Assembly (NCBI GenBank): GCA_021801265.1 | Contig: JAJYYE010000001.1 | Coordinates: 558,001 to 622,000, forward strand | Length of the DNA: 64,000 nucleotides | Direction: 5' to 3' | Origin: Pseudomonadota bacterium | GTDB lineage: Bacteria; Pseudomonadota; Gammaproteobacteria; Halothiobacillales; Halothiobacillaceae | Part shown: positions 1 through 64,000 of the stretch, one piece after another | Layout: each line of letters begins with the position of its first letter | Position numbering within the stretch: position 1 is the first letter of the stretch | Notes under the pieces: generated by a model | What the model was told of the DNA's origin: nothing | Seen by the model: only the letters and a program-made list of their open reading frames with translations | Databases searched by the model: none | Made by a program: the position numbers and the translations under genes

Positions 1-2
1 AT

Positions 3-80
3 TCATACTACGAGCATATTGGGTTTAAGAACAATCCAAGATGCTGGGTGCTTGATCGTGAGCAAAACATCAGCCGCTAA
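3..80 (+). CDS. Possible C-terminal end of a GNAT-type acetyltransferase (cut by the window edge)
   Basis: A short frame open from the window edge ends at a TAA (78-80). It reads S-Y-Y-E-H-I-G-F-K early on. A Y-Y/F-E-x-x-G-F sequence close to the C-terminus is common in GNAT N-acetyltransferases, where it closes the acetyl-CoA fold. Only about 25 codons are visible and another frame (1-159) is also open, so this is a weak call that needs the upstream sequence. Confidence 0.25.
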   Translation, partial: SYYEHIGFKNNPRCWVLDREQNISR

Positions 81-174
81 CAAGACGCTCACGCCTGAGG
101 TGATTCATTGTCTCATCCGTGAAGTGCAAAACGACGAACCCTTGGTGGAGGGGGGCTGAAGCCGCATTTGAATG

Positions 175-490
175 ATGGACAGGATCCACGATTTCGGTGA
201 TGGATGTACTGGAAACGTATCGTGATACGGTGACAGGCTTGATTGATATTCATCTTTCCAGCGTGAGTAATCGGTTGAATGAAACCAGGCATGCCTTGAC
301 GACAATTTCGACGTTCTTCATCCCGTTGACCTTGATTTCTGGGGTTTATGGGATGAATTTCGGCAATAACGCCGATAGGCTCCTTGGCCATGCCGGAGTT
401 GCGGATGTTTTTGGGTGTCCCTCGATTGTGTTGCTGATGCGGTCGGCATGTTTTTTTACCCGCGATCGTCTGTAGGTTGCGGTTTACAAT
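175..490 (+). pseudogene. corA: Decayed C-terminal part of a CorA Mg2+/Co2+ transporter
   Basis: The frame from 197 encodes the CorA helix preceding the pore (M-D-V-L-E-T-Y-R-D-T-V) and runs to the family signature Y-G-M-N-F near 346-362. After that the family sequence continues only if the frame is changed. M-P-E-L is read one base out near 390-401, the I-V-L-L-M membrane segment is back in the first frame near 424-440, and M-F-F-Y is out of frame again near 449-460. Upstream, the match to the preceding helix (I-H-D) is also out of frame and a stop precedes it. At least three frame changes and a missing N-terminal domain mean the gene is dead. CorA normally has about 320 residues and forms a pentameric inner-membrane channel. 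Confidence 0.75.
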
Positions 491-701
491 CATCATTAGC
501 GCGGCAGCTTCTTTTACAGTCGAGTCAATTTGCTTGACGGGAAATGTCAGCGCGGACTCATCCCCTGCCATGTGGCGCAAGGTCGCACGTGTCTTGTTTT
601 ATTCAAAAAATCGTCATGGGCTTGTCATGTCACCCCTCTAAGGTTAGATTCGAATGTGCTGGTTGTCTAATTCGTGTTTATTCAAACCCTTGGGGCCGAC
701 G
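491..701 (+). other. Gap before the glycosyltransferase gene
   Basis: About 210 bases follow the corA remnant. An ATG at 654 is in frame with the next gene, but the family N-terminus (M-F-I-S-L-V-T-E) begins at 702, so this stretch is treated as untranslated leader. No convincing hairpin or promoter pair was seen. Confidence 0.4.
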
Positions 702-1910
702 ATGTTTATCAGTCTGGTGACCGAAACTTTTTATCCCGATATCAATGGTGTGGCGACAACACTCACCCAGTTGCACGCCGCTTTGCTGTCAGCGGGGCAT
801 CGTGTGCAGGTGATTTGCCCGCGTGCTGATGAATCACGCGTGCTTGATGATGGCATCGAGGTCCCGGGGTTTGCTTTGCCCTTTTATCATTCGGTGCGTC
901 TGGGGTTGCCTGCGTCAGGCCGGCTACTGAAATCGTGGCGGCAGGATCGCCCCGATTTGGTGCATGTTGCCACAGAAGGTCCGCTGGGGTTTTCTGCCTT
1001 GCGTATGGCGCGCCGATTGGGCGTTCCCGTTACCTCTTCACTGCACACCAATTTTCATACTTATATGACGCATTACCGGGTGGGCTGGCTGGCTAATCCG
1101 GTAATGCGGTATTTGCGCTGGTTTCATAACCGTACCGCGCTCACGTTCATCCCCACCGATCAGCAGGCCTCTGAGTTGGGGGGCATGGGGTTTGAGCGGC
1201 TAACCGTATTGGGTCGTGGGGTGGATACGCAGTTATTTAATCCCGATCAGCGTGATTCGGGCTTACGGAATCAATGGCAGCAGATGGCGGGTGGTCAGCG
1301 AGTGGCCGAGCCCTTGGTTGCGCTTCATGTCGGGCGGTTGGCGGCAGAGAAGAATCTGGATTTGCTGATTGCCGCGTTCACTGCCATGCGGGTCGCGCGT
1401 CCCGATCTGGTGGCGGTGGTGGTGGGGGATGGGCCGGAGCGTGCGCGCTTGGAAAGGGCGTTGCCGTGGGTTGTGTTTGTCGGGATGAAACGTGGGGAGG
1501 CCTTGGCGCGGCATTATGCGAGCGCCGATTTCTTTGTTTTCCCGAGTAAAAGCGAAACGTTCGGCAACGTGGTGCTGGAGGCCATGGCCAGCGGCTTAGC
1601 TTGTATCAGTTTTAATTATGCCGCTGGATGTCGATTGATCCAGCATGGCATCAATGGCTATCTTGCCGCTTGCGATGATGAAGCGGGATTTATCGAAATC
1701 GCTGAGGCGATTTCGATCCAGGGCGTGGGTTCAATGGGCGTCCGAGCCCGCCACACTGCGGCGGCATTCGATTGGGGATTAATTACCCAAACGTTTGAGC
1801 AGCATTTGCGGGATGTGGTGGCCACGCACGCCACCGTGGTATGGACGCAACCTGAGGCGGTGCATAGGGCGCCGGGCGGGTTGGCGAGTCGGGGCAAACC
1901 GGGAGGCTGA
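702..1910 (+). CDS. GT4-family glycosyltransferase, MgtA/PimB-like
   Basis: 402-residue GT-B-fold glycosyltransferase. The N-terminal T-E-T-F-Y-P-D-I-N-G-V-A sequence is characteristic of the GDP-mannose-dependent alpha-mannosyltransferase branch of GT4. A Rossmann domain follows, and the C-terminal donor-binding domain carries the E-x7-E motif in F-P-S-K-S-E-T-F-G-N-V-V-L-E-A-M-A-S-G (about residues 281-299). The family transfers a sugar from a nucleotide donor to a lipid or other acceptor at the inner face of the membrane. The ATG at 702 was chosen over 654 because conserved sequence starts there. The PAP2 phosphatase starts one base after its stop, so the two are co-transcribed and probably work on the same lipid-linked glycan. 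The exact donor and acceptor cannot be read from the sequence. Confidence 0.85.
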   Translation: MFISLVTETFYPDINGVATTLTQLHAALLSAGHRVQVICPRADESRVLDDGIEVPGFALPFYHSVRLGLPASGRLLKSWRQDRPDLVHVATEGPLGFSALRMARRLGVPVTSSLHTNFHTYMTHYRVGWLANPVMRYLRWFHNRTALTFIPTDQQASELGGMGFERLTVLGRGVDTQLFNPDQRDSGLRNQWQQMAGGQRVAEPLVALHVGRLAAEKNLDLLIAAFTAMRVARPDLVAVVVGDGPERARLERALPWVVFVGMKRGEALARHYASADFFVFPSKSETFGNVVLEAMASGLACISFNYAAGCRLIQHGINGYLAACDDEAGFIEIAEAISIQGVGSMGVRARHTAAAFDWGLITQTFEQHLRDVVATHATVVWTQPEAVHRAPGGLASRGKPGG

Positions 1911-1911
1911 A

Positions 1912-2475
1912 ATGTCCACATTTATCCGTTCTTTTCGTAGGCTGTCTTTGTTAAATAAATACCTGCACTGGGAAGAGGGTGTTATGTACCGCCTTAACCA
2001 CGTGAATGCCATCCGGGGTTTGCGGCGAATTTTTGCGGTTAGCAGTCGCTTGGGCAATGGCGTCGCGTGGTACACGTTGGCGATTTTGCTGGCCGTATTT
2101 GGTGGATCATCCGCATGGTTGCCGATGAGCGTCATGATGATGTCGGCGGGTTTGGGGTTGGCCATTTACGCCACGATTAAACATTTCACTGCCAGACCAA
2201 GGCCGCAAGTGGTTCATGATGGGTTGGTTTTAAGCGTCACGCCGCTGGATAAATATAGTTTTCCTTCTGGGCATACGCTTCACGCAGTCAATTTTGCGAT
2301 TCAGATTACCGCGTTTGCACCGGCGTTAGCGTGGCTGGTCATCCCATTTGCCCTCATGGTGGCGTTATCGCGCATGGTGCTGGGTTTGCACTATCTTTCG
2401 GATGTGTTGGTGGGCGCAGCCATTGGTGCATTGTTGGCAGTTTCGAGCCTGTGGCTTGTTTCCGCGTTAGTCTGA
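1912..2475 (+). CDS. PAP2-family membrane phosphatase
   Basis: 187-residue integral membrane protein with the complete PAP2 signature: K-x6-R-P-R-P (about residues 86-94), P-S-G-H-T (about 118-122) and S-R-x6-H-Y-x2-D (about 151-162). The conserved lysine, arginines, serine and histidines form the phosphohistidine active site that hydrolyses lipid phosphates or diphosphates such as undecaprenyl diphosphate or phosphatidate. Several hydrophobic helices surround the motifs. The ATG at 1912 is preceded by GGGAGG at a good distance, so it is preferred to an upstream in-frame ATG at 1795 that lies inside the glycosyltransferase gene. It starts one base after that gene, which suggests removal of phosphate from a glycosylated lipid carrier. 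Confidence 0.85.
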   Translation: MSTFIRSFRRLSLLNKYLHWEEGVMYRLNHVNAIRGLRRIFAVSSRLGNGVAWYTLAILLAVFGGSSAWLPMSVMMMSAGLGLAIYATIKHFTARPRPQVVHDGLVLSVTPLDKYSFPSGHTLHAVNFAIQITAFAPALAWLVIPFALMVALSRMVLGLHYLSDVLVGAAIGALLAVSSLWLVSALV

Positions 2476-2926
2476 TTTTCTTGTGCTAATGTGCCCTTCG
2501 AGGGGGTGATGTCATTACCTCCGCCGTCTGGGGCCGCTTCGTGTTTAGAATGATTCGGCGTCATTTTATCCTCGCCTCATGGCTGTGATTCCCCGCATTA
2601 CCTTCTTCGTTCACCTGTCATGCGAATGCAGCGCCTGGTTAACATGGGCGCGTCATGGGAAATTCATGCGCTGGGTTCAAACTGCGCCCCCTTGATAACG
2701 AAGTGGGGCCGTCGGGTCTGGTTTGGGGCGAAAATTCATCATCATTTCCGCGTGTTTATCAGTACACTTCAGTTCGTTAGCAACGCCTGAATTATTTCGG
2801 CAGGATTCAGCGGGGTCCGATGTCTTCTCAATCGGTGGCTGTTGCGTTGTTCGGTCGGTTTCACCCTCCCGTTAGTATGATAAACAATAGATATATTGGG
2901 TAAAAAGACGATATGGTGCTGTTGGA
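2476..2926 (+). other. 450-base gap before the type II secretion operon
   Basis: No credible gene in either strand. A TATGAT hexamer at 2876-2881, about 45 bases before gspC, could be the -10 element of the operon promoter. No -35 hexamer at standard spacing was found (TTGTTC at 2847-2852 is 23 bases away). The rest shows no clear hairpin or repeat. Confidence 0.4.
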
Positions 2927-3808
2927 GTGGGTTTTATTTTGACAAATTCTTGGTTGGGTGGCCGCCCGATATGGGTGCCGAATGTGCTGATACTCGTTTT
3001 AATTGGTTTTGCGGGGGTGTTAACGGCGCGCATCGCCTGGTTGTGGCTGGCGCCGGCGCAACCCCCGGTCGGATTGACAGTTGCTACTACCCCCAGCGCA
3101 ATGAAAACCACACCGCAGGCGATTGCCACGCAGATTTCGGGCTGGCATCTTTTTGGTCAAGCGGCGGTGCCCGAGGCGCAAAATGCAACCGCCGTACAAC
3201 CGTCTAGTTTGGGCCTGCGGCTCGAAGGTATTATGAGTGGATCCCAACCGCCGTTGGTGATGTTACGGGTGGGCAGTGAAGTACGCTTGCTGCAAGTGGG
3301 CGATGCGGTATCACAGCAGGTGATCATTACCGCCATTGAGCCGGATCGCGTGCTGATTTCGAACCAAGGGCGACTGGAGGCCATCGCGTTTCCTCAGCCC
3401 ATGTCACTCAATCAGGCGCCGCCGCCGAGTGCCGCGCGGGTCGAGCGGAGTGTGAGTCCAGCGCTCAATGCCACGGTCGGGTCTGCGGCGGGCGCAAGCG
3501 TGGATGTGGCCCAAATCATGCGGAACCCGCAATCACTGATGAAGTTTGTGACCGTGGCGCCCCTGCAAGAGAATGGCGTATTGACGGGGTATACCTTGAG
3601 TCCCGTGCCGGGGCAGGAAGCATTTATGCAACAATTGGGATTACTTCCGGGCGATGTATTGACCTCTATCGATGGCATGCCGGTTAATGACCCCTCGCTC
3701 TTGCCGCGTGTGATGCCTTTGCTCAGTTCTGGCCAGCCATTGAACGTATGGGTCGAGCGCGGTGGCCAACCGATGAGTGTGACGATTAATTTGGATTCTT
3801 TACGATGA
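2927..3808 (+). CDS. gspC: Type II secretion protein GspC
   Basis: 293-residue inner-membrane clamp protein linking the inner-membrane platform to the outer-membrane secretin. One transmembrane helix lies at about residues 18-40. The homology region (about 75-145, with the G-L-R-L-E-G-I-M-S-G sequence) contacts the N0 domain of GspD. A C-terminal PDZ domain (about 205-293, with G-L-L-P-G-D-V-L-T-S-I-D-G) helps select substrates. The start is uncertain: the GTG at 2927 has little ribosome-binding sequence, whereas a TTG at 2939 has GGAG about 11 bases upstream. First gene of the gsp operon; its stop overlaps the gspD start as ATGA. Confidence 0.9.
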   Translation: MGFILTNSWLGGRPIWVPNVLILVLIGFAGVLTARIAWLWLAPAQPPVGLTVATTPSAMKTTPQAIATQISGWHLFGQAAVPEAQNATAVQPSSLGLRLEGIMSGSQPPLVMLRVGSEVRLLQVGDAVSQQVIITAIEPDRVLISNQGRLEAIAFPQPMSLNQAPPPSAARVERSVSPALNATVGSAAGASVDVAQIMRNPQSLMKFVTVAPLQENGVLTGYTLSPVPGQEAFMQQLGLLPGDVLTSIDGMPVNDPSLLPRVMPLLSSGQPLNVWVERGGQPMSVTINLDSLR

Positions 3809-5961
3809 TGGCTAATGTTTATCGCCCGCACAGATGGGTTCTTGGCGTGATTTTGGCCTGCGCTTCTCCCTGTGGTGTGGCCTTTGCTACGACCGATCCG
3901 CCGCCGGGAATCACCCCAGTGGATACCGATAAGGTGACGCTGAATTTCCGGGATATGGATATCAATGCCCTGATTGAGTCGGTTTCCAAGGTGACCGGGA
4001 AAAATTTTATCGTTGATCCACGCGTTAGGGCGCGGGTGACGGTAATTTCTGCACAACCCATGAGTCCGCAAAAACTCTACGACGTATTTCTGTCGATTTT
4101 GCAGGTGAACGGCTTCGCGGCGGTACCGGCCGGCGACATTATAAAAATCGTACCCGAAATTAATGCGCGCTCCGATAATCAGCCGGTTAATCCGAGTGCG
4201 GCGGTAGAAGGCGATCAAATGGTGACTGAAGTGGTGCACCTGCGCTACGTGCCTGCGGCACCGATGTTGACCGTATTGCGCCAAATTATGCCGCAACAGG
4301 CTGCGCTATCGGTTTCCCCCGATTCCAATGCGCTGATCATCACGGATCGGGCGGGCAACATTGGTCGCTTAAAACAAATTCTGGCAAAGGTTGATCAACC
4401 CGCCGTGGGCGATGTTGAGATTATCCGCTTAAAGCGCGCGTCGGCAGATGCGGTGGCAGCTACCTTGAAGGCGCTATTTGGCGCCAGCGGCTCGGGCGCA
4501 GGCACAGCCGCCGGGGGCGTGGCCCCCGGCGGCGGGGCGAATTTTTCTGCCGTCCCGGTGTTCGCGGTGGATGAACGCACCAACAGTATTTTATTGAGTG
4601 GTGATGCCGTTGCCCGCGCCAAAATGCGGGCGATTATTCTCAATCTGGATACCCCGGAAACTGATTATGGCAACACGCGGGTGTTCCGGCTCAAATACGC
4701 CAATGCCGAAGATTTGGCTCATGTGCTGAAAGGGATTGTTAAATCCTCGGGCGATGCCACCGGCGCGACCGCCATGGCCGGCAAAGGGGCGGCGGGTAAT
4801 CCTCAAGACAATAAACTTGAAGTGACAGCCGATAAATCGCTGAACGCACTGGTGGTGACGGCATCACCCAATCGAATGCAGTCGATTGAATCGGTGATTA
4901 ACCAACTCGATGTGCGCCGCCAGCAGGTGTTGGTCGAAGCGATTATTGCCGAAGTATCGAGTGGCTTGACCAAAAAAATAGGCACACAGTTTTTAGTCGG
5001 TGGCAATAACGGCACCGTGCCGATTGGCATTTCAACCTTCAATGGCCTGCTGTCTAGCGTGGCCAGCACAGCGGCTGCGGCGGGCACAACCGGCACGTCC
5101 AGCGCATTGGCTTTAGGCTTGGCTTCGGCGCTGGGTGATGGGGGTAATGTGGGGGTTGGACGGTTTGGTCAGGGCGGTACTGATTTCGCGTTGCTGGTTT
5201 CAGCATTGGCGGGCGATGCGGGCAACAATATTCTCTCCACCCCCAGTCTGCTGACCTTGGATAACCAGGAGGCCAGCATCGTCGTGGGTCAAAATATCCC
5301 GATTGTGACGGGTTCCTATGCGCAAACCGGTTCGGCCACCTCGCCCACCAATCCCTTCCAGACGATTACCCGCGAGGATATTGGGGTGAAGCTCAAGGTG
5401 ACGCCAACCATCAGCCCGGACGGCACCGTGCGCTTGAAAATTGAGCAGGAGGTGTCCAGCCTCGACAGTGCGGCGCAAACCTCGGCCGGGTTGATTACCA
5501 ACAAGCGTAATGTGACCACCACGGTGCAAGTGGATGATGGTGATGTGGTGGTACTCGGCGGCTTGATTGATGATTCTTCCAATTCCAACCAGCAAAGTGT
5601 GCCGGGTTTGGGTGATATTCCGGTGATTGGCAACCTCTTTCGTTACCGCACGGCCAGTACCACCAAGCGCAACTTGATGATTTTTATTCGCCCACTGGTG
5701 ATTAACGATAATGGCAAGCTGGCCAAATTTAGCCGGGCGCAATATCAGATGATTCGCGATAGCCAGCAAGAAACCTTTAATAGCCGGTCATTAATCGAGC
5801 CGCGTGATTGGTCGATATTGCCGCCCGAGCGGATTTTCCAGCGTAATTTGCCCATTCCTCTGCCCGGGAACATGCAGCAATTGATGGATCAGGATCGGGC
5901 GCGGCAAACCACCGCCAGTGGTCAGTTTATGCCTACCGCTGAGGCCACGACGGCGCCATGA
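3805..5961 (+). CDS. gspD: Type II secretion secretin GspD
   Basis: 718-residue precursor of the outer-membrane secretin channel through which folded exoproteins leave. A signal peptide ends near residue 28 (A-F-A). The N0 domain follows at about 45-120, then N1-N3 repeats. N3 carries a Gly/Ala/Ser-rich insert around residues 230-250, as in many GspD proteins. The C-terminal secretin domain ends with the family signature V-P-G-L-G-D-I-P-V-I-G-N-L-F (about 599-612). No lipobox is present and no pilotin gene (gspS) is nearby, so outer-membrane targeting must depend on something outside the window. It overlaps gspC by 4 bases. Confidence 0.95.
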   Translation: MMANVYRPHRWVLGVILACASPCGVAFATTDPPPGITPVDTDKVTLNFRDMDINALIESVSKVTGKNFIVDPRVRARVTVISAQPMSPQKLYDVFLSILQVNGFAAVPAGDIIKIVPEINARSDNQPVNPSAAVEGDQMVTEVVHLRYVPAAPMLTVLRQIMPQQAALSVSPDSNALIITDRAGNIGRLKQILAKVDQPAVGDVEIIRLKRASADAVAATLKALFGASGSGAGTAAGGVAPGGGANFSAVPVFAVDERTNSILLSGDAVARAKMRAIILNLDTPETDYGNTRVFRLKYANAEDLAHVLKGIVKSSGDATGATAMAGKGAAGNPQDNKLEVTADKSLNALVVTASPNRMQSIESVINQLDVRRQQVLVEAIIAEVSSGLTKKIGTQFLVGGNNGTVPIGISTFNGLLSSVASTAAAAGTTGTSSALALGLASALGDGGNVGVGRFGQGGTDFALLVSALAGDAGNNILSTPSLLTLDNQEASIVVGQNIPIVTGSYAQTGSATSPTNPFQTITREDIGVKLKVTPTISPDGTVRLKIEQEVSSLDSAAQTSAGLITNKRNVTTTVQVDDGDVVVLGGLIDDSSNSNQQSVPGLGDIPVIGNLFRYRTASTTKRNLMIFIRPLVINDNGKLAKFSRAQYQMIRDSQQETFNSRSLIEPRDWSILPPERIFQRNLPIPLPGNMQQLMDQDRARQTTASGQFMPTAEATTAP

Positions 5962-5971
5962 GCTTAGCGGC

Positions 5972-7465
5972 ATGATGGCGATGAACAAACCGGAAATTTC
6001 GTACAGCTATGCGCGCCGGTTTGGTGTGCTCATCGAATCGGCGACCAAGGCCGAGACGAGCCCTGCTCCATGGGTTGTTCGGCATTGCAAGCCCTTGGGT
6101 GTCTCCGTGCTGGCGGAGCTGGGGCGCAAATTGCCCGAGGGCTTCGCGCTGAATTGGTTGGAAACCGATGAGTTTGAACGCCGCTTGGCGCGTGCCTACG
6201 AGGGCGGTTCAAGCGTGGCGCAAACCATGGTGGATGATCTGGGCGATGGTGGGTTGGATGCCTTGGCGCATACGCTGAACGCGCCGATTGATCTCTTGGA
6301 AGCTGATGATGAAGCGCCGATTATTCGCCTGATTAATGCGCTTTTAAGTGAAGCCGTACGCGAAGGTGCCTCCGATATTCATATCGAAAGTTTTGAGACC
6401 CGCATGGTGGTGCGCTTTCGTGTCGACGGCATGTTGCGCGAGGTCCTGCAGCCGCCGCGCGCGGTGGCCGGTGTAATCGTGTCGCGCATCAAGGTGATGG
6501 CGAATCTCGATATTGCCGAAAAGCGCGTGCCGCAAGATGGCCGAATTTCCTTGCGCTTGGCGGGCCGGCCGGTGGATGTGCGGGTATCTACTTTGCCGTC
6601 GGGGCAGGGTGAGCGCGTCGTGTTGCGTTTGCTGGATAAAGAAGCGGGGCGGCTCACGCTCGATAATTTGGGCCTTACCCGCGAATTGCAAGCGCGCCTC
6701 AATGCCCTGATCCACCGTCCGCACGGTATTTTGTTGGTCACCGGCCCCACCGGCTCGGGAAAGACCACCACGCTGTATGCGGCGCTCTCCGAGATCAACA
6801 CCCGTGAGCGCAACATCCTCACGGTCGAAGACCCGATCGAGTATTACCTGGATGGCATTGGTCAAACACAGGTTAATCCCAAGGTCGAAATGACCTTCGC
6901 GCGCGGTTTGCGGGCGATTTTGCGTCAGGATCCGGACGTGGTGATGGTGGGCGAAATCCGCGATGTCGAAACGGCAGAAATTGCGGTTCAGGCCAGCCTG
7001 ACCGGGCATCTGGTGCTCTCCACCCTGCACACCAATTCAGCAGTAGGCGCGATCACCCGCTTGCGCGATATGGGCGTTGAGCCGTTTTTGTTGTCATCAA
7101 GCCTGATTGGTGTGTTGGCGCAGCGCCTCGTGCGTCGGCTGGATGCGCGCTACCGCGAAGCGTATCAGCCGGATGCGGCCGAATGCGCCCTGCTGGGGCT
7201 TGATCCGGCGCTTACGCCTACGCTGTATCGGGTTGAGGAGTCTGCACGGCAACGCGGGCAGGGCTATTTGGGGCGCACCGGTATTTATGAGTTAATTGCG
7301 ATCGATGCCAAAGCCCGCCACCTGATTCACGAGGGTGCAGCCGAATCCGTCATCGAGGCGCAGGTGCGCCAACACAGCCCCTCAATACATCGTTACGGTG
7401 CGGCCTTGGTCTTGGCTGGCGTGACGACGACCGAAGAACTGCTTCGCGTCGCGGCCGAAGGCTAA
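5972..7465 (+). CDS. gspE: Type II secretion ATPase GspE, without the zinc-binding cysteines
   Basis: 497-residue cytoplasmic hexameric ATPase that drives pseudopilus assembly. It has Walker A G-P-T-G-S-G-K-T-T (about residues 258-266), the Asp box, Walker B within D-P-D-V-V-M-V-G-E-I-R-D (about 320-331) and the His box (S-T-L-H-T-N). The C-terminal metal module normally has two CxxC pairs. Here the first is replaced by D-A-R-Y (about 391-394), the second falls in V-E-E-S-A-R-Q-R (about 421-428), and all four cysteines are absent although the flanking L-V-R-R-L and G-Y-L-G-R-T-G-I-Y-E-L are normal. The ATG cluster at 5972/5975/5981 lies just after the gspD stop; an in-frame ATG at 5918 inside gspD is unlikely. 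Confidence 0.93.
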   Translation: MMAMNKPEISYSYARRFGVLIESATKAETSPAPWVVRHCKPLGVSVLAELGRKLPEGFALNWLETDEFERRLARAYEGGSSVAQTMVDDLGDGGLDALAHTLNAPIDLLEADDEAPIIRLINALLSEAVREGASDIHIESFETRMVVRFRVDGMLREVLQPPRAVAGVIVSRIKVMANLDIAEKRVPQDGRISLRLAGRPVDVRVSTLPSGQGERVVLRLLDKEAGRLTLDNLGLTRELQARLNALIHRPHGILLVTGPTGSGKTTTLYAALSEINTRERNILTVEDPIEYYLDGIGQTQVNPKVEMTFARGLRAILRQDPDVVMVGEIRDVETAEIAVQASLTGHLVLSTLHTNSAVGAITRLRDMGVEPFLLSSSLIGVLAQRLVRRLDARYREAYQPDAAECALLGLDPALTPTLYRVEESARQRGQGYLGRTGIYELIAIDAKARHLIHEGAAESVIEAQVRQHSPSIHRYGAALVLAGVTTTEELLRVAAEG

Positions 7466-7471
7466 GCGGTC

Positions 7472-8695
7472 ATGCCCGCTTTTGAATACAGTGCCCTTGA
7501 TGCGAGTGGCAAAACCCGCAAAGGTGTGATCGAAAGTGATAGCGCTCGCGGCGCCCGTAGCCTGCTGCGTGATCAAGGCTTGGCGCCATTGACCATTGAT
7601 GCCGTCGCGAGCGATACCGTCCCCGCGGGCGGAGCGCGCAGTTTTGCCAGCCGCTGGCAAACCTTACACCCCACCGAGTTGGCGCTGTTTACTCGCCAAA
7701 TTTCCACCCTGATTGCCGCTGGCTTGCCCATTGATGCGGCATTGGGTGGCATTATTCGCCAAACTGAAACACCCCGCATTCGGCGCATCATCACCGCCGT
7801 GCGCTCAAAGGTCGTGGAAGGGCAGAGCTTCGCGCAGGGGCTTTCGGCCTTTCCCCGCGCATTTGCGGACTTGTATCGCGCCACCGTGGCGGCGGGCGAG
7901 GAATCCGGGCATCTGCCCGCCGTGCTGGAACGGCTGGCGGATTACACTGAAGGCCGTCAAGCGACCACGCAAAAAGTGCAGATGGCCTTGTTTTACCCTG
8001 CGTTGCTGACCTTGGTGGCGATCACGGTCGTGATCGGTTTGGTCACCTATGTGGTGCCGCAGGTGGTGCAGGTATTTGTGCAGATGAAGCAAGCCTTGCC
8101 GCCCCTGACCCGGGGCCTAATTGCGATCAGCAGCTTTTTGCGCGAACAATGGCCGTGGATTATTTTGGGCTTTGTCGCCGTAGGTGTCGGCTTTTCCTGG
8201 GGGTTGCGGCAACCTGCATTTGCGTTCCGCTGGTCGCAAATGCAATTGAAATTACCGCTGATCGGCCGGCTGATACGCGGGTTTAATGCTGCGCGGTTTG
8301 CCCGGACCTTAAGTATTTTGAGCGCGGCAGGCGTACCGATGCTTAAAGCGCTCAGCATTAGCGGTGAAGTGGTGGCCTCCGAGCCCATGCGTCGCGCGAT
8401 TGCCGATGCCACCGACCGCGTGCGTGAGGGCGCGCCGATTGCTCGCTCCTTGGAGCAATCGCGTTTATTCCCACCGATGATGCTGCAATTGATTGCTGCC
8501 GGTGAGCAAAGCGGCGCCCTCGGTAATATGCTCGAGCGCGCGGCCGTGCAGCAAGAGCGTGAACTCGATACCCTGATTAACGCCCTACTCGGCTTATTCG
8601 AGCCGATTTTGATTTTAGTGATGGGCAGTGTTGTGCTCATGATTGTGCTGGCCATCCTGATTCCGATTTTTGACCTCAACCAAATGGTGCATTGA
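7472..8695 (+). CDS. gspF: Type II secretion inner-membrane protein GspF
   Basis: 407-residue polytopic platform protein that couples the GspE ATPase to pseudopilin assembly. It shows the two tandem T2SSF cytoplasmic domains (about residues 75-195 and 275-395), each followed by membrane segments. The N-terminal [14 protein letters not shown]-x-x-K-G is typical of GspF/PilC. Length is normal for the family. It begins 6 bases after gspE and ends 1 base before gspG, in line with one transcript. Confidence 0.95.
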
Positions 8696-8696
8696 G

Positions 8697-9215
8697 ATGA
8701 AACTTTCCCTAATGAACAATCCCATCAAAAACTGGCTGCCGCGCAGGAATACCAACCGAGGCTTTACCTTGATTGAAGTGATGGTCGTGGTCGTAATTCT
8801 GGCGATTTTGGCCACCATCGTGGTACCGAAAATCATGGACCGCCCCGATGATGCGCGCATTGCCAAAGCCAAGCAGGATATTGTGGCGATCAGTTCGGCG
8901 TTAAATCTGTACAAGCTCGATAACCTGCGTTATCCCACCACCGATCAAGGATTAGATGCGCTGGTCAAGCCGCCTGCCAATGCTAAAAACTGGCGCCAAG
9001 GTGGCTATCTTGATCGCTTGCCGATTGATCCGTGGGGGCATCCTTATCTGTATTTAAGCCCCGGCCAACATGGGGCATTCGATATTTATAGCCTGGGCGC
9101 CGATGGCCAACCGGGTGGTGTGGGTGCGGATGCCGATATCGGTAATTGGCAGGAAAGCGGCGCCACCCCCAATAGCACCTCATTGGGTGGTGCGATGACT
9201 CCCAGCGGCCAATAA
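8697..9215 (+). CDS. gspG: Major pseudopilin GspG
   Basis: 172-residue precursor of the main pseudopilus subunit. The prepilin peptidase site is R-G^F-T-L-I-E-V-M (cut after residue 22, then N-methylated). The long hydrophobic helix [11 protein letters not shown] follows, and then the GspG C-terminal domain with L-D-N[10 protein letters not shown] and the D-P-W-G-x-P-Y region that binds calcium in known homologues. The ATG at 8697 directly follows the gspF stop and gives a normal basic leader; an in-frame start at 8670 lies within gspF and is rejected. The C-terminus is somewhat longer than usual, with a Gly/Ser/Thr-rich tail. Confidence 0.94.
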
Positions 9216-9220
9216 CGCCC

Positions 9221-9898
9221 GTGACGCGCCCCGTGCTTAACCCCGTGCGCAATGGCGCGGTTCGATGTGGGCGTTCACCACGCATCACAGTGCGAGCGGG
9301 GGGTTTTACCCTGATCGAGTTGATTGTGGTGATTGTGATTATTGGCATTTTGGTCGGTTTTGCGGTCATCAGCATGAATCGCACGGCGCCCGACTCGGTC
9401 GATGCGTGCCGTGATCAACTGCAATTGTGGTTATCCCGGCAGGCCGTTGCCGCGAACCTGCAGGGCGGCACCGTATATATCGATAGTCATAACGGCCAGC
9501 CGCGTGCGTTTGTGCTGTCGGCTGCCGCGCCAATTTCCCCGTCAACGACAACAAACCGGCTTACAAATCCGGTGGCAAACCCAACGGTTACCCAAGCGTC
9601 GACTCAGGCAAGTGTGCAACCTGCTGCCCAAGCCCGCATCGCCCAGATAGCCACCCTCAGTCAGTTGGCTTGGCCGCAGGGTTGCGAGATTCAAACCGTG
9701 CCTGCCGCTGCCGCAAATACCGGGCTAAATCCCGCCGATCCGCGCGTTAATGCTTTATTGGCCGTGACTGCGAACGGTACATGGTCGTCACCGCCATCCC
9801 TCAATCAGGGCAAGCCGGAATTGCAGGTACGAGGTCAACAGGCGCAAACTCGGTCGATTGATCTCGCGCCTGCCCCGATTGACGAGACGCCACCATGA
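9221..9898 (+). CDS. gspH: Minor pseudopilin GspH
   Basis: 225-residue prepilin-like protein. The cleavage motif A-G-G^F-T-L-I-E-L-I-V-V is at about residues 26-36, with a 28-residue leader if the GTG at 9221 is the start (in-frame GTGs at 9233 and 9245 are alternatives). The soluble part has little recognisable sequence and a Thr/Ala/Gln-rich low-complexity stretch (about residues 107-145), unusual for GspH. It sits between gspG and gspI, the normal position, and its stop overlaps gspI as ATGA. Assignment rests on the motif and gene order. Confidence 0.82.
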   Translation: MTRPVLNPVRNGAVRCGRSPRITVRAGGFTLIELIVVIVIIGILVGFAVISMNRTAPDSVDACRDQLQLWLSRQAVAANLQGGTVYIDSHNGQPRAFVLSAAAPISPSTTTNRLTNPVANPTVTQASTQASVQPAAQARIAQIATLSQLAWPQGCEIQTVPAAAANTGLNPADPRVNALLAVTANGTWSSPPSLNQGKPELQVRGQQAQTRSIDLAPAPIDETPP

Positions 9899-10443
9899 GC
9901 GTGTCAGGCGGAAATCCCCCGATGCGAACTGCACCGGCGACGCGCCCGAACCAAACGGGTGCGCTGGGTTACTTATCGTGCCGTGCATCGTCGGGTTTTA
10001 CCCTGCTTGAAGTGCTGATTGCCCTCGTCATTTTGGCCATCGCATTGGGCGCCGTGATTAAAGTCAGCGGTCAAAGTGCGCAGATGCTGCAACGCCTGCG
10101 TGCGGATACCGCCGCCACCGTCATTGCCCAAGATTTGTGCGCGCGGTTGCAATTGGCCGCGACTGCGCCCGCTGTCGGCACGCAGTCCAGCCGCATTCAA
10201 ATTGACGGCCAAAGCTGGCGTGTACGCCAAAGCGTGAGTGCGGGGCTGCTACCGGGCGTGCTTAAAATCGAATATGCGGTACAAACGCCCGATCCCTTCG
10301 AAGGACAGGCCAGCATGGTGACGTATTTTTATGCGCGCAGCCAGATTGCGAGCCCGCCCGTCAACCCGGTGGCCAAGACAACCACTCCGGGGGCGACGTC
10401 GAATCAAACTCGGGTCACCACCGCGCACCGCCCATCACCATGA
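9895..10443 (+). CDS. gspI: Minor pseudopilin GspI
   Basis: 182-residue prepilin-like protein with cleavage site S-S-G^F-T-L-L-E-V-L-I-A-L (about residues 32-43) and the I-L-A-I-A-L-G-A hydrophobic helix typical of GspI. The leader of about 34 residues is long. A second ATG at 9922 (residue 10) would give a more usual leader. The C-terminus ends in a Pro/Thr-rich tail. GspI forms the tip complex of the pseudopilus with GspJ and GspK. Overlaps of 4 bases on both sides show translational coupling. Confidence 0.88.
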   Translation: MSVSGGNPPMRTAPATRPNQTGALGYLSCRASSGFTLLEVLIALVILAIALGAVIKVSGQSAQMLQRLRADTAATVIAQDLCARLQLAATAPAVGTQSSRIQIDGQSWRVRQSVSAGLLPGVLKIEYAVQTPDPFEGQASMVTYFYARSQIASPPVNPVAKTTTPGATSNQTRVTTAHRPSP

Positions 10444-11144
10444 TGAATCCGAACACGGGGCAAACCGGATTCACCCTGCTGGAGCTGTTAGTGGCCATCG
10501 CCATTTTTGCGTTAGTTGCGGTCATGGCCTATGGTGGGTTGAACACAGTGATTATGCAAAGTGCCATTGTACAAAGCCAAACCGAGCAATTAACCGCCAC
10601 CCAGGCGGGCCTGCGGCGCTTGCGTGAGGATTTGACATTTGCGGTGGATCGCCCCGTGCGGGATGCGCTGGGCGGCGAAGTGCCTGCTTTTACTGGCGGC
10701 GGTCTTGATTTATTTAGCCTCACCCGCCTGGGTGTGGCCAATCCGTGGGGGCTGCCGCAATCGCAAATGGCACGGGTATTGTGGCGGTTGCAAGGGACAA
10801 ATCTGCAGCGTGCCGAGTTGCTTCCCGTGGATGGCACCGTCAATGCCAGTGTGCAAGCATTGGATTGGCAGACCCAACTGCGTGGCGTAACGAGGATAAG
10901 CCTCAAATTTTTTGACGCCAATAATCAGGCGTTCGAGGTTTGGCCGCCGCCGAATCAGCCCACTGCCGCATTGCCGAAGGCCACTGAAATCAGCCTGACG
11001 CAAACCCATTTACCGCCGTTGCGTATCACCGTGGCGCAAGTGTCCGCTTGGCCACAAGCGCAGGCGCCCGCCAGCGATACCGCGCCAATACCGAGCGCCA
11101 CGGATGGCACCATCGAAACCGAAGTAGGGGGGCGGCCACAATGA
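10440..11144 (+). CDS. gspJ: Minor pseudopilin GspJ
   Basis: 234-residue prepilin-like protein with a very short leader and the motif Q-T-G^F-T-L-L-E-L-L-V-A-I (about residues 8-19). The body matches the GspJ plan: a helix with R-R-L-R-E-D-L followed by a strand-rich domain with R-P-V-R-D. GspJ is part of the tip complex with GspI and GspK. It overlaps gspI and gspK by 4 bases each. Confidence 0.9.
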   Translation: MMNPNTGQTGFTLLELLVAIAIFALVAVMAYGGLNTVIMQSAIVQSQTEQLTATQAGLRRLREDLTFAVDRPVRDALGGEVPAFTGGGLDLFSLTRLGVANPWGLPQSQMARVLWRLQGTNLQRAELLPVDGTVNASVQALDWQTQLRGVTRISLKFFDANNQAFEVWPPPNQPTAALPKATEISLTQTHLPPLRITVAQVSAWPQAQAPASDTAPIPSATDGTIETEVGGRPQ

Positions 11145-12112
11145 GCGGATCGCGCCAGAATCTATGCCTGCGGCAGTCACAGCAGGGCGTGGCGCTCATT
11201 GTCGCACTCTTGATTTTAGCCATTGCCACCGGCTTGGCTTCCGCGATGATTGTGCGCAATCAAAATGCGTTTAATGCCACGGCGGCGCTGGAAAACGGCG
11301 CACGGGCCGATGAACTGGCCAACAGCGCATTTATTCTGGCGCAAGCGTTGCTCGATCAGGATGATCGCAACATCGACGGCCCGGCCGATACCTGGGCGCA
11401 ACCTCTGCCCGGTGTGCCGTTGGATGGCGCGACCGTATCAATTCAACTCATTGATATGCAAGGTCGATTTAACCTGAATAATTTGATCACCGTCGACGAT
11501 AAAGTGAATCTCGTGGCCAAAGAGCGCTTTCAGAAATTGCTGTACGTGCTCAAGATTCAACCGGATATCAGTAATGCAATTATTGACTGGATTGATACCA
11601 ATCAAAATATAGAGCCCAGCGGCGGCGAAGATGGCAGTTATCAGGCGAATACCCCGCCCGGCCTGCCCGCAGGCAGGCCGATGATTTCTGTGACCGAACT
11701 GCGCGCAGTACATGGCGTCACCGAATCGATGTACGAACAATTGGCGCCCTATGTCACCGCGTTGCCCGTGGGCACGCCCATTAATCTCAACAGTGCCGCG
11801 CCGCGAATTCTGCAAGCCTTGGGGGCAAACCCCCGCTTGATCGCTCAATCCGCCATCGATCAAACAACCGCGCCGCCGCCCAAAAATGTGGGTTCAGTCG
11901 CTGATTTTCTGGCTCAGCCCGAATTTGCGGGTACCGTGATACCACCCGAAGGCCTGGCCGTGAATAGCCAGTTTTTTTTATGCGTCGTCACCGTGCAAAT
12001 GGATACAGTCACGCGCACCCGTTATGCGATGATTGAACGCCCGAGTTCCGGAAATTCCCGCCTTATTGCCCTGAGTGAGCAAGCATGTCTGACCCGCTTA
12101 TCCTGTTTGTAA
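11141..12112 (+). CDS. gspK: Pseudopilus tip protein GspK
   Basis: 323-residue minor pseudopilin. The leader ends in Q-Q-G^V-A-L-I-V-A-L-L-I-L-A-I-A, with the unusual G-V-A-L-I start of the mature protein that is characteristic of GspK. An alpha-helical domain is inserted in the pilin fold (about residues 100-210), with D-W-I-D and helix-hairpin-like T-P-I-N-L-N-S-A-A-P-R-I-L. GspK caps the pseudopilus. The ATG at 11141 (ATGA overlap with gspJ) is chosen; an in-frame ATG at 11048 lies within gspJ. Its 3' end overlaps gspL by 28 bases. Confidence 0.92.
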   Translation: MSGSRQNLCLRQSQQGVALIVALLILAIATGLASAMIVRNQNAFNATAALENGARADELANSAFILAQALLDQDDRNIDGPADTWAQPLPGVPLDGATVSIQLIDMQGRFNLNNLITVDDKVNLVAKERFQKLLYVLKIQPDISNAIIDWIDTNQNIEPSGGEDGSYQANTPPGLPAGRPMISVTELRAVHGVTESMYEQLAPYVTALPVGTPINLNSAAPRILQALGANPRLIAQSAIDQTTAPPPKNVGSVADFLAQPEFAGTVIPPEGLAVNSQFFLCVVTVQMDTVTRTRYAMIERPSSGNSRLIALSEQACLTRLSCL

Positions 12113-13371
12113 CCGATCTGGCCGCCACCGAATTACTGTGGTGCGCGACCGCCTCGCCACCACCGATGCGTGGCGACTGGGCTGAATTTAGCGAATGGCT
12201 CGCCGAGCGCCCCGAACGCCGGACGCTGCCCTTGAGCGTGTTGTTACCCGATCAGGGGTGCAGCCGGTTGATGGTGCCGATTCCCGGAGCATCGCGTGAA
12301 AAAGCCCTGCAAGCCCTGCCTTTTGCGCTGGAAGATTTGGCCTTGGATGAGCTCGATCAATTGGTTACGGTACTGGGTGATCGCCCCCAGACACCGGGGC
12401 GTTGGCCGGTGTTGCTGGTGAATGCCGAATTGCGCACCCGGGTGCTGGATGCCCTGAGTGTGCTGGGTTTAAAGCCGCAGCAGCTCGTCGCGGCGGCTGA
12501 TGTATTACCGGTGCCTGAGTCGGGCTGCTTTCATGTGTGGACAGAGCCGGTGAGCGGTAGCCTGAGCGTGGTGACGGGCCCACACGAAGGCATGGCATTT
12601 GCGTCGCTGGCGGGCGTTAATCCCGCTGAGCAACTTGCCCAGATTTTGACGCGGCTTGAACACCCCCCGCAGCGGGTTGTTCTGCAGATGGCCACAGAAC
12701 GTCCGCCGGACTGGCCGAGTTCGATTGAATTTGAAACCCACGCAGAACCCACGCTAGCGGATTGGTGCGTCTTGTGGCGAGCGGGGTTAACCACGAACCG
12801 CCTGCTGTCGGCCATTGCCTCACCGCGTGCTGCAGGCGACCAACACTGGCGGCGACGCTGGGTGCAGGTTGCAGCCGCACTGGTGGCCGTGCTGGGCCTG
12901 GTGCTCTTGGGTCAGGGCATCAGCGCCTGGCAAAAAAATGGCCAAGTGCAGCAACTGCAGGTGCAAATTGAGCGGGATGTTCACGCCGCATTGCCGCAAG
13001 TCACGCGCATCGTGAATGTGCAGGTGCAATTGCAACAGGCGCTTGATGCCCGTCATTCGGGTACACAATCGGATGGCCTGTTGCCCACGCTGGCATTTTT
13101 TGGTGCGGCGTACCGTGTCGCACAACCCAACGATCCCAAATTGGCGATTCAATCACTGCAATTTAGCGCGCACAAACTCACCGTGGCCTTGGTGGCGGAA
13201 AAATATACCGTACTCCAAAAACTGCTGGAGCAACTGCAAGTCACGCACGCGGCGGCGGGCGGCTGGGTCGTCAGCCCGATTGATGCCGGAGTCGATGCCG
13301 GGGTCGCGCACATGCGCATTGGCATGGAGCCACTCCGCCCAGAGCACGGCAGCAGGGAGCAGGCACAATGA
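12085..13371 (+). CDS. gspL: Type II secretion protein GspL
   Basis: 428-residue bitopic inner-membrane protein. The cytoplasmic actin-like domain (about residues 1-235) recruits GspE. A single transmembrane helix lies at about 255-275 (A-A-L-V-A-V-L-G-L-V-L-L-G), and a periplasmic ferredoxin-like domain follows. The sequence R-E-K-A-L-Q-A-L-P-F-A-L-E-D is the conserved patch of the cytoplasmic domain. The start lies inside gspK and the stop overlaps gspM. Confidence 0.9.
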   Translation: MSDPLILFVTDLAATELLWCATASPPPMRGDWAEFSEWLAERPERRTLPLSVLLPDQGCSRLMVPIPGASREKALQALPFALEDLALDELDQLVTVLGDRPQTPGRWPVLLVNAELRTRVLDALSVLGLKPQQLVAAADVLPVPESGCFHVWTEPVSGSLSVVTGPHEGMAFASLAGVNPAEQLAQILTRLEHPPQRVVLQMATERPPDWPSSIEFETHAEPTLADWCVLWRAGLTTNRLLSAIASPRAAGDQHWRRRWVQVAAALVAVLGLVLLGQGISAWQKNGQVQQLQVQIERDVHAALPQVTRIVNVQVQLQQALDARHSGTQSDGLLPTLAFFGAAYRVAQPNDPKLAIQSLQFSAHKLTVALVAEKYTVLQKLLEQLQVTHAAAGGWVVSPIDAGVDAGVAHMRIGMEPLRPEHGSREQAQ

Positions 13372-13904
13372 ACCGACTGCACAATTTTTCTCAAATGTTC
13401 ACCACATTTTGGCGGCAACGCAGCCCTCAAGAGCGCCGTACCTTGAGCTTGGCAGCCGTCGCGCTGGCCGTCCTACTGGCCTATCAATTGATCTGGAACC
13501 CCGTGCAGCAGTGGGCCGCAGCGGCGCAGGAACGTCTTGACACGACGCAGAAACTTGCGGCGTTTACGGCACAGGCAAAGCAAACACTCTCCCGTACCCC
13601 AGCGCTGATGGGCGCTGAGCAAGCGCCCCAAATTTCACTCATGGTGTGGGTCGAGCAAGCGGCACGGTCGATGGGCATTGAGCGGCAACTCACCCAGCGC
13701 CAACCTGTCGGCAATCTGACCGAGGGTGATCAGCGCGTACAATTGAAATTTGTGGCGGTGCCGTTTGACACCTTGCTCCGCTGGCTGGCACAGGCTAATG
13801 CGGCGGGTTTTGGCGTGCTGCACTTGGAGGTTACCCCACAGGCGACGGACAGAACCGGCCTAGTCGATGCGACGATTCAATTGGGGCGGAGCGGCGGTTC
13901 ATGA
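13368..13904 (+). CDS. gspM: Type II secretion protein GspM
   Basis: 178-residue inner-membrane partner of GspL. A short basic cytoplasmic end with R-S-P-Q-E-R-R is followed by one transmembrane helix (about residues 26-44) and a small periplasmic ferredoxin-like domain (about 95-178). Size and gene position are standard for GspM. It overlaps both gspL and gspN by 4 bases. Confidence 0.88.
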   Translation: MNRLHNFSQMFTTFWRQRSPQERRTLSLAAVALAVLLAYQLIWNPVQQWAAAAQERLDTTQKLAAFTAQAKQTLSRTPALMGAEQAPQISLMVWVEQAARSMGIERQLTQRQPVGNLTEGDQRVQLKFVAVPFDTLLRWLAQANAAGFGVLHLEVTPQATDRTGLVDATIQLGRSGGS

Positions 13905-14722
13905 GTCGGGCGCAGGTCAAGCCCACACCGATGCGACGTAAAAATCGAATACCCCGGCTTGCAGGGGCCGGTTTCGCCGTATTCGGCGTGAGCTTACTGA
14001 GCACGTTGCTGGTTACCGCGCCCATTACCCTGGTTCGGCTCCCCGCCAACGCCTTGCCTGCCGGGATGCAGCTCACCCCTGTTTCAGGTACGTTCTGGCA
14101 TGGTCAGTGGGCGTTGGTTTTGCCCAATACCGCACCGCTGCGCGTGACTACCGATTTTCTGCCCTGGGCCTTATGGCGGCTGCAACCGACGTGGGCGGTA
14201 CAAGCTCAAGGTGAGGGTGTGATGCTTCAGGCCAATGTGACCGCCGATTCGGAACGGCTAAGCCTTGCTCGGGTTCGGGCGCGGCTGGCGGCAGCAAGCC
14301 CGTCGCTGCGGGCGCTTACCGCTTGGCCTTTGGGCGGAACGTTCCAAATCCAGGGCGATGCCGATTTTCTGCGTACGCCCGCAGGCTGGGCACTGCATGC
14401 CGCCCGTGGTTCGGCGCTATGGCAAAACGCCCAAATCACCACCGCCGGGCCGCTGGCCTTGGGTGATGTACAGTTCACCGCCACCGTGATGAATCAGCAG
14501 CTGACCGCCACACTTGCCCCGCAAGCGACCGCCACAGCGCCGCTCTTGGGCGAATTGACGCTGAGTAGTCTCTGGCCGATTAAAACCGCACCGCAGATAC
14601 ACGGCAACCTGCAGCCCACCCCGCAAGCCGGCCCCGCCTTACGCCAACAGCTCAGCCTGTTGGGGCAGCCCGATGCGAACGGCACATTCATTATTCAAGG
14701 GGTTTTGCCAGGCCGTTATTGA
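13901..14722 (+). CDS. gspN: Type II secretion protein GspN
   Basis: 273-residue bitopic protein with a basic N-terminus, one transmembrane segment (about residues 24-46) and a beta-rich periplasmic domain with G-T-F-W-H-G early (about 64-69), as in GspN. GspN is found in a subset of systems and its exact role is unsettled. It is the last gene of the operon. A prepilin peptidase gene (gspO/pilD) does not follow, so that activity must be supplied from elsewhere, perhaps shared with type IV pili. Confidence 0.85.
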   Translation: MSRAQVKPTPMRRKNRIPRLAGAGFAVFGVSLLSTLLVTAPITLVRLPANALPAGMQLTPVSGTFWHGQWALVLPNTAPLRVTTDFLPWALWRLQPTWAVQAQGEGVMLQANVTADSERLSLARVRARLAAASPSLRALTAWPLGGTFQIQGDADFLRTPAGWALHAARGSALWQNAQITTAGPLALGDVQFTATVMNQQLTATLAPQATATAPLLGELTLSSLWPIKTAPQIHGNLQPTPQAGPALRQQLSLLGQPDANGTFIIQGVLPGRY

Positions 14723-14911
14723 TCTCGACGCATTGCCAAAAAATGTCACCATCATTTTATGCAGGGCGTTCCGTTTCGGACCGAACAGTGCCGAATCAAT
14801 ACAACCGCGCGTTGGTATCCCACATAAGAAAGCTCAATTAGAATTTGCTTATTAATTGGTCCATGCTGATCAAAAGTTTAAAAAGTAAATGTGATTATCA
14901 GGAGAAGATAC

Positions 14912-15658
14912 ATGTGGCAAATCATCAAAAATCTTTGGTTTCGCGATCCCAAAGAATCCCCCATCATGATCAATGATACGGCAGTGCGTATTCGTGCCGG
15001 GTTTTTATTATTTATTCCACTCTACATGGGGTTAACGCTGTGGTCGGCCATTTTTGGCGGGCATTGGATTGTCGATGGCAATAGCTTGCACGACACGTTA
15101 GATACCGATTTTGATGGCCACATTATTTATTCGGCGCAGGTGATTCGCCGTACTTGGGATTACACCATTCAAACGTGGGTACTGATTTATGGCTTGTTTG
15201 AAATGCTGGCCGGCATGACGGTCAGCACCTCGCGGCTCTCGCCGACCATCCTGCTCTCCAGTTTTTTGGCGCGCAAAATGCCCGCCGTATGGAAACCGCT
15301 CACGCCGAAGCGCTTTGCGTGGAGCTTGGGCGCGTTTTTTATCGCATTGTGTCTGATTTTTTTCAATCCCACCACGTTTGCCGAATGGGTTAACGGCATC
15401 ACTGGCCGGCATGTATTGCCCGAAACCAGCAACTTCATGTCGTATTGGATTCCCGCATTGGTCTTTGTGTGCATTGCGTTTATGTGGCTGGAATCTGTAC
15501 TCGGGTTTTGTATGGGCTGCAAAATCCATTGGTTTTTGGTGAAAATCGGTGTGCTCAAAGAGGCCTGTGAAGCCTGCAATAACCTCGATTGGGATGCCAT
15601 CGCCAAGCGCCAGCAAGCGCGGAAACCTACCGCGAAAGATGTCGCGGATATCAAATAG
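14912..15658 (+). CDS. DUF4395-family membrane protein with paired cysteines
   Basis: 248-residue predicted membrane protein with about four to five hydrophobic segments (about residues 30-50, 88-105, 138-152, 178-198). The G-F-C-M-G-C motif at residues 198-203 is the hallmark of DUF4395, and a second pair C-E-A-C (219-222) follows in a soluble tail. Conserved thiols in a membrane protein suggest sulfur transfer or redox work, but no activity is known to me. The ATG at 14912 has GGAG 7 bases upstream; an in-frame GTG at 14891 has none. It converges on a DsrE-like gene, which adds to the sulfur context. Confidence 0.75.
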   Translation: MWQIIKNLWFRDPKESPIMINDTAVRIRAGFLLFIPLYMGLTLWSAIFGGHWIVDGNSLHDTLDTDFDGHIIYSAQVIRRTWDYTIQTWVLIYGLFEMLAGMTVSTSRLSPTILLSSFLARKMPAVWKPLTPKRFAWSLGAFFIALCLIFFNPTTFAEWVNGITGRHVLPETSNFMSYWIPALVFVCIAFMWLESVLGFCMGCKIHWFLVKIGVLKEACEACNNLDWDAIAKRQQARKPTAKDVADIK

Positions 15659-15798
15659 CGCAGGGAGCAGCAACGTTTTGCCAGCTCAGGTATCAGTTGA
15701 TGAATTAATCGGGGCTGAGCCTGGGTCAAGCTTAACAACATCAGCGCCATGTACCGCAGAATCAGGTCTTAATGCCCGTACTCACACATCACTGATTT

Positions 15799-16308
15799 CT
15801 AATTTTCCATCGGCGTAATCACAATTGGATTAAAGCCTAGCGATTCGTAGTGGCCCAGGGTTGGATATGCGCCCGGATTGACGACGGCAGGATTTTTGTG
15901 GCTGAGCCCGATCATGTCCTCGGGTTCCAAGCCCGCGCCATGCACCGAATTACCGCAGTATTCAACCTTCACCCCTCTGTTCGCCAAAGCGACCCAGCTA
16001 TCGACATCACCTTGATGGTCGAGATAGTTTTTCTTCGCAAAGACACTGACACCGGGCCCTTCAATGATTACCACCAGCTGCGCATTAGGCTGATCCATGA
16101 TTCGCGATGCGACGACCGCGCCAAATTTAATGCTAGAGGGGCGCTCCGTCTTCAAATCCATCACGATTTTAAGATTATGGAACTGCTTGGAATATTGGTT
16201 GATTGCCGTCCCGCCGGGTGCAAATCCGTCCTCATCAGCCGCAATGGCTGGTATAACCGAAGCAGGCATACTCAACGCCAACAGTAAAATGCACACGCGA
16301 GTCTTCAT
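15799..16308 (-). CDS. Exported DsrE-like protein
   Basis: 169 residues. A signal peptide ends near residue 24 (A-I-A-A), so the protein is periplasmic. The rest fits the DsrE/DsrF-like fold: a K-I-V-M-D-L strand, V-V-I-I-E-G-P-G-V, and R-G-V-K-V-E-Y-C-G-N with a single conserved cysteine (C118) in the place used for persulfide transfer in DsrE/TusD proteins. It is a likely carrier or binder of sulfane sulfur, by family inference only. A second exported paralogue with the same G-V-x-x-x-x-C-G-N pattern is at 43896-44468. Confidence 0.78.
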   Translation of the reverse strand: MKTRVCILLLALSMPASVIPAIAADEDGFAPGGTAINQYSKQFHNLKIVMDLKTERPSSIKFGAVVASRIMDQPNAQLVVIIEGPGVSVFAKKNYLDHQGDVDSWVALANRGVKVEYCGNSVHGAGLEPEDMIGLSHKNPAVVNPGAYPTLGHYESLGFNPIVITPMEN

Positions 16309-16527
16309 GATTCACTCTTGAAAATATACGAAATCAGGTGGCGTTGGACTACATGAAAGGTCGCCGAGTTCCATCAGGGGGCACTGAGCGCCTGTTGCCA
16401 AACATGGCCAGCATGGCACAGCACAGTGAAAACAGATAACGCAAGAATCCGGGGTCGGGCGCAATACCCGTTCAGCCAGTCACACTTCGATGATTGATTG
16501 CCGGGTGACCTGCCTCCAGACCAAGCG

Positions 16528-17763
16528 CTAGGCTGTTGCTGCGTTTGTCGGTTCTGCCGACCTTAAATCGGGCAAAAACAGGGCAAGAAAGCCAATTAAG
16601 GGTAAAAAGCCGCAAACAAAAATCAAGGTACCAATACCGTAGTGGTCGGCAAATTGGCCGAGCAAAGCCGCACCAATGCCCGCTGTACCGAAGGCAAATC
16701 CAAAAAACAGCCCTGATACCGCGCCAATCCGTTCGGGGAACAGCTCTTGTGCGTACACCACCATGGCGGGGAAGGCCGAAGCGAGGACAAACCCGATCAC
16801 CAGCAATAAACCGGATTGAGCCTCAAGCCCCACATGCGGTAACAACAAGGTAAACGGCGCTACGCCTAAAATCGAGAGCCAGATGACACGCTGGCGGCCG
16901 ATATGGTCACCCATGGGGCCGCCGAGCAGGGTGCCTGCAGCCACCGCAAACAATAAGATGAACAAATGCAACTGGGCATCTTGCACGTTGAGACCAAAGC
17001 GGTGCATAAGGTAAAACGTAAGGTAGTTATTCATGCTGGCCAAATACAAAAACTTGGAAAACATCAGCGTCAGTAATGCCGCCAGCACCCACAGACGTAC
17101 CCGGCGGGACAGGTGTACGGGCGGTGGTTGGCGGGCGGCCTTGGGTTTGCGATGTTGCGCGGCGGCCCATTTGCCGACTTGAAATGACACGATCATCGCC
17201 AGCAAGGCCGCGATGCTGAACCAGGAAATACTGATTTGGCCATGCGGAATGACCACTAATGCGGCCAGCAATGGCCCCGCCGCCGTACCACCATTACCGC
17301 CGACCTGGAAGATGGATTGCGCTAACCCCGGCCTTGCGCCCGAAGCCATCCGCGCCACCCGCGAAGATTCGGGGTGGAAAATGGATGAACCAATCCCGAC
17401 CAATGCCGCGCCTGCCAGCAAAAAGCCATAACTCGGCGCCAATGCCAGGGTGATTAAGCCGCTAAAGGTAAAGCCCATACCCAGCACCAGAGAATAAGGC
17501 ATGGGGCGGCGATCAATCGCTTGGCCAATCAAGGGCTGCAGAATGGCGGCCGTGAGTTGAAAACAGAGCGTAATCAGGCCAATTTGCGCAAAACTCAACT
17601 CAAAATTGCTTTTGAACAGTGGGTAGATCGAAATCATGAGCGATTGCATCATGTCGTTCAAAAAATGCGACACGCTAATCGCACCCAGCATGCGGTACTG
17701 GGTGGGCGCAGGCAGCGCAGTGGGCGTGGCGATGCTGCTCGACTTCATACGGGGTGGTATCAT
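16528..17763 (-). CDS. MFS efflux pump, fosmidomycin-resistance (Fsr) type
   Basis: 411-residue, twelve-helix major facilitator. The early S-H-F-L-N-D-M-M-Q-S sequence (about residues 32-41), the D-R-R-P cytoplasmic loop and G-I-G-S-S-I-F-H-P-E-S-S are typical of Fsr. In E. coli that protein exports fosmidomycin; the natural substrate here is unknown. The ATG at 17763 is preferred because a GAGA precedes it; an in-frame upstream start at 17808 has no such site. Repeat element A1 (17812-17976) lies immediately upstream, so the promoter may lie in or beyond it. Confidence 0.85.
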   Translation of the reverse strand: MIPPRMKSSSIATPTALPAPTQYRMLGAISVSHFLNDMMQSLMISIYPLFKSNFELSFAQIGLITLCFQLTAAILQPLIGQAIDRRPMPYSLVLGMGFTFSGLITLALAPSYGFLLAGAALVGIGSSIFHPESSRVARMASGARPGLAQSIFQVGGNGGTAAGPLLAALVVIPHGQISISWFSIAALLAMIVSFQVGKWAAAQHRKPKAARQPPPVHLSRRVRLWVLAALLTLMFSKFLYLASMNNYLTFYLMHRFGLNVQDAQLHLFILLFAVAAGTLLGGPMGDHIGRQRVIWLSILGVAPFTLLLPHVGLEAQSGLLLVIGFVLASAFPAMVVYAQELFPERIGAVSGLFFGFAFGTAGIGAALLGQFADHYGIGTLIFVCGFLPLIGFLALFLPDLRSAEPTNAATA

Positions 17764-18100
17764 GCGGTTCTCGGCGGGATGCTGGCGGCAAAAAGTAACC
17801 TTTGGCATTCTAGCAGCCTGTCGGGTTTAACGCAGACCGACGACGGCACAGGCAGATTGGGCCATATTCCCCCTCTCTTTCATTAATATGGAACACCTGT
17901 TCGCCTCAAAAGCGTGAAATATTTGCCTCAAATGGAACCCCGCCTCGGGACGGATGGTCAGGTCTGGCAGGCTGCCAGGCGATTGCCAGCGGCTTTTCAT
18001 TAGCGTGGGTTATCAATTTTGACGGGTAGCCGCGTTTTGAGCTTTTGGGTTCAGTAGCCCCGCTTATGATGGGCGAATCAGAGACGCGCCCAGTCAGCAT
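17764..18100 (-). other. Gap between selO and the MFS gene, largely repeat A1
   Basis: 337 bases without a gene. 17812-17976 is repeat element A1 (listed separately). The remainder (17977-18100) shows no clear structure. Confidence 0.6.
17812..17976. repeat. Repeat element A1, 165 bases, inverted-repeat ends (MITE-like)
   Basis: Diverged copy of the element at 19727-19890, in the same orientation and of the same length. Shared blocks include the left end (GCAGCCTGTCGG), CCCCCTCT, GCCTCAAAAGCGTGAAA and GACGGATGGT. Its ends are partial inverted repeats (left AGCAGCCTGTCGG, right CTGGCAGGCTGCC). No open frame is present, so it looks like a non-autonomous mobile element remnant downstream of selO. 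Confidence 0.75.
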
Positions 18101-19588
18101 TTACGTGCCACAAAACGTGGTAAATGGGCCAAAACTTGCCGGGGCGGGTTCGGCGTATTGGGCGAATTCTGGGCGTTCATCAAAGGGGTTGGTGATGGCG
18201 GCGAGTAATTCGTGAAACGGGGCAAAATCATGCTGTTCGGTGGCGGCGGCCAAGGCAGCTTCGACTCGGTGATTGCGCGGAATAACCCGCGGGTTTACCC
18301 GATCCATCGCGGCGGCGCGTTCATGGGCGGGGCTGGTTTCTTGCCTTCTGCGTGCCAGCCAGCGGGCGAGCCAGTCGTCAAAATCTGCCGCATGATTCAG
18401 CAGCGCGCGCACGGGTTCCACGTCGCCTCGAACCGCCGTCGATAACCGTCGAAATACCAAACTGAAGTCGGCATCCTGTTCTTGCATGATGGCGAGCAGC
18501 CAGTGAATAAGCTCGGTATCGCCGGTATCTGTGGTGTTAAGCCCCAGTTTTGCGCGCATTCCTGTGAGCCAATGCGCTGAATAACGGGTGGGGAAAGCGG
18601 CTATCACGGCGTCGGCGAAGCGCAAGGCTTCATTCTCGTCGGGATGAATGAGCGGGAGCAGCGTTTCGGCAAGCCGCGCCATATTCCAGCGTGCCATGAC
18701 GGGCTGATTGTTGTAGGCATAGCGCCCTTGCAGATCAATCGAGCTGAACACGGCATGAGCCGAATACGCATCCATGAACGCGCAGGGGCCATAGTCGATG
18801 GTTTCGCCCGACATGGTGGTGTTGTCAGTGTTCATCACGCCATGCACGAACCCCACCTGCATCCAGCGTGCGACCAGCATTGCTTGCGCTTCGGCCACCG
18901 CTTCGAGCAAGCGCAAATAAGGTTGTGGGGAATCCGCAAGCGCGGGGTAATGCCGCGCAATAACGTAATCGGCCAATTGTTTTACTTTGTCGGTTTCACC
19001 GCGTGCCGCAAAAAATTGAAACGTGCCGACGCGAATATGGCTGGCGGCGACCCGCGTCAGCACCGCGCCAGGTACTTTGGCATTGCGCCACACGTGCTCA
19101 CCGGTGCTGACCGCCGCCAAGGCGCGCGTGGTGGGAATGCCCAGCGCGTGCATGGCTTCGCTCACCAGGTACTCCCGCAATACGGGCCCGAGCGCCGCCC
19201 TGCCATCGCCTCCGCGTGAAAATGGAGTGCGCCCCGAGCCCTTGAGCTGAATATCGCGGCGGCCATCTCGGCCCAGCACTTCGCCCAGCAGCATGGCCCG
19301 ACCATCGCCTAACATCGGGACAAAATTACCGAATTGGTGCCCGGCATACACCTGCGCCAACGGCATTGCACCGTGAGGCAGGTGATTCCCCGAGAAAATT
19401 GCCGCGCCGATTTCAGAATCGAGAGCGACTGCATCCAGCCCCAGTGCGGTCGCCAATGGCCGATTCAATACAATCAAGTGGGGCGCGGGCGCGGGCGCAG
19501 CCTGCGCCGGGGCATAAAAACCGTCCAGCGCACGCGCCAAGCTATGATCAAACTTAAAATGCGGCGGGTACGGGCTGGGGGTGGCCAT
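18101..19588 (-). CDS. selO: SelO (YdiU) protein AMPylase
   Basis: 495-residue pseudokinase-fold protein. SelO transfers AMP from ATP to Ser/Thr/Tyr of target proteins and helps redox homeostasis. The N-terminal region carries A-Q-V-Y-A-G-H-Q-F-G (about residues 79-88), the nucleotide-binding L-K-G-S-G-R-T-P-F-S-R-G-G-D-G-R-A is at about 115-131, and G-V-M-N-T-D-N (about 246-252) supplies the metal-binding Asn/Asp. The protein ends F-C-G-T, keeping the conserved near-terminal cysteine. The length is normal. The gene lies between repeat elements A1 and A2. Confidence 0.93.
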   Translation of the reverse strand: MATPSPYPPHFKFDHSLARALDGFYAPAQAAPAPAPHLIVLNRPLATALGLDAVALDSEIGAAIFSGNHLPHGAMPLAQVYAGHQFGNFVPMLGDGRAMLLGEVLGRDGRRDIQLKGSGRTPFSRGGDGRAALGPVLREYLVSEAMHALGIPTTRALAAVSTGEHVWRNAKVPGAVLTRVAASHIRVGTFQFFAARGETDKVKQLADYVIARHYPALADSPQPYLRLLEAVAEAQAMLVARWMQVGFVHGVMNTDNTTMSGETIDYGPCAFMDAYSAHAVFSSIDLQGRYAYNNQPVMARWNMARLAETLLPLIHPDENEALRFADAVIAAFPTRYSAHWLTGMRAKLGLNTTDTGDTELIHWLLAIMQEQDADFSLVFRRLSTAVRGDVEPVRALLNHAADFDDWLARWLARRRQETSPAHERAAAMDRVNPRVIPRNHRVEAALAAATEQHDFAPFHELLAAITNPFDERPEFAQYAEPAPASFGPFTTFCGT

Positions 19589-20073
19589 GGGTTTACCTTC
19601 AATAATGAATTGGAAATCCTGATGCCGCTCTGGTCTGATACGGGCACGTAAAATGACGGCATGAGGATTCGATCATTTTGGCACCGTATCGGGGATAAAT
19701 CCCTTGCTCTGACACCATGACATGCTGGCAGCCTGTCGGACTTAACGCAGTCCTACTGCAGAAAAGCCAGATTTGGCCCTATTTCCCCCTCTTGTTCGTT
19801 AAATGGCGCAACCATTCGCCTCAAAAGCGTGAAAAACAGGCCTCAAACGGTCTTTCCTTCGTGACGGATGGTTAAGTCCGACAGGCCGCCGGGCCAAGGG
19901 GGAGATGGGATCACTTTTACCGCAAACCATTTTACGAAATCGCTACAAATTAACCCTTGCCAATGGCGGTGGTGGATGAATACTGATGGCCTGTGGCCAG
20001 CAGGCAGGTGACATTTCCCCCCAGCCTGCGGGCCCAGTCTCACGCTCAATCAATCACAACCCAAGTTAATTAT
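19589..20073. other. Divergent gap between selO and the antiporter gene
   Basis: 485 bases. Contains a short palindrome GGGGAT-AA-ATCCC (19691-19703), repeat A2 (19727-19890) and the unassigned leader of the antiporter. An in-frame ATG at 19993 upstream of the antiporter is judged too early because the family N-terminus starts at 20074. Confidence 0.5.
19727..19890. repeat. Repeat element A2, 164 bases, 20-bp terminal inverted repeats (MITE-like)
   Basis: The left end GGCAGCCTGTCGGACTTAAC (19727-19746) is repeated inverted at 19871-19890 with one mismatch. The interior has no open frame and matches A1 (17812-17976) along its length. No target duplication could be seen. It is the better preserved copy and lies just upstream of selO. 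Confidence 0.8.
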
Positions 20074-21381
20074 ATGACTCATGCACAATGGTTTTTGCTC
20101 GTCGGCGGGCTGCTGCTCGCGATGGGGTTGACGTCGTCGGTACTCAAGCGTTTGCCAATTACCCCTGCCATTATTTATCTGGCGGTAGGTATTTTGATCG
20201 GCCCTTCGGGTTTGAACGTGTTTCATTTTAACCCGCTCAAAGATTCAGCACTGTTGGAGGCACTGACTGAAGTGGTGGTGCTGATTTCGCTGTTTTCTGC
20301 CGGCGTTAAAATGCCGGTACCGTTCAAGATCAGCCGCTGGCGCGCACCGATCATGTTGGCCACGGTATCCATGGCGGTGAGTGTCGGTTTGGTCGCGGCA
20401 TTTGCCTATTTCGTGATGGACTTACCCTTGGGCGCAGGCGTTTTGCTGGGGGCGATTTTGGCGCCTACCGACCCGGTGTTGGCAACCGATGTGCAAAGCC
20501 GCCATCCGGGCGATCGCGACCGGCTGCGCTTTACGCTGACGGCGGAAGCGGGTATGAATGATGGCAGTGCGTTCCCGTTTGTGATGCTGGGCTTGGGGTT
20601 GCTCGGTTTACATGATCTCGGCGATGATGGCTTGCACTGGTTTTGGGTCGATGTGATTTGGGCCACGGTGGCCGCCATCGCCATCGGCGTAGCCAGTGGC
20701 GCAGCGCTGGCGTGGGCCAGCTTTAAATTACGCAATGGGCCTAACCGCCATGAGTTGATGGATGATTTCCTTGGCTTGGGGTTAATTGGTGTGGTTTATG
20801 GCCTGTGCGTGGTGGCGTATGCCTGGGGGTTTCTGGCGGTGTTTTTTGCGGCCGTGGCGCTGCGTCAAACCGAGCTTAGGCTGAATGGCATGCTGCTGCA
20901 TCGACCGCTTGCGTCCGAGCATGCACACAGGGTGAGCGCAGGTTCGACCGAGCATTCAACTCATGGGGCCGCAATGGAATCGCTGCCGACGGTCAGCGGC
21001 GGCTCGCTGGTATTTAAGGAGCATCTGGAGCGGTTATCGGAAGTGATTCTGATTCTGTTAGTGGGTGGCACACTGTTTCAAAACTCGTGGAATTGGCGGG
21101 TGGTGGTGATGGCGATGTTCTTGTTCATTGTGGCGCGGCCGCTCAGCGTGATGATTGGCCTGCTGGCGAGCCGCACGGCGTGGCGCGCGCGCGGTATGAT
21201 GGGTTGGTTCGGGGTGCGCGGCATCGGTTCGTTGTATTATTTGATGTATGCCATCCAGCACGGACTGCCTCAATCCACGGCCCTGACGCTGATCCAGTTC
21301 ACCTTGATTGCGGTGACACTATCGATCATCGTGCATGGCGTCAGCGTCAAGCCGATGATGAACCGCTTTGCACAGCGGTAA
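20074..21381 (+). CDS. CPA1-family cation/proton antiporter
   Basis: 435-residue polytopic membrane protein of the monovalent cation:proton antiporter-1 family. Key ion-site sequences are present: A-P-T-D-P-V-L-A (about residues 127-134) and A-E-A-G-M-N-D-G-S-A (about 156-165). The N-terminus has the I-Y-L-A-V-G-I-L-I-G-P helix. The family exchanges Na+ or K+ for H+ across the inner membrane; ion choice cannot be read here. A hydrophilic loop (about 280-325) separates the transport helices. The ATG at 20074 has only a weak ribosome-binding site. Confidence 0.87.
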   Translation: MTHAQWFLLVGGLLLAMGLTSSVLKRLPITPAIIYLAVGILIGPSGLNVFHFNPLKDSALLEALTEVVVLISLFSAGVKMPVPFKISRWRAPIMLATVSMAVSVGLVAAFAYFVMDLPLGAGVLLGAILAPTDPVLATDVQSRHPGDRDRLRFTLTAEAGMNDGSAFPFVMLGLGLLGLHDLGDDGLHWFWVDVIWATVAAIAIGVASGAALAWASFKLRNGPNRHELMDDFLGLGLIGVVYGLCVVAYAWGFLAVFFAAVALRQTELRLNGMLLHRPLASEHAHRVSAGSTEHSTHGAAMESLPTVSGGSLVFKEHLERLSEVILILLVGGTLFQNSWNWRVVVMAMFLFIVARPLSVMIGLLASRTAWRARGMMGWFGVRGIGSLYYLMYAIQHGLPQSTALTLIQFTLIAVTLSIIVHGVSVKPMMNRFAQR

Positions 21382-21432
21382 AAGTCACCCTGTTCACCAT
21401 CCTGTTAAAGCAAAACCGAAGGAGATTTAAAC

Positions 21433-21663
21433 ATGAGCGATAGCGCGCAGGCCATACTTGAAGGCGTGATGAAAGCCGCCATTGATGCCGCACGCCAGCT
21501 GGCTGATGCCGCGGCGGCGGGTGATGCGTTTTCTCAAGGGGAGATCATGGCCTATTACGATATGCTCGATGTCATCAAAGAGCAGGCGGAGCTCGCGGGC
21601 TTGGTGTTTGAAGATCAAGTGCTGACCGATTTTGACCCGGACGAACTGCTGCCCGACGCATAA
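21433..21663 (+). CDS. Small acidic protein of unknown function
   Basis: 76 residues with a strong ribosome-binding site (AAGGAGA, 8 bases before the ATG). It is rich in Ala, Asp and Glu, probably all-helical, with no signal peptide, cysteine or membrane segment. It sits between the antiporter and an exported thioredoxin-like gene on the same strand, with short gaps, so it is probably co-transcribed. I do not recognise a family. Confidence 0.65.
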   Translation: MSDSAQAILEGVMKAAIDAARQLADAAAAGDAFSQGEIMAYYDMLDVIKEQAELAGLVFEDQVLTDFDPDELLPDA

Positions 21664-21702
21664 TGAGCCAAATAAAAACAATCCAAACCACAGGGAATTT
21701 CC

Positions 21703-22305
21703 ATGAAAATCAAAATCCTGAAACCAAATCCGCGAATCAGGCGCCCGTTGCTGGGGTTGGGGTTGGTATTGCTTTTTGCCCAGTTCAGTGGGTTGCCCGC
21801 CCAAGCGAGCGCACCGGAAGCGGAAGGGGGCGATGGCGGCGTTGCCATGATCGGCAAGGTGGCTTTTGTGGATCACCTCCTCAACCTGCCTGCCGATTTT
21901 GCGGTGATGCGGGAAAAACACATCCCCATGATGATTTTCTTCCACGCGAGCTATTGCGGCTATTGCAACATGGTGGACGATCGCTTCCTGATTCCCATGC
22001 GGCTCGACCCTGAGTTCCAGAACCGCCTGCTGATTCGACGCGTGAAAATTGATTCCGATACCAAATACATCGGGCTCGATGGGCAAACCCATGATTACCC
22101 GTATCTGGCCAATAAACTCGGCGTGCGCGGTGTACCGTACATCTTGTTTCTGGCGCCCGATGGCTCGCGCATTACTTCAATCCAAGGCACCGCCTACGAC
22201 TATTACGGTTATTACTTAAGCCAAGATATCAACCTCGCCACCGATTGCGCCAAAACCCCTGGCCAAAGCAAATGCGATGGCCGCAAGGATGGACCGGGGT
22301 TGTGA
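21703..22305 (+). CDS. Exported thioredoxin-fold protein (SoxW/DsbE-like)
   Basis: 200 residues. A basic N-terminus and hydrophobic stretch (about residues 14-35) form a signal peptide or anchor. The thioredoxin active site is A-S-Y-C-G-Y-C (C85 and C88), and the cis-proline loop G-V-R-G-V-P-Y-I-L lies downstream. This class of periplasmic thioredoxin-like protein reduces or oxidises thiols; SoxW-type members maintain thiosulfate-oxidising proteins, but no sox gene is in the window, so that link is only suggestive. Two further cysteines near the C-terminus are unusual. Confidence 0.8.
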   Translation: MKIKILKPNPRIRRPLLGLGLVLLFAQFSGLPAQASAPEAEGGDGGVAMIGKVAFVDHLLNLPADFAVMREKHIPMMIFFHASYCGYCNMVDDRFLIPMRLDPEFQNRLLIRRVKIDSDTKYIGLDGQTHDYPYLANKLGVRGVPYILFLAPDGSRITSIQGTAYDYYGYYLSQDINLATDCAKTPGQSKCDGRKDGPGL

Positions 22306-22460
22306 CTCATCCATTGCAAAAAGCCCCGTTCGAGAGGCTTGTGCGGTGAGTGTGTCTTTGCTTCACTGATGTGGCGATAGGTTAAACAGCCTCGTCGTTT
22401 TACACAGACTCGAACATCGATTGGTGGCGTTTTATGCGTTGATTCTGGCTGTTTTTTGCA

Positions 22461-23810
22461 TCACGATTCAAAGAACGTGCGAGGCAACCAGCGCGCCAAT
22501 TCTTGCTGGGTATTTTCCCAATCATGAGGCGGAGTTGGTTCAAGCGCGTAGCAGGCCGCATCCAATGCCCGTAACGCGGCCATAAAACGCGGGTTGGGCG
22601 CGCGATGAATCATGCCGTTGATGCTGGATTCGCCCGTGACTTCCCGTAGGGCGTGTACCATCTCCAATGGGGTTTGGCATAGCGATAACTTCTGTTGGGC
22701 CGTGTGATGACGCTGGCGTCGCGCCATGCGCCGCCAAACATCCGTAAGGGCAAAGCCCAAACCGTACAGCAGCAATGTTCCGACCAGGGCTCGCCACCAC
22801 CAATAGCGTAGCGCTTGCCACGCACGGGCGCTCGCCGGAGCTGGCCATTTCACGCTTTGCGTGGGCAGTTCGGCAAAACGTAACGTACGGCCCGGCTCAG
22901 CGCTGTGGCTGTCGATAAACGGCAAGCGCAGCGCGGGCAAGCGGCCCTTGGTGGCGTTTTGGCCTTGCGGGTCAGGTAGGATGGGGATGCGGATATCAAA
23001 GGTTTGCGCCAGTACATCATCCCTGGGTACGGGCTGGGTAGGCGATAAGCGAATCTCGGCATCGCCAAGCGCTAGGGCGGAGTCGCCCAGCAGTTGCTCA
23101 TCGAAAATTTGCTTGAGCGCATGTTCGGTTAAGCCGCGCCCGCTCACCTGTAAGCGCCAATCCACGGGCTGCCCAGCGACAAGCGAGGGCAAGGGCGCTT
23201 GGGTTATCGTCAGCGCGGGCGATACGGGCACATACTCCGGCCAAAAACCCGGCAGTGGTCGCACGGTTAAGCTGCGGGTGACGGGGATAAACGCATAGTT
23301 TGTACTCGCATCCCCCACTTCCCGGAAAGTCATCTCGGCGAATTTCAGTTCCAGCGCACCTGCTGAGAGCGGGCTTACCGCAAACTGATACACGCGCACA
23401 TTCGCCATGCGGCCGTCGATGGATTCCAGCCGCTGGGCAATGCTGATGCGGCGGGTATCGATGCTATCGCCATAGGGTCGATGTAAGGTTAATGAGGCGA
23501 TGGATTTATTTTTATCGGTGATGGTGAGCGTCACCAAAAAGGGGGCTCGGGTTAAGAACCCCTGCTGGGACGGGGTGATCACGGTGCGCACTTCTACCCC
23601 ATCGGGCAGATGGCCGGCGCCGAGGGGGCTATTCATATCGGTGATCGGCGCCAAGGGCGTAATCGGGCCAAAATCTTTCACGGTGCCGAAGGGCGTGGTA
23701 TTCAGCACCTTGGGCTGATTTTGTGGCGTCGGAATATCAAACGCCCAAGCGGCGTTTTGGCCTAATATCATAAAAAAGCCGATGAGCATTAAAAGCCGCC
23801 GCGCGTTCAT
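22461..23810 (-). CDS. BatD-like exported protein, last gene of the MoxR/VWA operon
   Basis: 449 residues: signal peptide to about residue 23 (A-W-A), a large beta-rich periplasmic part, one transmembrane helix (about 335-356, W-W-W-R-A-L-V-G-T-L-L-L-Y-G-L), then a basic cytoplasmic helical tail of about 90 residues. This layout and the gene position match BatD proteins of aerotolerance (Bat) operons. Sequence similarity to the best-known BatD is not obvious by eye. It starts with an ATGA overlap with the VWA/TPR gene. Confidence 0.6.
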   Translation of the reverse strand: MNARRLLMLIGFFMILGQNAAWAFDIPTPQNQPKVLNTTPFGTVKDFGPITPLAPITDMNSPLGAGHLPDGVEVRTVITPSQQGFLTRAPFLVTLTITDKNKSIASLTLHRPYGDSIDTRRISIAQRLESIDGRMANVRVYQFAVSPLSAGALELKFAEMTFREVGDASTNYAFIPVTRSLTVRPLPGFWPEYVPVSPALTITQAPLPSLVAGQPVDWRLQVSGRGLTEHALKQIFDEQLLGDSALALGDAEIRLSPTQPVPRDDVLAQTFDIRIPILPDPQGQNATKGRLPALRLPFIDSHSAEPGRTLRFAELPTQSVKWPAPASARAWQALRYWWWRALVGTLLLYGLGFALTDVWRRMARRQRHHTAQQKLSLCQTPLEMVHALREVTGESSINGMIHRAPNPRFMAALRALDAACYALEPTPPHDWENTQQELARWLPRTFFES

Positions 23811-25711
23811 GGCGCGCTGCCCTGTGATCCGGCGGAGGGAACGGTGGGCCGTGTTGTGGGCGACTCATCAGACAGCGCGGGGCGGTGGTATGGCTGTTGT
23901 CCCAGCAGGCCATCGAGCAGCGGGGTGGGCGCATCCACAATGAGGTTCAGTTTGGCGCGGGCGCTGGTGGCCGTTCCTTCGTTCAAAACAAAGGGCGTGG
24001 TGGGCGCGCTGGCAGGGGCAGTCACCTCCGCCGTGCCTTGGGTGGCGCCGCTCGATTTTTGGATTTCTTGATCCATCTGGCTTTTGCTTGGGTCTTGATA
24101 ATAGCCGTAGGTGGCCGCCTGATAACCTTGAAATTTTTGGCCATTTTCGCTGTTTCTTGCCGCTGTTTGCCGCATTTTTTGCAAAATATCGCGGTTAATC
24201 AATGCGGCATCGCTTAGGGCCTGCGGCAGGGATTTTATCGATACCACTTGATTAAACGCATCGAGCGCGGCGGGGTAGCGCCCGGCCATGGTTAACGCGT
24301 TGCCGAGGTTAAACACAGCCAGAGCCGATTGCATGGGTGTTGGCGCCTGCCACACCGCCACTTGGAGTTGATCAACCGCATACGCGTAATCCGCTCGCCG
24401 AAACGCCGCCATACCCGCCCCCAATCGGGCATCAAAACCCTTGGCGGCGGCAAAGGCCACTTGTGCCTCGGCGTAATTACCCCGCTGCAAGGCGGTATCG
24501 CCTGTTTGAATTTGCTTTTGATTCAGGCTGTGATTCAACCAAGCCTGCGATTCTGCCGCATTCGCCGGCGGCGGCTGGAGTAAACCGATGCTTAGCGTTA
24601 CCCCAAAAGCCAGCCCCAGCGTTGACGAAGCCACACGAGTGCCCCCCCCGCGCCACAACAACAAGACGCCCGCCGTGAGCAGGCAGAGCCAAGCCAAAAG
24701 TAACGGCAAGGCATAGAGCGAGCGGGTTTGGGTCGCCGCATTCATTTGGGGTGGTCGATTCGGCAGGGCATCAATCGCTTTTTGAATGTCGGTCACATCG
24801 GTGGGCAGGGTGCGGGTTTGTGCGGCAAAACCGCCCGTGAGCCGCGCCAGTTCGGCCACCCGTTCGGGGGCGGGGATGCTTTCGATGATTTGTTCTTCAG
24901 CCGTTTTCATCGGCAGCCCGGCTTTGAGCAGTGGACCGCCGTTGCCTGCCACGGTGAGCGCGATTAAGCGAATATCAGCCTTTTTAAGTGCCTCGGCGGC
25001 CGCCAACTGCCGACTACCCAGCTCGCCGGTGAAGCTCGCCGCATCGCCACTCGTGAGCCACACCACCGCGCCCCCGTACATCGGCGGCATTTGCGCAATC
25101 CATTCAAAAGCCGCATCGGGGCGGGGCGCCACCAAGGGATGTTGCAACGCCCCGATTTGATTGAGGAAAAACGGCAATAAGGTGGGATCAGCGGCGGGGG
25201 GAAGCAGCAAGCCTGCCGTATCGGTTTCGATCATCAACCCCAGCCGCCGATCCGGCAGGGCTTTGGCGAGTAGGCCGACCAGCGCCACGGCGCGGGCTTG
25301 GCGATTGGGGCTCACATCGGCAACGCTCATGGCGGCCGTGGTATCCACCAAAAATAGCACCGGCGGGCGGGTCTGGATTTGATCGTTCGCCGCTTTGGGC
25401 ACGCGTGGATCGGCCAAACTGAAAGTTAAGCCAAGCCAAAACCCCACCATCAGCCCCCACAGGACGCGCCGCCGCCAAGCCGATTCCTGTTGGCTTTGAC
25501 GCACCAACGCCCAGGGGCGCAACGCTGCATCGGCGTAATGCAGCAATCGTTGCCGAGCATTGAGCCGCCACGCGAGTAGCACCAGCGGCAACACAAGCAG
25601 GAGCAACCACCTAGGCTCGGCTAGCTGCGGCCAAGTCAGCGGTGTCTGGGAAAGCCACACGGCGACATCGTGCAAGCCGAGAACAGAAAAGATCGCCGCC
25701 AGCGGATTCAT
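23807..25711 (-). CDS. VWA-TPR membrane protein (BatB/BatC-like fusion) with degenerate MIDAS
   Basis: 634 residues. Two N-terminal transmembrane segments (about residues 34-50, 84-100) precede a von Willebrand A domain (about 117-310). Further hydrophobic segments (about 335-385) lead to tetratricopeptide-like repeats (about 400-500, for example D-T-A-L-Q-R-G-N-Y-A-E-A-Q) and a low-complexity Ser/Thr/Ala tail. The metal-binding D-x-S-x-S motif is replaced by D-T-T-A-A (from D123), so metal-dependent ligand binding may be altered. It looks like the BatB and BatC functions in one chain. Starts and stops overlap neighbours by ATGA. Confidence 0.78.
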   Translation of the reverse strand: MNPLAAIFSVLGLHDVAVWLSQTPLTWPQLAEPRWLLLLVLPLVLLAWRLNARQRLLHYADAALRPWALVRQSQQESAWRRRVLWGLMVGFWLGLTFSLADPRVPKAANDQIQTRPPVLFLVDTTAAMSVADVSPNRQARAVALVGLLAKALPDRRLGLMIETDTAGLLLPPAADPTLLPFFLNQIGALQHPLVAPRPDAAFEWIAQMPPMYGGAVVWLTSGDAASFTGELGSRQLAAAEALKKADIRLIALTVAGNGGPLLKAGLPMKTAEEQIIESIPAPERVAELARLTGGFAAQTRTLPTDVTDIQKAIDALPNRPPQMNAATQTRSLYALPLLLAWLCLLTAGVLLLWRGGGTRVASSTLGLAFGVTLSIGLLQPPPANAAESQAWLNHSLNQKQIQTGDTALQRGNYAEAQVAFAAAKGFDARLGAGMAAFRRADYAYAVDQLQVAVWQAPTPMQSALAVFNLGNALTMAGRYPAALDAFNQVVSIKSLPQALSDAALINRDILQKMRQTAARNSENGQKFQGYQAATYGYYQDPSKSQMDQEIQKSSGATQGTAEVTAPASAPTTPFVLNEGTATSARAKLNLIVDAPTPLLDGLLGQQPYHRPALSDESPTTRPTVPSAGSQGSAP

Positions 25712-26685
25712 GCGCTGCTCCCTTGCTCGCGCTGCAACAGGGCTTGCGCCAGTAGCATCAACCCGGCGGCCAAAATTAGCCAGAGGCCAAAGAGGGGCAT
25801 ATGGCGGCGCTCCGTCGGCAGGGCGCTGTGCGGCGTTTCACTCAAGGCAATTTGATCGGTCACTACGTGCATGGCCGCAATATCCCCCGCCAAAATAGGC
25901 TTGCCTCCGGTTAAATCGGCCAGTTGTGCGAGGCTTGGTTGGCCATCATCCGGTATGCTGCCCTTGGGGGCCAGGTTTACGGTAAAAACATGAATGTTAT
26001 ACGCGCGCGCCATCGCCAGTGCCTCGGCAGGCGTCATGAGGCCGCCCGTGCTAAAACCATCGGTCCAGACCACCAGCAACGGCGCAGGTTGCCCCGCCTG
26101 ACTGTGCGCACTGATGGTGCGAATCGCCATCGCCAGCCCATCACCCAAGGCGGTATCACTGCCGTTAATGCCCGCGCGCAGTTGGTTCACCCAGTAATCG
26201 AGCACGGCATGATCGTGCGTCATCGGGATTAATGTACCCGCCGAATCGGTGACGACAATCACCGAAAACCGGTCCTGCGGGCGGGCGTTGATAAAGCGCA
26301 GCAACCCCTGCTTCATGGCATCGATGCGAGCGATAAATTGTCCCTTCTCGGCGGGAAAATCTTCCGCCTGCATGCTGGGGCTGGCATCCACCACGAGCAA
26401 AATCGACCGCGCGGGCGGCAGTGCAGGTATCCAGTCGCCTTCCCAGATGGGGTTACTCAACCCGATCACCAGCGCGGCGAACGCGCCCAACCATAAAAAT
26501 GGCACGAAACGGCTGATGCGGGCGGGCGGGCCTAGGGGGATATCGGTGCCATCGATGAGCGGATGGCGCAACATCATCGCCGTCGGCCGCCTGGCAAGAT
26601 ACCGCTTGAGCGGCATAATGAGCCAGGGTAACGGCAATAGCGCCAGCAGCCACCCAGGTGAAGTCAGCACGAGCGGCCAGTTCAT
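25708..26685 (-). CDS. VWA-domain membrane protein (BatA-like)
   Basis: 325 residues. Transmembrane helices lie at about residues 8-25 and 60-79, then a von Willebrand A domain with an intact MIDAS D-A-S-P-S (100-104) and the later T-D-G-F loop, and a C-terminal transmembrane helix (about 297-315). BatA-type proteins are inner-membrane partners of MoxR ATPases. The ATG at 26685 overlaps the DUF4381 stop (ATGA); a longer reading frame from 26835 lies within that gene and is not used. Confidence 0.85.
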   Translation of the reverse strand: MNWPLVLTSPGWLLALLPLPWLIMPLKRYLARRPTAMMLRHPLIDGTDIPLGPPARISRFVPFLWLGAFAALVIGLSNPIWEGDWIPALPPARSILLVVDASPSMQAEDFPAEKGQFIARIDAMKQGLLRFINARPQDRFSVIVVTDSAGTLIPMTHDHAVLDYWVNQLRAGINGSDTALGDGLAMAIRTISAHSQAGQPAPLLVVWTDGFSTGGLMTPAEALAMARAYNIHVFTVNLAPKGSIPDDGQPSLAQLADLTGGKPILAGDIAAMHVVTDQIALSETPHSALPTERRHMPLFGLWLILAAGLMLLAQALLQREQGSSA

Positions 26686-27209
26686 GAGGAAACCGCCTTG
26701 GGCGCAGCATTTGATGCCGAGTCGGCAATCCGCGTTTGCACCCACAGGGCCGACAGCAGCGCCTGCCAATCGGCAACATCCGCTTGCGCAGAGCCGAATC
26801 GCAAGGTATCCAACGTGGCGATATGAGCCTGCCAAGCCAAGGGCAGCCCCCGTCGATCGACTGCGGGGTACATCTTGAAATAGCGCGCAAGCGCCCCCAT
26901 CAAGGCGGCGCCGACCGGCTCGGGGAGCATCTGTGGTTCGCGCGTCATCACGCGTCGCAACCGATTAATTTGCCAGCGCAAAATAATGCCTCGCCAATTT
27001 CGCCACAGATAAAAACCGCCCCAGCCCAGCAAGATCAGCAGCACGGTACCTACAGCAACCCATTCGCCATGGGTGTGCAGCGCGGCGGTCATGGCGTGTT
27101 GGAATTGCTCTGCGGCGGGCGGCGGCATATTCATCCACACATCCACCAAGCCTTTGGGCGCGGCTTCGGGCAGGCCGCCCGGCGGATGCATGAGCCAGTC
27201 AGCATTCAT
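26682..27209 (-). CDS. DUF4381-family membrane protein
   Basis: 175 residues with a single transmembrane helix (about 50-68, V-A-V-G-T-V-L-L-I-L-L-G-W-G) followed by an Arg-rich cytoplasmic segment and a helical domain. Its position between DUF58 and VWA genes, and its size, fit DUF4381. No enzymatic motif is visible. It overlaps its neighbours by 4 bases on each side. Confidence 0.75.
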   Translation of the reverse strand: MNADWLMHPPGGLPEAAPKGLVDVWMNMPPPAAEQFQHAMTAALHTHGEWVAVGTVLLILLGWGGFYLWRNWRGIILRWQINRLRRVMTREPQMLPEPVGAALMGALARYFKMYPAVDRRGLPLAWQAHIATLDTLRFGSAQADVADWQALLSALWVQTRIADSASNAAPKAVSS

Positions 27210-28210
27210 GCGGCCTGCACGCCTTGGCCGGTCATCACCAGCTCTGTCAATTGTGGGAGCAAATCCGTCAATTCGGTTGTGGTGTCAATCACATCCGATA
27301 AACCACCAACGGCAAGGCTGAATGCCCTGATTGCGCGCTGGCGCTCGGCAAAACGGGTGGCCAGTTCTGCCCGAATTGCGGGATCGTGGGTATCGAGCCG
27401 TTGCGACCGTTTGGGCGGCGTGGCGGCGAAAGTGACCGTGCCTAAATCGGGCAGCGCCCGTTCGGCGGAGTCGGCCACCGGCAACAGCATGAGTCGGTGC
27501 TTTTGTGCCAATGGCAACCAGCCCATCAGGTTGTGATCTTCGGTGAAATCCGAGTAAAAATCGCCAATTACGATGAGCAACTGCCCTGCAGCCATACACC
27601 CTTGCAGTCGCTGGCGAAAGCCCATCCAGTCGATGGGCTGCGGCGTGGCGGGGTGCGCCAGCATGGCTTCGATGCCATGCAATTGATCGAGCAGCGCGGC
27701 GCGGCTGGTGCTGGGGTGGCGGGCGGGGCGGGCGGGCAAACCCGGCGTATGCACGGACACCGCCAAATTTTGATGCAGGGCAGCGGCGGTCAATACATGC
27801 GCGACTGTGAGTGCCTGGGTGATTTTGAGCTGCCGACGGGTGCCGAAAAACATCGTTGCGCTGGTGTCGAGCACGATATGACATTGACGCTGCGCCGGTT
27901 CGCGGAAAATACGCACCATCGGTTCGGTGGTGCGCGCAGAAATGCGCCAGTCAATCAATTGCGCCGGTTCACCGGGCTGGTAGGCGCGCAATAACTCAAA
28001 ATCCATGCCTTGCCCGAGTCGTTGCGCGCGTTGATCGCCGGGCAATAACACGGCCACCGGTAGATTTTCTGCCATCAATGGGGGCAATTGCCCGCCCAAG
28101 CGCCAAGCCTGCTCAACCGCTTCGGCTTGTGGCGCAATACCCTGCGCGGGCGTCTGCACCGCAGGGTGGTTGGCGCGCCGGAATAAAAGCGGGGAAAGAA
28201 ACGGCCACAT
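27206..28210 (-). CDS. DUF58-family protein
   Basis: 334-residue cytoplasmic protein. The DUF58 signature Y-Q-P-G-E-P-A-Q-L-I-D-W-R-I-S-A-R-T (about residues 76-93) is present, followed by a VWA-like fold with D-T-S-A-T-M (about 114-119), which is an intact D-x-S-x-T metal site. DUF58 proteins accompany MoxR ATPases almost invariably and are thought to act as adaptors. It begins 5 bases after moxR. Confidence 0.88.
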   Translation of the reverse strand: MWPFLSPLLFRRANHPAVQTPAQGIAPQAEAVEQAWRLGGQLPPLMAENLPVAVLLPGDQRAQRLGQGMDFELLRAYQPGEPAQLIDWRISARTTEPMVRIFREPAQRQCHIVLDTSATMFFGTRRQLKITQALTVAHVLTAAALHQNLAVSVHTPGLPARPARHPSTSRAALLDQLHGIEAMLAHPATPQPIDWMGFRQRLQGCMAAGQLLIVIGDFYSDFTEDHNLMGWLPLAQKHRLMLLPVADSAERALPDLGTVTFAATPPKRSQRLDTHDPAIRAELATRFAERQRAIRAFSLAVGGLSDVIDTTTELTDLLPQLTELVMTGQGVQAA

Positions 28211-28215
28211 CGTGC

Positions 28216-29187
28216 TTACGGCAGCGCAATTTCGGCACAGAGCCGACCAATAATCTGATCGCGGCTGATGCCCGAAACCAGTGCCTTGGGGCTTAAAATT
28301 AGCCGGTGGCGCAGCACGTCGCCCGCGAGTGTTAATAAATCATCCGGCACAATAAAATCCCGATTGTTCAACCAGGCCAAGGCCTGCGCCGATTGTACCC
28401 AAGCCAGCGCACCGCGCGGGGATGCCCCCACCAGCACCAGTCCCGCCAAAGATTCGAGTGATGGCGCGGCCTTTTCGGGTGCGCGCGTGGCGGCAACCAC
28501 ATCCACCACCCAATGCTGTAAAGCGAGATCACAGTGCACGCGCCGCACTTCGCTGCGGGCATCCAAAACTTCATCCACGGTCAGGCCTGTGGAGTCTTCA
28601 TCATTCGCCTCGCCCAAGGTGCCTGCCAGCGTGCGCGACAGGATGTCGTATTCATCTTGTCGTTCGGGATAGGTGAGCGACACATGCAGCATGAAGCGGT
28701 CGAGCTGCGCTTCGGGCAAGGGGTAGGTGCCGGATTGCTCCAGGGGATTTTGCGTCGCCATCACCAAAAATAGCGCGGGCAGCTTGCGGCTTTCGCCCGC
28801 TACCGTCACTTGCCGTTCGGCCATGGCCTCCAGCAGCGCCGATTGCACCTTGGCGGGCGCACGATTGATTTCATCGGCAAGGATGATTTCGTTAAATAGC
28901 GGCCCCGGTGCAAACGAAAACGTGCGGGTTTCGGGGTGATACATCTCGTTGCCCAGCAAATCGGCGGGCAACAAGTCGGGCGTGAATTGCACTCGCTTGA
29001 AGCGGGCATGCACGCCGTCAGCCAAGGCCTTCACTGCGGTGGTTTTGGCCAAACCAGGCAGACCCTCGACCAATAAATGCCCGCCCGTTAACAGTGCAAT
29101 CAACAGACGATCGACTAAATCGCGTTGGCCCACAATGTGTCGCGCTAAATGTGTGCGCAAGGTTTGAATTGAGGTTCGTTCAGTCAT
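28216..29187 (-). CDS. MoxR-family AAA+ ATPase
   Basis: 323 residues. Walker A is in E-G-L-P-G-L-A-K-T-T (41-50), Walker B in I-I-L-A-D-E-I-N-R-A (about 102-111), and sensor 1 in A-T-Q-N-P (about 142-146). The MoxR family AAA core (AAA_3) and C-terminal lid are complete. MoxR proteins remodel partner proteins, often inserting metals or activating enzyme complexes together with VWA proteins. The ATG overlaps the ArsR-rhodanese stop by 8 bases, so translation is coupled to the regulator. Confidence 0.93.
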   Translation of the reverse strand: MTERTSIQTLRTHLARHIVGQRDLVDRLLIALLTGGHLLVEGLPGLAKTTAVKALADGVHARFKRVQFTPDLLPADLLGNEMYHPETRTFSFAPGPLFNEIILADEINRAPAKVQSALLEAMAERQVTVAGESRKLPALFLVMATQNPLEQSGTYPLPEAQLDRFMLHVSLTYPERQDEYDILSRTLAGTLGEANDEDSTGLTVDEVLDARSEVRRVHCDLALQHWVVDVVAATRAPEKAAPSLESLAGLVLVGASPRGALAWVQSAQALAWLNNRDFIVPDDLLTLAGDVLRHRLILSPKALVSGISRDQIIGRLCAEIALP

Positions 29188-29860
29188 GGGTGAGTTCCAG
29201 CGGTGTGTGTTCAGTTTCTATGGGATGCCCGGCTTGTTTCCACTCTGGGAACCCCGCCTCCAACCGTCGCGCCGAAAAGCCTTCCGCTCGAAGCAGCGCC
29301 ACCGCCTCGAACGAAAACGTACAGTACGGTCCCCGGCAATAGGCAATCACTTCACGGCTCGGGTCGAGCATGGCGATTTTTTCTCGAAGCCGCTCGGCGC
29401 TGATATTCACCGCACCCGGCACATGCCCTGCGGCATATTCCTCCGGTGGGCGCACATCCAGAACCGTCACCAATCCCGACCATGCACGCGCCAATAACTC
29501 TTCAGCAGAAACCGGTTCCAGGCCATCGCGGCGGGTTAAGTGCATCGACACCATCTCGCGCACTTCCGCCAGATGGCGCTCCGCCAAACCGCGCAACACG
29601 GTCATGAGCGCAATCACTTCATTATCGGCCAATTGATAAAAAATCTGCTTGCCATGGCGTTCGGCACGCACCAACCCGGCTTGCTGCATTTTCTGTAAAT
29701 GCTGCGAGGTATTCGCCACTGACAATCCACTCACCGTAGCGAGTTGCTCGACCGACCGCGCGCCCTGAGCAAGGTAATCAAGTAATTCCAGCCGCCGACC
29801 ACTACCCAGCACCTTGCCCATGCGCGCAAATTGATTGTTCAAATCTTGTTTGAAAGCCAT
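29180..29860 (-). CDS. ArsR-family transcription regulator fused to a rhodanese domain
   Basis: 226 residues. An N-terminal winged helix of the ArsR/SmtB type (about residues 12-95; recognition region S-G-L-S-V-A-N-T-S-Q-H-L) is joined to a rhodanese domain (about 117-218; D-V-R-P-P-E-E-Y). The active loop is C-R-G-P-Y-C (C175 and C180). These are the only cysteines, so sulfane sulfur or sulfide would be sensed in the rhodanese part. The ATG at 29860 has GAGGG 7 bases before it; a TTG at 29896 lies inside the palindromic operator and is less likely. The operator at 29888-29913 predicts self-control. Confidence 0.9.
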   Translation of the reverse strand: MAFKQDLNNQFARMGKVLGSGRRLELLDYLAQGARSVEQLATVSGLSVANTSQHLQKMQQAGLVRAERHGKQIFYQLADNEVIALMTVLRGLAERHLAEVREMVSMHLTRRDGLEPVSAEELLARAWSGLVTVLDVRPPEEYAAGHVPGAVNISAERLREKIAMLDPSREVIAYCRGPYCTFSFEAVALLRAEGFSARRLEAGFPEWKQAGHPIETEHTPLELTHD

Positions 29861-29887
29861 GGTTGCCCTCAGGCGTGATGTCAGGTT

Positions 29888-29913
29888 TTCATTCAATCAT
29901 GTTATTGAATGAA
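29888..29913. promoter_or_regulatory. Palindromic operator at the ArsR-rhodanese promoter
   Basis: Perfect 10-base arms TTCATTCAAT and ATTGAATGAA around a 6-base centre. On the minus strand a TTGACT -35 hexamer (rc of 29915-29920) lies just upstream, with the palindrome filling the space to the -10 region. A protein bound here would block transcription of the ArsR-rhodanese gene. The same design occurs at 33291-33312. Confidence 0.75.
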
Positions 29914-29937
29914 CAGTCAAGCACCATGCACCGTTAT

Positions 29938-30579
29938 TTACGGCGCGACAGGCAAATCCGCCTGCCGATGCGCGCGCAACTCGTCGCGTGCCTGGCGCAC
30001 AATCGAAATGCCCGCAGAAATCGCCAAGCCCGCCATGATGAACGCTACAGCTAAATCCGGCCAGCGGCTGTGGGTGCCGAATACGCCCATCGCCGCCAGC
30101 AACACCGCCACATTGCCAATGGCATCGTTACGGCTGCACAGCCACACCGAACGCATGTTGGCATCGCCATCGCGGAAGGCATAAAGCAGCCACGCCACAC
30201 CGGCGTTCGAGAGCAAGGCCAGCACCGCCACTACGCCCATCGTGATCGGCTCTGGCGCTGTGCCGTAAACACCCGACCACAGCGCGTGCCCGGCAATAAA
30301 CACCCCAAATACCAGCATCGATACGCCTTTCACCCAAGCCGCCTTGGCGCGCACCGCCAAACCCATCGAGAGCACCGCAAGTGAAATGCCGTAGTTGGCG
30401 GCATCACTCGCAAAATCGACCGAATCGGCCAGTAGTGAGACCGACCCCGCCTGCACACCGCCGATAATTTCGATGGCAAACATGGCTGCATTCACCCACA
30501 ACGCAATCCACAATGCCTTGCGATAACGCGGGCTCGCCGTTGATACCACTGAACAACCCGAGTCACAGCAACCGGCCAT
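29938..30579 (-). CDS. CDF-type cation efflux protein
   Basis: 213-residue membrane protein of the cation diffusion facilitator family in its short form without the C-terminal cytoplasmic domain. The N-terminus is cysteine-rich (C-C-D-S-G-C). Family positions are seen in L-L-A-D-S-V-D-F-A-S-D (about residues 50-60) and S-R-N-D-A-I-G-N (about 149-156). It exports a divalent metal in exchange for protons. AGGAGA precedes the ATG. It is divergent from a CadR/PbrR-like regulator and has a MerR-type promoter, so lead, cadmium or zinc are the likely substrates. Confidence 0.85.
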   Translation of the reverse strand: MAGCCDSGCSVVSTASPRYRKALWIALWVNAAMFAIEIIGGVQAGSVSLLADSVDFASDAANYGISLAVLSMGLAVRAKAAWVKGVSMLVFGVFIAGHALWSGVYGTAPEPITMGVVAVLALLSNAGVAWLLYAFRDGDANMRSVWLCSRNDAIGNVAVLLAAMGVFGTHSRWPDLAVAFIMAGLAISAGISIVRQARDELRAHRQADLPVAP

Positions 30580-30611
30580 GATGTTCTCCTACCTGATTTA
30601 AATGAGTGTTC

Positions 30612-30642
30612 ATTAAAAACCCCGTAGCCACTTCAGGGTCAA
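30612..30642 (-). promoter_or_regulatory. MerR-type (CadR/PbrR) promoter of the CDF gene
   Basis: Minus-strand -35 TTGACC (30637-30642) and -10 TTTAAT (30612-30617) are separated by 19 bases, the over-long spacer that MerR regulators untwist. Between them is the dyad ACCCTGAAGTG...GGGGT (30619-30639), close to the CadR/PbrR operator as I remember it. It controls the CDF gene and lies beside the regulator gene. Confidence 0.78.
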
Positions 30643-30679
30643 GCAATTAAAATCGATGCACTTGAGCACGGAGAAAAAC

Positions 30680-31135
30680 ATGAACCCGAGATTGCGTATT
30701 GGCGAGCTGGCCATCCAGTGCGGTGTGGCGCTGGAAACGATTCGATATTATGAAAAAGTAGGCTTACTGCCCGAGCCCATGCGTGAGGCCAATGGTTATC
30801 GCGTGTATGGTCAAGGGCATGTCGAGCAGCTCGCTTTTATTCGTCATTGCCGCGCCTTGGATATGTCGCTGGCCGATATTCACGCCCTGCGCCAATTTGC
30901 CACTCAGCCGAGTGGTGATTGTGGCGAGATTGATCAACTGATTGAAACGCACCTGGCGCGGGTACATGAGCGACTCACGAGCCTGCAAAATTTAGAGCGC
31001 CAATTGCTGACGCTCCGCGCGACCTGCGCCTCGGGGCGGTGTGTGCAGGAATGCGGCATTTTGCATGAGTTGGTGGCCGCCGCGCAGGGCGATGGTTGCG
31101 TGTGTCATACCGACGATACGCCGGGGAACAATTAA
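30680..31135 (+). CDS. MerR-family metal regulator, CadR/PbrR type
   Basis: 151 residues. A MerR winged helix (I-G-E-L-A...T-I-R-Y-Y-E-K-V-G-L-L, residues 7-30) is followed by a dimerisation helix and a metal loop. Cysteines 81, 116, 121 and 125 match the CadR/PbrR pattern for Cd(II)/Pb(II)/Zn(II), and extra cysteines at 140 and 142 make a Cys-rich tail. The ATG at 30680 has GGAG 6 bases upstream. Its stop shares bases with the converging YeeE/YedE gene. Confidence 0.88.
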   Translation: MNPRLRIGELAIQCGVALETIRYYEKVGLLPEPMREANGYRVYGQGHVEQLAFIRHCRALDMSLADIHALRQFATQPSGDCGEIDQLIETHLARVHERLTSLQNLERQLLTLRATCASGRCVQECGILHELVAAAQGDGCVCHTDDTPGNN

Positions 31136-32247
31136 CCCCCGCAATCGGTGGCGCAGCGCGCGCCGGCATTATCCCAACGCAAGGCAAGCCACGCGCCCAC
31201 CATAATCGCCCCCAACGCGACGAACGAGCCGAGCGCCAAGGTTGAAATACCGCTCAACCCATGCCCCACGGTGCAGCCCATGGCCAGCACGCTGCCCCCG
31301 CCGACCATCACGGAACCGATGATTGTGCGGCTCCATTCGCGCACGGTAGTGGGCAATACCAGCCCGAATTCCCGCCGAATCGCGGTGCTAATCAGGCTGC
31401 CCAGCAGCAACCCAAACACCGCCACTACGCCAAAGGTAATATCCGAGAAATGTGTGGGATGCTGCAAAAAATACACCACATCGCCCATCGGTGCGCTGAA
31501 GGTAAACGATTGCGTGCCCAAGCCTTCCTGCGGGCTATTGGCCATCTCGGATGCCGATTGCGCCGCCTGCCCCAAGTTGCCGCCCGTGACGCCAAACGCC
31601 AAGCCCACCACCGAGCCGATTAACACCGCGCCGAGCCAGCCCACCCAGTTTTTGCGCAGCGGCAACCAGCGCCAAGCCGCGAACAGCAAGCCTGCGGCAA
31701 TTACCACTGCCATGATGCGATAGGTGAGCGTGCCGCCACCGACGATGCTCGCCAAATCCTGATGGGCAATGCCCCAATGCGTTAAGTTCACACTCAGCAT
31801 TCCCACCCACGGCGCGAACGCCACCGAGAACAACTCCGTGCGCGTCATCGCGTAAGCACTCAAAGCCATCACGATTAACGCCACCAACGCCTGCACATTC
31901 CCTTGGGTAAATTTAACGAGGCTGCGCACCGGACAACCACGCGCCAGCACCATACCCACACCAAAAATAAGCCCACCCAAAATATACCGCCCCCAGGCAA
32001 AATCGGGTGTGCGGTAGGGTGTTTTGGTTTGATTCAAATCCACCCCGGTCCATGCCTGCACCGCGAGGGTGGCCAAAATTGCGACCCCAATCGCCCCAAG
32101 ATAGACGGCAAAACGGCGGCCATCGCGCGCGGTTTGCATCGATGACAACCCACCGACCAAACAAAAGCGCGCAAACTGCGCGGCCAAGCCAAATACCACG
32201 GACAAAGCCAGAATGGTGAGTAAATACGACTGAATAACGGGATCCAT
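31132..32247 (-). CDS. YeeE/YedE-family sulfur-compound transporter (TsuA-like)
   Basis: 371-residue polytopic inner-membrane protein. Conserved cysteines sit in three repeats: R-F-C-L-V-G-G (near residue 29), R-G-C-P-V-R-S-L (about 107-114) and M-G-C-T-V-G-H-G-L-S-G (about 328-338). In TsuA such cysteines relay thiosulfate across the membrane. The protein ends in another cysteine-containing tail. AGGAGGGG precedes the ATG at 32247. Upstream lies the MBL-fold enzyme gene on the same strand (199-base gap), so both may be under the 33291-33312 operator. Confidence 0.87.
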   Translation of the reverse strand: MDPVIQSYLLTILALSVVFGLAAQFARFCLVGGLSSMQTARDGRRFAVYLGAIGVAILATLAVQAWTGVDLNQTKTPYRTPDFAWGRYILGGLIFGVGMVLARGCPVRSLVKFTQGNVQALVALIVMALSAYAMTRTELFSVAFAPWVGMLSVNLTHWGIAHQDLASIVGGGTLTYRIMAVVIAAGLLFAAWRWLPLRKNWVGWLGAVLIGSVVGLAFGVTGGNLGQAAQSASEMANSPQEGLGTQSFTFSAPMGDVVYFLQHPTHFSDITFGVVAVFGLLLGSLISTAIRREFGLVLPTTVREWSRTIIGSVMVGGGSVLAMGCTVGHGLSGISTLALGSFVALGAIMVGAWLALRWDNAGARCATDCGG

Positions 32248-32314
32248 AATCCCCTCCTGAACTATTATTTTAAAAAGCACTGTACCCATCCGCTGCCGCG
32301 CGTTGCCAAAGGCA

Positions 32315-32410
32315 GGGATTTATCCCCGATGCGGACTTCAGCCGCTTTGCACTGGGATTGATCGGGGCGCCACGTCCTTCGTTTCGCACCGCGTCGGGGT
32401 TAAAACCCCG
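32315..32410. repeat. Two short palindromes between the MBL-enzyme and YeeE/YedE genes
   Basis: GGGAT-TT-ATCCC (32315-32326) and CGGGGT-TAAA-ACCCCG followed by CCTAC (32395-32415). They resemble other short G/C palindromes at 19691, 43666 and 51334. They may be transcription attenuators within the gene pair or remnants of a small dispersed repeat. Confidence 0.5.
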
Positions 32411-32445
32411 CCTACAAAATGATACGCCCCGGCTTTTCCCGCGTT

Positions 32446-33180
32446 TTACATTGCCCGCCCGGTATTGGCGCGCACGATCATCTGCATTTCCTCAACTTCA
32501 GGCAGCACGGCATCGCGCACTTGGGCGACAAAATCTTCGCGCTTGCCGATCAAACTGCGATTAAATTTTTTCTCAAAGCCGATGGTCGAGCACGGCTTGC
32601 CGCTGATGCCGCCGCCGCACACACTGCCTGCCTGCGCGCCGGGCAGGATTTCGAGATAGTCCGGCTGGCTCAAAATACGGCCAAATATTGAATCATAGAG
32701 TTTTTCGGCCATCTCGGTGGCGCGGCCATGCAAATCGGGCCGCCCCACACCACCTACAAACAGCGTGTGGCCGGTCAGCATGAACCACGGCGCATCGCCA
32801 CGGGAGTGATCTGTCACCGCTAAACAAATGCTGTCGTCGGTGTGTCCCGGCGTGTGGATAACCTGTGCCGAGACATTCCCCACCCGCAAAATCTGACCAT
32901 CGCCCAAAGGCAAAAATTCAAACGGCAAACCCTGGTCACTGTCGTGTAAACCATATTCCGCCCCAGCCAATTCAGCCAAACGCCGCCCGCCGGACACATG
33001 ATCGGCATGAATATGGGTGTCAATCACATAGCGAATGCGCACCCCGCGCTGTTCGGCCATGGTCATGAACGTTGCCTCATCCCCTGCATGCACATCCACT
33101 GCGATGGCCAATCCTTGACCCGCACAACCAAACAAATAGGCCAATGAAGATTTGGCACAGGCAACTTGCTCAAGAAACAT
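32446..33180 (-). CDS. Metallo-beta-lactamase-fold enzyme, persulfide-dioxygenase-like (BLH type)
   Basis: 244 residues. The metal motif T-H-I-H-A-D-H (55-61) and P-G-H-T-D-D-S (111-117) match ETHE1/BLH enzymes, which oxidise glutathione persulfide to sulfite with Fe(II). In place of the ETHE1 Asp ligand (T-G-D-A-L) the sequence has T-G-H-T-L (H138). The usual P-A-H-D-Y is P-G-A-Q before G-S-V-C-G-G-G-I-S-G-K-P. From memory these variants also occur in BLH proteins encoded beside ArsR-type regulators. GGGAGA precedes the ATG at 33180. The operator at 33291-33312 is about 110 bases upstream. Confidence 0.82.
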   Translation of the reverse strand: MFLEQVACAKSSLAYLFGCAGQGLAIAVDVHAGDEATFMTMAEQRGVRIRYVIDTHIHADHVSGGRRLAELAGAEYGLHDSDQGLPFEFLPLGDGQILRVGNVSAQVIHTPGHTDDSICLAVTDHSRGDAPWFMLTGHTLFVGGVGRPDLHGRATEMAEKLYDSIFGRILSQPDYLEILPGAQAGSVCGGGISGKPCSTIGFEKKFNRSLIGKREDFVAQVRDAVLPEVEEMQMIVRANTGRAM

Positions 33181-33290
33181 GATTCGTTCTCCCAAAAATT
33201 TGGACATAAAACGCAAAAAACAACCCAGAGCACAGGGATAAAACACGCCGGGGTACACGGGGAAACGTGACTCTGCGCGGCTCGTTTTGT

Positions 33291-33312
33291 CATTCAATCA
33301 TTTAATTGAATG
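33291..33312. promoter_or_regulatory. Palindromic operator between the divergent MBL-enzyme and MFS genes
   Basis: Arms CATTCAAT and ATTGAATG around 6 bases, nearly identical to the operator at 29888-29913. The shared context extends outward (T before the left arm, AGTCAAG after the right arm), giving a minus-strand TTGACT -35 at the same distance. On the plus strand TACTAT (33331-33336) may be the -10 of the MFS promoter. Binding here could control both genes. Confidence 0.72.
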
Positions 33313-33364
33313 TTTAGTCAAGTCCCGGCATACTATTCCTGTCTTATTTTTTTGGAGCCACCTC

Positions 33365-34642
33365 ATGTCTCAGTCCGTTTTGAATCCCGTGCACGGCATT
33401 CGTGCGAATTGGCCACAATTCGTGCTGCACTTAGCGCAAGTATTTTTTGTCGGTGCCACTGTCGGCATGACGCGCACGGTATTGCCCGTGCTGGCTGAAA
33501 CCGATTTCGGCCTTGCGGCCCATTCCTTTCTCGCCCTCAGTACGTTTGTCATCGTATTTGGCCTGGTGAAATCGTTGCTGAACTTAGTTGCGGGCGGGCT
33601 CAGTGACCGCTGGGGGCGCAAGCGGGTATTGGTATTCGGTTGGCTCGCGGCTATCCCAATTCCGTTTCTGATTTTGTTCGGGCAAAGCTGGGGCTGGATT
33701 ATTCTGGCCACGGTATTTTTGGGCATTAATCAAGGATTGGCATGGTCGATGGCGCTCAATAGCAAGCTGGATCTGACGCGCGCCGAACAACGTGGACTCG
33801 TCAATGGCCTTAACGAGTTTGCCGGTTATGTGGGCGTGGCGCTGGCGGGTGTACTCGCGGCATTTTTGGCGCACTGGATCGGCGCGCGCATGGGGCTGTT
33901 CTGGTTTTCTCTGGCCGTCATTAGTGTGGCACTGACACTCGGACTCTGGGTTGTTCGAGAAACACGGCCATGGGCATTAGCGCATCTTTCACAGGCGCCA
34001 GAGGCCGCAAAAAAATCCAAACCGCGAACCCTGCGGGATGTCTTTTGGCAGGCCAGCGTCAAGCATCCGGGCTTGCTCGCGTTGAATCAGGCGGGCCTTG
34101 TCGAAAAATTTACCGATTCGATTGTGTGGCTGTTTTTCCCGATCTTCTTTTTGGCTCATGGCATGAGCTTGGCGGCAGCCGGATCTTTGATCGCGATTTA
34201 TGGCGTGACCTGGGGTGCGGGGCAACTCATCACCGGGCCGTTATCCGATAAAATCGGCCGCAAAATCCTGATTGTGGGTGGCATGTGGCTGTGCGGTGTG
34301 GGTGTTTTGGCGGTGAGTTTCACGGATTCGGTGGTGTTGTGGAGTATCGAACTGGCACTCATCGGCACGGGTATGGCGATGCTCTACCCCACGCTTGGCG
34401 CGGCGGTGGCGGATTTAACTGTGCCCGCTGAACGCGCTTCCGTATTGGGTGTGTATCGTTTCTGGCGCGATTTAGGCTATGCCGTGGGGGGGCTCTGTTT
34501 AGGCTTGGCCGCACAAATGAGTGGCAATCTCACCCTGCCATTCTGGCTCGTGGCTGTCGCAATGTTTCTATCCGGGCTGTACCTCTGGCTCAAACTGGCG
34601 CCACCGCCAACCGATTCGCCTCAAGTCATTGCTCCACAGTAA
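33365..34642 (+). CDS. MFS transporter of the putative sulfur regulon
   Basis: 425-residue twelve-helix major facilitator. The loop motif G-G-L-S-D-R-W-G-R-K-R (about residues 76-86) and its second-half counterpart G-P-L-S-D-K-I-G-R-K are intact. The substrate is unknown. Its sharing of an operator with a persulfide-dioxygenase-like enzyme suggests export or import of a sulfur compound such as sulfite or thiosulfate. GGAG lies 8 bases before the ATG at 33365; the longer reading frame from 33287 runs through the operator and is rejected. Confidence 0.85.
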   Translation: MSQSVLNPVHGIRANWPQFVLHLAQVFFVGATVGMTRTVLPVLAETDFGLAAHSFLALSTFVIVFGLVKSLLNLVAGGLSDRWGRKRVLVFGWLAAIPIPFLILFGQSWGWIILATVFLGINQGLAWSMALNSKLDLTRAEQRGLVNGLNEFAGYVGVALAGVLAAFLAHWIGARMGLFWFSLAVISVALTLGLWVVRETRPWALAHLSQAPEAAKKSKPRTLRDVFWQASVKHPGLLALNQAGLVEKFTDSIVWLFFPIFFLAHGMSLAAAGSLIAIYGVTWGAGQLITGPLSDKIGRKILIVGGMWLCGVGVLAVSFTDSVVLWSIELALIGTGMAMLYPTLGAAVADLTVPAERASVLGVYRFWRDLGYAVGGLCLGLAAQMSGNLTLPFWLVAVAMFLSGLYLWLKLAPPPTDSPQVIAPQ

Positions 34643-34690
34643 CGGTCAGGTTTGAAAGCCCCCCGCCTCTTGCGGGCAACACCCGGCTGA

Positions 34691-35398
34691 GTGATGATAA
34701 GCGCCAACTACCTTGCACGGAATGCTGCTTTTATGATGCGCTCGGCCTTGATGACTCGCTCACGGAAACAGCAAGACAAGCCGCAGGTTTGGCGCGCGAA
34801 CACACGTCCTCTGTTATTGATCGCATTAACAGGCCTCATAGGAGGGGGTATCGGTGTATTCCCCGTTATCGCACAGGCGGCGTTGTACCGCTGGACAGCA
34901 CCCAATGGTGATCTGCATTACAGCGATAACATGCCGTCATCACAGGCCGAACGGGGTTACGATTTGATTAATCCGCTAACCGGTGACGTTTTAAAGCATT
35001 TTGATCGTGCAAAAACACCGCAAGAGATCGCAGCCGAAGCAGCCGCCAAACAAGCCCGAATTGCCGCTATAAAAGCCCAAGAAGAACAAGCCCGCAAAGA
35101 CCAGGCCCTGCTTGATTTATACAGCTCAACCGATGATTTAATCCGTGCCCGCAAACAGCGATTAGTGGAGTTGGACGCGCTGATTAATCAGGCGCAAGAC
35201 GCGCTTAAACGCACGCAAGAACGCATGCTGTCGACCCATTCTTCTGAAGCCCTTGCCGCGCAACGTGATGCGATTCAGCTCAGAAAAAATCTCGCCGAGC
35301 TGAACGATCGCCGTGATGACACCGTCATGCAATTTGCGCGGGATGCGAATCGCTTGCAACAGCTACTCGCCAACAAAAACACCCTTGAGGGGAAATAG
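34691..35398 (+). CDS. DUF4124-domain exported coiled-coil protein
   Basis: Up to 235 residues. A basic N-terminus and hydrophobic segment (about residues 40-63, ending A-Q-A-A) act as a signal peptide, followed by the DUF4124 motif L-Y-R-W-T-A-P-N-G-D-L-H-Y-S-D (about 64-78). The rest is Ala/Lys/Glu/Gln-rich and should form a long coiled coil. The start is unsure (GTG 34691, ATG 34694 or ATG 34733; the last gives a more typical leader). Function unknown; such proteins are envelope-associated. Confidence 0.75.
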   Translation: MMISANYLARNAAFMMRSALMTRSRKQQDKPQVWRANTRPLLLIALTGLIGGGIGVFPVIAQAALYRWTAPNGDLHYSDNMPSSQAERGYDLINPLTGDVLKHFDRAKTPQEIAAEAAAKQARIAAIKAQEEQARKDQALLDLYSSTDDLIRARKQRLVELDALINQAQDALKRTQERMLSTHSSEALAAQRDAIQLRKNLAELNDRRDDTVMQFARDANRLQQLLANKNTLEGK

Positions 35399-35421
35399 CA
35401 TCAGGCAAACAGCCGCGTGCA

Positions 35422-36846
35422 TCACCTTTTTTGTGGTGCGAGTGAACCATGGCGCTCCGCGCGCGCAGCAGGAAAGGCCACCTGAAATACGCTGCCTTGC
35501 TGGGGTTGGCTTGTGATGTGCAGATGGGCATCGTGGCGCAAAATCACATGTTTCACAATGGCAAGGCCTAGCCCCGTGCCGCCCCGGGTGCGTGAACGGG
35601 CAACATCAATCCGATAAAACCGTTCGGTTAAGCGGGGAATATGCCGGGGCTCGATGCCGATCCCCGTATCCTGCACTTCAAACACGGGTTGTCCCTGCGG
35701 ATTCTCAAACCAACGAATGGTAATCATCCCGCCACCAGGGGTGTATTTCACTGCGTTAAAAATCAGATTCGAGAGCGCCGAATGCAGTTCGCGCATAATG
35801 CCGACCAGCCACAGGCCGCTATCAATGGTCATCATAATTTGATGCTGTTCCTGACCGGAAAGCAGCTGGGCATCGTGGGCGATGGTGCCAAGCAAGCTGG
35901 CCATATCGATGGATTCAAAATATTCCTCATCGGGCCGGGTGGTTTCCAGCCGTGAGAGCAGCAGCAAATCTTCGACGATGCGGCGCATGCGCTCCGATTG
36001 CTGATGCATGTTGGTGAGAATCCGGAACATCTCGCTGTGGGTGTCTTCCTCGCTATCGAGCAAGGTTTCAAGGTAGCCCGCCAGCACGGTGAGCGGCGTG
36101 CGCAACTCGTGCGAGACATTCGCCACAAAATCTTGCCGCACGCCTTGCAGCCGATACAGCGCGGTCACATCCCGGCCAATCAGCAAATCCCGATCTTCAC
36201 CGTACGGCTCTCGACGTAAATTCAGCGCGCGCTGTTCATCACCCGGCGACTGAAATTCCAAACCCCGGCCTGATACGGTGTCGTTGAGCCAATGCACAAA
36301 TGCGGGGTCACGAATCAGGTTGTCAATTCGCAATCCGACATCGCTGCGGTTTAAATCCAAAAGCTCACAGGCCGCATCATTCAGCCATTCAATTTCGCGC
36401 AAGGGCGTTAATACCACCATGGCATCCGGCACCGACATGGCGGAATGATGATAGCGCTTGAGCAACTCGACCAATTTGCGTTGCCGCCGCCCCCAGGCAA
36501 GCCGAATCCGTCGCTGCCGATCTTGAATCAGCCCCGGCAGGCCATACACCGCATGACCCCGTTGCCGCCGCGCACCACTCGCCACTCGCATCAGTCGATA
36601 CACCAAGGAGAGGTTGTAGGCACCCACCGCCACCGCCATCGCCCAGCCTAAATTCGCCAGTGTCATAAAGGCCAGACCACCGAGCATCACGAAGAAGGCG
36701 ATCAGGGCGGCTTCTTGCCGCCAGCGTGCCGCGTTCAGCCGCCGTACGCGACTCCGGTACGGCGGCTGGGCCGTGGGTTTTTGGGATTCTGCCGACTTTA
36801 AGGGCAATGATGAGGGGTTGTGTGTCAAGGCAATACTCTGGAACAA
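35422..36846 (-). CDS. phoR: Phosphate regulon sensor kinase PhoR
   Basis: 474 residues from a TTG start (36846). No ATG is available before the first membrane helix, and TTGs at 36828 and 36807 are alternatives. Two transmembrane segments (about 46-84) are followed by a charged linker, a PAS domain (about 135-240), HisKA with F-V-A-N-V-S-H-E-L-R-T-P-L (about 245-257) and a HATPase domain with N-A-V-K-Y-T-P and G-T-G-L-G-L-A-I-V. It senses phosphate through the Pst complex and phosphorylates PhoB, which is encoded 211 bases upstream. Confidence 0.9.
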   Translation of the reverse strand: MFQSIALTHNPSSLPLKSAESQKPTAQPPYRSRVRRLNAARWRQEAALIAFFVMLGGLAFMTLANLGWAMAVAVGAYNLSLVYRLMRVASGARRQRGHAVYGLPGLIQDRQRRIRLAWGRRQRKLVELLKRYHHSAMSVPDAMVVLTPLREIEWLNDAACELLDLNRSDVGLRIDNLIRDPAFVHWLNDTVSGRGLEFQSPGDEQRALNLRREPYGEDRDLLIGRDVTALYRLQGVRQDFVANVSHELRTPLTVLAGYLETLLDSEEDTHSEMFRILTNMHQQSERMRRIVEDLLLLSRLETTRPDEEYFESIDMASLLGTIAHDAQLLSGQEQHQIMMTIDSGLWLVGIMRELHSALSNLIFNAVKYTPGGGMITIRWFENPQGQPVFEVQDTGIGIEPRHIPRLTERFYRIDVARSRTRGGTGLGLAIVKHVILRHDAHLHITSQPQQGSVFQVAFPAARAERHGSLAPQKR

Positions 36847-37014
36847 TATTGAAGGGGATGCTCAAGGGGCCGCTAATTAACTGGGAAAATCCGGCAACTC
36901 CTTCTCCATCGAAGGGGGCGGCCGGGATAGGGGATTTAATAATCAATGAGATAGATCCCCCCTCGCCAGCCCGTCCTGCACTCGGGGCGGGGGCTTTTAA
37001 TCAGCGCTCATCAA

Positions 37015-37047
37015 CGCATAACAGCGGCTATTCACCGCCGTTATGCG
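37015..37047. other. Hairpin between phoB and phoR
   Basis: CGCATAAC-a-GCGG pairs with CCGC-c-GTTATGCG (12 pairs, one mismatch) around a 7-base loop. It lies 10 bases beyond the phoB stop and is not followed by a T run. It may partly terminate transcription or stabilise phoB mRNA, so phoR is expressed less. Confidence 0.6.
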
Positions 37048-37057
37048 TGCACTATGC

Positions 37058-37753
37058 TTACGCTTTGCTGGATAATCGATACCCGACACCGCGCACAGTT
37101 TGAATTAACCCGTCAAAACCACTGGGGGTTAACGCTTTGCGCAGACGCAGAATATGCACATCGACGGTGCGTTCTTCCACATAGGCATTGCGCCCCCAAA
37201 TACGGTCCAGCAATTGGGTGCGGCTAAATACCCGCTCGGGATGCGTCATAAAAAAGGTGAGGAGCCGGAATTCGGTGGGGCCCACGTCAAGATCGACATC
37301 GCCACCCGTTACCCTGTGGCTTTCCGGATCAAGCCGTAATCCGGCGACTTCAATCATGCCCCCTTCGCCCTCTGGCGATACGCGGCGCAACACGGCCTTA
37401 ATACGCGCCATCAATTCACGCGGCGAGAAGGGTTTGGTGATGTAATCATCTGCGCCCGCTTCCAGACCACTGACTTTATCTTCTTCCTCGCCGCGCGCGG
37501 TGAGCATCACAATCGGCACATCGCGGGTCAGCTCGTCGCGTTTCATGCGGCGGGCAAATTCAATGCCGCTGGCACCCGGCAACATCCAGTCGAGTAATAC
37601 CAAATCCGGCAACTTGCGCGAGAGTTGCTCGAATGCTTCCGCGACATCGCCGGCTTCAACCAAATCGTACCCAGCGCGCCCCAAGGCAAACGCTACCATT
37701 TCCCGGATGGGTTTTTCATCTTCAACGATCAGGATTGTTTTTCGAAGTGCCAT
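37058..37753 (-). CDS. phoB: Phosphate response regulator PhoB
   Basis: 231 residues. Receiver domain (about 1-122) with acidic pocket E-D-E, phosphoacceptor Asp in L-L-D-W-M-L-P-G and K in I-T-K-P-F-S. The OmpR-type winged helix (about 130-228) has R-T-V-D-V-H-I-x-R-L-R-K. PhoB-P binds Pho boxes. The ATG at 37753 is chosen because conserved sequence starts there. A Pho box 47 bases upstream implies autoregulation. Confidence 0.95.
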
Positions 37754-37799
37754 GATGAATGCTCGTATTGCAAGGTGATTACCATTTAATATCAACCAA

Positions 37800-37817
37800 G
37801 TGACACGATTGTGACAA
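37800..37817 (-). promoter_or_regulatory. Pho box upstream of phoB
   Basis: On the minus strand TTGTCAC-AATC-GTGTCAC: two 7-base direct repeats with 11-base period, matching the PhoB consensus CTGTCAY-N4-CTGTCAY. A further TGTCAT lies 8 bases upstream. It is 47 bases before the phoB ATG. Confidence 0.75.
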
Positions 37818-38035
37818 TATGACAATCATCCTGATCGTAGCACACGCGCTCGGCGTTAACAGACGTAAATCAATTCACCGATTCGGTCTGGTGTAAATGT
37901 TTTGCGCCACTCTGTCGCATCTTGCAACAAGATGGATCAAAATGTCGCTGTCGCAGATTGAATCCCGGCGCCAGACTGGCTATCACCGATGGTCGGGCGG
38001 TACAGTGAGTTTCCTCGAAGTTTGGAAAGAACCCC

Positions 38036-38905
38036 ATGATTAATGCCCCGCTTAGGATCGATTCCCCACAGATTGCTGATGACGTTGGTCGCGCCTTGAC
38101 TGAAGATCTAGGCAGCGGCGATGTCTCCGCTCGCCTCATTCCGATGGACCTTCTCATGCGGGGGCACATTTTTGCTCGGGAAGACTGTATTTTGGCTGGA
38201 TCCGCCTGGACTGAAACCGCCTTTCGGTGCGTATCTAATCGGATTCAGCTCGACTGGCGATTCCACGATGGCGAACGCGTTGCAGCGGGCGCGTTATTGT
38301 GTTCGCTCGAGGGACCTGCGCGCGCCTTGTTGACGGCTGAGCGTACTGCATTGAATTTTCTACAAACCTTAAGTGGCACCGCCACGGCCACCCGTGCCTA
38401 TGTTGACGCGATCCTGGGCACTCGCACCAGGATTTTGGATACCCGAAAAACGATACCGGGGCTGCGTTTGGCGCAAAAATACGCCGTGACCTGCGGTGGT
38501 GGGCAAAACCATCGTTTGGGCTTGTTTGACATGGTGTTACTCAAGGAAAATCACATTATGGCAGCGGGCTCCATCACTGCCGCCGTGACGTTGAGTCGGA
38601 AGATCAATGCGGATATCCCGTTAGAGGTCGAAGTTGAAACCTTGGCGCAATTCGAAGAAGCCTTGTCCATCGGGGTGACGCGCATTTTGCTGGATAATTT
38701 TGATTTGGGTGGCCTGCGCGCGGCCGTGGCGCTGAATCAAGGCCGCGCCCAGCTCGAAGCTTCGGGGAATGTTGATTTAACCACCGTGCGCGCAGTGGCC
38801 GAAACCGGCGTCGATTTCATCTCGATTGGCGCACTGACCAAGCACGTGCGCGCAATCGATTTATCGCTTCGGTTCGATGCCGAGCCAGTTGACTTGGCCG
38901 GTTGA
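38036..38905 (+). CDS. nadC: Nicotinate-nucleotide pyrophosphorylase (quinolinate phosphoribosyltransferase)
   Basis: 289 residues. Converts quinolinate and PRPP to nicotinate mononucleotide in NAD synthesis. The family sequences E-D-L-G-S-G-D-V-S (about residues 23-31), E-R-T-A-L-N-F-L-Q (about 101-109), D-T-R-K-T-I-P-G-L-R (about 138-147), G-G-G-Q-N-H-R (about 157-163) and E-V-E-V-E-T (about 200-205) are all present. Length is normal. It is apparently a single gene. Confidence 0.95.
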   Translation: MINAPLRIDSPQIADDVGRALTEDLGSGDVSARLIPMDLLMRGHIFAREDCILAGSAWTETAFRCVSNRIQLDWRFHDGERVAAGALLCSLEGPARALLTAERTALNFLQTLSGTATATRAYVDAILGTRTRILDTRKTIPGLRLAQKYAVTCGGGQNHRLGLFDMVLLKENHIMAAGSITAAVTLSRKINADIPLEVEVETLAQFEEALSIGVTRILLDNFDLGGLRAAVALNQGRAQLEASGNVDLTTVRAVAETGVDFISIGALTKHVRAIDLSLRFDAEPVDLAG

Positions 38906-38916
38906 GCCGGGCTGAA

Positions 38917-39261
38917 TTATTTGAGTCTATAATAAGTTACGTTCAAATAATTCGTGACTGCTTCGTTTTCTTCCTCAAACCAAGCGATATTGAAGTGATT
39001 GGCGCATCCCTCAACCATGGTGCGCAGGCTCGCGGGGTTTTGAATTTTCTTCCCACGGCGCGACGTGTAAAAAGCGGCATCGTGCGGCGCAGTATGACAA
39101 TTGGCGCAGTGCTCGGTGTGTAAACTGGCCCCCCAATTCGGATCGTGCGTATCGGCGGAAGCCGTGTGGGCGCTGGCAAAGCTCGCCCACACCAGGAGGC
39201 TGATGCCCAAAACAGGGGCGGTTTGGCGGCGTGATTTCAATAGGATTAGGTACTGATTCAT
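38917..39261 (-). CDS. Exported monohaem cytochrome c
   Basis: 114 residues with a signal peptide (to about residue 31-37) and one C-A-N-C-H haem site (52-56). The mature protein is small (about 80 residues), with M-V-E-G-C downstream, where the methionine could be the sixth haem ligand. AGGAG precedes the ATG. It may carry electrons from a sulfur or other periplasmic dehydrogenase; no partner gene is adjacent. It lies tail to tail with nadC. Confidence 0.82.
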   Translation of the reverse strand: MNQYLILLKSRRQTAPVLGISLLVWASFASAHTASADTHDPNWGASLHTEHCANCHTAPHDAAFYTSRRGKKIQNPASLRTMVEGCANHFNIAWFEEENEAVTNYLNVTYYRLK

Positions 39262-39461
39262 GGTGGCTCCTCACGTCTTTAGGCTGGCCTTATGCGGTGA
39301 GCCTAATGGGCCGTTCTGGGTGCATGATGGCGTGCTCAGGCATACATTTTTTCGTTATGGGATTGAGTCTAGCCCTTTGTTACGGCGGGGTGGATTAAAC
39401 TTTCCTATCCTGGCCAACACAAATCACTTGCCCAGCGCAATAATTATGGCGATTAATTAAC

Positions 39462-39803
39462 ATGATGACTTTATTCGGTATTTCACACTGTGACGCAGTA
39501 AAAAAAGCCCGTGCCTGGCTTGATCAGCAGGCAATCGATTACCAATTCCACGATTACAAAAAATCCGGCGTGCCTGAGGTTGCACTGGATCGCTGGCTGG
39601 CCGAATTCGGCTGGCAAACGGTGATCAATCGGCGTGGCACCGCGTGGCGAGCGCTACCCGAGGCCGAACGCGTGCAGATGGATACCGCTGGCGCCCGCCG
39701 TGCGGCACTGCTGAACCCCAGCCTGATTAAACGCCCCATCCTTGTGACTGCAACGGCGACACGGGTGGGTTTTGAGCCAGAATACTGGCTAACGGTATTA
39801 TGA
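39462..39803 (+). CDS. ArsC/Spx-family protein (YffB type)
   Basis: 113-residue thioredoxin-fold protein. The N-terminal [11 protein letters not shown] (about residues 6-16) has a single active-site cysteine, and K-R-P-I-L lies near the C-terminus, as in ArsC-family YffB. True arsenate reductases have other cysteine or arginine features, so arsenate reduction is not claimed. It overlaps dapE by 4 bases, the same neighbourhood as in enterobacteria. Confidence 0.85.
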
Positions 39804-40981
39804 TGAATTCAGTCACTCAGTCCGATGCCACCATCCTGCTGGCGCAGGCGTTAATCCGCCGCGCCTCCGTGACGCCCGATGATGCAGGGTGTCAGCACTT
39901 GCTGGCAGAGCGCCTGGCGGCCGTGGGTTTTGTCATTCGACATCTACGCTTTGGCGATGTGGATAATCTCTGGGCGGTGCATGGCGTCGCGGGGCCATTA
40001 TTTTGCTTTGCGGGGCACACCGATGTCGTGCCCACGGGCGAGACTTCTGCCTGGAGTCAGGCGCCATTTGCTGCGAATATCATCGGAAATGTACTCATTG
40101 GGCGCGGTAGTGCGGATATGAAAGGCTCGATTGCTGCCATGGTCACTGCGGTTGAACGGTTTTTGGCAGCGAATCCGAATCCGCCGTTTCGTTTGGCCTT
40201 TTTAATCACGAGCGACGAAGAGGGCGTGGCGATCAACGGCACAGTTAAAGTGATCGACTGGCTCACAATTCAGGGCGAGCAGATTGACTGGTGTTTAGTG
40301 GGCGAGCCCTCCAGCCGCGAGCGCTTGGGTGATGAATACAAAATTGGCCGACGCGGTTCCATCACCGGCAACCTCGTGATTCACGGCAAGCAAGGCCATG
40401 TCGCCTACCCGCATTTGGCGGATAACCCGGTGCATCGGGCGGCACCGTTTTTGGCCGAACTCACGGCCATTGAATGGGATCAGGGCAACACGCATTTTCC
40501 CCCCTCAACCCTGCAAATTGCCAATATTCATGCCGGCACGGGTGCGAACAATGTCATTCCCGGTGAACTTCAGGTGCAATTTAATCTGCGATTCAACACG
40601 GAAAGTACGGTTGAAAAAATTCAATCCCGCGTAGCCGCCTTGCTGGCACAGCATCAATTACGGCATACACTGAACTGGTCGCTCTCCGGCCAACCGTTCC
40701 TCACCCGCCAAGGTGATTTTGTGCGGGCAGTTGAGGTGGCGGTGACGCGCATCACCGGCCAAAAACCCCTGCCCTCCACCGCAGGCGGCACCTCCGATGG
40801 GCGATTTATTGCCCCCACAGGTGCCGAAGTGATCGAATTAGGCCCCTTAAACGCCACCATTCACCAAATTGATGAGCAGGTTCCGGTCGCGCATCTGATT
40901 GATTTATCAAAAATTTATGCCGCAGTACTCGATCAATTATTCGTCCAAAGCACTCATGACCTGTTCAAAAACCGGGGCTGA
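39800..40981 (+). CDS. dapE: Succinyl-diaminopimelate desuccinylase
   Basis: 393 residues. Zinc-dependent M20 peptidase-family enzyme of lysine and peptidoglycan precursor synthesis. Metal and catalytic sites: F-A-G-H-T-D-V-V-P (about 74-82), G-R-G-S-A-D-M-K-G (about 105-113), T-S-D-E-E-G (about 139-144), and the dimerisation-domain histidine sequence. Length slightly above the usual 375. Coupled to the upstream ArsC-like gene; the final diaminopimelate step, lysA, is encoded at 61000. Confidence 0.95.
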
Positions 40982-41031
40982 GCACCTTGATATATCATGC
41001 ACTACAGGTGATTTAACTCCATGATTTCACG

Positions 41032-42597
41032 ATGAGTTTACTCCGATCCACCGCGATGATTGGCAGCATGACGATGATCTCTCGTGTGCTGGGTTTTGTG
41101 CGCGACATGCTCATGGCACGGGTGTTTGGGGCCAGCCCCGCCACTGATGCATTTTTCGTGGTGTTCAAAATCCCGAATTTTCTGCGCCGCTTATTTGCTG
41201 AAGGCGCATTTGCCCAAGCCTTTGTGCCGGTGCTCTCGGAGTATCGCGAAAAAAATACCCGCGAAGAGTTAAAAGACTTCATCGACCATATGTTCGGCAC
41301 GCTGGCCGCCGTGCTCGTCGTCGTCGTCGGGTTGGGGATTAGCGCCGCGCCGCTGGTGATTATGCTGTTTGCTCCCGGCTTTTCAGCCGATCCGGCTCAG
41401 CGGGCACTGGCCGCGCACATGCTCTGGATTACGTTCCCGTATTTGTTTTTTATCTCCTTAACCGCTTTTGCCGCCAGCACGCTTAATGCCTTTGGCCGCT
41501 TTGCGATGCCTGCTCTCGCGCCAATTTGGCTCAATATCACACTCATTATCGCCACGTTGCTTGCCGCGCCGTTGTTCCAAGAACCCGTCATGGCGCTGGC
41601 TTGGGGCGTGCTTATTGCGGGCATTTTGCAGTTATTTTTCCTGCTGCCGTTTTTAGCGCGGATGGGTCTGTTGCCGCGCCCCCGTTTCGGTAAACACGCC
41701 GGTGTGCGCAAAACCATACGGCTGATGGTGCCCGCTATGTTCGGCGCCTCAATCACTCAAATTAATTTACTGGTCGATACCATCCTCGCCTCTATGCTGA
41801 TGGCGGGCAGCGTATCGTGGCTGTATTACAGTGATCGGCTGGTGGAGCTGCCGCTGGGCGTGTTTGGCGTCGCCATTTCCACGGTGATTTTACCCAAACT
41901 CGCCCGCGCGTTTAGTCGCACCGATCACGGTGATTTTTCCGGCACGCTCAATTGGGCAATTAAATTCACCGTGTTACTTGGCTTGCCCCTCTGTGCGGGC
42001 CTGGTGGTGCTGGCGCAACCGATGCTTGCCACATTATTTGAATACGGCTCGTTCAATGCGTTTGATACCCACATGGTCGCGCTCGCGATGGCTGCTTACG
42101 CACTCGGGCTACCGGCCTTCTTGCTGATTAAAATTTTCGCCCCCGGATTTTATGCGCGGCAAGATACCCAAACGCCGGTAAAAATCGGTCTGGTTGCCGT
42201 CGGTGCGAATTTGCTCTTCAAGGCGATGATTGTCTTGCCGTGGATGTTTCTGCTTGGTGGCTATGCCGCACATGTCGGACTCGCGCTCACCACCGCGATG
42301 GCCGCTTGGGTCAATTTAATCCTCTTGGCGTTTTTTCTGCGTAAGCGCGGAGCGTGGAAACCCGATCCCGCCTTATGGCGATTTATTCGCCAAGTGCTGG
42401 CGGCCACCTTGGTGATGGCGGCGGCGCTGATGTGGGTTCGCCCCGATGCCGCATACTGGACCCACGCCCATGCGTTGATGCGCGTGGGTGGGCTCTTGGC
42501 ACTGATTGGGGGTGGCATCACGGTTTTTGTACTGGCCGGATTTCTGGCTGGCCTGCACCCCAAGCGCGTGTGGGCGGGGTTAAGAGCTGCGGGTTAA
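41032..42597 (+). CDS. murJ: Lipid II flippase MurJ
   Basis: 521-residue, fourteen-helix MOP-family exporter that flips lipid II across the inner membrane. The N-terminus S-R-V-L-G-F-V-R-D and F-F-V-V-F-K-I-P-N-F-L-R-R-L-F-A-E-G-A-F are diagnostic. Length is typical. It begins 50 bases after dapE on the same strand and may be co-transcribed. Confidence 0.95.
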   Translation: MSLLRSTAMIGSMTMISRVLGFVRDMLMARVFGASPATDAFFVVFKIPNFLRRLFAEGAFAQAFVPVLSEYREKNTREELKDFIDHMFGTLAAVLVVVVGLGISAAPLVIMLFAPGFSADPAQRALAAHMLWITFPYLFFISLTAFAASTLNAFGRFAMPALAPIWLNITLIIATLLAAPLFQEPVMALAWGVLIAGILQLFFLLPFLARMGLLPRPRFGKHAGVRKTIRLMVPAMFGASITQINLLVDTILASMLMAGSVSWLYYSDRLVELPLGVFGVAISTVILPKLARAFSRTDHGDFSGTLNWAIKFTVLLGLPLCAGLVVLAQPMLATLFEYGSFNAFDTHMVALAMAAYALGLPAFLLIKIFAPGFYARQDTQTPVKIGLVAVGANLLFKAMIVLPWMFLLGGYAAHVGLALTTAMAAWVNLILLAFFLRKRGAWKPDPALWRFIRQVLAATLVMAAALMWVRPDAAYWTHAHALMRVGGLLALIGGGITVFVLAGFLAGLHPKRVWAGLRAAG

Positions 42598-42627
42598 GAC
42601 GTAGCAAGGCTCAGTCGTACATTATGA

Positions 42628-43464
42628 TTAAACCCAATCATCATCGCCACTGCCACCGCCGAATAACCCACCAAAAAACCCACCAGAATCATCGCCGCTG
42701 GACTGATCAAACAAGCCGCTGTTATCCGCCGCAGAATCAAAGCCCGCACCGCTACCGCCCATTGGATCATTGATCGGGTCGGCCGAGGGATCATTAAACG
42801 CCGAACTATCCCAACCTGAAGAAGTATCGGTGCCATAGAAATTTTCGGTCACGTTGGTCACGTTTTCGGTGGGCATCGCGCTGCTTTCGAACCCATTACC
42901 GCCCATCAGCCCTTGATTCCCACCGCCCATCAAATGCTCGATCCCTTGGAACAACAACGCACCGCCGACCACGCCGGTAGCCGCCGCCGCTGCCGTGCCT
43001 AAGAATGAACCGCCGCCCAAACTGCTTCCTGGACGGCTGCCTGCGTTTGCAGCGGGCACGGCACTCATGGCAGCAGTGGGTGCATAGCTCGGCGCGCCAC
43101 CCATCGGATTTACTATCGGCTGGCCATAGGCATTGGTTTGGCTGCCAGCGATCTGTGCGGCGGTCGCCGTTGGCATTGGCTGGCTCCAACCGTGCGGGGC
43201 GCCGCCTAAAAAGCTGCTGGCCTCGGGGTCGTTACGCGCGGCATCGTACTCAAGTGCTTGAATTCGCGTTTGGGCATTTTGCAAGGCTTGCTCAAGTAAT
43301 AAATGCCGCTGAGTCAGTAAATACGCCATCTTGGTATCGGCGGAGAACGCCTGTGCAATCTGCTGCGCGGCCTGCATATCGCGGGCGTCCGGTGGAAGCT
43401 GGCTCGCCGCCTGCTGTAAATTGCTCAACAACTGGGTGAGTAAAGTGTGTTCTTGTGCGTTCAT
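42628..43464 (-). CDS. DUF2076-family protein
   Basis: 278 residues. The N-terminal helical region has the DUF2076 start M-N-A-Q-E-H (residues 1-6), followed by a Pro/Ala/Gln-rich linker, a Gly-rich hydrophobic stretch (about 160-190, G-G-S-F-L-G-T-A-A-A-A-A) and an acidic Gly/Ser/Asp tail. The ATG at 43464 has GAGG upstream and matches the family start; the frame upstream to 43530 is ignored. Function unknown; members are thought to be periplasmic ligand-binding sensors or membrane-associated. Confidence 0.8.
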   Translation of the reverse strand: MNAQEHTLLTQLLSNLQQAASQLPPDARDMQAAQQIAQAFSADTKMAYLLTQRHLLLEQALQNAQTRIQALEYDAARNDPEASSFLGGAPHGWSQPMPTATAAQIAGSQTNAYGQPIVNPMGGAPSYAPTAAMSAVPAANAGSRPGSSLGGGSFLGTAAAAATGVVGGALLFQGIEHLMGGGNQGLMGGNGFESSAMPTENVTNVTENFYGTDTSSGWDSSAFNDPSADPINDPMGGSGAGFDSAADNSGLFDQSSGDDSGGFFGGLFGGGSGDDDWV

Positions 43465-43895
43465 TGTGCGCCTCGCAAAGGTTAACTGGTCGAACTCGTA
43501 CCTACCGCCATTGGAGCACAAACGCGCCACAGGGTTCCTTGGAATCTGTTCTTACTGCCACTGAACGCTGTGGGGTGCACCGTGCGCTGCCGCCCGTAAT
43601 CCAGCGGGTTGCCGACAATCGCATCGGCGGTTGGCCGATCGGCTTCAGTGGCAGGATTTTCCTGTGTAGGCGGAGGGGCATCCCCACCTACGGAATGGAC
43701 ACGGTTCAACAGCGCATTCCGACGTAAGATGCCGTCCAGCGGTTTTAACATTGGTGCCGGATAGGGCACCATTGAATGTCGCCAATTCAGACGGTGACGC
43801 GGGCGAGCTCGCCGCCTGCGTTGGTGAGCCGGCGGGCGAAGATGCCTTTGGGCAGCAGGGTTTCATCGTCGGCAAACAGGCAAGAACAGGTATTT
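43465..43895. other. 431-base gap with a short palindrome and a possible gene remnant
   Basis: Between two minus-strand genes. A palindrome GTAGG-cgga-GGGG-cat-CCCC-a-CCTAC lies at 43666-43691. On the minus strand at about 43787-43880 a frame ending in a stop reads A-D-D-E-T-L-L-P-K-G-I-F-A-R-R-L, which has protein-like composition and could be the tail of a lost gene, but I recognise no family. Other frames here are not convincing. Confidence 0.4.
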
Positions 43896-44468
43896 TTACG
43901 GCTTATCTAAAAAATACCCCGCAACGGCCAGATCATGCACGCGTACGATCCCTGCGGGCACGATGCGCGCGGCGGGTACAAGTTTTGGGGCGTAACCGAG
44001 CACTGATGTCATGTGTCCAACGGCATTGCCGCAGGCGGAAAATCGCACACCTTGGGCGCTGAGCTTTTCTATCAAGGGGGCCAGTGGGTTATCGTTAGCC
44101 ATTAACAGTTTGATGCCGGGGCCGAAGGCGACAATTTCAATGTCTACCTTGTCTTTACCATAGTGCTTGAGTATGTGTTCGGCCACATGCAGCACTTCGC
44201 CGCGTCGATCGGGGTTGACATCGCTAATTTGTAACGCATAACGCGCCAGAACATCGGCGTGTGCAGCTTTAGCTTCTTCAACGCTTTGCGCTTGGGGGTA
44301 GTGGGCCTCTTTAATGAGTGCGGCGATATGCGCCGCTTGGGCAGTGGGTTGCTCTGTGGGCGTGGCCGCCCAGGTCAGGCTGGGTGCGAATAAAACCGCG
44401 CACAGTGCCGCGGCGAGGCGGGTTTTTCGGGTCGGGTGTTTTAGGCAGGCTGGGGAAAGGTTCATCAT
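43896..44468 (-). CDS. Second exported DsrE-like protein
   Basis: 190 residues with a long signal peptide (to about residue 35, T-W-A). The mature part contains an N-terminal helix region and a DsrE-like domain with I-E-I-V-A-F-G-P-G-I-K (about 110-120) and Q-G-V-R-F-S-A-C-G-N (about 139-148), whose C146 matches C118 of the protein at 15799-16308. Probable periplasmic sulfur carrier or binder. GGAAG precedes the ATG. Confidence 0.78.
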   Translation of the reverse strand: MMNLSPACLKHPTRKTRLAAALCAVLFAPSLTWAATPTEQPTAQAAHIAALIKEAHYPQAQSVEEAKAAHADVLARYALQISDVNPDRRGEVLHVAEHILKHYGKDKVDIEIVAFGPGIKLLMANDNPLAPLIEKLSAQGVRFSACGNAVGHMTSVLGYAPKLVPAARIVPAGIVRVHDLAVAGYFLDKP

Positions 44469-44634
44469 GGTCTTCCAGTTGTTGGTGGGAGGAAACCGAG
44501 GTTAGGGTGTCTCCTGTTATTTAGCTAATAGTAAGTATTGATAGATAAGTAGGTTTGTGGATAGCCTCGCCCGTTCCGCCGTTTTGTTCGTTAAACATGG
44601 CCTGAGCGCATTCCCATAGGGATTTTCGGTTCAA

Positions 44635-45459
44635 TTACTGATCCGTTAGAACCGCGAGCCATTCGGTCATTAAGGTTTCGCTCACGGCGGCGACCGCAGA
44701 GCGCGGTGCAAGGGTGAGTGTGGCATCCGGCATGTCTCGGATACCGGCCAATTGTGCCGATGCTGCACCCGCCTCCAGCGCAATAAGCTGCCCCGCTGCA
44801 TAATCCCAGGGTTTTTGTTTGCCATGGACATAGACCTGCACGCGCCCGGCGGCAATCCAGCACCAATCCAGCGCGACCGAGCCGATAGAGCGCTGTGAGC
44901 CGAATGGCGCATCGCTGGCCAATCGGCAGGCCAAGGGCTTGGGCAAGCGCTTGAAATCGACGGTAGCCAAGCAGCGCGCCAAGGGGATCTCCGGCTGGTG
45001 TGTCAAATTGAGCGGCGTGTCGTTCAGAAATGCCCCCGCCCCGCGTTGAGCATGAAATAGTTCGTCGCGCACGGGGTCGTACACCAATCCGGCCACCACC
45101 CGCCCGCGTTCGAGCAAGGCCAGGGTGAGTGAAAACACGGGGAAGCCTGCACGAAAATTACTGGTGCCGTCCAGCGGGTCAACCACCCAGAGGAGGCGCC
45201 CTCCCGCCAAGCAACGTGCCCATGCAGTGTCTTGCGCTTCGGGGGTCATTTCTTCACCCAGAAAACCGATGTGCGGGAATTGGGCGGCAAGATGACCTTG
45301 CACCGCTGCCTGGACCGCGTAATCGACAGCCGTAACCCAACTGCCATCGGCCTTTACCTCAGCCTGTGAGGCAGCGACCAACATGTGTTGTTGGGCTATG
45401 CCGCGTAGAATGGCACGGGTTTCGTCCCAATCCTGATTATTCAGCACAAAATCTGCCAT
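44635..45459 (-). CDS. Inositol monophosphatase-family phosphatase
   Basis: 274 residues. Mg2+-dependent phosphatase signatures G-E-E-M (68-71), D-P-L-D-G-T (94-99) and P-W-D-Y-A-A-G (about 217-223) are complete. The family includes SuhB and CysQ, which hydrolyses 3'-phosphoadenosine 5'-phosphate from sulfate assimilation; the sequence alone does not choose between them. The ATG at 45459 has GGGA just upstream; the much longer open frame to 46038 is antisense-type overlap with the rhodanese gene and is not used. Confidence 0.85.
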   Translation of the reverse strand: MADFVLNNQDWDETRAILRGIAQQHMLVAASQAEVKADGSWVTAVDYAVQAAVQGHLAAQFPHIGFLGEEMTPEAQDTAWARCLAGGRLLWVVDPLDGTSNFRAGFPVFSLTLALLERGRVVAGLVYDPVRDELFHAQRGAGAFLNDTPLNLTHQPEIPLARCLATVDFKRLPKPLACRLASDAPFGSQRSIGSVALDWCWIAAGRVQVYVHGKQKPWDYAAGQLIALEAGAASAQLAGIRDMPDATLTLAPRSAVAAVSETLMTEWLAVLTDQ

Positions 45460-45554
45460 ATTCCCGCCCCTGATAGTGACAACCGAGGGTGCAAGATAGC
45501 AAAGCCGCGGGGCTTGTTCGAGCGGTTCTCGCCAGCGCGAATCCTTGGTTGGGC

Positions 45555-46559
45555 TTACAACCCGACCACGGGCAAATCGTGGTGCTCCCACGCATAGATA
45601 GAACCAGCGTATTCGCGTACCCTGTTGAGTCCCATGATTCGGTGCAAGATAAACCAGGCCCCCGCCGCGTATTGCCCCGTATTGCAATACACAATCGACG
45701 GCTTGGCCGTGTCCAACCGTAGTGCGGCCAAGACAGCCTTGTAGCGATCGGCCTGCATAAATCGCCAAGAACCATCCTCCGCGCGGAAGTACAAGGCTTC
45801 GGCGGGCATGGCCTCGGCACCCGGAATGCGTCCCAACTCGGCGATCACCGGGCTGCGGGATACGCCGATAAATTCCGAAAGCGGCCGTGCATCCAGCAAC
45901 AACTTGCCGGCTTTTTGCGCGGCCTGAACTTGGGCGGTATGCACAATCAAATTGGTGTGCGTCGATTCCACTGTCCAATGGCTGGAAGTCATCGGCACCA
46001 CGGCATCCACAACTACCGGGTAACCGGCGGCAATCCATGCGTGGGTACCGCCGTTGAGAATCGCCACCTGATCGGCAGGCACGCCGTACACCTGTAATTC
46101 CAGCGCCAAAAATGCCGCTTCTTGAAGCGAAATGTCTTGATCTCCGGTAGGCACAATCACGATCGACTTGTTGTTTTCCAATTGCGAGGTTTGCATCACC
46201 GTCTGAAATTCCTCGGCGGTGGGAAACTGGAAATCAAGCGTTTTGCCATCGATTTTTCGTTGCTCACGCAACGCCCAGAAATTCACGGATAGCGCATCCG
46301 GAATATGCCCGCCGATTTGATCGAGCACCTTTTTGCCGTTCTCGGTGTCATACTTGGGCTCATTGCCGAGACTATCAGGATCGTCGCGAAGATCGACAAT
46401 TTGCACTGATTGGGCATGATCATGCAACCATGCGGCCGAAACCAGCGGCCCCGGCAGGTCATCGACTTTCGGCAACGCCGCGAACGCGCCGCCGCTAAAA
46501 ACCCCCAGCAGGAGCATCGCCCCGATGCCGGGGATTGAACATAATCGAACTGAATTCAT
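45555..46559 (-). CDS. Exported tandem-domain rhodanese (thiosulfate sulfurtransferase type)
   Basis: 334 residues with a signal peptide (to about residue 28). Two rhodanese domains: the first (about 40-185) is inactive, with V-P-T-G-D where a cysteine loop would be; the second (about 205-334) has the catalytic Y-C-N-T-G-Q-Y-A-A-G (C292). It moves sulfane sulfur from thiosulfate or similar donors to acceptors in the periplasm. It lies 95 bases upstream of the phosphatase gene on the same strand. Confidence 0.88.
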   Translation of the reverse strand: MNSVRLCSIPGIGAMLLLGVFSGGAFAALPKVDDLPGPLVSAAWLHDHAQSVQIVDLRDDPDSLGNEPKYDTENGKKVLDQIGGHIPDALSVNFWALREQRKIDGKTLDFQFPTAEEFQTVMQTSQLENNKSIVIVPTGDQDISLQEAAFLALELQVYGVPADQVAILNGGTHAWIAAGYPVVVDAVVPMTSSHWTVESTHTNLIVHTAQVQAAQKAGKLLLDARPLSEFIGVSRSPVIAELGRIPGAEAMPAEALYFRAEDGSWRFMQADRYKAVLAALRLDTAKPSIVYCNTGQYAAGAWFILHRIMGLNRVREYAGSIYAWEHHDLPVVGL

Positions 46560-46834
46560 GGTCTTTTCCCTCGGTGATTGATTCGTTTATTGTTTTTAGG
46601 CTGAGACGAACTCAGCCGGAATCAATTAGATGCCGCATTAAATTATGCGCAAGACAAATTTATGATTGCACCCATTGACGAGTTCAATAGCGCGGATGAC
46701 GCGGCACGGCATCCCGTTCGAGTTAAGCCGCGCAATGCCTCGCCTGAAATTGTGGATGCAGCGGGCATCCACCGCCAAGCAAGCCATCCCGGTTCGGCAG
46801 CTTTGTGTGTAGGCGAGTAAAATCAAGCGACGAG
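46560..46834. other. Gap upstream of the rhodanese gene
   Basis: No convincing gene. A plus-strand frame 46662-46820 (52 codons, ATG start, no ribosome-binding site) has no recognisable similarity. No strong hairpin was seen. Confidence 0.4.
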
Positions 46835-47008
46835 TCAGCGATGCTTTGCATCCGGTATGGCATCAAGCAAATCGGCGTTGGAGCGTTGGCCCACGCGAAT
46901 TTTTTGATCCAGCTGTGCACCGTTGAACTTGGCCATGATACGCCCGTCGGTATCCACCCCGTGTAAACAGGGTAAGTCGCCCTGATGCGAACTAAGGAGC
47001 CACGTCAT
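46835..47008 (-). CDS. Possible 57-residue gene or gene remnant behind a Fur-like site
   Basis: Starts at an ATG (47006-47008) with a weak upstream GGTGA. The protein contains G-V-D-T-D-G-R-I-M-A-K-F-N-G, a soluble, protein-like sequence with one cysteine near residue 14. It could be a real small protein or the tail of a lost gene. A Fur-like sequence 20 bases upstream favours a regulated transcript. I recognise no family. Confidence 0.3.
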   Translation of the reverse strand: MTWLLSSHQGDLPCLHGVDTDGRIMAKFNGAQLDQKIRVGQRSNADLLDAIPDAKHR

Positions 47009-47027
47009 TCACCGCAACGCAATTTTA

Positions 47028-47046
47028 TTTAATGATAATTATTCTT
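47028..47046. promoter_or_regulatory. Fur-box-like sequence
   Basis: TTTAATGATAATTATTCTT matches the 19-base Fur consensus (GATAATGATAATCATTATC) at 14 positions. It lies 20 bases upstream of the small minus-strand frame and about 120 bases upstream of the PP0621-family gene. The A/T-rich composition makes chance matches likely. Confidence 0.3.
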
Positions 47047-47168
47047 GTTACGATGGGTAAATGCGATTTCATCGGCGGGTTAGGCGGTATTGGCCAAACC
47101 ATTCCTGCCTGAAAACGCGTATGCTTGGCGTTGCGCGGTGTGCGCCAAATTTAGGTTGAATTGGATCA

Positions 47169-47408
47169 ATGGGTAAATTGCTTTTTTGGATCATCGCGCT
47201 GCTCGGGATTATCGGGTATGTCGCTTATCGCTCGCGGGTGCGGCCCGCGCCGAAGTTGCCTCGGTCGCAGCCGATCCACACGCTCGATTCAGTGCGCTGC
47301 GCGCAATGCGGCGTATTTTTACCGGTTGAGCAATCGGTCAAGCGCGACGGACAATCGTTTTGTTGCTGGGAACATGCGCAAACATGGCACGATCAACACA
47401 CGTCTTGA
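47169..47408 (+). CDS. PP0621-family small membrane protein
   Basis: 79 residues: one N-terminal transmembrane helix (about 4-20), a Pro-rich linker and a small metal-binding-like motif with C-A-Q-C (44-47), C-C-W-E-H (65-69). Proteins of this family are commonly encoded directly upstream of pilS, as here, where the genes overlap by 25 bases. Function unknown. Confidence 0.8.
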   Translation: MGKLLFWIIALLGIIGYVAYRSRVRPAPKLPRSQPIHTLDSVRCAQCGVFLPVEQSVKRDGQSFCCWEHAQTWHDQHTS

Positions 47409-49087
47409 ATCGATTCACGCAGTCCTCGGCGGCAAAAGAACCGGATAACTGGCGCGGTATCCGGCTGGTTAATGCCTACCGGGTTTTTTTAGCATTCGCT
47501 CTGGTGGCGGCCGCCATTTCTGGGCGCGGTCCGCAGGTGTTCGGCCAGCAGGACAGTTATTTATTTGCGTTTGATGCCTGGGGGTATCTGGTGCTGGCGA
47601 TGGGGTTCGAGTTTTTACTTGAGCTGCATGTGCTGCCGTTCCGCCCTCAAGCGCATTTGCATGCACTCGGCGATTTAATTGTATTGGTGCTGGTGATGCA
47701 CGCCTCTGGTGGCCCCGGTGGCGGAATTGCTTTGTTGATGATTGTTTCTGTCGGTCTGACCGCAGTGTTGCTGGGTGCCGGTGCCGCAATGGGTTATGCC
47801 GCACTCGCAACGCTCATGGTGCTGGGCGAAACAATTTATGCCACCTGGGTGGATCATTTCGAGCGGCAATTTGCCGCAGCGGGTTTTCTCGGATTTGCGC
47901 TGTTTGTCGTGGCGATGCTGGTAGCCACCTTTGAACAACGGGTGCGGCGGGTTGAGCGAATCACCCAGCGACGAGAACGAGAGGTCAATTATCTATCGAC
48001 GCTGGCGGTACAAATTATTGAGCAATCGTCGAATGGGGTTTTGATTAGCGAACCCATGGGGCAGGTGGACTATATCAATAGCGCGGCCAGAAACTTGCTG
48101 GCGGTGAGAAGGCAGGGCGATTTAGCTGACAAGTCGGTCGATGAAGAATCGATATTCACCAGCTTGCGCCTGCAGGACGCCCATCCCGATCTGGCCGCGG
48201 CACTACAGGCTTGGTATGCCGGAGATTTGCCCAGCTCGGGCGCTGCACCCACCGAACCGATCATGAGGGTATTTGAGCAGCCGTATCGCTTTCGTGCCGA
48301 ATTTCATTCATTGCGTACCGAGCTCGGCCAGCGCGCACTGGTGGTGTTGGTCGATTTGGCCGCTGAAGACGCACGGGTGCAGCAAAATAAACTGGCCTCA
48401 CTCGGGCGGTTAACCGCCAGCATTGCGCATGAAGTACGTAACCCGCTATCTTCCATTCGTCAGGCGACCGAGCTCTTGGCTGATGCCCGTTCCGATGAGG
48501 AACGCGGAGAGCTTATTCCCATCATTTTGCGGCAAAGTGAGCGGATTAATTCACTGATCGAGGGTATTTTAGATGTTGCCCGCAGACCGCAAGTCAAGCC
48601 CGCGCGGATTGATTTGGCGCAATGGCTGAAGGAATTCACTGAACTCAATCGCATGGATTGGGCCGCAAACGAGGTGCAATGGCAGGTTGAGCCGGTGCAG
48701 AGCGGTTGCGCTCTGGTGTTTGATGTCTCGCATCTTTGGCAAATTATGGATAATCTCGTGGGCAATGCGCTACGGCATGGCCGCAGTACCGATGGTATGG
48801 TGCGGCTGCGTTTGAGTTGCCAATTCATTGAACCGGGTTGGGTTGAACTGAGTGTGTGTGATGCGGGTGCAGGCTTAATCCCTGCGACGCACGCCACCCT
48901 GTTTGAGCCATTTTTCACCACCCATGCCGAAGGCGTTGGCCTGGGTTTATACATTAGCCGCGAGCTCTCCTTGGCCAATGGCGCCCAACTGAGTGCCGAT
49001 CTGCTCGATTTGGCCAATTCCGGAGCGAATCAAGGCACGTGTTTTAGGTTGCGTGCGCCTCAAGCTCCGGCATTAACCGCTGACTAA
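47384..49087 (+). CDS. pilS: Type IV pilus sensor histidine kinase PilS
   Basis: 567 residues. About six N-terminal transmembrane helices (about 25-190) that monitor pilin levels in the membrane. A PAS domain (about 205-320) is followed by HisKA with S-I-A-H-E-V-R-N-P-L-S-S (about 346-357) and HATPase with N-L-V-G-N-A-L-R-H-G and G-V-G-L-G-L-Y. It phosphorylates PilR. The ATG at 47384 is chosen; a TTG at 47360 is possible. Confidence 0.92.
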   Translation: MARSTHVLNRFTQSSAAKEPDNWRGIRLVNAYRVFLAFALVAAAISGRGPQVFGQQDSYLFAFDAWGYLVLAMGFEFLLELHVLPFRPQAHLHALGDLIVLVLVMHASGGPGGGIALLMIVSVGLTAVLLGAGAAMGYAALATLMVLGETIYATWVDHFERQFAAAGFLGFALFVVAMLVATFEQRVRRVERITQRREREVNYLSTLAVQIIEQSSNGVLISEPMGQVDYINSAARNLLAVRRQGDLADKSVDEESIFTSLRLQDAHPDLAAALQAWYAGDLPSSGAAPTEPIMRVFEQPYRFRAEFHSLRTELGQRALVVLVDLAAEDARVQQNKLASLGRLTASIAHEVRNPLSSIRQATELLADARSDEERGELIPIILRQSERINSLIEGILDVARRPQVKPARIDLAQWLKEFTELNRMDWAANEVQWQVEPVQSGCALVFDVSHLWQIMDNLVGNALRHGRSTDGMVRLRLSCQFIEPGWVELSVCDAGAGLIPATHATLFEPFFTTHAEGVGLGLYISRELSLANGAQLSADLLDLANSGANQGTCFRLRAPQAPALTAD

Positions 49088-49102
49088 AAATGGATTTTGA
49101 GT

Positions 49103-50527
49103 ATGACCGCCTGTTTAATCGTTGATGACGAGCTGGATATCCGCACCCTGATTGCCTTATCACTGCGCCGTGAGGACGTTACCTGCCACCTTGCCGCCGA
49201 CCTGGCGCAGGCGCGGTCAATTTTGGCGGACTGCGGGTCGACGCTCAGTTTTTGTTTAACCGATATGCACCTGCCCGATGGTGATGGCCTCGATTTATTG
49301 GATGAGATTCGCCAACAGTTTCCCTTATTGCCCGTGGCGGTCATTACCGCCCATGGACAGGTGGATGCCGCCGTGCGGGCGCTCAAAGCGGGTGCGTTTG
49401 ATTTCGTTTCCAAGCCGATTGAACAGCAGGTCTTAAAACGCTTATTGCGTGATGCCTTAAAAGCCAATGTCTTAACCCCCGCCACGGCCGAACGAGTAAC
49501 AACGCCCACTCATGCGACACAGGCGCAAGCCACGACGGCGAGTGAACGCCTTCCGGCGCCAGTCAATTCCCCCTTAATTGGCTCATCAACGGTAATGCAA
49601 AATTTGCGGGATACCATTCAAAAAGTCGCCCGTTCGCAAGCACCCGTATTTATCTGTGGAGAATCGGGCACCGGTAAAGAGCTGGTCGCACGGCAAATCC
49701 ATGAACACAGTGGGCGCGCGGGTGGCCCGTTCATTCCTGTCAATTGCGGCGCCATTCCCACCGAGTTAATTGAAAGTGAATTATTTGGCCATAAAAAAGG
49801 TGCGTTTACTGGCGCCCATGTCGCCCATCAAGGATTATTTCGCGCAGCAGAAGGTGGCAGCTTATTTTTGGATGAAGTTGCCGAGCTGCCATTGGGGCTG
49901 CAGGTGAAACTGCTCCGCGCCATTCAAGAGCGCAAAGTCCGTCCCGTGGGGGAGTCCGTTGAGGTACCGATCGATATTCGAATTATCTCCGCCTCGCATC
50001 AAGATCTGAACGTGGCGGTGCGCGAGGGGCTTTTTCGGCACGATTTGTTTTATCGCTTAAATGTGATTGAGTTACGCGTACCCCTCCTGCGCGCGCGCTT
50101 GGATGATTTGCCCGCCTTGTGCATGCATATTCTGACAAAACTCACCCGCCGCGAACAGCGTGCGCCCATGCAAATAACCCCCGATGCTTTGGCTTGGCTG
50201 GCCGAGCAACCGTTTGAGGGTAATGTGCGCGAGTTGGAAAATCGCCTTGAGCGTGCGCTGGCGTTGACCGAGGGCATGGTGTTGAACCGCACTGCGCTCA
50301 GCGATGACCCCAATCCCGCCCAGCACGAGGCGCAACCGGCCGCCGTGGTTTCGATGAGGTCTTGGCAGGTCAGCCCTGCTGCCAATGCCATTGAAGCAGA
50401 AGAGCAGCGACAAGTGCTGAATGCCCTACAGCACACGCGCTGGAATCGCACGGAAGCCGCCCGTCAACTTGGGCTTACACTGCGGCAGTTGCGTTATCGT
50501 TTGGCTAAATGGGGCGTGGATTCCTGA
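49103..50527 (+). CDS. pilR: Sigma54-dependent response regulator PilR
   Basis: 474 residues: receiver domain (about 1-120, with D-D-E and [10 protein letters not shown]), AAA+ sigma54-interaction domain with G-E-S-G-T-G-K-E (about 191-198), G-A-F-T-G-A (sigma54 contact loop, about 234-239), and a Fis-type helix-turn-helix at the end ([17 protein letters not shown]). It activates pilin transcription. Starts 15 bases after pilS; no pilin gene lies in the window. Confidence 0.94.
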
Positions 50528-50530
50528 GAG

Positions 50531-50589
50531 TCCGGTTCAATGTCTCGCTGAAGCACGCTGCATCACTTGATCGAGACTTTGTGCAGGTT
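50531..50589. repeat. Dispersed repeat B1 (short, internally deleted copy)
   Basis: Contains the left end (GGTTCAATGTCTCGCTGAAGC) joined directly to the right end (CGCTGCATCACTTGATCGAGACTTTGTGCAGGTT in part) of the element seen complete at 57379-57517. It lies just after pilR and may form a hairpin that ends that transcript. Confidence 0.65.
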
Positions 50590-50700
50590 GTCAGGAATCA
50601 CCGATTGCCCGCAGTTTGGAGGATGGCGGCCCAAAAGTCCGCAATGGCTCGGTCAGGACAGAGTTAATCAGAGGTGCCCAAGGGCCGCTACAGTAGGCAT

Positions 50701-51183
50701 TTACGCCAAATCGGCGGGCAGGTGTCTACGAATTTCCTCAGTAGAGTGGGCGGAAAGATCTTGGTTGAGTTCTGCTGCAATTTTCGCCCGTACACCCTTG
50801 TCCAGATCAAGGCGCAACAAGCCGAGAAAATGCGGTGCGGCAATCAGATAGAGCCGATCAAATTCTTCGAGATTGTGCTTCAGTAGGTCGGCAACCTCCT
50901 TGGCAAAACGAATGGCCTCTTCCTCTTTCGGCAGCACAATCTCCTGCATCCCAAACCTGCTGCTCATGCCGCGCACGTTGGAAATTCCCGGCGCATCACT
51001 CACAAGTTCACGGTCATACAGGCGCGAGGCAGGGTGGCTGAGATCCTTGATTTCCATCAAAGCACCATGAGCCGAGGCTGCAACCGATGGCGCATGCTCA
51101 GATCCACCATGAGCCCCTGTATTGTCTTCAACCCGAAAAAAACGCGCGCGTGCCGCATCAGCAACAACAACCCAAGTTTTCAT
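50701..51183 (-). CDS. Host-attachment-protein-family (Rv2629-like) protein
   Basis: 160-residue cytoplasmic protein with the family start M-K-T-W-V-V-V-A-D-A-A-R-A-R-F-F (1-16) and internal D-R-L-Y-L-I-A-A-P-H-F-L-G-L-L-R (about 122-137). The fold resembles the eRF1 or ribosome-associated domain; the name comes from plant-associated bacteria and says little about function here. AAGGA precedes the ATG at 51183. Confidence 0.8.
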   Translation of the reverse strand: MKTWVVVADAARARFFRVEDNTGAHGGSEHAPSVAASAHGALMEIKDLSHPASRLYDRELVSDAPGISNVRGMSSRFGMQEIVLPKEEEAIRFAKEVADLLKHNLEEFDRLYLIAAPHFLGLLRLDLDKGVRAKIAAELNQDLSAHSTEEIRRHLPADLA

Positions 51184-51333
51184 AATCCATATCCTTCTGC
51201 TGTGGTCAGGGCCTAAAAGCATACGCTCAAAATCGAATCATACCTATCTTAACTCTGATTCAAAGCGCCCTCCCTAGACTCGGCTCGGCGTGCGTATCTA
51301 CTGCGTGGGATTTCCCCCATGCAAACACCCGTA

Positions 51334-51353
51334 GGCGGGGATGAGTCCCCGCC
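51334..51353. repeat. GC-rich perfect hairpin
   Basis: 8-bp stem GGCGGGGA/TCCCCGCC with TGAG loop, preceded by GTA. Similar short palindromes appear at 43666, 32395, 32315 and 19691, so it may belong to a small dispersed family. Confidence 0.6.
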
Positions 51354-51623
51354 TGCCAAGCTACGCATCTACGCCAGTTTTATAACCCGTTATTCCGGCA
51401 ATTTCTGTCGGGATGAGGGGGTATTGATATAGGGTGTAGATATCCATGCCTTCGAGGGGCGGGCGTTTGCGTATTTTTGGAGTTAATCACCATGAAAAAC
51501 AACTTTTTGAGCGCGACTACCGAACCCACCAGCCGGTGACATGGGCTTAGGAGGAATGGGATCTGGCGGCGGTTCTGGCCGATGATTTGTGCATCACATC
51601 CCGCGATCATGCGGGCCGCCATA

Positions 51624-51659
51624 AAAAGGCCGGGAGCCTCACGCCCCCGGCTTTTTTAT
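51624..51659 (-). terminator. Rho-independent terminator of the secDF operon
   Basis: GCCGGG...CCCGGC stem (51629-51651) with A-run on one side and T-run on the other, so it works in both directions. It is 18 bases beyond the secF stop on the minus strand. Confidence 0.85.
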
Positions 51660-51676
51660 GTCCAATCCGGTGCGAA

Positions 51677-52615
51677 TTAGGGTGCCGTATCGACCAGCTT
51701 TTCTTTATCGGTCATTTTCAGTAAGTCGCTACGCTTCAGCCCCAGGTCTAGCGACAAGCTGGATGCCACATAGATGGATGAGAATGTGCCGAGGATAATC
51801 CCGACCAGCAAGGTGAGCGAAAACCCGTGCAGGGTCTCGCCGCCAAATACGTACAAGGCCAATACCGACAAAAAGGTCGTTAACGCCGTCATCACCGTCC
51901 GCGACATCGTTTGATTGACCGAGATGTTCATAATCTCGATTTCGGTGCCTTTGCGGATTTTACGGAAGTTTTCCCGCATCCGGTCGAACACCACGATCAT
52001 GTCGTTAATCGAATAACCTGCCAAGGCCAGGTAGGCCGCCAAAACAGTGAGATTAAATTCGATGCCGGTGATGCTGATAAACCCGAACACCATGATTAAA
52101 TCGTGCGAGAGTGTGAGCACGGCGCCGGTGGCCATTTTGAGCTGATAGCGCAAGCTCACAAAAATCAGCAGGCCGCTCAAAACAACCAACATGGCCAAGC
52201 CGCCGGAATTGAATAACTCCTTGCCCACAGCCGGACCCACGTACTCCACCCGACGCATGGTGACACCGGCATCTTCGGTTTTAAGCACACCCAAGACGTG
52301 GTCGGCCAGTTGGTTCTGGTTGCCGGTTTTGGCGGGGGGCAAGCGAATCATGACCGATTCGCTTGAGCCGAAATACTGCACCACGGCTTCTGGGAAGGCG
52401 TTTTTCTTCAAGACATCACGGATCGCATCCAAATTGGCAGCCTTGGTGTAGCCGACTTCAATTACCACCCCGCCGGTAAAATCAAGCCCCATGTTGATGC
52501 CTTTGGTAGACAGAGACACGATGGAGGCAATCAGTAAAATTAACGACAGGCCGTAGGCGTAATATCGCTTGCCGAAAAAATCGAACTTGGCGTCATACGG
52601 AAACAAATTCAACAT
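51677..52615 (-). CDS. secF: Protein-export membrane protein SecF
   Basis: 312 residues, six transmembrane helices, with the N-terminal D-F-T-G-G-V-V-I-E periplasmic sequence and the later A-Y-L-A-L-A-G-Y-S-I-N-D-M-I-V-V-F-D-R region (SecF signature). With SecD it uses proton flow to pull proteins through SecYEG. Starts 42 bases after secD. Confidence 0.95.
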   Translation of the reverse strand: MLNLFPYDAKFDFFGKRYYAYGLSLILLIASIVSLSTKGINMGLDFTGGVVIEVGYTKAANLDAIRDVLKKNAFPEAVVQYFGSSESVMIRLPPAKTGNQNQLADHVLGVLKTEDAGVTMRRVEYVGPAVGKELFNSGGLAMLVVLSGLLIFVSLRYQLKMATGAVLTLSHDLIMVFGFISITGIEFNLTVLAAYLALAGYSINDMIVVFDRMRENFRKIRKGTEIEIMNISVNQTMSRTVMTALTTFLSVLALYVFGGETLHGFSLTLLVGIILGTFSSIYVASSLSLDLGLKRSDLLKMTDKEKLVDTAP

Positions 52616-52657
52616 AATACGGTTCTCTTAAAAACGTGAATCGCGGCCACGAAATCA

Positions 52658-54520
52658 TCAAATGGAAATTTTAGTTAAACGCGTCCGATGACCATAAATC
52701 AGATTCACCAACGCACGGGTGACCATGATGGCGGTGAACAACGAGGCAGAAATCCCGATCATCAGCGTCACTGCAAAGCCTTTGACCGGGCCGGCGCCCA
52801 GCGCAAACAGGACAACCGCAGCCAGGAGCGTGGTGACGTGCGAATCGATAATCGTGGCAAATGCCCGCTCATATCCGGCTTTAATGGCGGTCTGCGGCGT
52901 GAGGCCGTTACGTAACTCTTCCCGAATCCGCTCGTTAATCAATACGTTGGCATCCACCGCGATCCCAAGCGTGAGTACCATCCCCGCAATTCCCGGCAAG
53001 GTGAGCGTGGCCTGCAGGAGTGAGAGTACGGCGACAATCAGGATGAGGTTCACACCTAAGGCGGCCACTGCGGTAACGCCGAACACGCGGTAATAAACCA
53101 GCATGAACGCGGCGACCAAGGCAAAGCCGAGAATGGAGGCATTGACCCCGGCTTGAATGTTTTGCGCGCCGAGGCTAGGGCCTACTGTGCGTTCTTCCAC
53201 AATATCCATCGGCGCACGCAGGGCCCCGGCGCGCAGCAGGAGGGCTAAATCACGCGCTTCATTGGGCGAGTCCAAGCCCGTAATTTGGAACCGATTAGCG
53301 AGTTGATCCTGTATGGTGGCCACATTGATGACCTGTTCGATCACTTTTTTCTCTTTGACCGGCTTGTCGTTGACCATTTTGGTCTCGGTACGATGCTCAA
53401 TGAACACCACGCCCATCTGTTTGCCAATGTTTTGGCCGGTGATGTCGGCCATGCGGCGCGCGCCTTGGCCATCGAGGTTCACAAAGACGGCAGGCGAGCC
53501 GGAGCGTTGATCGAACCCCGATGAGGCACCGGTAATGCGATCGCCGGTCACAATGACTTGGCGTTTTAACAAGACAGGCTGGCCATTTTTCTCGTGATAT
53601 AAACGGGAATCTGGTGGTGTACGCCCCGATTGCTGGGCGTCGATCCAATCGGTTGGCGTGCCCGAAACCAAACGGAACTCTAGCGTGGCGGTGGCGCCGA
53701 TAATCTCTTTGGCGCGCACCGTGTCCTGAATCCCCGGCAATTCGACCACGATACGATCATCACCTTGCTGTTGAATTAAGGGTTCTGCCACACCCAGCTC
53801 GTTCACGCGATTGCGCAGGGTGGTGATGTTTTGATCGACGGCGGCTTTGCGCTCTGCCATCGCGCCTGCATCGGTAAATTTAGCGGTGAGATACGGCTGA
53901 CCATTGTGTTCTTCATTGGCGAAGACTAATTCAGGATAATTGCCTGCCATCGATTTGTTTGCCGCATCGCGGGCTGCGGTATCGGGAAAACGTAGCGCAA
54001 TTTCATTGTCATTGTCGACATCGGCACTGATGTAGCGAATATTGGCGTGGCGTAAATCACCCCGCATGCCATCAACCCGACGCTCTAGCGCCGTTTTTAT
54101 CGCAGACTGCATATCGATTTGCATCAAAAAATGTACCCCACCCCGTAAATCCAGCCCCAAGTACATCGGCTTGGCACCGAGATCCAGCATCCAGCGCGGT
54201 GCAGCGGGTGCGAGATTCAAGGCGACGGGATATTCATCGCCCAGTGCTTCCCGTACTATATTGACGGCCCTGAGCTGGGCATCGGTGGAGTCAAACTGGA
54301 TCAGACCGTCTTTGTCTTCCACGCGGGCACTCTTTACGGCGATATGCACGGCTTTGAGCGCCGCGACGGCTCGATCTACCGCCGCCTGATCCATCACGGC
54401 ATTGCGTTTGGAAATTTGTAGCGCCGGGTTTTCACCATAAATATTCGGCAAAGCATAAAAAAGTGCGAATAAGAGCACCAAGATAATGAGCAGGTTTTTC
54501 CACCACGGATAACGATTCAT
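52658..54520 (-). CDS. secD: Protein-export membrane protein SecD
   Basis: 620 residues. The first helix (N-L-L-I-I-L-V-L-L-F-A-L-F-Y-A-L-P-N) is followed by the D-L-R-G-G-V-H-F motif (about 123-130), the P1 periplasmic domains and the RND-type membrane domain with D-A-N-V-L-I-N-E-R-I-R-E-E (about 527-539). Length is typical of gammaproteobacterial SecD. Confidence 0.96.
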   Translation of the reverse strand: MNRYPWWKNLLIILVLLFALFYALPNIYGENPALQISKRNAVMDQAAVDRAVAALKAVHIAVKSARVEDKDGLIQFDSTDAQLRAVNIVREALGDEYPVALNLAPAAPRWMLDLGAKPMYLGLDLRGGVHFLMQIDMQSAIKTALERRVDGMRGDLRHANIRYISADVDNDNEIALRFPDTAARDAANKSMAGNYPELVFANEEHNGQPYLTAKFTDAGAMAERKAAVDQNITTLRNRVNELGVAEPLIQQQGDDRIVVELPGIQDTVRAKEIIGATATLEFRLVSGTPTDWIDAQQSGRTPPDSRLYHEKNGQPVLLKRQVIVTGDRITGASSGFDQRSGSPAVFVNLDGQGARRMADITGQNIGKQMGVVFIEHRTETKMVNDKPVKEKKVIEQVINVATIQDQLANRFQITGLDSPNEARDLALLLRAGALRAPMDIVEERTVGPSLGAQNIQAGVNASILGFALVAAFMLVYYRVFGVTAVAALGVNLILIVAVLSLLQATLTLPGIAGMVLTLGIAVDANVLINERIREELRNGLTPQTAIKAGYERAFATIIDSHVTTLLAAVVLFALGAGPVKGFAVTLMIGISASLFTAIMVTRALVNLIYGHRTRLTKISI

Positions 54521-54639
54521 CGTGAACGCCTGTATTGTGCCGACCGTGACACGGGTTAGGGCGCGTTGGCTAACCAGTGGATTAGCAACGCGCGGGGCAA
54601 TTGATGACCAAGCCCGACGCGGATGGCGCCGGAATAAAA

Positions 54640-54981
54640 TTACGCCTCGCGAGTATCTTTGAGCGTGCCCTTAGGCATGACGGTCGCCACGGCGCTACGC
54701 TGAACCACAATGGTTACGCCGTCCGCGACTTCCACCACTAAGAAGGCTTCGCCTACTTTAATTACCCGGCCCAACATGCCGCCATTGGTGATGATTTCAT
54801 CGCCTTTTTCAATGGAGCTCACGAGTTTTTTGAGCTCTTTTTGACGCTTCACCTGAGGGCGAATCAGTAAAAAATACATGACGCCAAAAATCAGAATCAG
54901 CGGCAGAAACGTCGCAATTAAATTGGGTTGTTGTGCGGCTGCTGGCGCGGCTTCTGCCAAGGCGTCGGAAATAAAAAACAT
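54640..54981 (-). CDS. yajC: Preprotein translocase subunit YajC
   Basis: 113 residues, one transmembrane helix (about 24-42) with F-L-L-I-R-P-Q-x-K-R-x-K-E and the following E-K-G-D-E-I-I-T-N-G-G core. It binds SecDF. Classic position between tgt and secD. Confidence 0.94.
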   Translation of the reverse strand: MFFISDALAEAAPAAAQQPNLIATFLPLILIFGVMYFLLIRPQVKRQKELKKLVSSIEKGDEIITNGGMLGRVIKVGEAFLVVEVADGVTIVVQRSAVATVMPKGTLKDTREA

Positions 54982-55117
54982 GGCTGGTTTTCCCTTCGTT
55001 AAGTGTGTTGTGATCGGTAGCCGAACGGGTCGGCTCTGTTAAAAATCGGGGATTAGTATGCCACAGACGAATCAAGTTCCCTGTTTTTTAGCCTTTTTCC
55101 CCGGAATTCATTCGGAG

Positions 55118-57347
<2,230 letters not shown>

Positions 57348-58159
57348 GGCGCGTGAAGTTTAGCACGGCTGCCCACAAGAACCTGTTCAAAGTCTCGCTG
57401 AAGCGCCTCGTTACGTTAAAAGCACTCTCGTATGTGCTCATATACGCCGTGTATGTTGCGCTTTTTCGGGTGTTTTACCTTGCGCTGCATCACTTGATCA
57501 AGATTTTGAACAGGTTCCAAGCAATATTGGGGGGAAGATATTGAGGTTTTGAACGTGCTGAGTTTGTGCGTGGTTCTTGTTGGGAGCCATCCTGTGGCCT
57601 AGAACGCATCCCTGTGCTCGATCCCGGTGCACCCATCATGGGCTGTTGAGTTGAGTAAAACACTGCCCATCCGTAGGCATTCATGGGGTTTATCGCCCAG
57701 ACGATCAATCCAATCACCATTCAACCAATCAAGGGGTGAATCCTTCGTCCCCGGTGGCGCATCCTTTGCTGCTCATCTTGAGCGGGTGGTTATTCCCTCA
57801 ACCAGCGTTCGTCCCTGTCGTCTCATCCTTGAACCCATCAATGTGCGACTTCCTGTCACGATCATCCGTGATCAAAGGTATCCTTGTCTTGTTTGCCCGT
57901 CCCGGGCGATCTTCCCTGCTGCGCTCATCCAGAGCGGGGGTGCGAATCCCCATCCATGGGTTGCCGACGTTCCATCGAATCATTTCCTATGTCGCGGTAT
58001 CCATCAGCGAGCCATGCCGGCGTCCTGCCGCTGTGTTCCTAACACAAACGCATCATGACGAACAAATATGACAAGTTGTAGCGTCATCGCGCCCGAGTTC
58101 CGTCAGAATTTGCGGTTTTTTTTGTAGGAAGTTTCCTACATCGGTTGTAGTGCGGGGGT
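57348..58159. other. 812-base gap with repeat B2 and no secure gene
   Basis: 57379-57517 is repeat B2. A minus-strand frame 57490-57720 (76 codons, a hydrophobic start M-V-I-G-L-I-V-W-A then Ser/Gln/Pro-rich) ends inside B2 and may be a small membrane-anchored protein whose tail was overwritten by the repeat; no ribosome-binding site supports it. Other frames up to 143 codons overlap each other on both strands and look random. No tRNA was confirmed. Confidence 0.45.
57379..57517. repeat. Dispersed repeat B2 (139 bases, inverted-repeat ends)
   Basis: The left end GAACCTGTTCAAAGTCT (57379-57395) is repeated inverted at 57501-57517 with one mismatch. The interior has GTTAAAAGC, ATATACGCCGTGTATG and CTTTTTCGGGTG, largely shared with B3. 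No coding capacity. Likely a non-autonomous mobile element or structured intergenic repeat. Confidence 0.78.
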
Positions 58160-58981
58160 TTATTGATCGCACAACGGTGCGAATTGACGGCAACCCTGCA
58201 GAAAAAACTGGCGAACGCCGCGGATAAATCCTCGCGGGTCCTCGGTGTGTGGCCAATGTTTGGTGTTATTGAGGGTGTACAGACAGCCACCAGGGAAATT
58301 GCGCGCCATTACCGGACGATCTTCCGGTTCGATATACGCTGAGCCCGCGCCGCGAATGAACAGAGCCGGGCCGCAAAAAAACCCATTCAGCCCGGGCATG
58401 AGTGACGTTTCGGGATAGGCCTGCTGCAAGGTATCCAAATTAAATCGCCAGCGCCAAGCGAGCCGGTTGTCTTGGGTTTCATGGCCTAAATTGGCGGCCA
58501 AAAAAGCCCTGACATCAGGGTCAAATACGAACGGCGCCATCTGCGCCCGGGCAGATTCTCGGGATGTGAGTGTGGCTAAATCCACTGCGCGCAGTGCCGA
58601 GAACACATCCTGATGCCATGCGGGATAGGCCTTGGGCGCAATATCAACCACCACCATATGGGTAAACCGCTCTGGCGCCCGATCGGCCAGTACCATGGCC
58701 AATTTGCCCCCCAAAGAATGCCCAATCAGCCGCGCGCGCTCTAACCCTAATCGATCCATGAGCCGCAGCACATCATCGGCCATGGCCTCATAGCTTAAGC
58801 CTTCAGCCCACGGAGAGCGGCCGTGGTTGCGCAAATCAATGTTAATGACCCGGTACGCATCAGCTAAATCACGAGCTACGCCGCGCCAATTCGCCAGGGA
58901 ACCAAATAAACCGTGCATAATGAGCACGGGTAACCCGCCGCCCGATTCTTCAAAATGGAGCTGGACTGTCGAATGTGGCAT
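58160..58981 (-). CDS. Alpha/beta-fold hydrolase (YbfF type)
   Basis: 273 residues. Alpha/beta hydrolase with oxyanion sequence H-G-L-F-G-S (about residues 23-28), R-N-H-G-R-S-P (about 52-58), nucleophile elbow G-H-S-L-G-G (about 90-95), and a late catalytic His in the H-W-P-H region. Matches the YbfF/acyl-CoA-esterase branch. The ATG at 58981 has AAGGAA at a spacing of about 10; a start at 59017 is possible. Upstream is repeat B3, so its leader may carry that structure. Confidence 0.85.
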   Translation of the reverse strand: MPHSTVQLHFEESGGGLPVLIMHGLFGSLANWRGVARDLADAYRVINIDLRNHGRSPWAEGLSYEAMADDVLRLMDRLGLERARLIGHSLGGKLAMVLADRAPERFTHMVVVDIAPKAYPAWHQDVFSALRAVDLATLTSRESARAQMAPFVFDPDVRAFLAANLGHETQDNRLAWRWRFNLDTLQQAYPETSLMPGLNGFFCGPALFIRGAGSAYIEPEDRPVMARNFPGGCLYTLNNTKHWPHTEDPRGFIRGVRQFFLQGCRQFAPLCDQ

Positions 58982-59033
58982 GGCTAAATAGTTCCTTAAC
59001 TTACGGCGAAATTTGATCATTCTGTTGGCTAAG

Positions 59034-59240
59034 CGCCTGTTCACGATCTCGCTGAAATGCGCATCCTGTTCTCGCACCTCTTGGGCAGGGATGCCCAAGA
59101 GGTGCGATGCGGGGAGAGGCGCTTGAATCATTGCGGCGTTAAAAGCCCCTCAAAATGCGCACATATCTCTGTGTATGCTGCGTTTTGTCGGGTGCTTTTG
59201 CCTTGCGCTGCGTCGTTTGATCAAGACATTGAACAGGTTC
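59034..59240. repeat. Dispersed repeat B3 with a nested long hairpin
   Basis: Left end CGCCTGTTCACGATCTCGC and right end GAACAGGTTC correspond to B2. An extra segment after the left end includes the palindrome at 59072-59107. The right half (GTTAAAAGC, TGTGTATG, TGTCGGGTGCTTT, CTTGCGCTGCGTC) follows B2 closely. Confidence 0.72.
59072..59107. other. Perfect 16-bp hairpin with GGGA loop
   Basis: The stem TCGCACCTCTTGGGCA pairs without mismatch with TGCCCAAGAGGTGCGA across a GGGA loop. There is no T run, so it is not a standard terminator. It lies inside repeat B3, upstream of the hydrolase gene on the minus strand. Confidence 0.8.
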
Positions 59241-59333
59241 TAATATGGAGCCAACAATCTGCGCATAATACCACTCTGGCTGGGTTGCCATTCGCCCTCC
59301 GCCACCCAACGCTCACACACCATAGAAGTCATC

Positions 59334-60656
59334 ATGCCTACTCCCGATTATTCAGTCCCCTTATCTTCCGCTGTATTGCCGGCACCGGAGCTCACTACTG
59401 CGCGTGTATTTCCCGTGCAAATTCAGCGTGCGGCTGCCTTGCTGGATAGCATTCAAACGGAAGGCATTCCCAGTGATCGCGCGCTGCAGCACGCATTTCG
59501 CGCTGACCGGAAAATGGGTAAGCGTGACCGCGCCCAATTACAGGTTTTAGTTTTTTTTGTGCTCCGTCATTGGCGATTGCTGGACACGTTGCTGGGTGCG
59601 CCTGCCGACATTGAGCGTAGCTCATCCTTGCAGCGTCTCGGCGCGGCCTTATCGTTGGCCGGTCAACTGGATGACACCTTGACCGCCCTGACCGGCGTGA
59701 ATGGCTCCACGCTTTCGTCCTGCCGTGAGGAAAATTTGTCACTGGCGGCGCGCTTAAGCCTCACCGATGCCGATATGAGTCGCCTGCAGACTGCATTTGG
59801 TATTGATGCCGTTGTCGTCGGGCAGGTGCTTCTTGAGCGTGCGCCGCTGGATATTCGCGTCAACACCCGTGTGACGACGCCCTCTGCGCTGCAGGCTGGA
59901 TTACATGCTGCAGGCATCCCCAGTACGCCCATTCCCGGCCTGCCGCTTGGCCTGCGCTTAGCCGATAACACGGCACTGACGACTTTGGATTTATTCAAAA
60001 CGGGTGCGTTTGAAATCCAGGCTGCGGGCAGCCAGTGGATTATTGAAGCCTGCCAAGCGGATGAGGGTATGAGTGTGCTGGATTTGTGCGCAGGCGCGGG
60101 CGGCAAGGCTCTGGGTTTGGCGCAAGCGGTCGGTGAAACCGGACGCGTATTAGCCTGTGATGTCGATTTTGAGCGTTTGAGCCGTTTGCCCGAACGTAGC
60201 GACCGCGCGGGCTGGAAAAACATTGAATGCCAACCCATCGACCATAGCCGCGACCGCGAAGTGTTGCGGCGCGCGCCGTTTGACCGCGTGCTGATTGATG
60301 CGCCCTGTTCCGGTTCCGGTACATTTCGTCGGCACCCTGAACTGAAGCAAGCCGCCATTGATTTACCCGCCTTGTGCGCCATACAGCAGCAATTACTGGA
60401 TGATGCGGCCGACGTGACGTGTCCGGGTGGCTTGCTTGTTTATGCGACCTGTAGCCTGTGGGTGGAAGAAAACGAAACTCAGGTTCACGCATTTTTGCAG
60501 CGCCACCCCGATTGGGGCCTCGATAACTTGCCTGATTCAATGGTGCGGTACGTCGACGTAGCACGGGATGGCGTGTCGAAAGGCATGGCCAGAATTCGGC
60601 CCGATGTCCACGGCGGGGATGGGTTTTTCTTTGCCGTATTACGGGCGCCGCAGTAA
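59334..60656 (+). CDS. RsmB/NOP-family RNA m5C methyltransferase
   Basis: 440 residues. N-terminal NusB-like RNA-binding part (about 25-150) and a Rossmann methyltransferase with SAM site V-L-D-L-C-A-G-A-G-G-K (about 246-256), P-C in D-A-P-C-S-G-S-G-T-F-R-R-H-P-E (about 323-337) and the second catalytic cysteine in Y-A-T-C-S-L (about 371-376). Methylates cytosine, as RsmB does on 16S rRNA position 967; it is divergent enough from RsmB that the exact target is not assured. Confidence 0.87.
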   Translation: MPTPDYSVPLSSAVLPAPELTTARVFPVQIQRAAALLDSIQTEGIPSDRALQHAFRADRKMGKRDRAQLQVLVFFVLRHWRLLDTLLGAPADIERSSSLQRLGAALSLAGQLDDTLTALTGVNGSTLSSCREENLSLAARLSLTDADMSRLQTAFGIDAVVVGQVLLERAPLDIRVNTRVTTPSALQAGLHAAGIPSTPIPGLPLGLRLADNTALTTLDLFKTGAFEIQAAGSQWIIEACQADEGMSVLDLCAGAGGKALGLAQAVGETGRVLACDVDFERLSRLPERSDRAGWKNIECQPIDHSRDREVLRRAPFDRVLIDAPCSGSGTFRRHPELKQAAIDLPALCAIQQQLLDDAADVTCPGGLLVYATCSLWVEENETQVHAFLQRHPDWGLDNLPDSMVRYVDVARDGVSKGMARIRPDVHGGDGFFFAVLRAPQ

Positions 60657-60793
60657 CCTGAACCGATTCGCCGCCCACGCCGATGACAGGATACTATCGA
60701 CAAACCGCGTGGGCGGCGGCAAAATTTTGCTGCATTTCCATTGCTTATTCTTTAAATGGCGCTTTTTTACAGCGCTCTGCACGGTTATCCAAC

Positions 60794-61003
60794 ATGTTCA
60801 AATCACCGTTTTTCTCTCGGGCCGCGGCGTGCGGTCAGGTTGCTCTGCCAGTGCTCATGGGGGCGCTCCTTTCGGGTTGTGGGCAAAACGGCCCGTTGGT
60901 TTTGCCGCCGCAAACGCAAGCCGCCCCAACGCCTGTCCCTGCCGCTGTGTCCGCTTCAGTTCAACCCACGCCCGCCATTGAGAGAGTAATCTCCGCATCA
61001 TGA
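60794..61003 (+). CDS. lptM: Small lipoprotein LptM (YifL-like)
   Basis: 69-residue lipoprotein. Signal peptide with lipobox L-L-S-G-C (C29), directly followed by G-Q-N-G-P-L, the family hallmark, then a Pro/Ala-rich tail. LptM helps assemble the LptDE lipopolysaccharide translocon. The ATG at 60794 was chosen because the lipobox then lies at the proper distance. It overlaps lysA by 4 bases, a common arrangement. Confidence 0.88.
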   Translation: MFKSPFFSRAAACGQVALPVLMGALLSGCGQNGPLVLPPQTQAAPTPVPAAVSASVQPTPAIERVISAS

Positions 61004-62292
61004 TCCGCTTACCGTACCCCCATCTTGCCCGCAATGCCGATCAGGCGCTTAACCTGGACGGCTACCCCTTAAGCCACATTGCTGCGGAGTTTGATACACC
61101 AACGTATGTCTACTCAAGCGCCGCTATTGCACAGGCGTATCAGTCGCTGACCGCCGCTTTTGGTGATCGCAAACACCAGATTTGTTACGCCGTCAAAGCC
61201 AACAGTAATCTCGCCATTCTTGCACTGTTAGCGAAGCTGGGTGCCGGGTTTGACATTGTTTCAGGCGGCGAATTGGCGCGGGTGCTGAAAGCGGGTGGTG
61301 CGCCGAAAAAGATTGTGTTTTCCGGCGTGGGTAAACGGGCGGCGGAAATTCGCCAAGCGCTTGAAGCCGGAATTGGTTGCTTGAATGTCGAGTCAGTGTC
61401 GGAGCTTGCCCGCATCAGCGGCATTGCACAGGAATTGGGTGTCGTTGCGCCCATCTCATTGCGGGTGAACCCGGATGTGGATGCCAAAACCCACCCGTAT
61501 ATTTCCACGGGCCTTAAAGACAATAAATTCGGCATTCCGATTGAGCAAGCGCCGGATTTATATCGGTATACGGCCCGTGATCCGCATTTGCGTATCGTCG
61601 GCATCGATTGCCATATCGGCTCGCAACTCACCGATGTCAGCCCGTTTGCCGCTGCGGCAGAGCGGGTATTGGCGTTGCTGGATGTCCTGATTCTGGAAGG
61701 CATTGAACTCCATCATCTGGATCTAGGTGGCGGACTTGGCATTCGCTACACCGATGAGCATCCGCCGACTGCTGCCGACTGGGTGAATACGGTGGTGAGC
61801 GTGATTGATCAACATCCCATCGCGCGGCGCTTGCCTTTGATGCTGGAGCCGGGGCGGTTTCTGGTTGGTCCCGCAGGCGTGCTGTTAAGCCGGGTGGAGT
61901 ATCTCAAACCACACCCTGCGGAGGGTAAGTCGTTTGCGATTGTCGACGCCGCCATGAACGATTTGATGCGCCCTGCGTTGTATGGCAGCGTGATGGATAT
62001 TGTGGCGGTTCGGCCGCTACCCGTTTGTACGCCCGCTGTCTGGGAAATTGTAGGCCCGGTCTGTGAAACCGGCGATTTTCTGGGGCATGAGCGGCATTTA
62101 GCGCTTGCTGAAGGTGACCTCATCGCTATTTTAGGTGCGGGTGCCTATGGATTTTCCATGGCCTCGAATTACAACACCCGGGGCCGTCCGGCGGAAGTGC
62201 TGATCGATGCAGGCAGCGCGCATCTCATCCGCGCGCGCGAAACGACGGAGTCCTTATGGGTTAATGAGCAGATTCCGGTCAATTATCAATAG
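61000..62292 (+). CDS. lysA: Diaminopimelate decarboxylase
   Basis: 430 residues. Pyridoxal-phosphate alanine-racemase-fold enzyme making lysine from meso-diaminopimelate. PLP lysine in Y-A-V-K-A-N-S-N (about residues 64-71), H-I-G-S-Q (about 205-209), the G-G-G-L-G-I phosphate loop (about 246-251), and the C-terminal active-site C-E-T-G-D of the partner chain. Length normal. Confidence 0.96.
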   Translation: MIRLPYPHLARNADQALNLDGYPLSHIAAEFDTPTYVYSSAAIAQAYQSLTAAFGDRKHQICYAVKANSNLAILALLAKLGAGFDIVSGGELARVLKAGGAPKKIVFSGVGKRAAEIRQALEAGIGCLNVESVSELARISGIAQELGVVAPISLRVNPDVDAKTHPYISTGLKDNKFGIPIEQAPDLYRYTARDPHLRIVGIDCHIGSQLTDVSPFAAAAERVLALLDVLILEGIELHHLDLGGGLGIRYTDEHPPTAADWVNTVVSVIDQHPIARRLPLMLEPGRFLVGPAGVLLSRVEYLKPHPAEGKSFAIVDAAMNDLMRPALYGSVMDIVAVRPLPVCTPAVWEIVGPVCETGDFLGHERHLALAEGDLIAILGAGAYGFSMASNYNTRGRPAEVLIDAGSAHLIRARETTESLWVNEQIPVNYQ

Positions 62293-62319
62293 AATAAAAT
62301 TAGAAATATTTGTATATTG

Positions 62320-62356
62320 ATAGGTTTTATCTATTGAAATAATTAAAACTTTTAAT
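62320..62356 (+). promoter_or_regulatory. OxyR-like binding site upstream of the peroxiredoxin fusion
   Basis: Four 4-base blocks at exact 7-base spacing: ATAG-N7-CTAT-N7-ATTA-N7-TAAT. The first half matches the OxyR consensus ATAGnTnnnAnCTAT fully; the second half is degenerate but keeps the dyad. It lies about 100 bases before the ATG at 62459. No oxyR gene is in the window. Confidence 0.65.
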
Positions 62357-62458
62357 TTCAAACGAAAAGCGGCTTAGCGTATTGTCATCACCCTTCAATG
62401 AAAAAGGTTTTAACTCATTGGAAGGCCACCCCCCTATGAATCACTCAAGGAGAACATC

Positions 62459-63193
62459 ATGCTCGAAAATCGTGAAGGCCAACGTGTACCCCAGGCCATA
62501 TTCCGCATCCGCCAAAATAATCAATGGGTCGATGTCACCACCGATGATCTGTTCAAAGGCAAAACTGTCGCGGTATTTTCCCTGCCCGGCGCGTTCACGC
62601 CGACCTGCTCATCCAGCCATGTGCCCCGTTTTAATGAACTGGCACCGGTTTTTGCCCAGCATGGTGTCGATGACATCGTCTGTTTATCCGTGAACGATAC
62701 GTTCGTGATGAATGAATGGGCGGCCGATCAAAAAGCCGAACACATCCACTTCATCCCCGACGGCAATGGCGAGTTCACCGCTGGCATGGGGATGTTGGTC
62801 GATAAGGAAAACTTGGGTTTTGGCAAGCGCTCCTGGCGTTATTCGATGCTGGTACGCGATGGCGTGATTGAAAAGATGTTCATTGAGCCGAATGTTGAAG
62901 GCGATCCCTACGAGGTGTCTGATGCCGACACCATGCTCGACTGGTTGGCGCCCAAGGCCGCTAAACCCCATTCCGTGATGTTGTTCTCTCGTCGTACCTG
63001 TCCATTCTGCGCACGTGCCAAAGGTATGTTGCACGATGCAGGTATGGCCTTCGACGAGATTTTGGTGGGCGAGCATGTCAATCTGCGCGCCTTGCGTGCG
63101 GCCACGGGTTCCGAGTCAGTGCCGCAGGTGTTTATCGACGGCAAGCTGATCGGCGGTAGCGATAACTTGGCCGAATGGATGGCGGCGCGCTAA
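62459..63193 (+). CDS. Peroxiredoxin-glutaredoxin fusion (hybrid Prx5)
   Basis: 244 residues. An N-terminal Prx5-type peroxiredoxin with peroxidatic Cys in G-A-F-T-P-T-C (C50) is joined to a C-terminal glutaredoxin (about 170-244) with C-P-F-C (181-184) and the S-V-P-Q-V-F-I-D-G glutathione site. The enzyme reduces peroxides with glutathione without a separate glutaredoxin. AAGGAGA precedes the ATG. The glutathione reductase gene that would regenerate GSH follows on the same strand, and an OxyR-like site lies upstream. Confidence 0.95.
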
Positions 63194-63351
63194 GGGTTCA
63201 ACCCTGCGTTGCGTGTCGGCAGACTGACAGCGCCGACACCGAATCTCAAGCGGGTGTGCCCAGCACATCATTCCAAACTCAGACATCTTGGGCGCGCCCG
63301 TTTCGGCTTCGGATTGATTTTTATACTCACACAATATTAAGGTACGACTTC

Positions 63352-64000
63352 ATGACGACACATTACGATTTGATTGTGCTCGGCGGCGGTTCGGGTGGTT
63401 TGGCGGTGGCTGAACGCGCGGTACAGTACGGTCAGCGCGTGGCCGTCATTGAGCCGCATAAACTCGGTGGCACCTGTGTGAATTTAGGCTGCGTGCCGAA
63501 GAAGGTCATGTGGTATGCCGCGAACATGGCGCATGCGCGTCACGAGGCGGAAGGCTGGGGTTTTGCACCCCTGCATGACCGCGTGGATTTCGCCAAACTG
63601 GTTGCTGGCCGACGGCAGTTTGTCGATAACATCACCCAGTTTTGGGATGGTTATGCGGTCGATCTTGGTATTGACATCATTCAGGGGTGGGGCGTTTTAA
63701 CGGGGGCAAATACCGTCAGCGTCAACGGTCAGTGTTATACCGCACCGCACATTGTGCTTTCCACGGGTGGCAAACCCTTGGTGCCCCCCGTGCCCGGTGC
63801 GGCGTTAGGTATTACCTCGGATGGGTTTTTTGATCTTGAAATCCTGCCCGAACGGGTCGCCGTGATCGGTGGTGGTTACATCGGTGTTGAGTTGGCGGGC
63901 GTGTTGCATGCACTCGGCAGCGCGGTGACCTTGCTGGATATGCTGGATTCCGTGATTGCGCCGTTTGATTCGATTCTGCGTGAAACGGCGACCGAAAATT
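63352..64000 (+). CDS. gor: Glutathione reductase, 3' end outside the window
   Basis: 216 codons are visible before the window ends. FAD-binding G-G-G-S-G-G (11-16), redox-active disulfide G-G-T-C-V-N-L-G-C-V-P-K-K (39-51, C42 and C47) and the start of the NADPH domain with G-G-G-Y-I-G-V-E (near 182-189). Typical length is about 450. AAGG precedes the ATG by about 10 bases. It provides reduced glutathione for the fusion peroxiredoxin upstream and probably for persulfide metabolism. Confidence 0.92.
   Translation, partial: MTTHYDLIVLGGGSGGLAVAERAVQYGQRVAVIEPHKLGGTCVNLGCVPKKVMWYAANMAHARHEAEGWGFAPLHDRVDFAKLVAGRRQFVDNITQFWDGYAVDLGIDIIQGWGVLTGANTVSVNGQCYTAPHIVLSTGGKPLVPPVPGAALGITSDGFFDLEILPERVAVIGGGYIGVELAGVLHALGSAVTLLDMLDSVIAPFDSILRETATEN

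Follow-up and report, generated by a model that had tools for sequence, protein, structure and literature searches.

The 64,000-nucleotide stretch analysed here (the window), from the genome of a sulfur-oxidizing member of the Halothiobacillaceae, contains two similar palindromes, one at the promoter of a gene encoding an ArsR-rhodanese protein and one between divergent genes for an MBL-fold enzyme and an MFS transporter. This raises the question of which protein reads these sites, which genes are controlled through them, and to which signal such a system would respond.

Two exact palindromes lie at the regulator and MBL/MFS promoters

Both palindromes claimed in a preliminary description of this DNA are present and exact at all arm positions. 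They share the 22-bp consensus CATTCAAT-N6-ATTGAATG, with the layout CATTCAAT-CATGTT-ATTGAATG in operator 1 and CATTCAAT-CATTTA-ATTGAATG in operator 2 (Table 1). Operator 1 had been placed at 29888-29913, limits that proved 2 bp too wide on each side; together with the flanking T and A (29889 and 29912) it forms a 24-bp perfect dyad. A scan of the full 2.66 Mb genome, which had been proposed as a check, returned only these two sites at up to 2 mismatches, both with 0 mismatches, no scatter over unrelated loci and no further own-genome targets at this threshold. About 0.7 such matches would be expected by chance at equal base frequencies, and about 0.0006 for an exact match of all 16 bases by simple arithmetic. 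The remaining 13 matches in the genome each carried 3 mismatches, and the reversed control pattern gave five matches in all at up to 3 mismatches. When the search was confined to the window at 3 mismatches, 7 of 100 shuffles produced at least 2 matches; the weight of the operator pair lies in its exactness and genome-wide uniqueness, not in this loose search. No Rfam family matched at the operators.

The flanking AGTCAA, noted earlier as reading TTGACT on the minus strand, was recovered beside both sites. Operator 1 occupies the spacer between the -35 and -10 elements of the regulator promoter and extends to the -10, and many sites in relatives likewise have a -35 of the form CTTGAC(A/T/C), directed at the regulator or the MBL gene and placed some three bases upstream of the operator. 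A CATACT motif toward the MFS gene, positioned 17 nt from the operator-internal TTGAAT, is conserved in the genus, and one operator would therefore span both divergent promoters. This MFS promoter is a candidate proposed from conservation; a simple sigma-70 scan did not include it among its listed promoters.

Table 1. Positions of the operators, promoter elements and genes in the window
Feature	Position	Strand	Remarks
Co-directional operon, remaining genes	25708-28210	-	putative DUF58 protein, small membrane protein and VWA protein, by homology
MoxR-type AAA ATPase	28216-29187	-	start overlaps regulator stop by 8 bp (ATGACTGA)
Regulator gene	29180-29860	-	ArsR winged helix (~1-100) fused to rhodanese (~115-215)
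Operator 1, CATTCAATCATGTTATTGAATG	29890-29911	.	regulator gene promoter; same place in relatives
-35 hexamer TTGACT, regulator promoter	29915-29920	-	3 nt upstream of operator 1
YeeE/YedE (TsuA-like) thiosulfate/sulfur transporter	31132-32247	-	downstream of MBL
REP-like repeat (GTAGGCGGGGTT..AACCCCG)	32290-32440	.	between MBL and YeeE
MBL-fold enzyme, persulfide-dioxygenase/CstB-like	32446-33180	-	
Operator 2, CATTCAATCATTTAATTGAATG	33291-33312	.	divergent MBL/MFS intergenic region; conserved in relatives
Candidate MFS promoter	33306-33334	+	TTGAAT in right operator arm, 17 nt, CATACT
-35 hexamer TTGACT, MBL promoter	33316-33321	-	3 nt upstream of operator 2
MFS transporter	33365-34642	+	divergent from MBL; operator-linked in relatives

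Operators and the ArsR-rhodanese gene occur together across genera and families

Among 27 genomes of the order, 21 have an ortholog of the regulator (at least 60% identity). Every one of these 21 regulator-bearing Halothiobacillaceae genomes has a similar site, defined as a 22-mer scoring at least 13/16, at a promoter of this gene set (regulator, MBL, YeeE or MFS). Gene order is reshuffled among these relatives (MFS/MBL-YeeE-Reg, Reg/MFS, Reg/MBL-MFS, Reg-YeeE/MBL and others). The 20 sites found in the 27 genomes when up to one mismatch was allowed all lie at regulator, MBL, YeeE or MFS promoters; the reversed control pattern had no match at this threshold in the same genomes, and the six regulator-less genomes, three of which are incomplete assemblies, contain no such site. 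In other genomes, sites with 2 mismatches away from the cluster each occurred singly, and no neighbouring gene recurred among the ones inspected. In some relatives, such as G012 and G019, the regulator gene is the last of an MBL-YeeE-regulator unit and has no operator of its own; autoregulation there would therefore proceed via the MBL promoter.

The association spans four genera and extends to distant families among Gammaproteobacteria, Betaproteobacteria and Magnetococcales, whose regulator orthologs share 54-63% identity. In most cases TATTCAA-N8-TTGAATA, exact or slightly altered, precedes the aligned start by about 60 bp. The exact pattern occurs at 31 sites in the ~165 Mb of sequence from 50 distant carriers of the regulator, compared with 0 for the control and a naive expectation of about 0.6; 28 of these sites are at regulator promoters, two precede genes for TauE/SafE sulfite exporters and one precedes an FA-hydroxylase gene. 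The core TTCAA-N8-TTGAA is present in 60 of 102 regulator upstream regions, compared with 0-3 regions for each alternative spacing between 3 and 13. At the distant loci scanned, the regulator gene is divergent from one for an FA-hydroxylase-family protein, which is followed, at the one locus read gene by gene, by VTT-rhodanese, TauE, DsrE, an AegA-like flavoprotein and a multiheme cytochrome. In yet another arrangement, an MBL-MFS unit adjoins an ArsR-rhodanese homologue in 9 of 11 other genomes of the class, with an ArsR-domain match in a tenth.

Homologues with the recognition helix VKLASAHL, VKLTSAHL or IKLASAHL, where the window-type helix reads VANTSQHL, retain the 22-bp layout with other arms: the palindrome is CATTCCAA..TTGGAATG at loci L133 and L230 and CATTCTAA..TTAGAATG at locus L232, and a clear palindrome was not found at the variant-helix loci L231 and L233. 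In these few examples the operator varies with the recognition helix, which is an argument for direct recognition of the site by the fused ArsR domain. The two sites in the window are very probably operators of the ArsR-rhodanese regulator through which it would control itself, the MBL gene and the MFS gene. Because of the operator position relative to the promoter elements, we are highly confident that the predicted action of the bound protein is repression by promoter occlusion.

A winged helix without conserved cysteines is fused to a rhodanese domain

The ATG at 29860 agrees with the starts of the orthologs; a longer regulator reading frame from a TTG at 29896 is unlikely, as it would begin within operator 1. 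The N-terminal part matched the ArsR domain (PF01022, 38.7 bits with a cut-off of 22; NF033788, 71.8 bits with a cut-off of 55) and its winged-helix fold matches CzrA, SmtB and SqrR, while residues 118-209 matched the rhodanese domain (PF00581, 64.8 bits) with the active site C175-R-G-P-Y-C180. The structure model had a mean pLDDT of 88, and none of the best matches was a solved structure covering both domains. C175 and C180, the CRGPxC pair, are invariant in 101 of 101 homologs and are the only invariant cysteines. Within the N-terminal 100 residues, 78 of the 101 homologs have no cysteine, 23 have one and none has two; the window regulator has none in residues 1-100, and none is conserved there in the family. 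Metal sensing of the ArsR/SmtB type was rejected for want of conserved ligands, whether cysteines in alpha3/alpha3N or a D/H...H pattern in alpha5 (H96 is present in 32/45, and no second His is conserved). By sequence, a winged helix fused to a rhodanese with its catalytic cysteine makes this protein an ArsR-rhodanese fusion regulator, an uncharacterized group; no paper characterizing such a regulator was found in the open-licence literature, itself weak evidence of absence. Many carriers are named sulfur oxidizers, among them Halothiobacillus, Sedimenticola, Thiogranum, Sulfuritalea and Endoriftia.

The closest solved winged helix is that of Mb0332 from Mycobacterium bovis (42% identity over residues ~6-98; TM-score 0.80-0.90 for structures 2kko/3gw2), which, however, was solved as fragment 1-100 only. 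Mb0332 is the ortholog of M. tuberculosis Rv0324, likewise an ArsR-rhodanese protein. Rv0324 has been described as an ArsR-type regulator connected with tolerance to bedaquiline (PMC9480834), and the papers found give no operator or ligand for Rv0324 or Mb0332. Of the named ArsR subfamilies, TsoR (NF045707) ranked best after the generic one, but the score of 53.4 bits is below the cut-off of 115, and the TsoR model spans 99 positions and therefore includes no rhodanese domain.

The preliminary description had attributed the sites to a sensor of the BigR/SqrR kind, an assignment that we do not uphold. Its defining feature is a pair of conserved cysteines within the ArsR domain (PMC12423496, PMC10451225), and both are missing here. 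The regulator reached 40.5 bits against the NCBIfam BigR equivalog, whose cut-off is 155, and its operators read ATTC-N12-GAAT, with half-sites 4 bp further apart than in the deduced SqrR site ATTC-N8-GAAT (PMC9774250). BigR, SqrR, YgaV, SoxR and sHdrR resemble it in being ArsR winged-helix repressors of sulfide or persulfide genes (PDO, YeeE/SoxT, TauE, rhodanese) with ATTC...GAAT half-sites overlapping the promoter. Unlike in the BigR/SqrR group, the winged helix of the regulator has no conserved cysteine, and a sensing cysteine, if any, would reside in the fused rhodanese. Judged by these features, the regulator acts in the same field as BigR/SqrR, yet outside that group.

Probable target genes and extent of the regulon

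Fold and family of the MBL enzyme bear out its earlier designation as persulfide-dioxygenase-like, but its metal site departs from it. The best matches of the MBL domain are CstB and persulfide dioxygenase-rhodanese proteins (3r2u, 3tp9, ETHE1; 31-33% identity); in contrast to CstB-type proteins, the enzyme has no fused rhodanese and carries TGH for TGD and GAQ for the late GH. Among its residues H56, H58, D60, H61, H113 and H138, the histidines H56, H113 and H138 are invariant. TGH was found in every full-length Halothiobacillaceae copy aligned, GAQ likewise replaces the late GH in this family, and in those distant homologues where both motifs are readable, GH accompanies TGD and GAQ accompanies TGH. 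The Asp of TGD is an iron ligand in ETHE1; since it is His here, the 2-His-1-Asp iron site of persulfide dioxygenase is not found in this enzyme, and the Halothiobacillaceae clade may have a 3-His metal site. The AlphaFold model was poor around the loop after TGH.

The YeeE protein matched Sulf_transp (PF04143, 166.8 bits) and belongs to the same family as the TsuA/YeeE thiosulfate transporters (6leo, 8j4c), and its three conserved Cys motifs line up with those of 6leo; against the TsuA equivalog, however, it stays below the cut-off (90 of 400 bits). The gap between the MBL and YeeE genes is 198 bp in the window and contains a REP-like repeat with partial copies at eight other places in the genome, compared with 82 bp in the close relative G014, where the repeat was not seen. 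The MBL-YeeE operon is probably ancestral; because of the long gap with its repeat, co-transcription of YeeE with MBL is uncertain in the window, less certain than in the relatives.

Since the regulator gene overlaps the start of the MoxR gene by 8 bp, the MoxR-DUF58-VWA operon is probably co-transcribed with it and hence part of the regulon; these genes lie downstream of the regulator at most Halothiobacillaceae loci. The genes for a CDF transporter and a MerR regulator between YeeE and the regulator were rejected as members, being absent there in G018 and most relatives. Of the regulon first proposed (the regulator itself, the enzyme and both transporters), autoregulation and control of MBL and MFS stand, with operators at those promoters, YeeE is the less certain member, and the MoxR operon had been missed. 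A small sulfur regulon is well supported, and the genes in it suggest that it deals with reactive or oxidized sulfur; no connection to sulfur is established for the FA-hydroxylase, MFS and MoxR genes.

Proposed mechanism and alternative explanations

In the mechanism that we propose, the inducer-free regulator dimer would sit on CATTCAAT-N6-ATTGAATG between -35 and -10 and block RNA polymerase at the regulator promoter, and by loss of read-through at the overlapping MoxR-DUF58-VWA genes, as well as at the divergent MBL(-YeeE)/MFS promoters. A rise in sulfane sulfur (persulfide, polysulfide or thiosulfate-derived persulfide) would lead to persulfidation or bridging of C175-R-G-P-Y-C180, this modification would alter the fused winged-helix dimer, and release from DNA would induce the persulfide-dioxygenase-like MBL enzyme, the YeeE/TsuA-like sulfur-anion transporter and the MFS transporter. 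As a whole, this explanation appears quite probable to us. Its sulfur signal is suggested by the domains and the gene content, and sensing by the rhodanese because C175 and C180 are the only invariant cysteines; that sulfane sulfur is the signal and is sensed by this pair is, taken by itself, reasonably probable. Alternatively, the rhodanese domain might serve as an active sulfurtransferase rather than as a sensor.

Operators and regulon could also be as described and the signal a different one, with the rhodanese CxxxxC acting as a thiol-disulfide switch or reporting another rhodanese ligand, for example an oxyanion, selenium or cyanide species. Two cysteines so near each other could become disulfide-linked, as happens on oxidation in the related sulfur sensor SoxR (PMC10451225), and no tie to sulfur is known for the MFS substrate or for the MoxR-VWA and FA-hydroxylase genes. 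However, the targets are recurrently sulfur transporters and enzymes (PDO-like MBL, YeeE, TauE, VTT-rhodanese, DsrE) and many carriers are sulfur oxidizers, and we consider a signal other than sulfane sulfur unlikely.

That another ArsR protein binds the palindromes and the ArsR-rhodanese gene is merely its target seems very improbable. The host genome does have four ArsR-type HTH matches, including a BigR-like one whose cysteines are in the typical positions (G000:C8:507311-507640; BigR score 75.7, adjoining a rhodanese gene), but no similar palindrome was found around that gene, the SqrR site has N8 and not N12, and the operator follows the ArsR-rhodanese gene over genera and families and changes with its recognition helix. 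The sites are assigned by co-occurrence, and another factor that always accompanies the regulator could in principle bind them. Chance or structural repeats, such as terminators or a mobile repeat, are a negligible explanation: intergenic palindromes are common and the window shuffles reach two loose matches at times, but the matches are exact, have no copies with 1-2 mismatches elsewhere and no Rfam family, and keep their promoter position in 21 genomes and in distant families.

Implications for sulfur sensing by ArsR proteins

Known ArsR sulfur sensors use a dithiol in the winged helix, whereas the large family described here has an invariant rhodanese CRGPxC instead, and it spans sulfur-oxidizing bacteria including tubeworm symbionts. 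We lean slightly towards the view that these proteins are widespread, uncharacterized one-component reactive-sulfur sensors, with the rhodanese site as sensor, an operator code of their own that co-varies with the recognition helix, and a PDO-like target whose 2-His-1-Asp site has become 3-His in one clade. The analysis also draws attention to the altered metal ligand of the MBL enzyme and to a MoxR-VWA operon that would be tied to a sulfur signal. The sharply defined operator provides a ready regulon prediction and a sequence code for finding targets in other genomes, and the system makes it straightforward to test if an enzyme domain has been turned into a sulfur sensor.

Gene neighbourhood of the ArsR-rhodanese regulator

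In most of Halothiobacillaceae the regulator gene is followed by the MoxR-DUF58-VWA genes. The cation exporter insertion was found, among the genomes compared, only in the species of the window and its close relatives (G014, G016), and the repeat in the MBL-YeeE gap has eight partial copies at other places in the genome. In distant relatives, a gene cluster runs divergent from the regulator (L038 and similar loci).

Genome G019 carries an additional ArsR-rhodanese paralog (L133, contig C65; 40% identity), located before MoxR and associated with a perfect variant of the operator, CATTCCAA-N6-TTGGAATG. The main regulator is also present in this genome, together with MBL-YeeE-MFS.

Features at and outside the window locus
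Feature	Location	Context or content
MoxR-DUF58-VWA operon	window 25708-29187	8-bp overlap with regulator stop codon
CDF cation exporter and divergent CadR/PbrR-type MerR regulator	window 29938-31135	inserted between YeeE and regulator
REP-like repeat (GTAGGCGGGGTT..AACCCCG)	window 32290-32440	between MBL and YeeE
Divergent cluster, distant relatives	L038:678-7862	FA-hydroxylase, VTT-rhodanese, TauE, DsrE, AegA/NapH-like flavoprotein, HAO/HDH-like multiheme cytochrome
BigR/SqrR-like ArsR gene (RLKILCVL..EVFCPF) with the genes after it	L171:1812-3747 (G000:C8)	~80 kb from window's operators

Metal-ligand motif of the MBL-fold enzyme

The metal-ligand motif of the MBL enzyme (window 32446-33180; loci L224-L234) is not constant among persulfide-dioxygenase-like homologues. 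Most distant homologues at these loci combine TGD with a late GH, in contrast to TGH and GAQ in Halothiobacillaceae, L224 and L226, which looks like a coordinated ligand swap; the L234 homologue has TGH, its late motif not having been read.

A separate BigR/SqrR-like gene, a probable sulfur sensor

Downstream of the BigR/SqrR-like ArsR gene lie rhodanese, glutaredoxin-like and thioredoxin-like genes. This gene probably encodes the conventional dithiol sulfur sensor of the genome.
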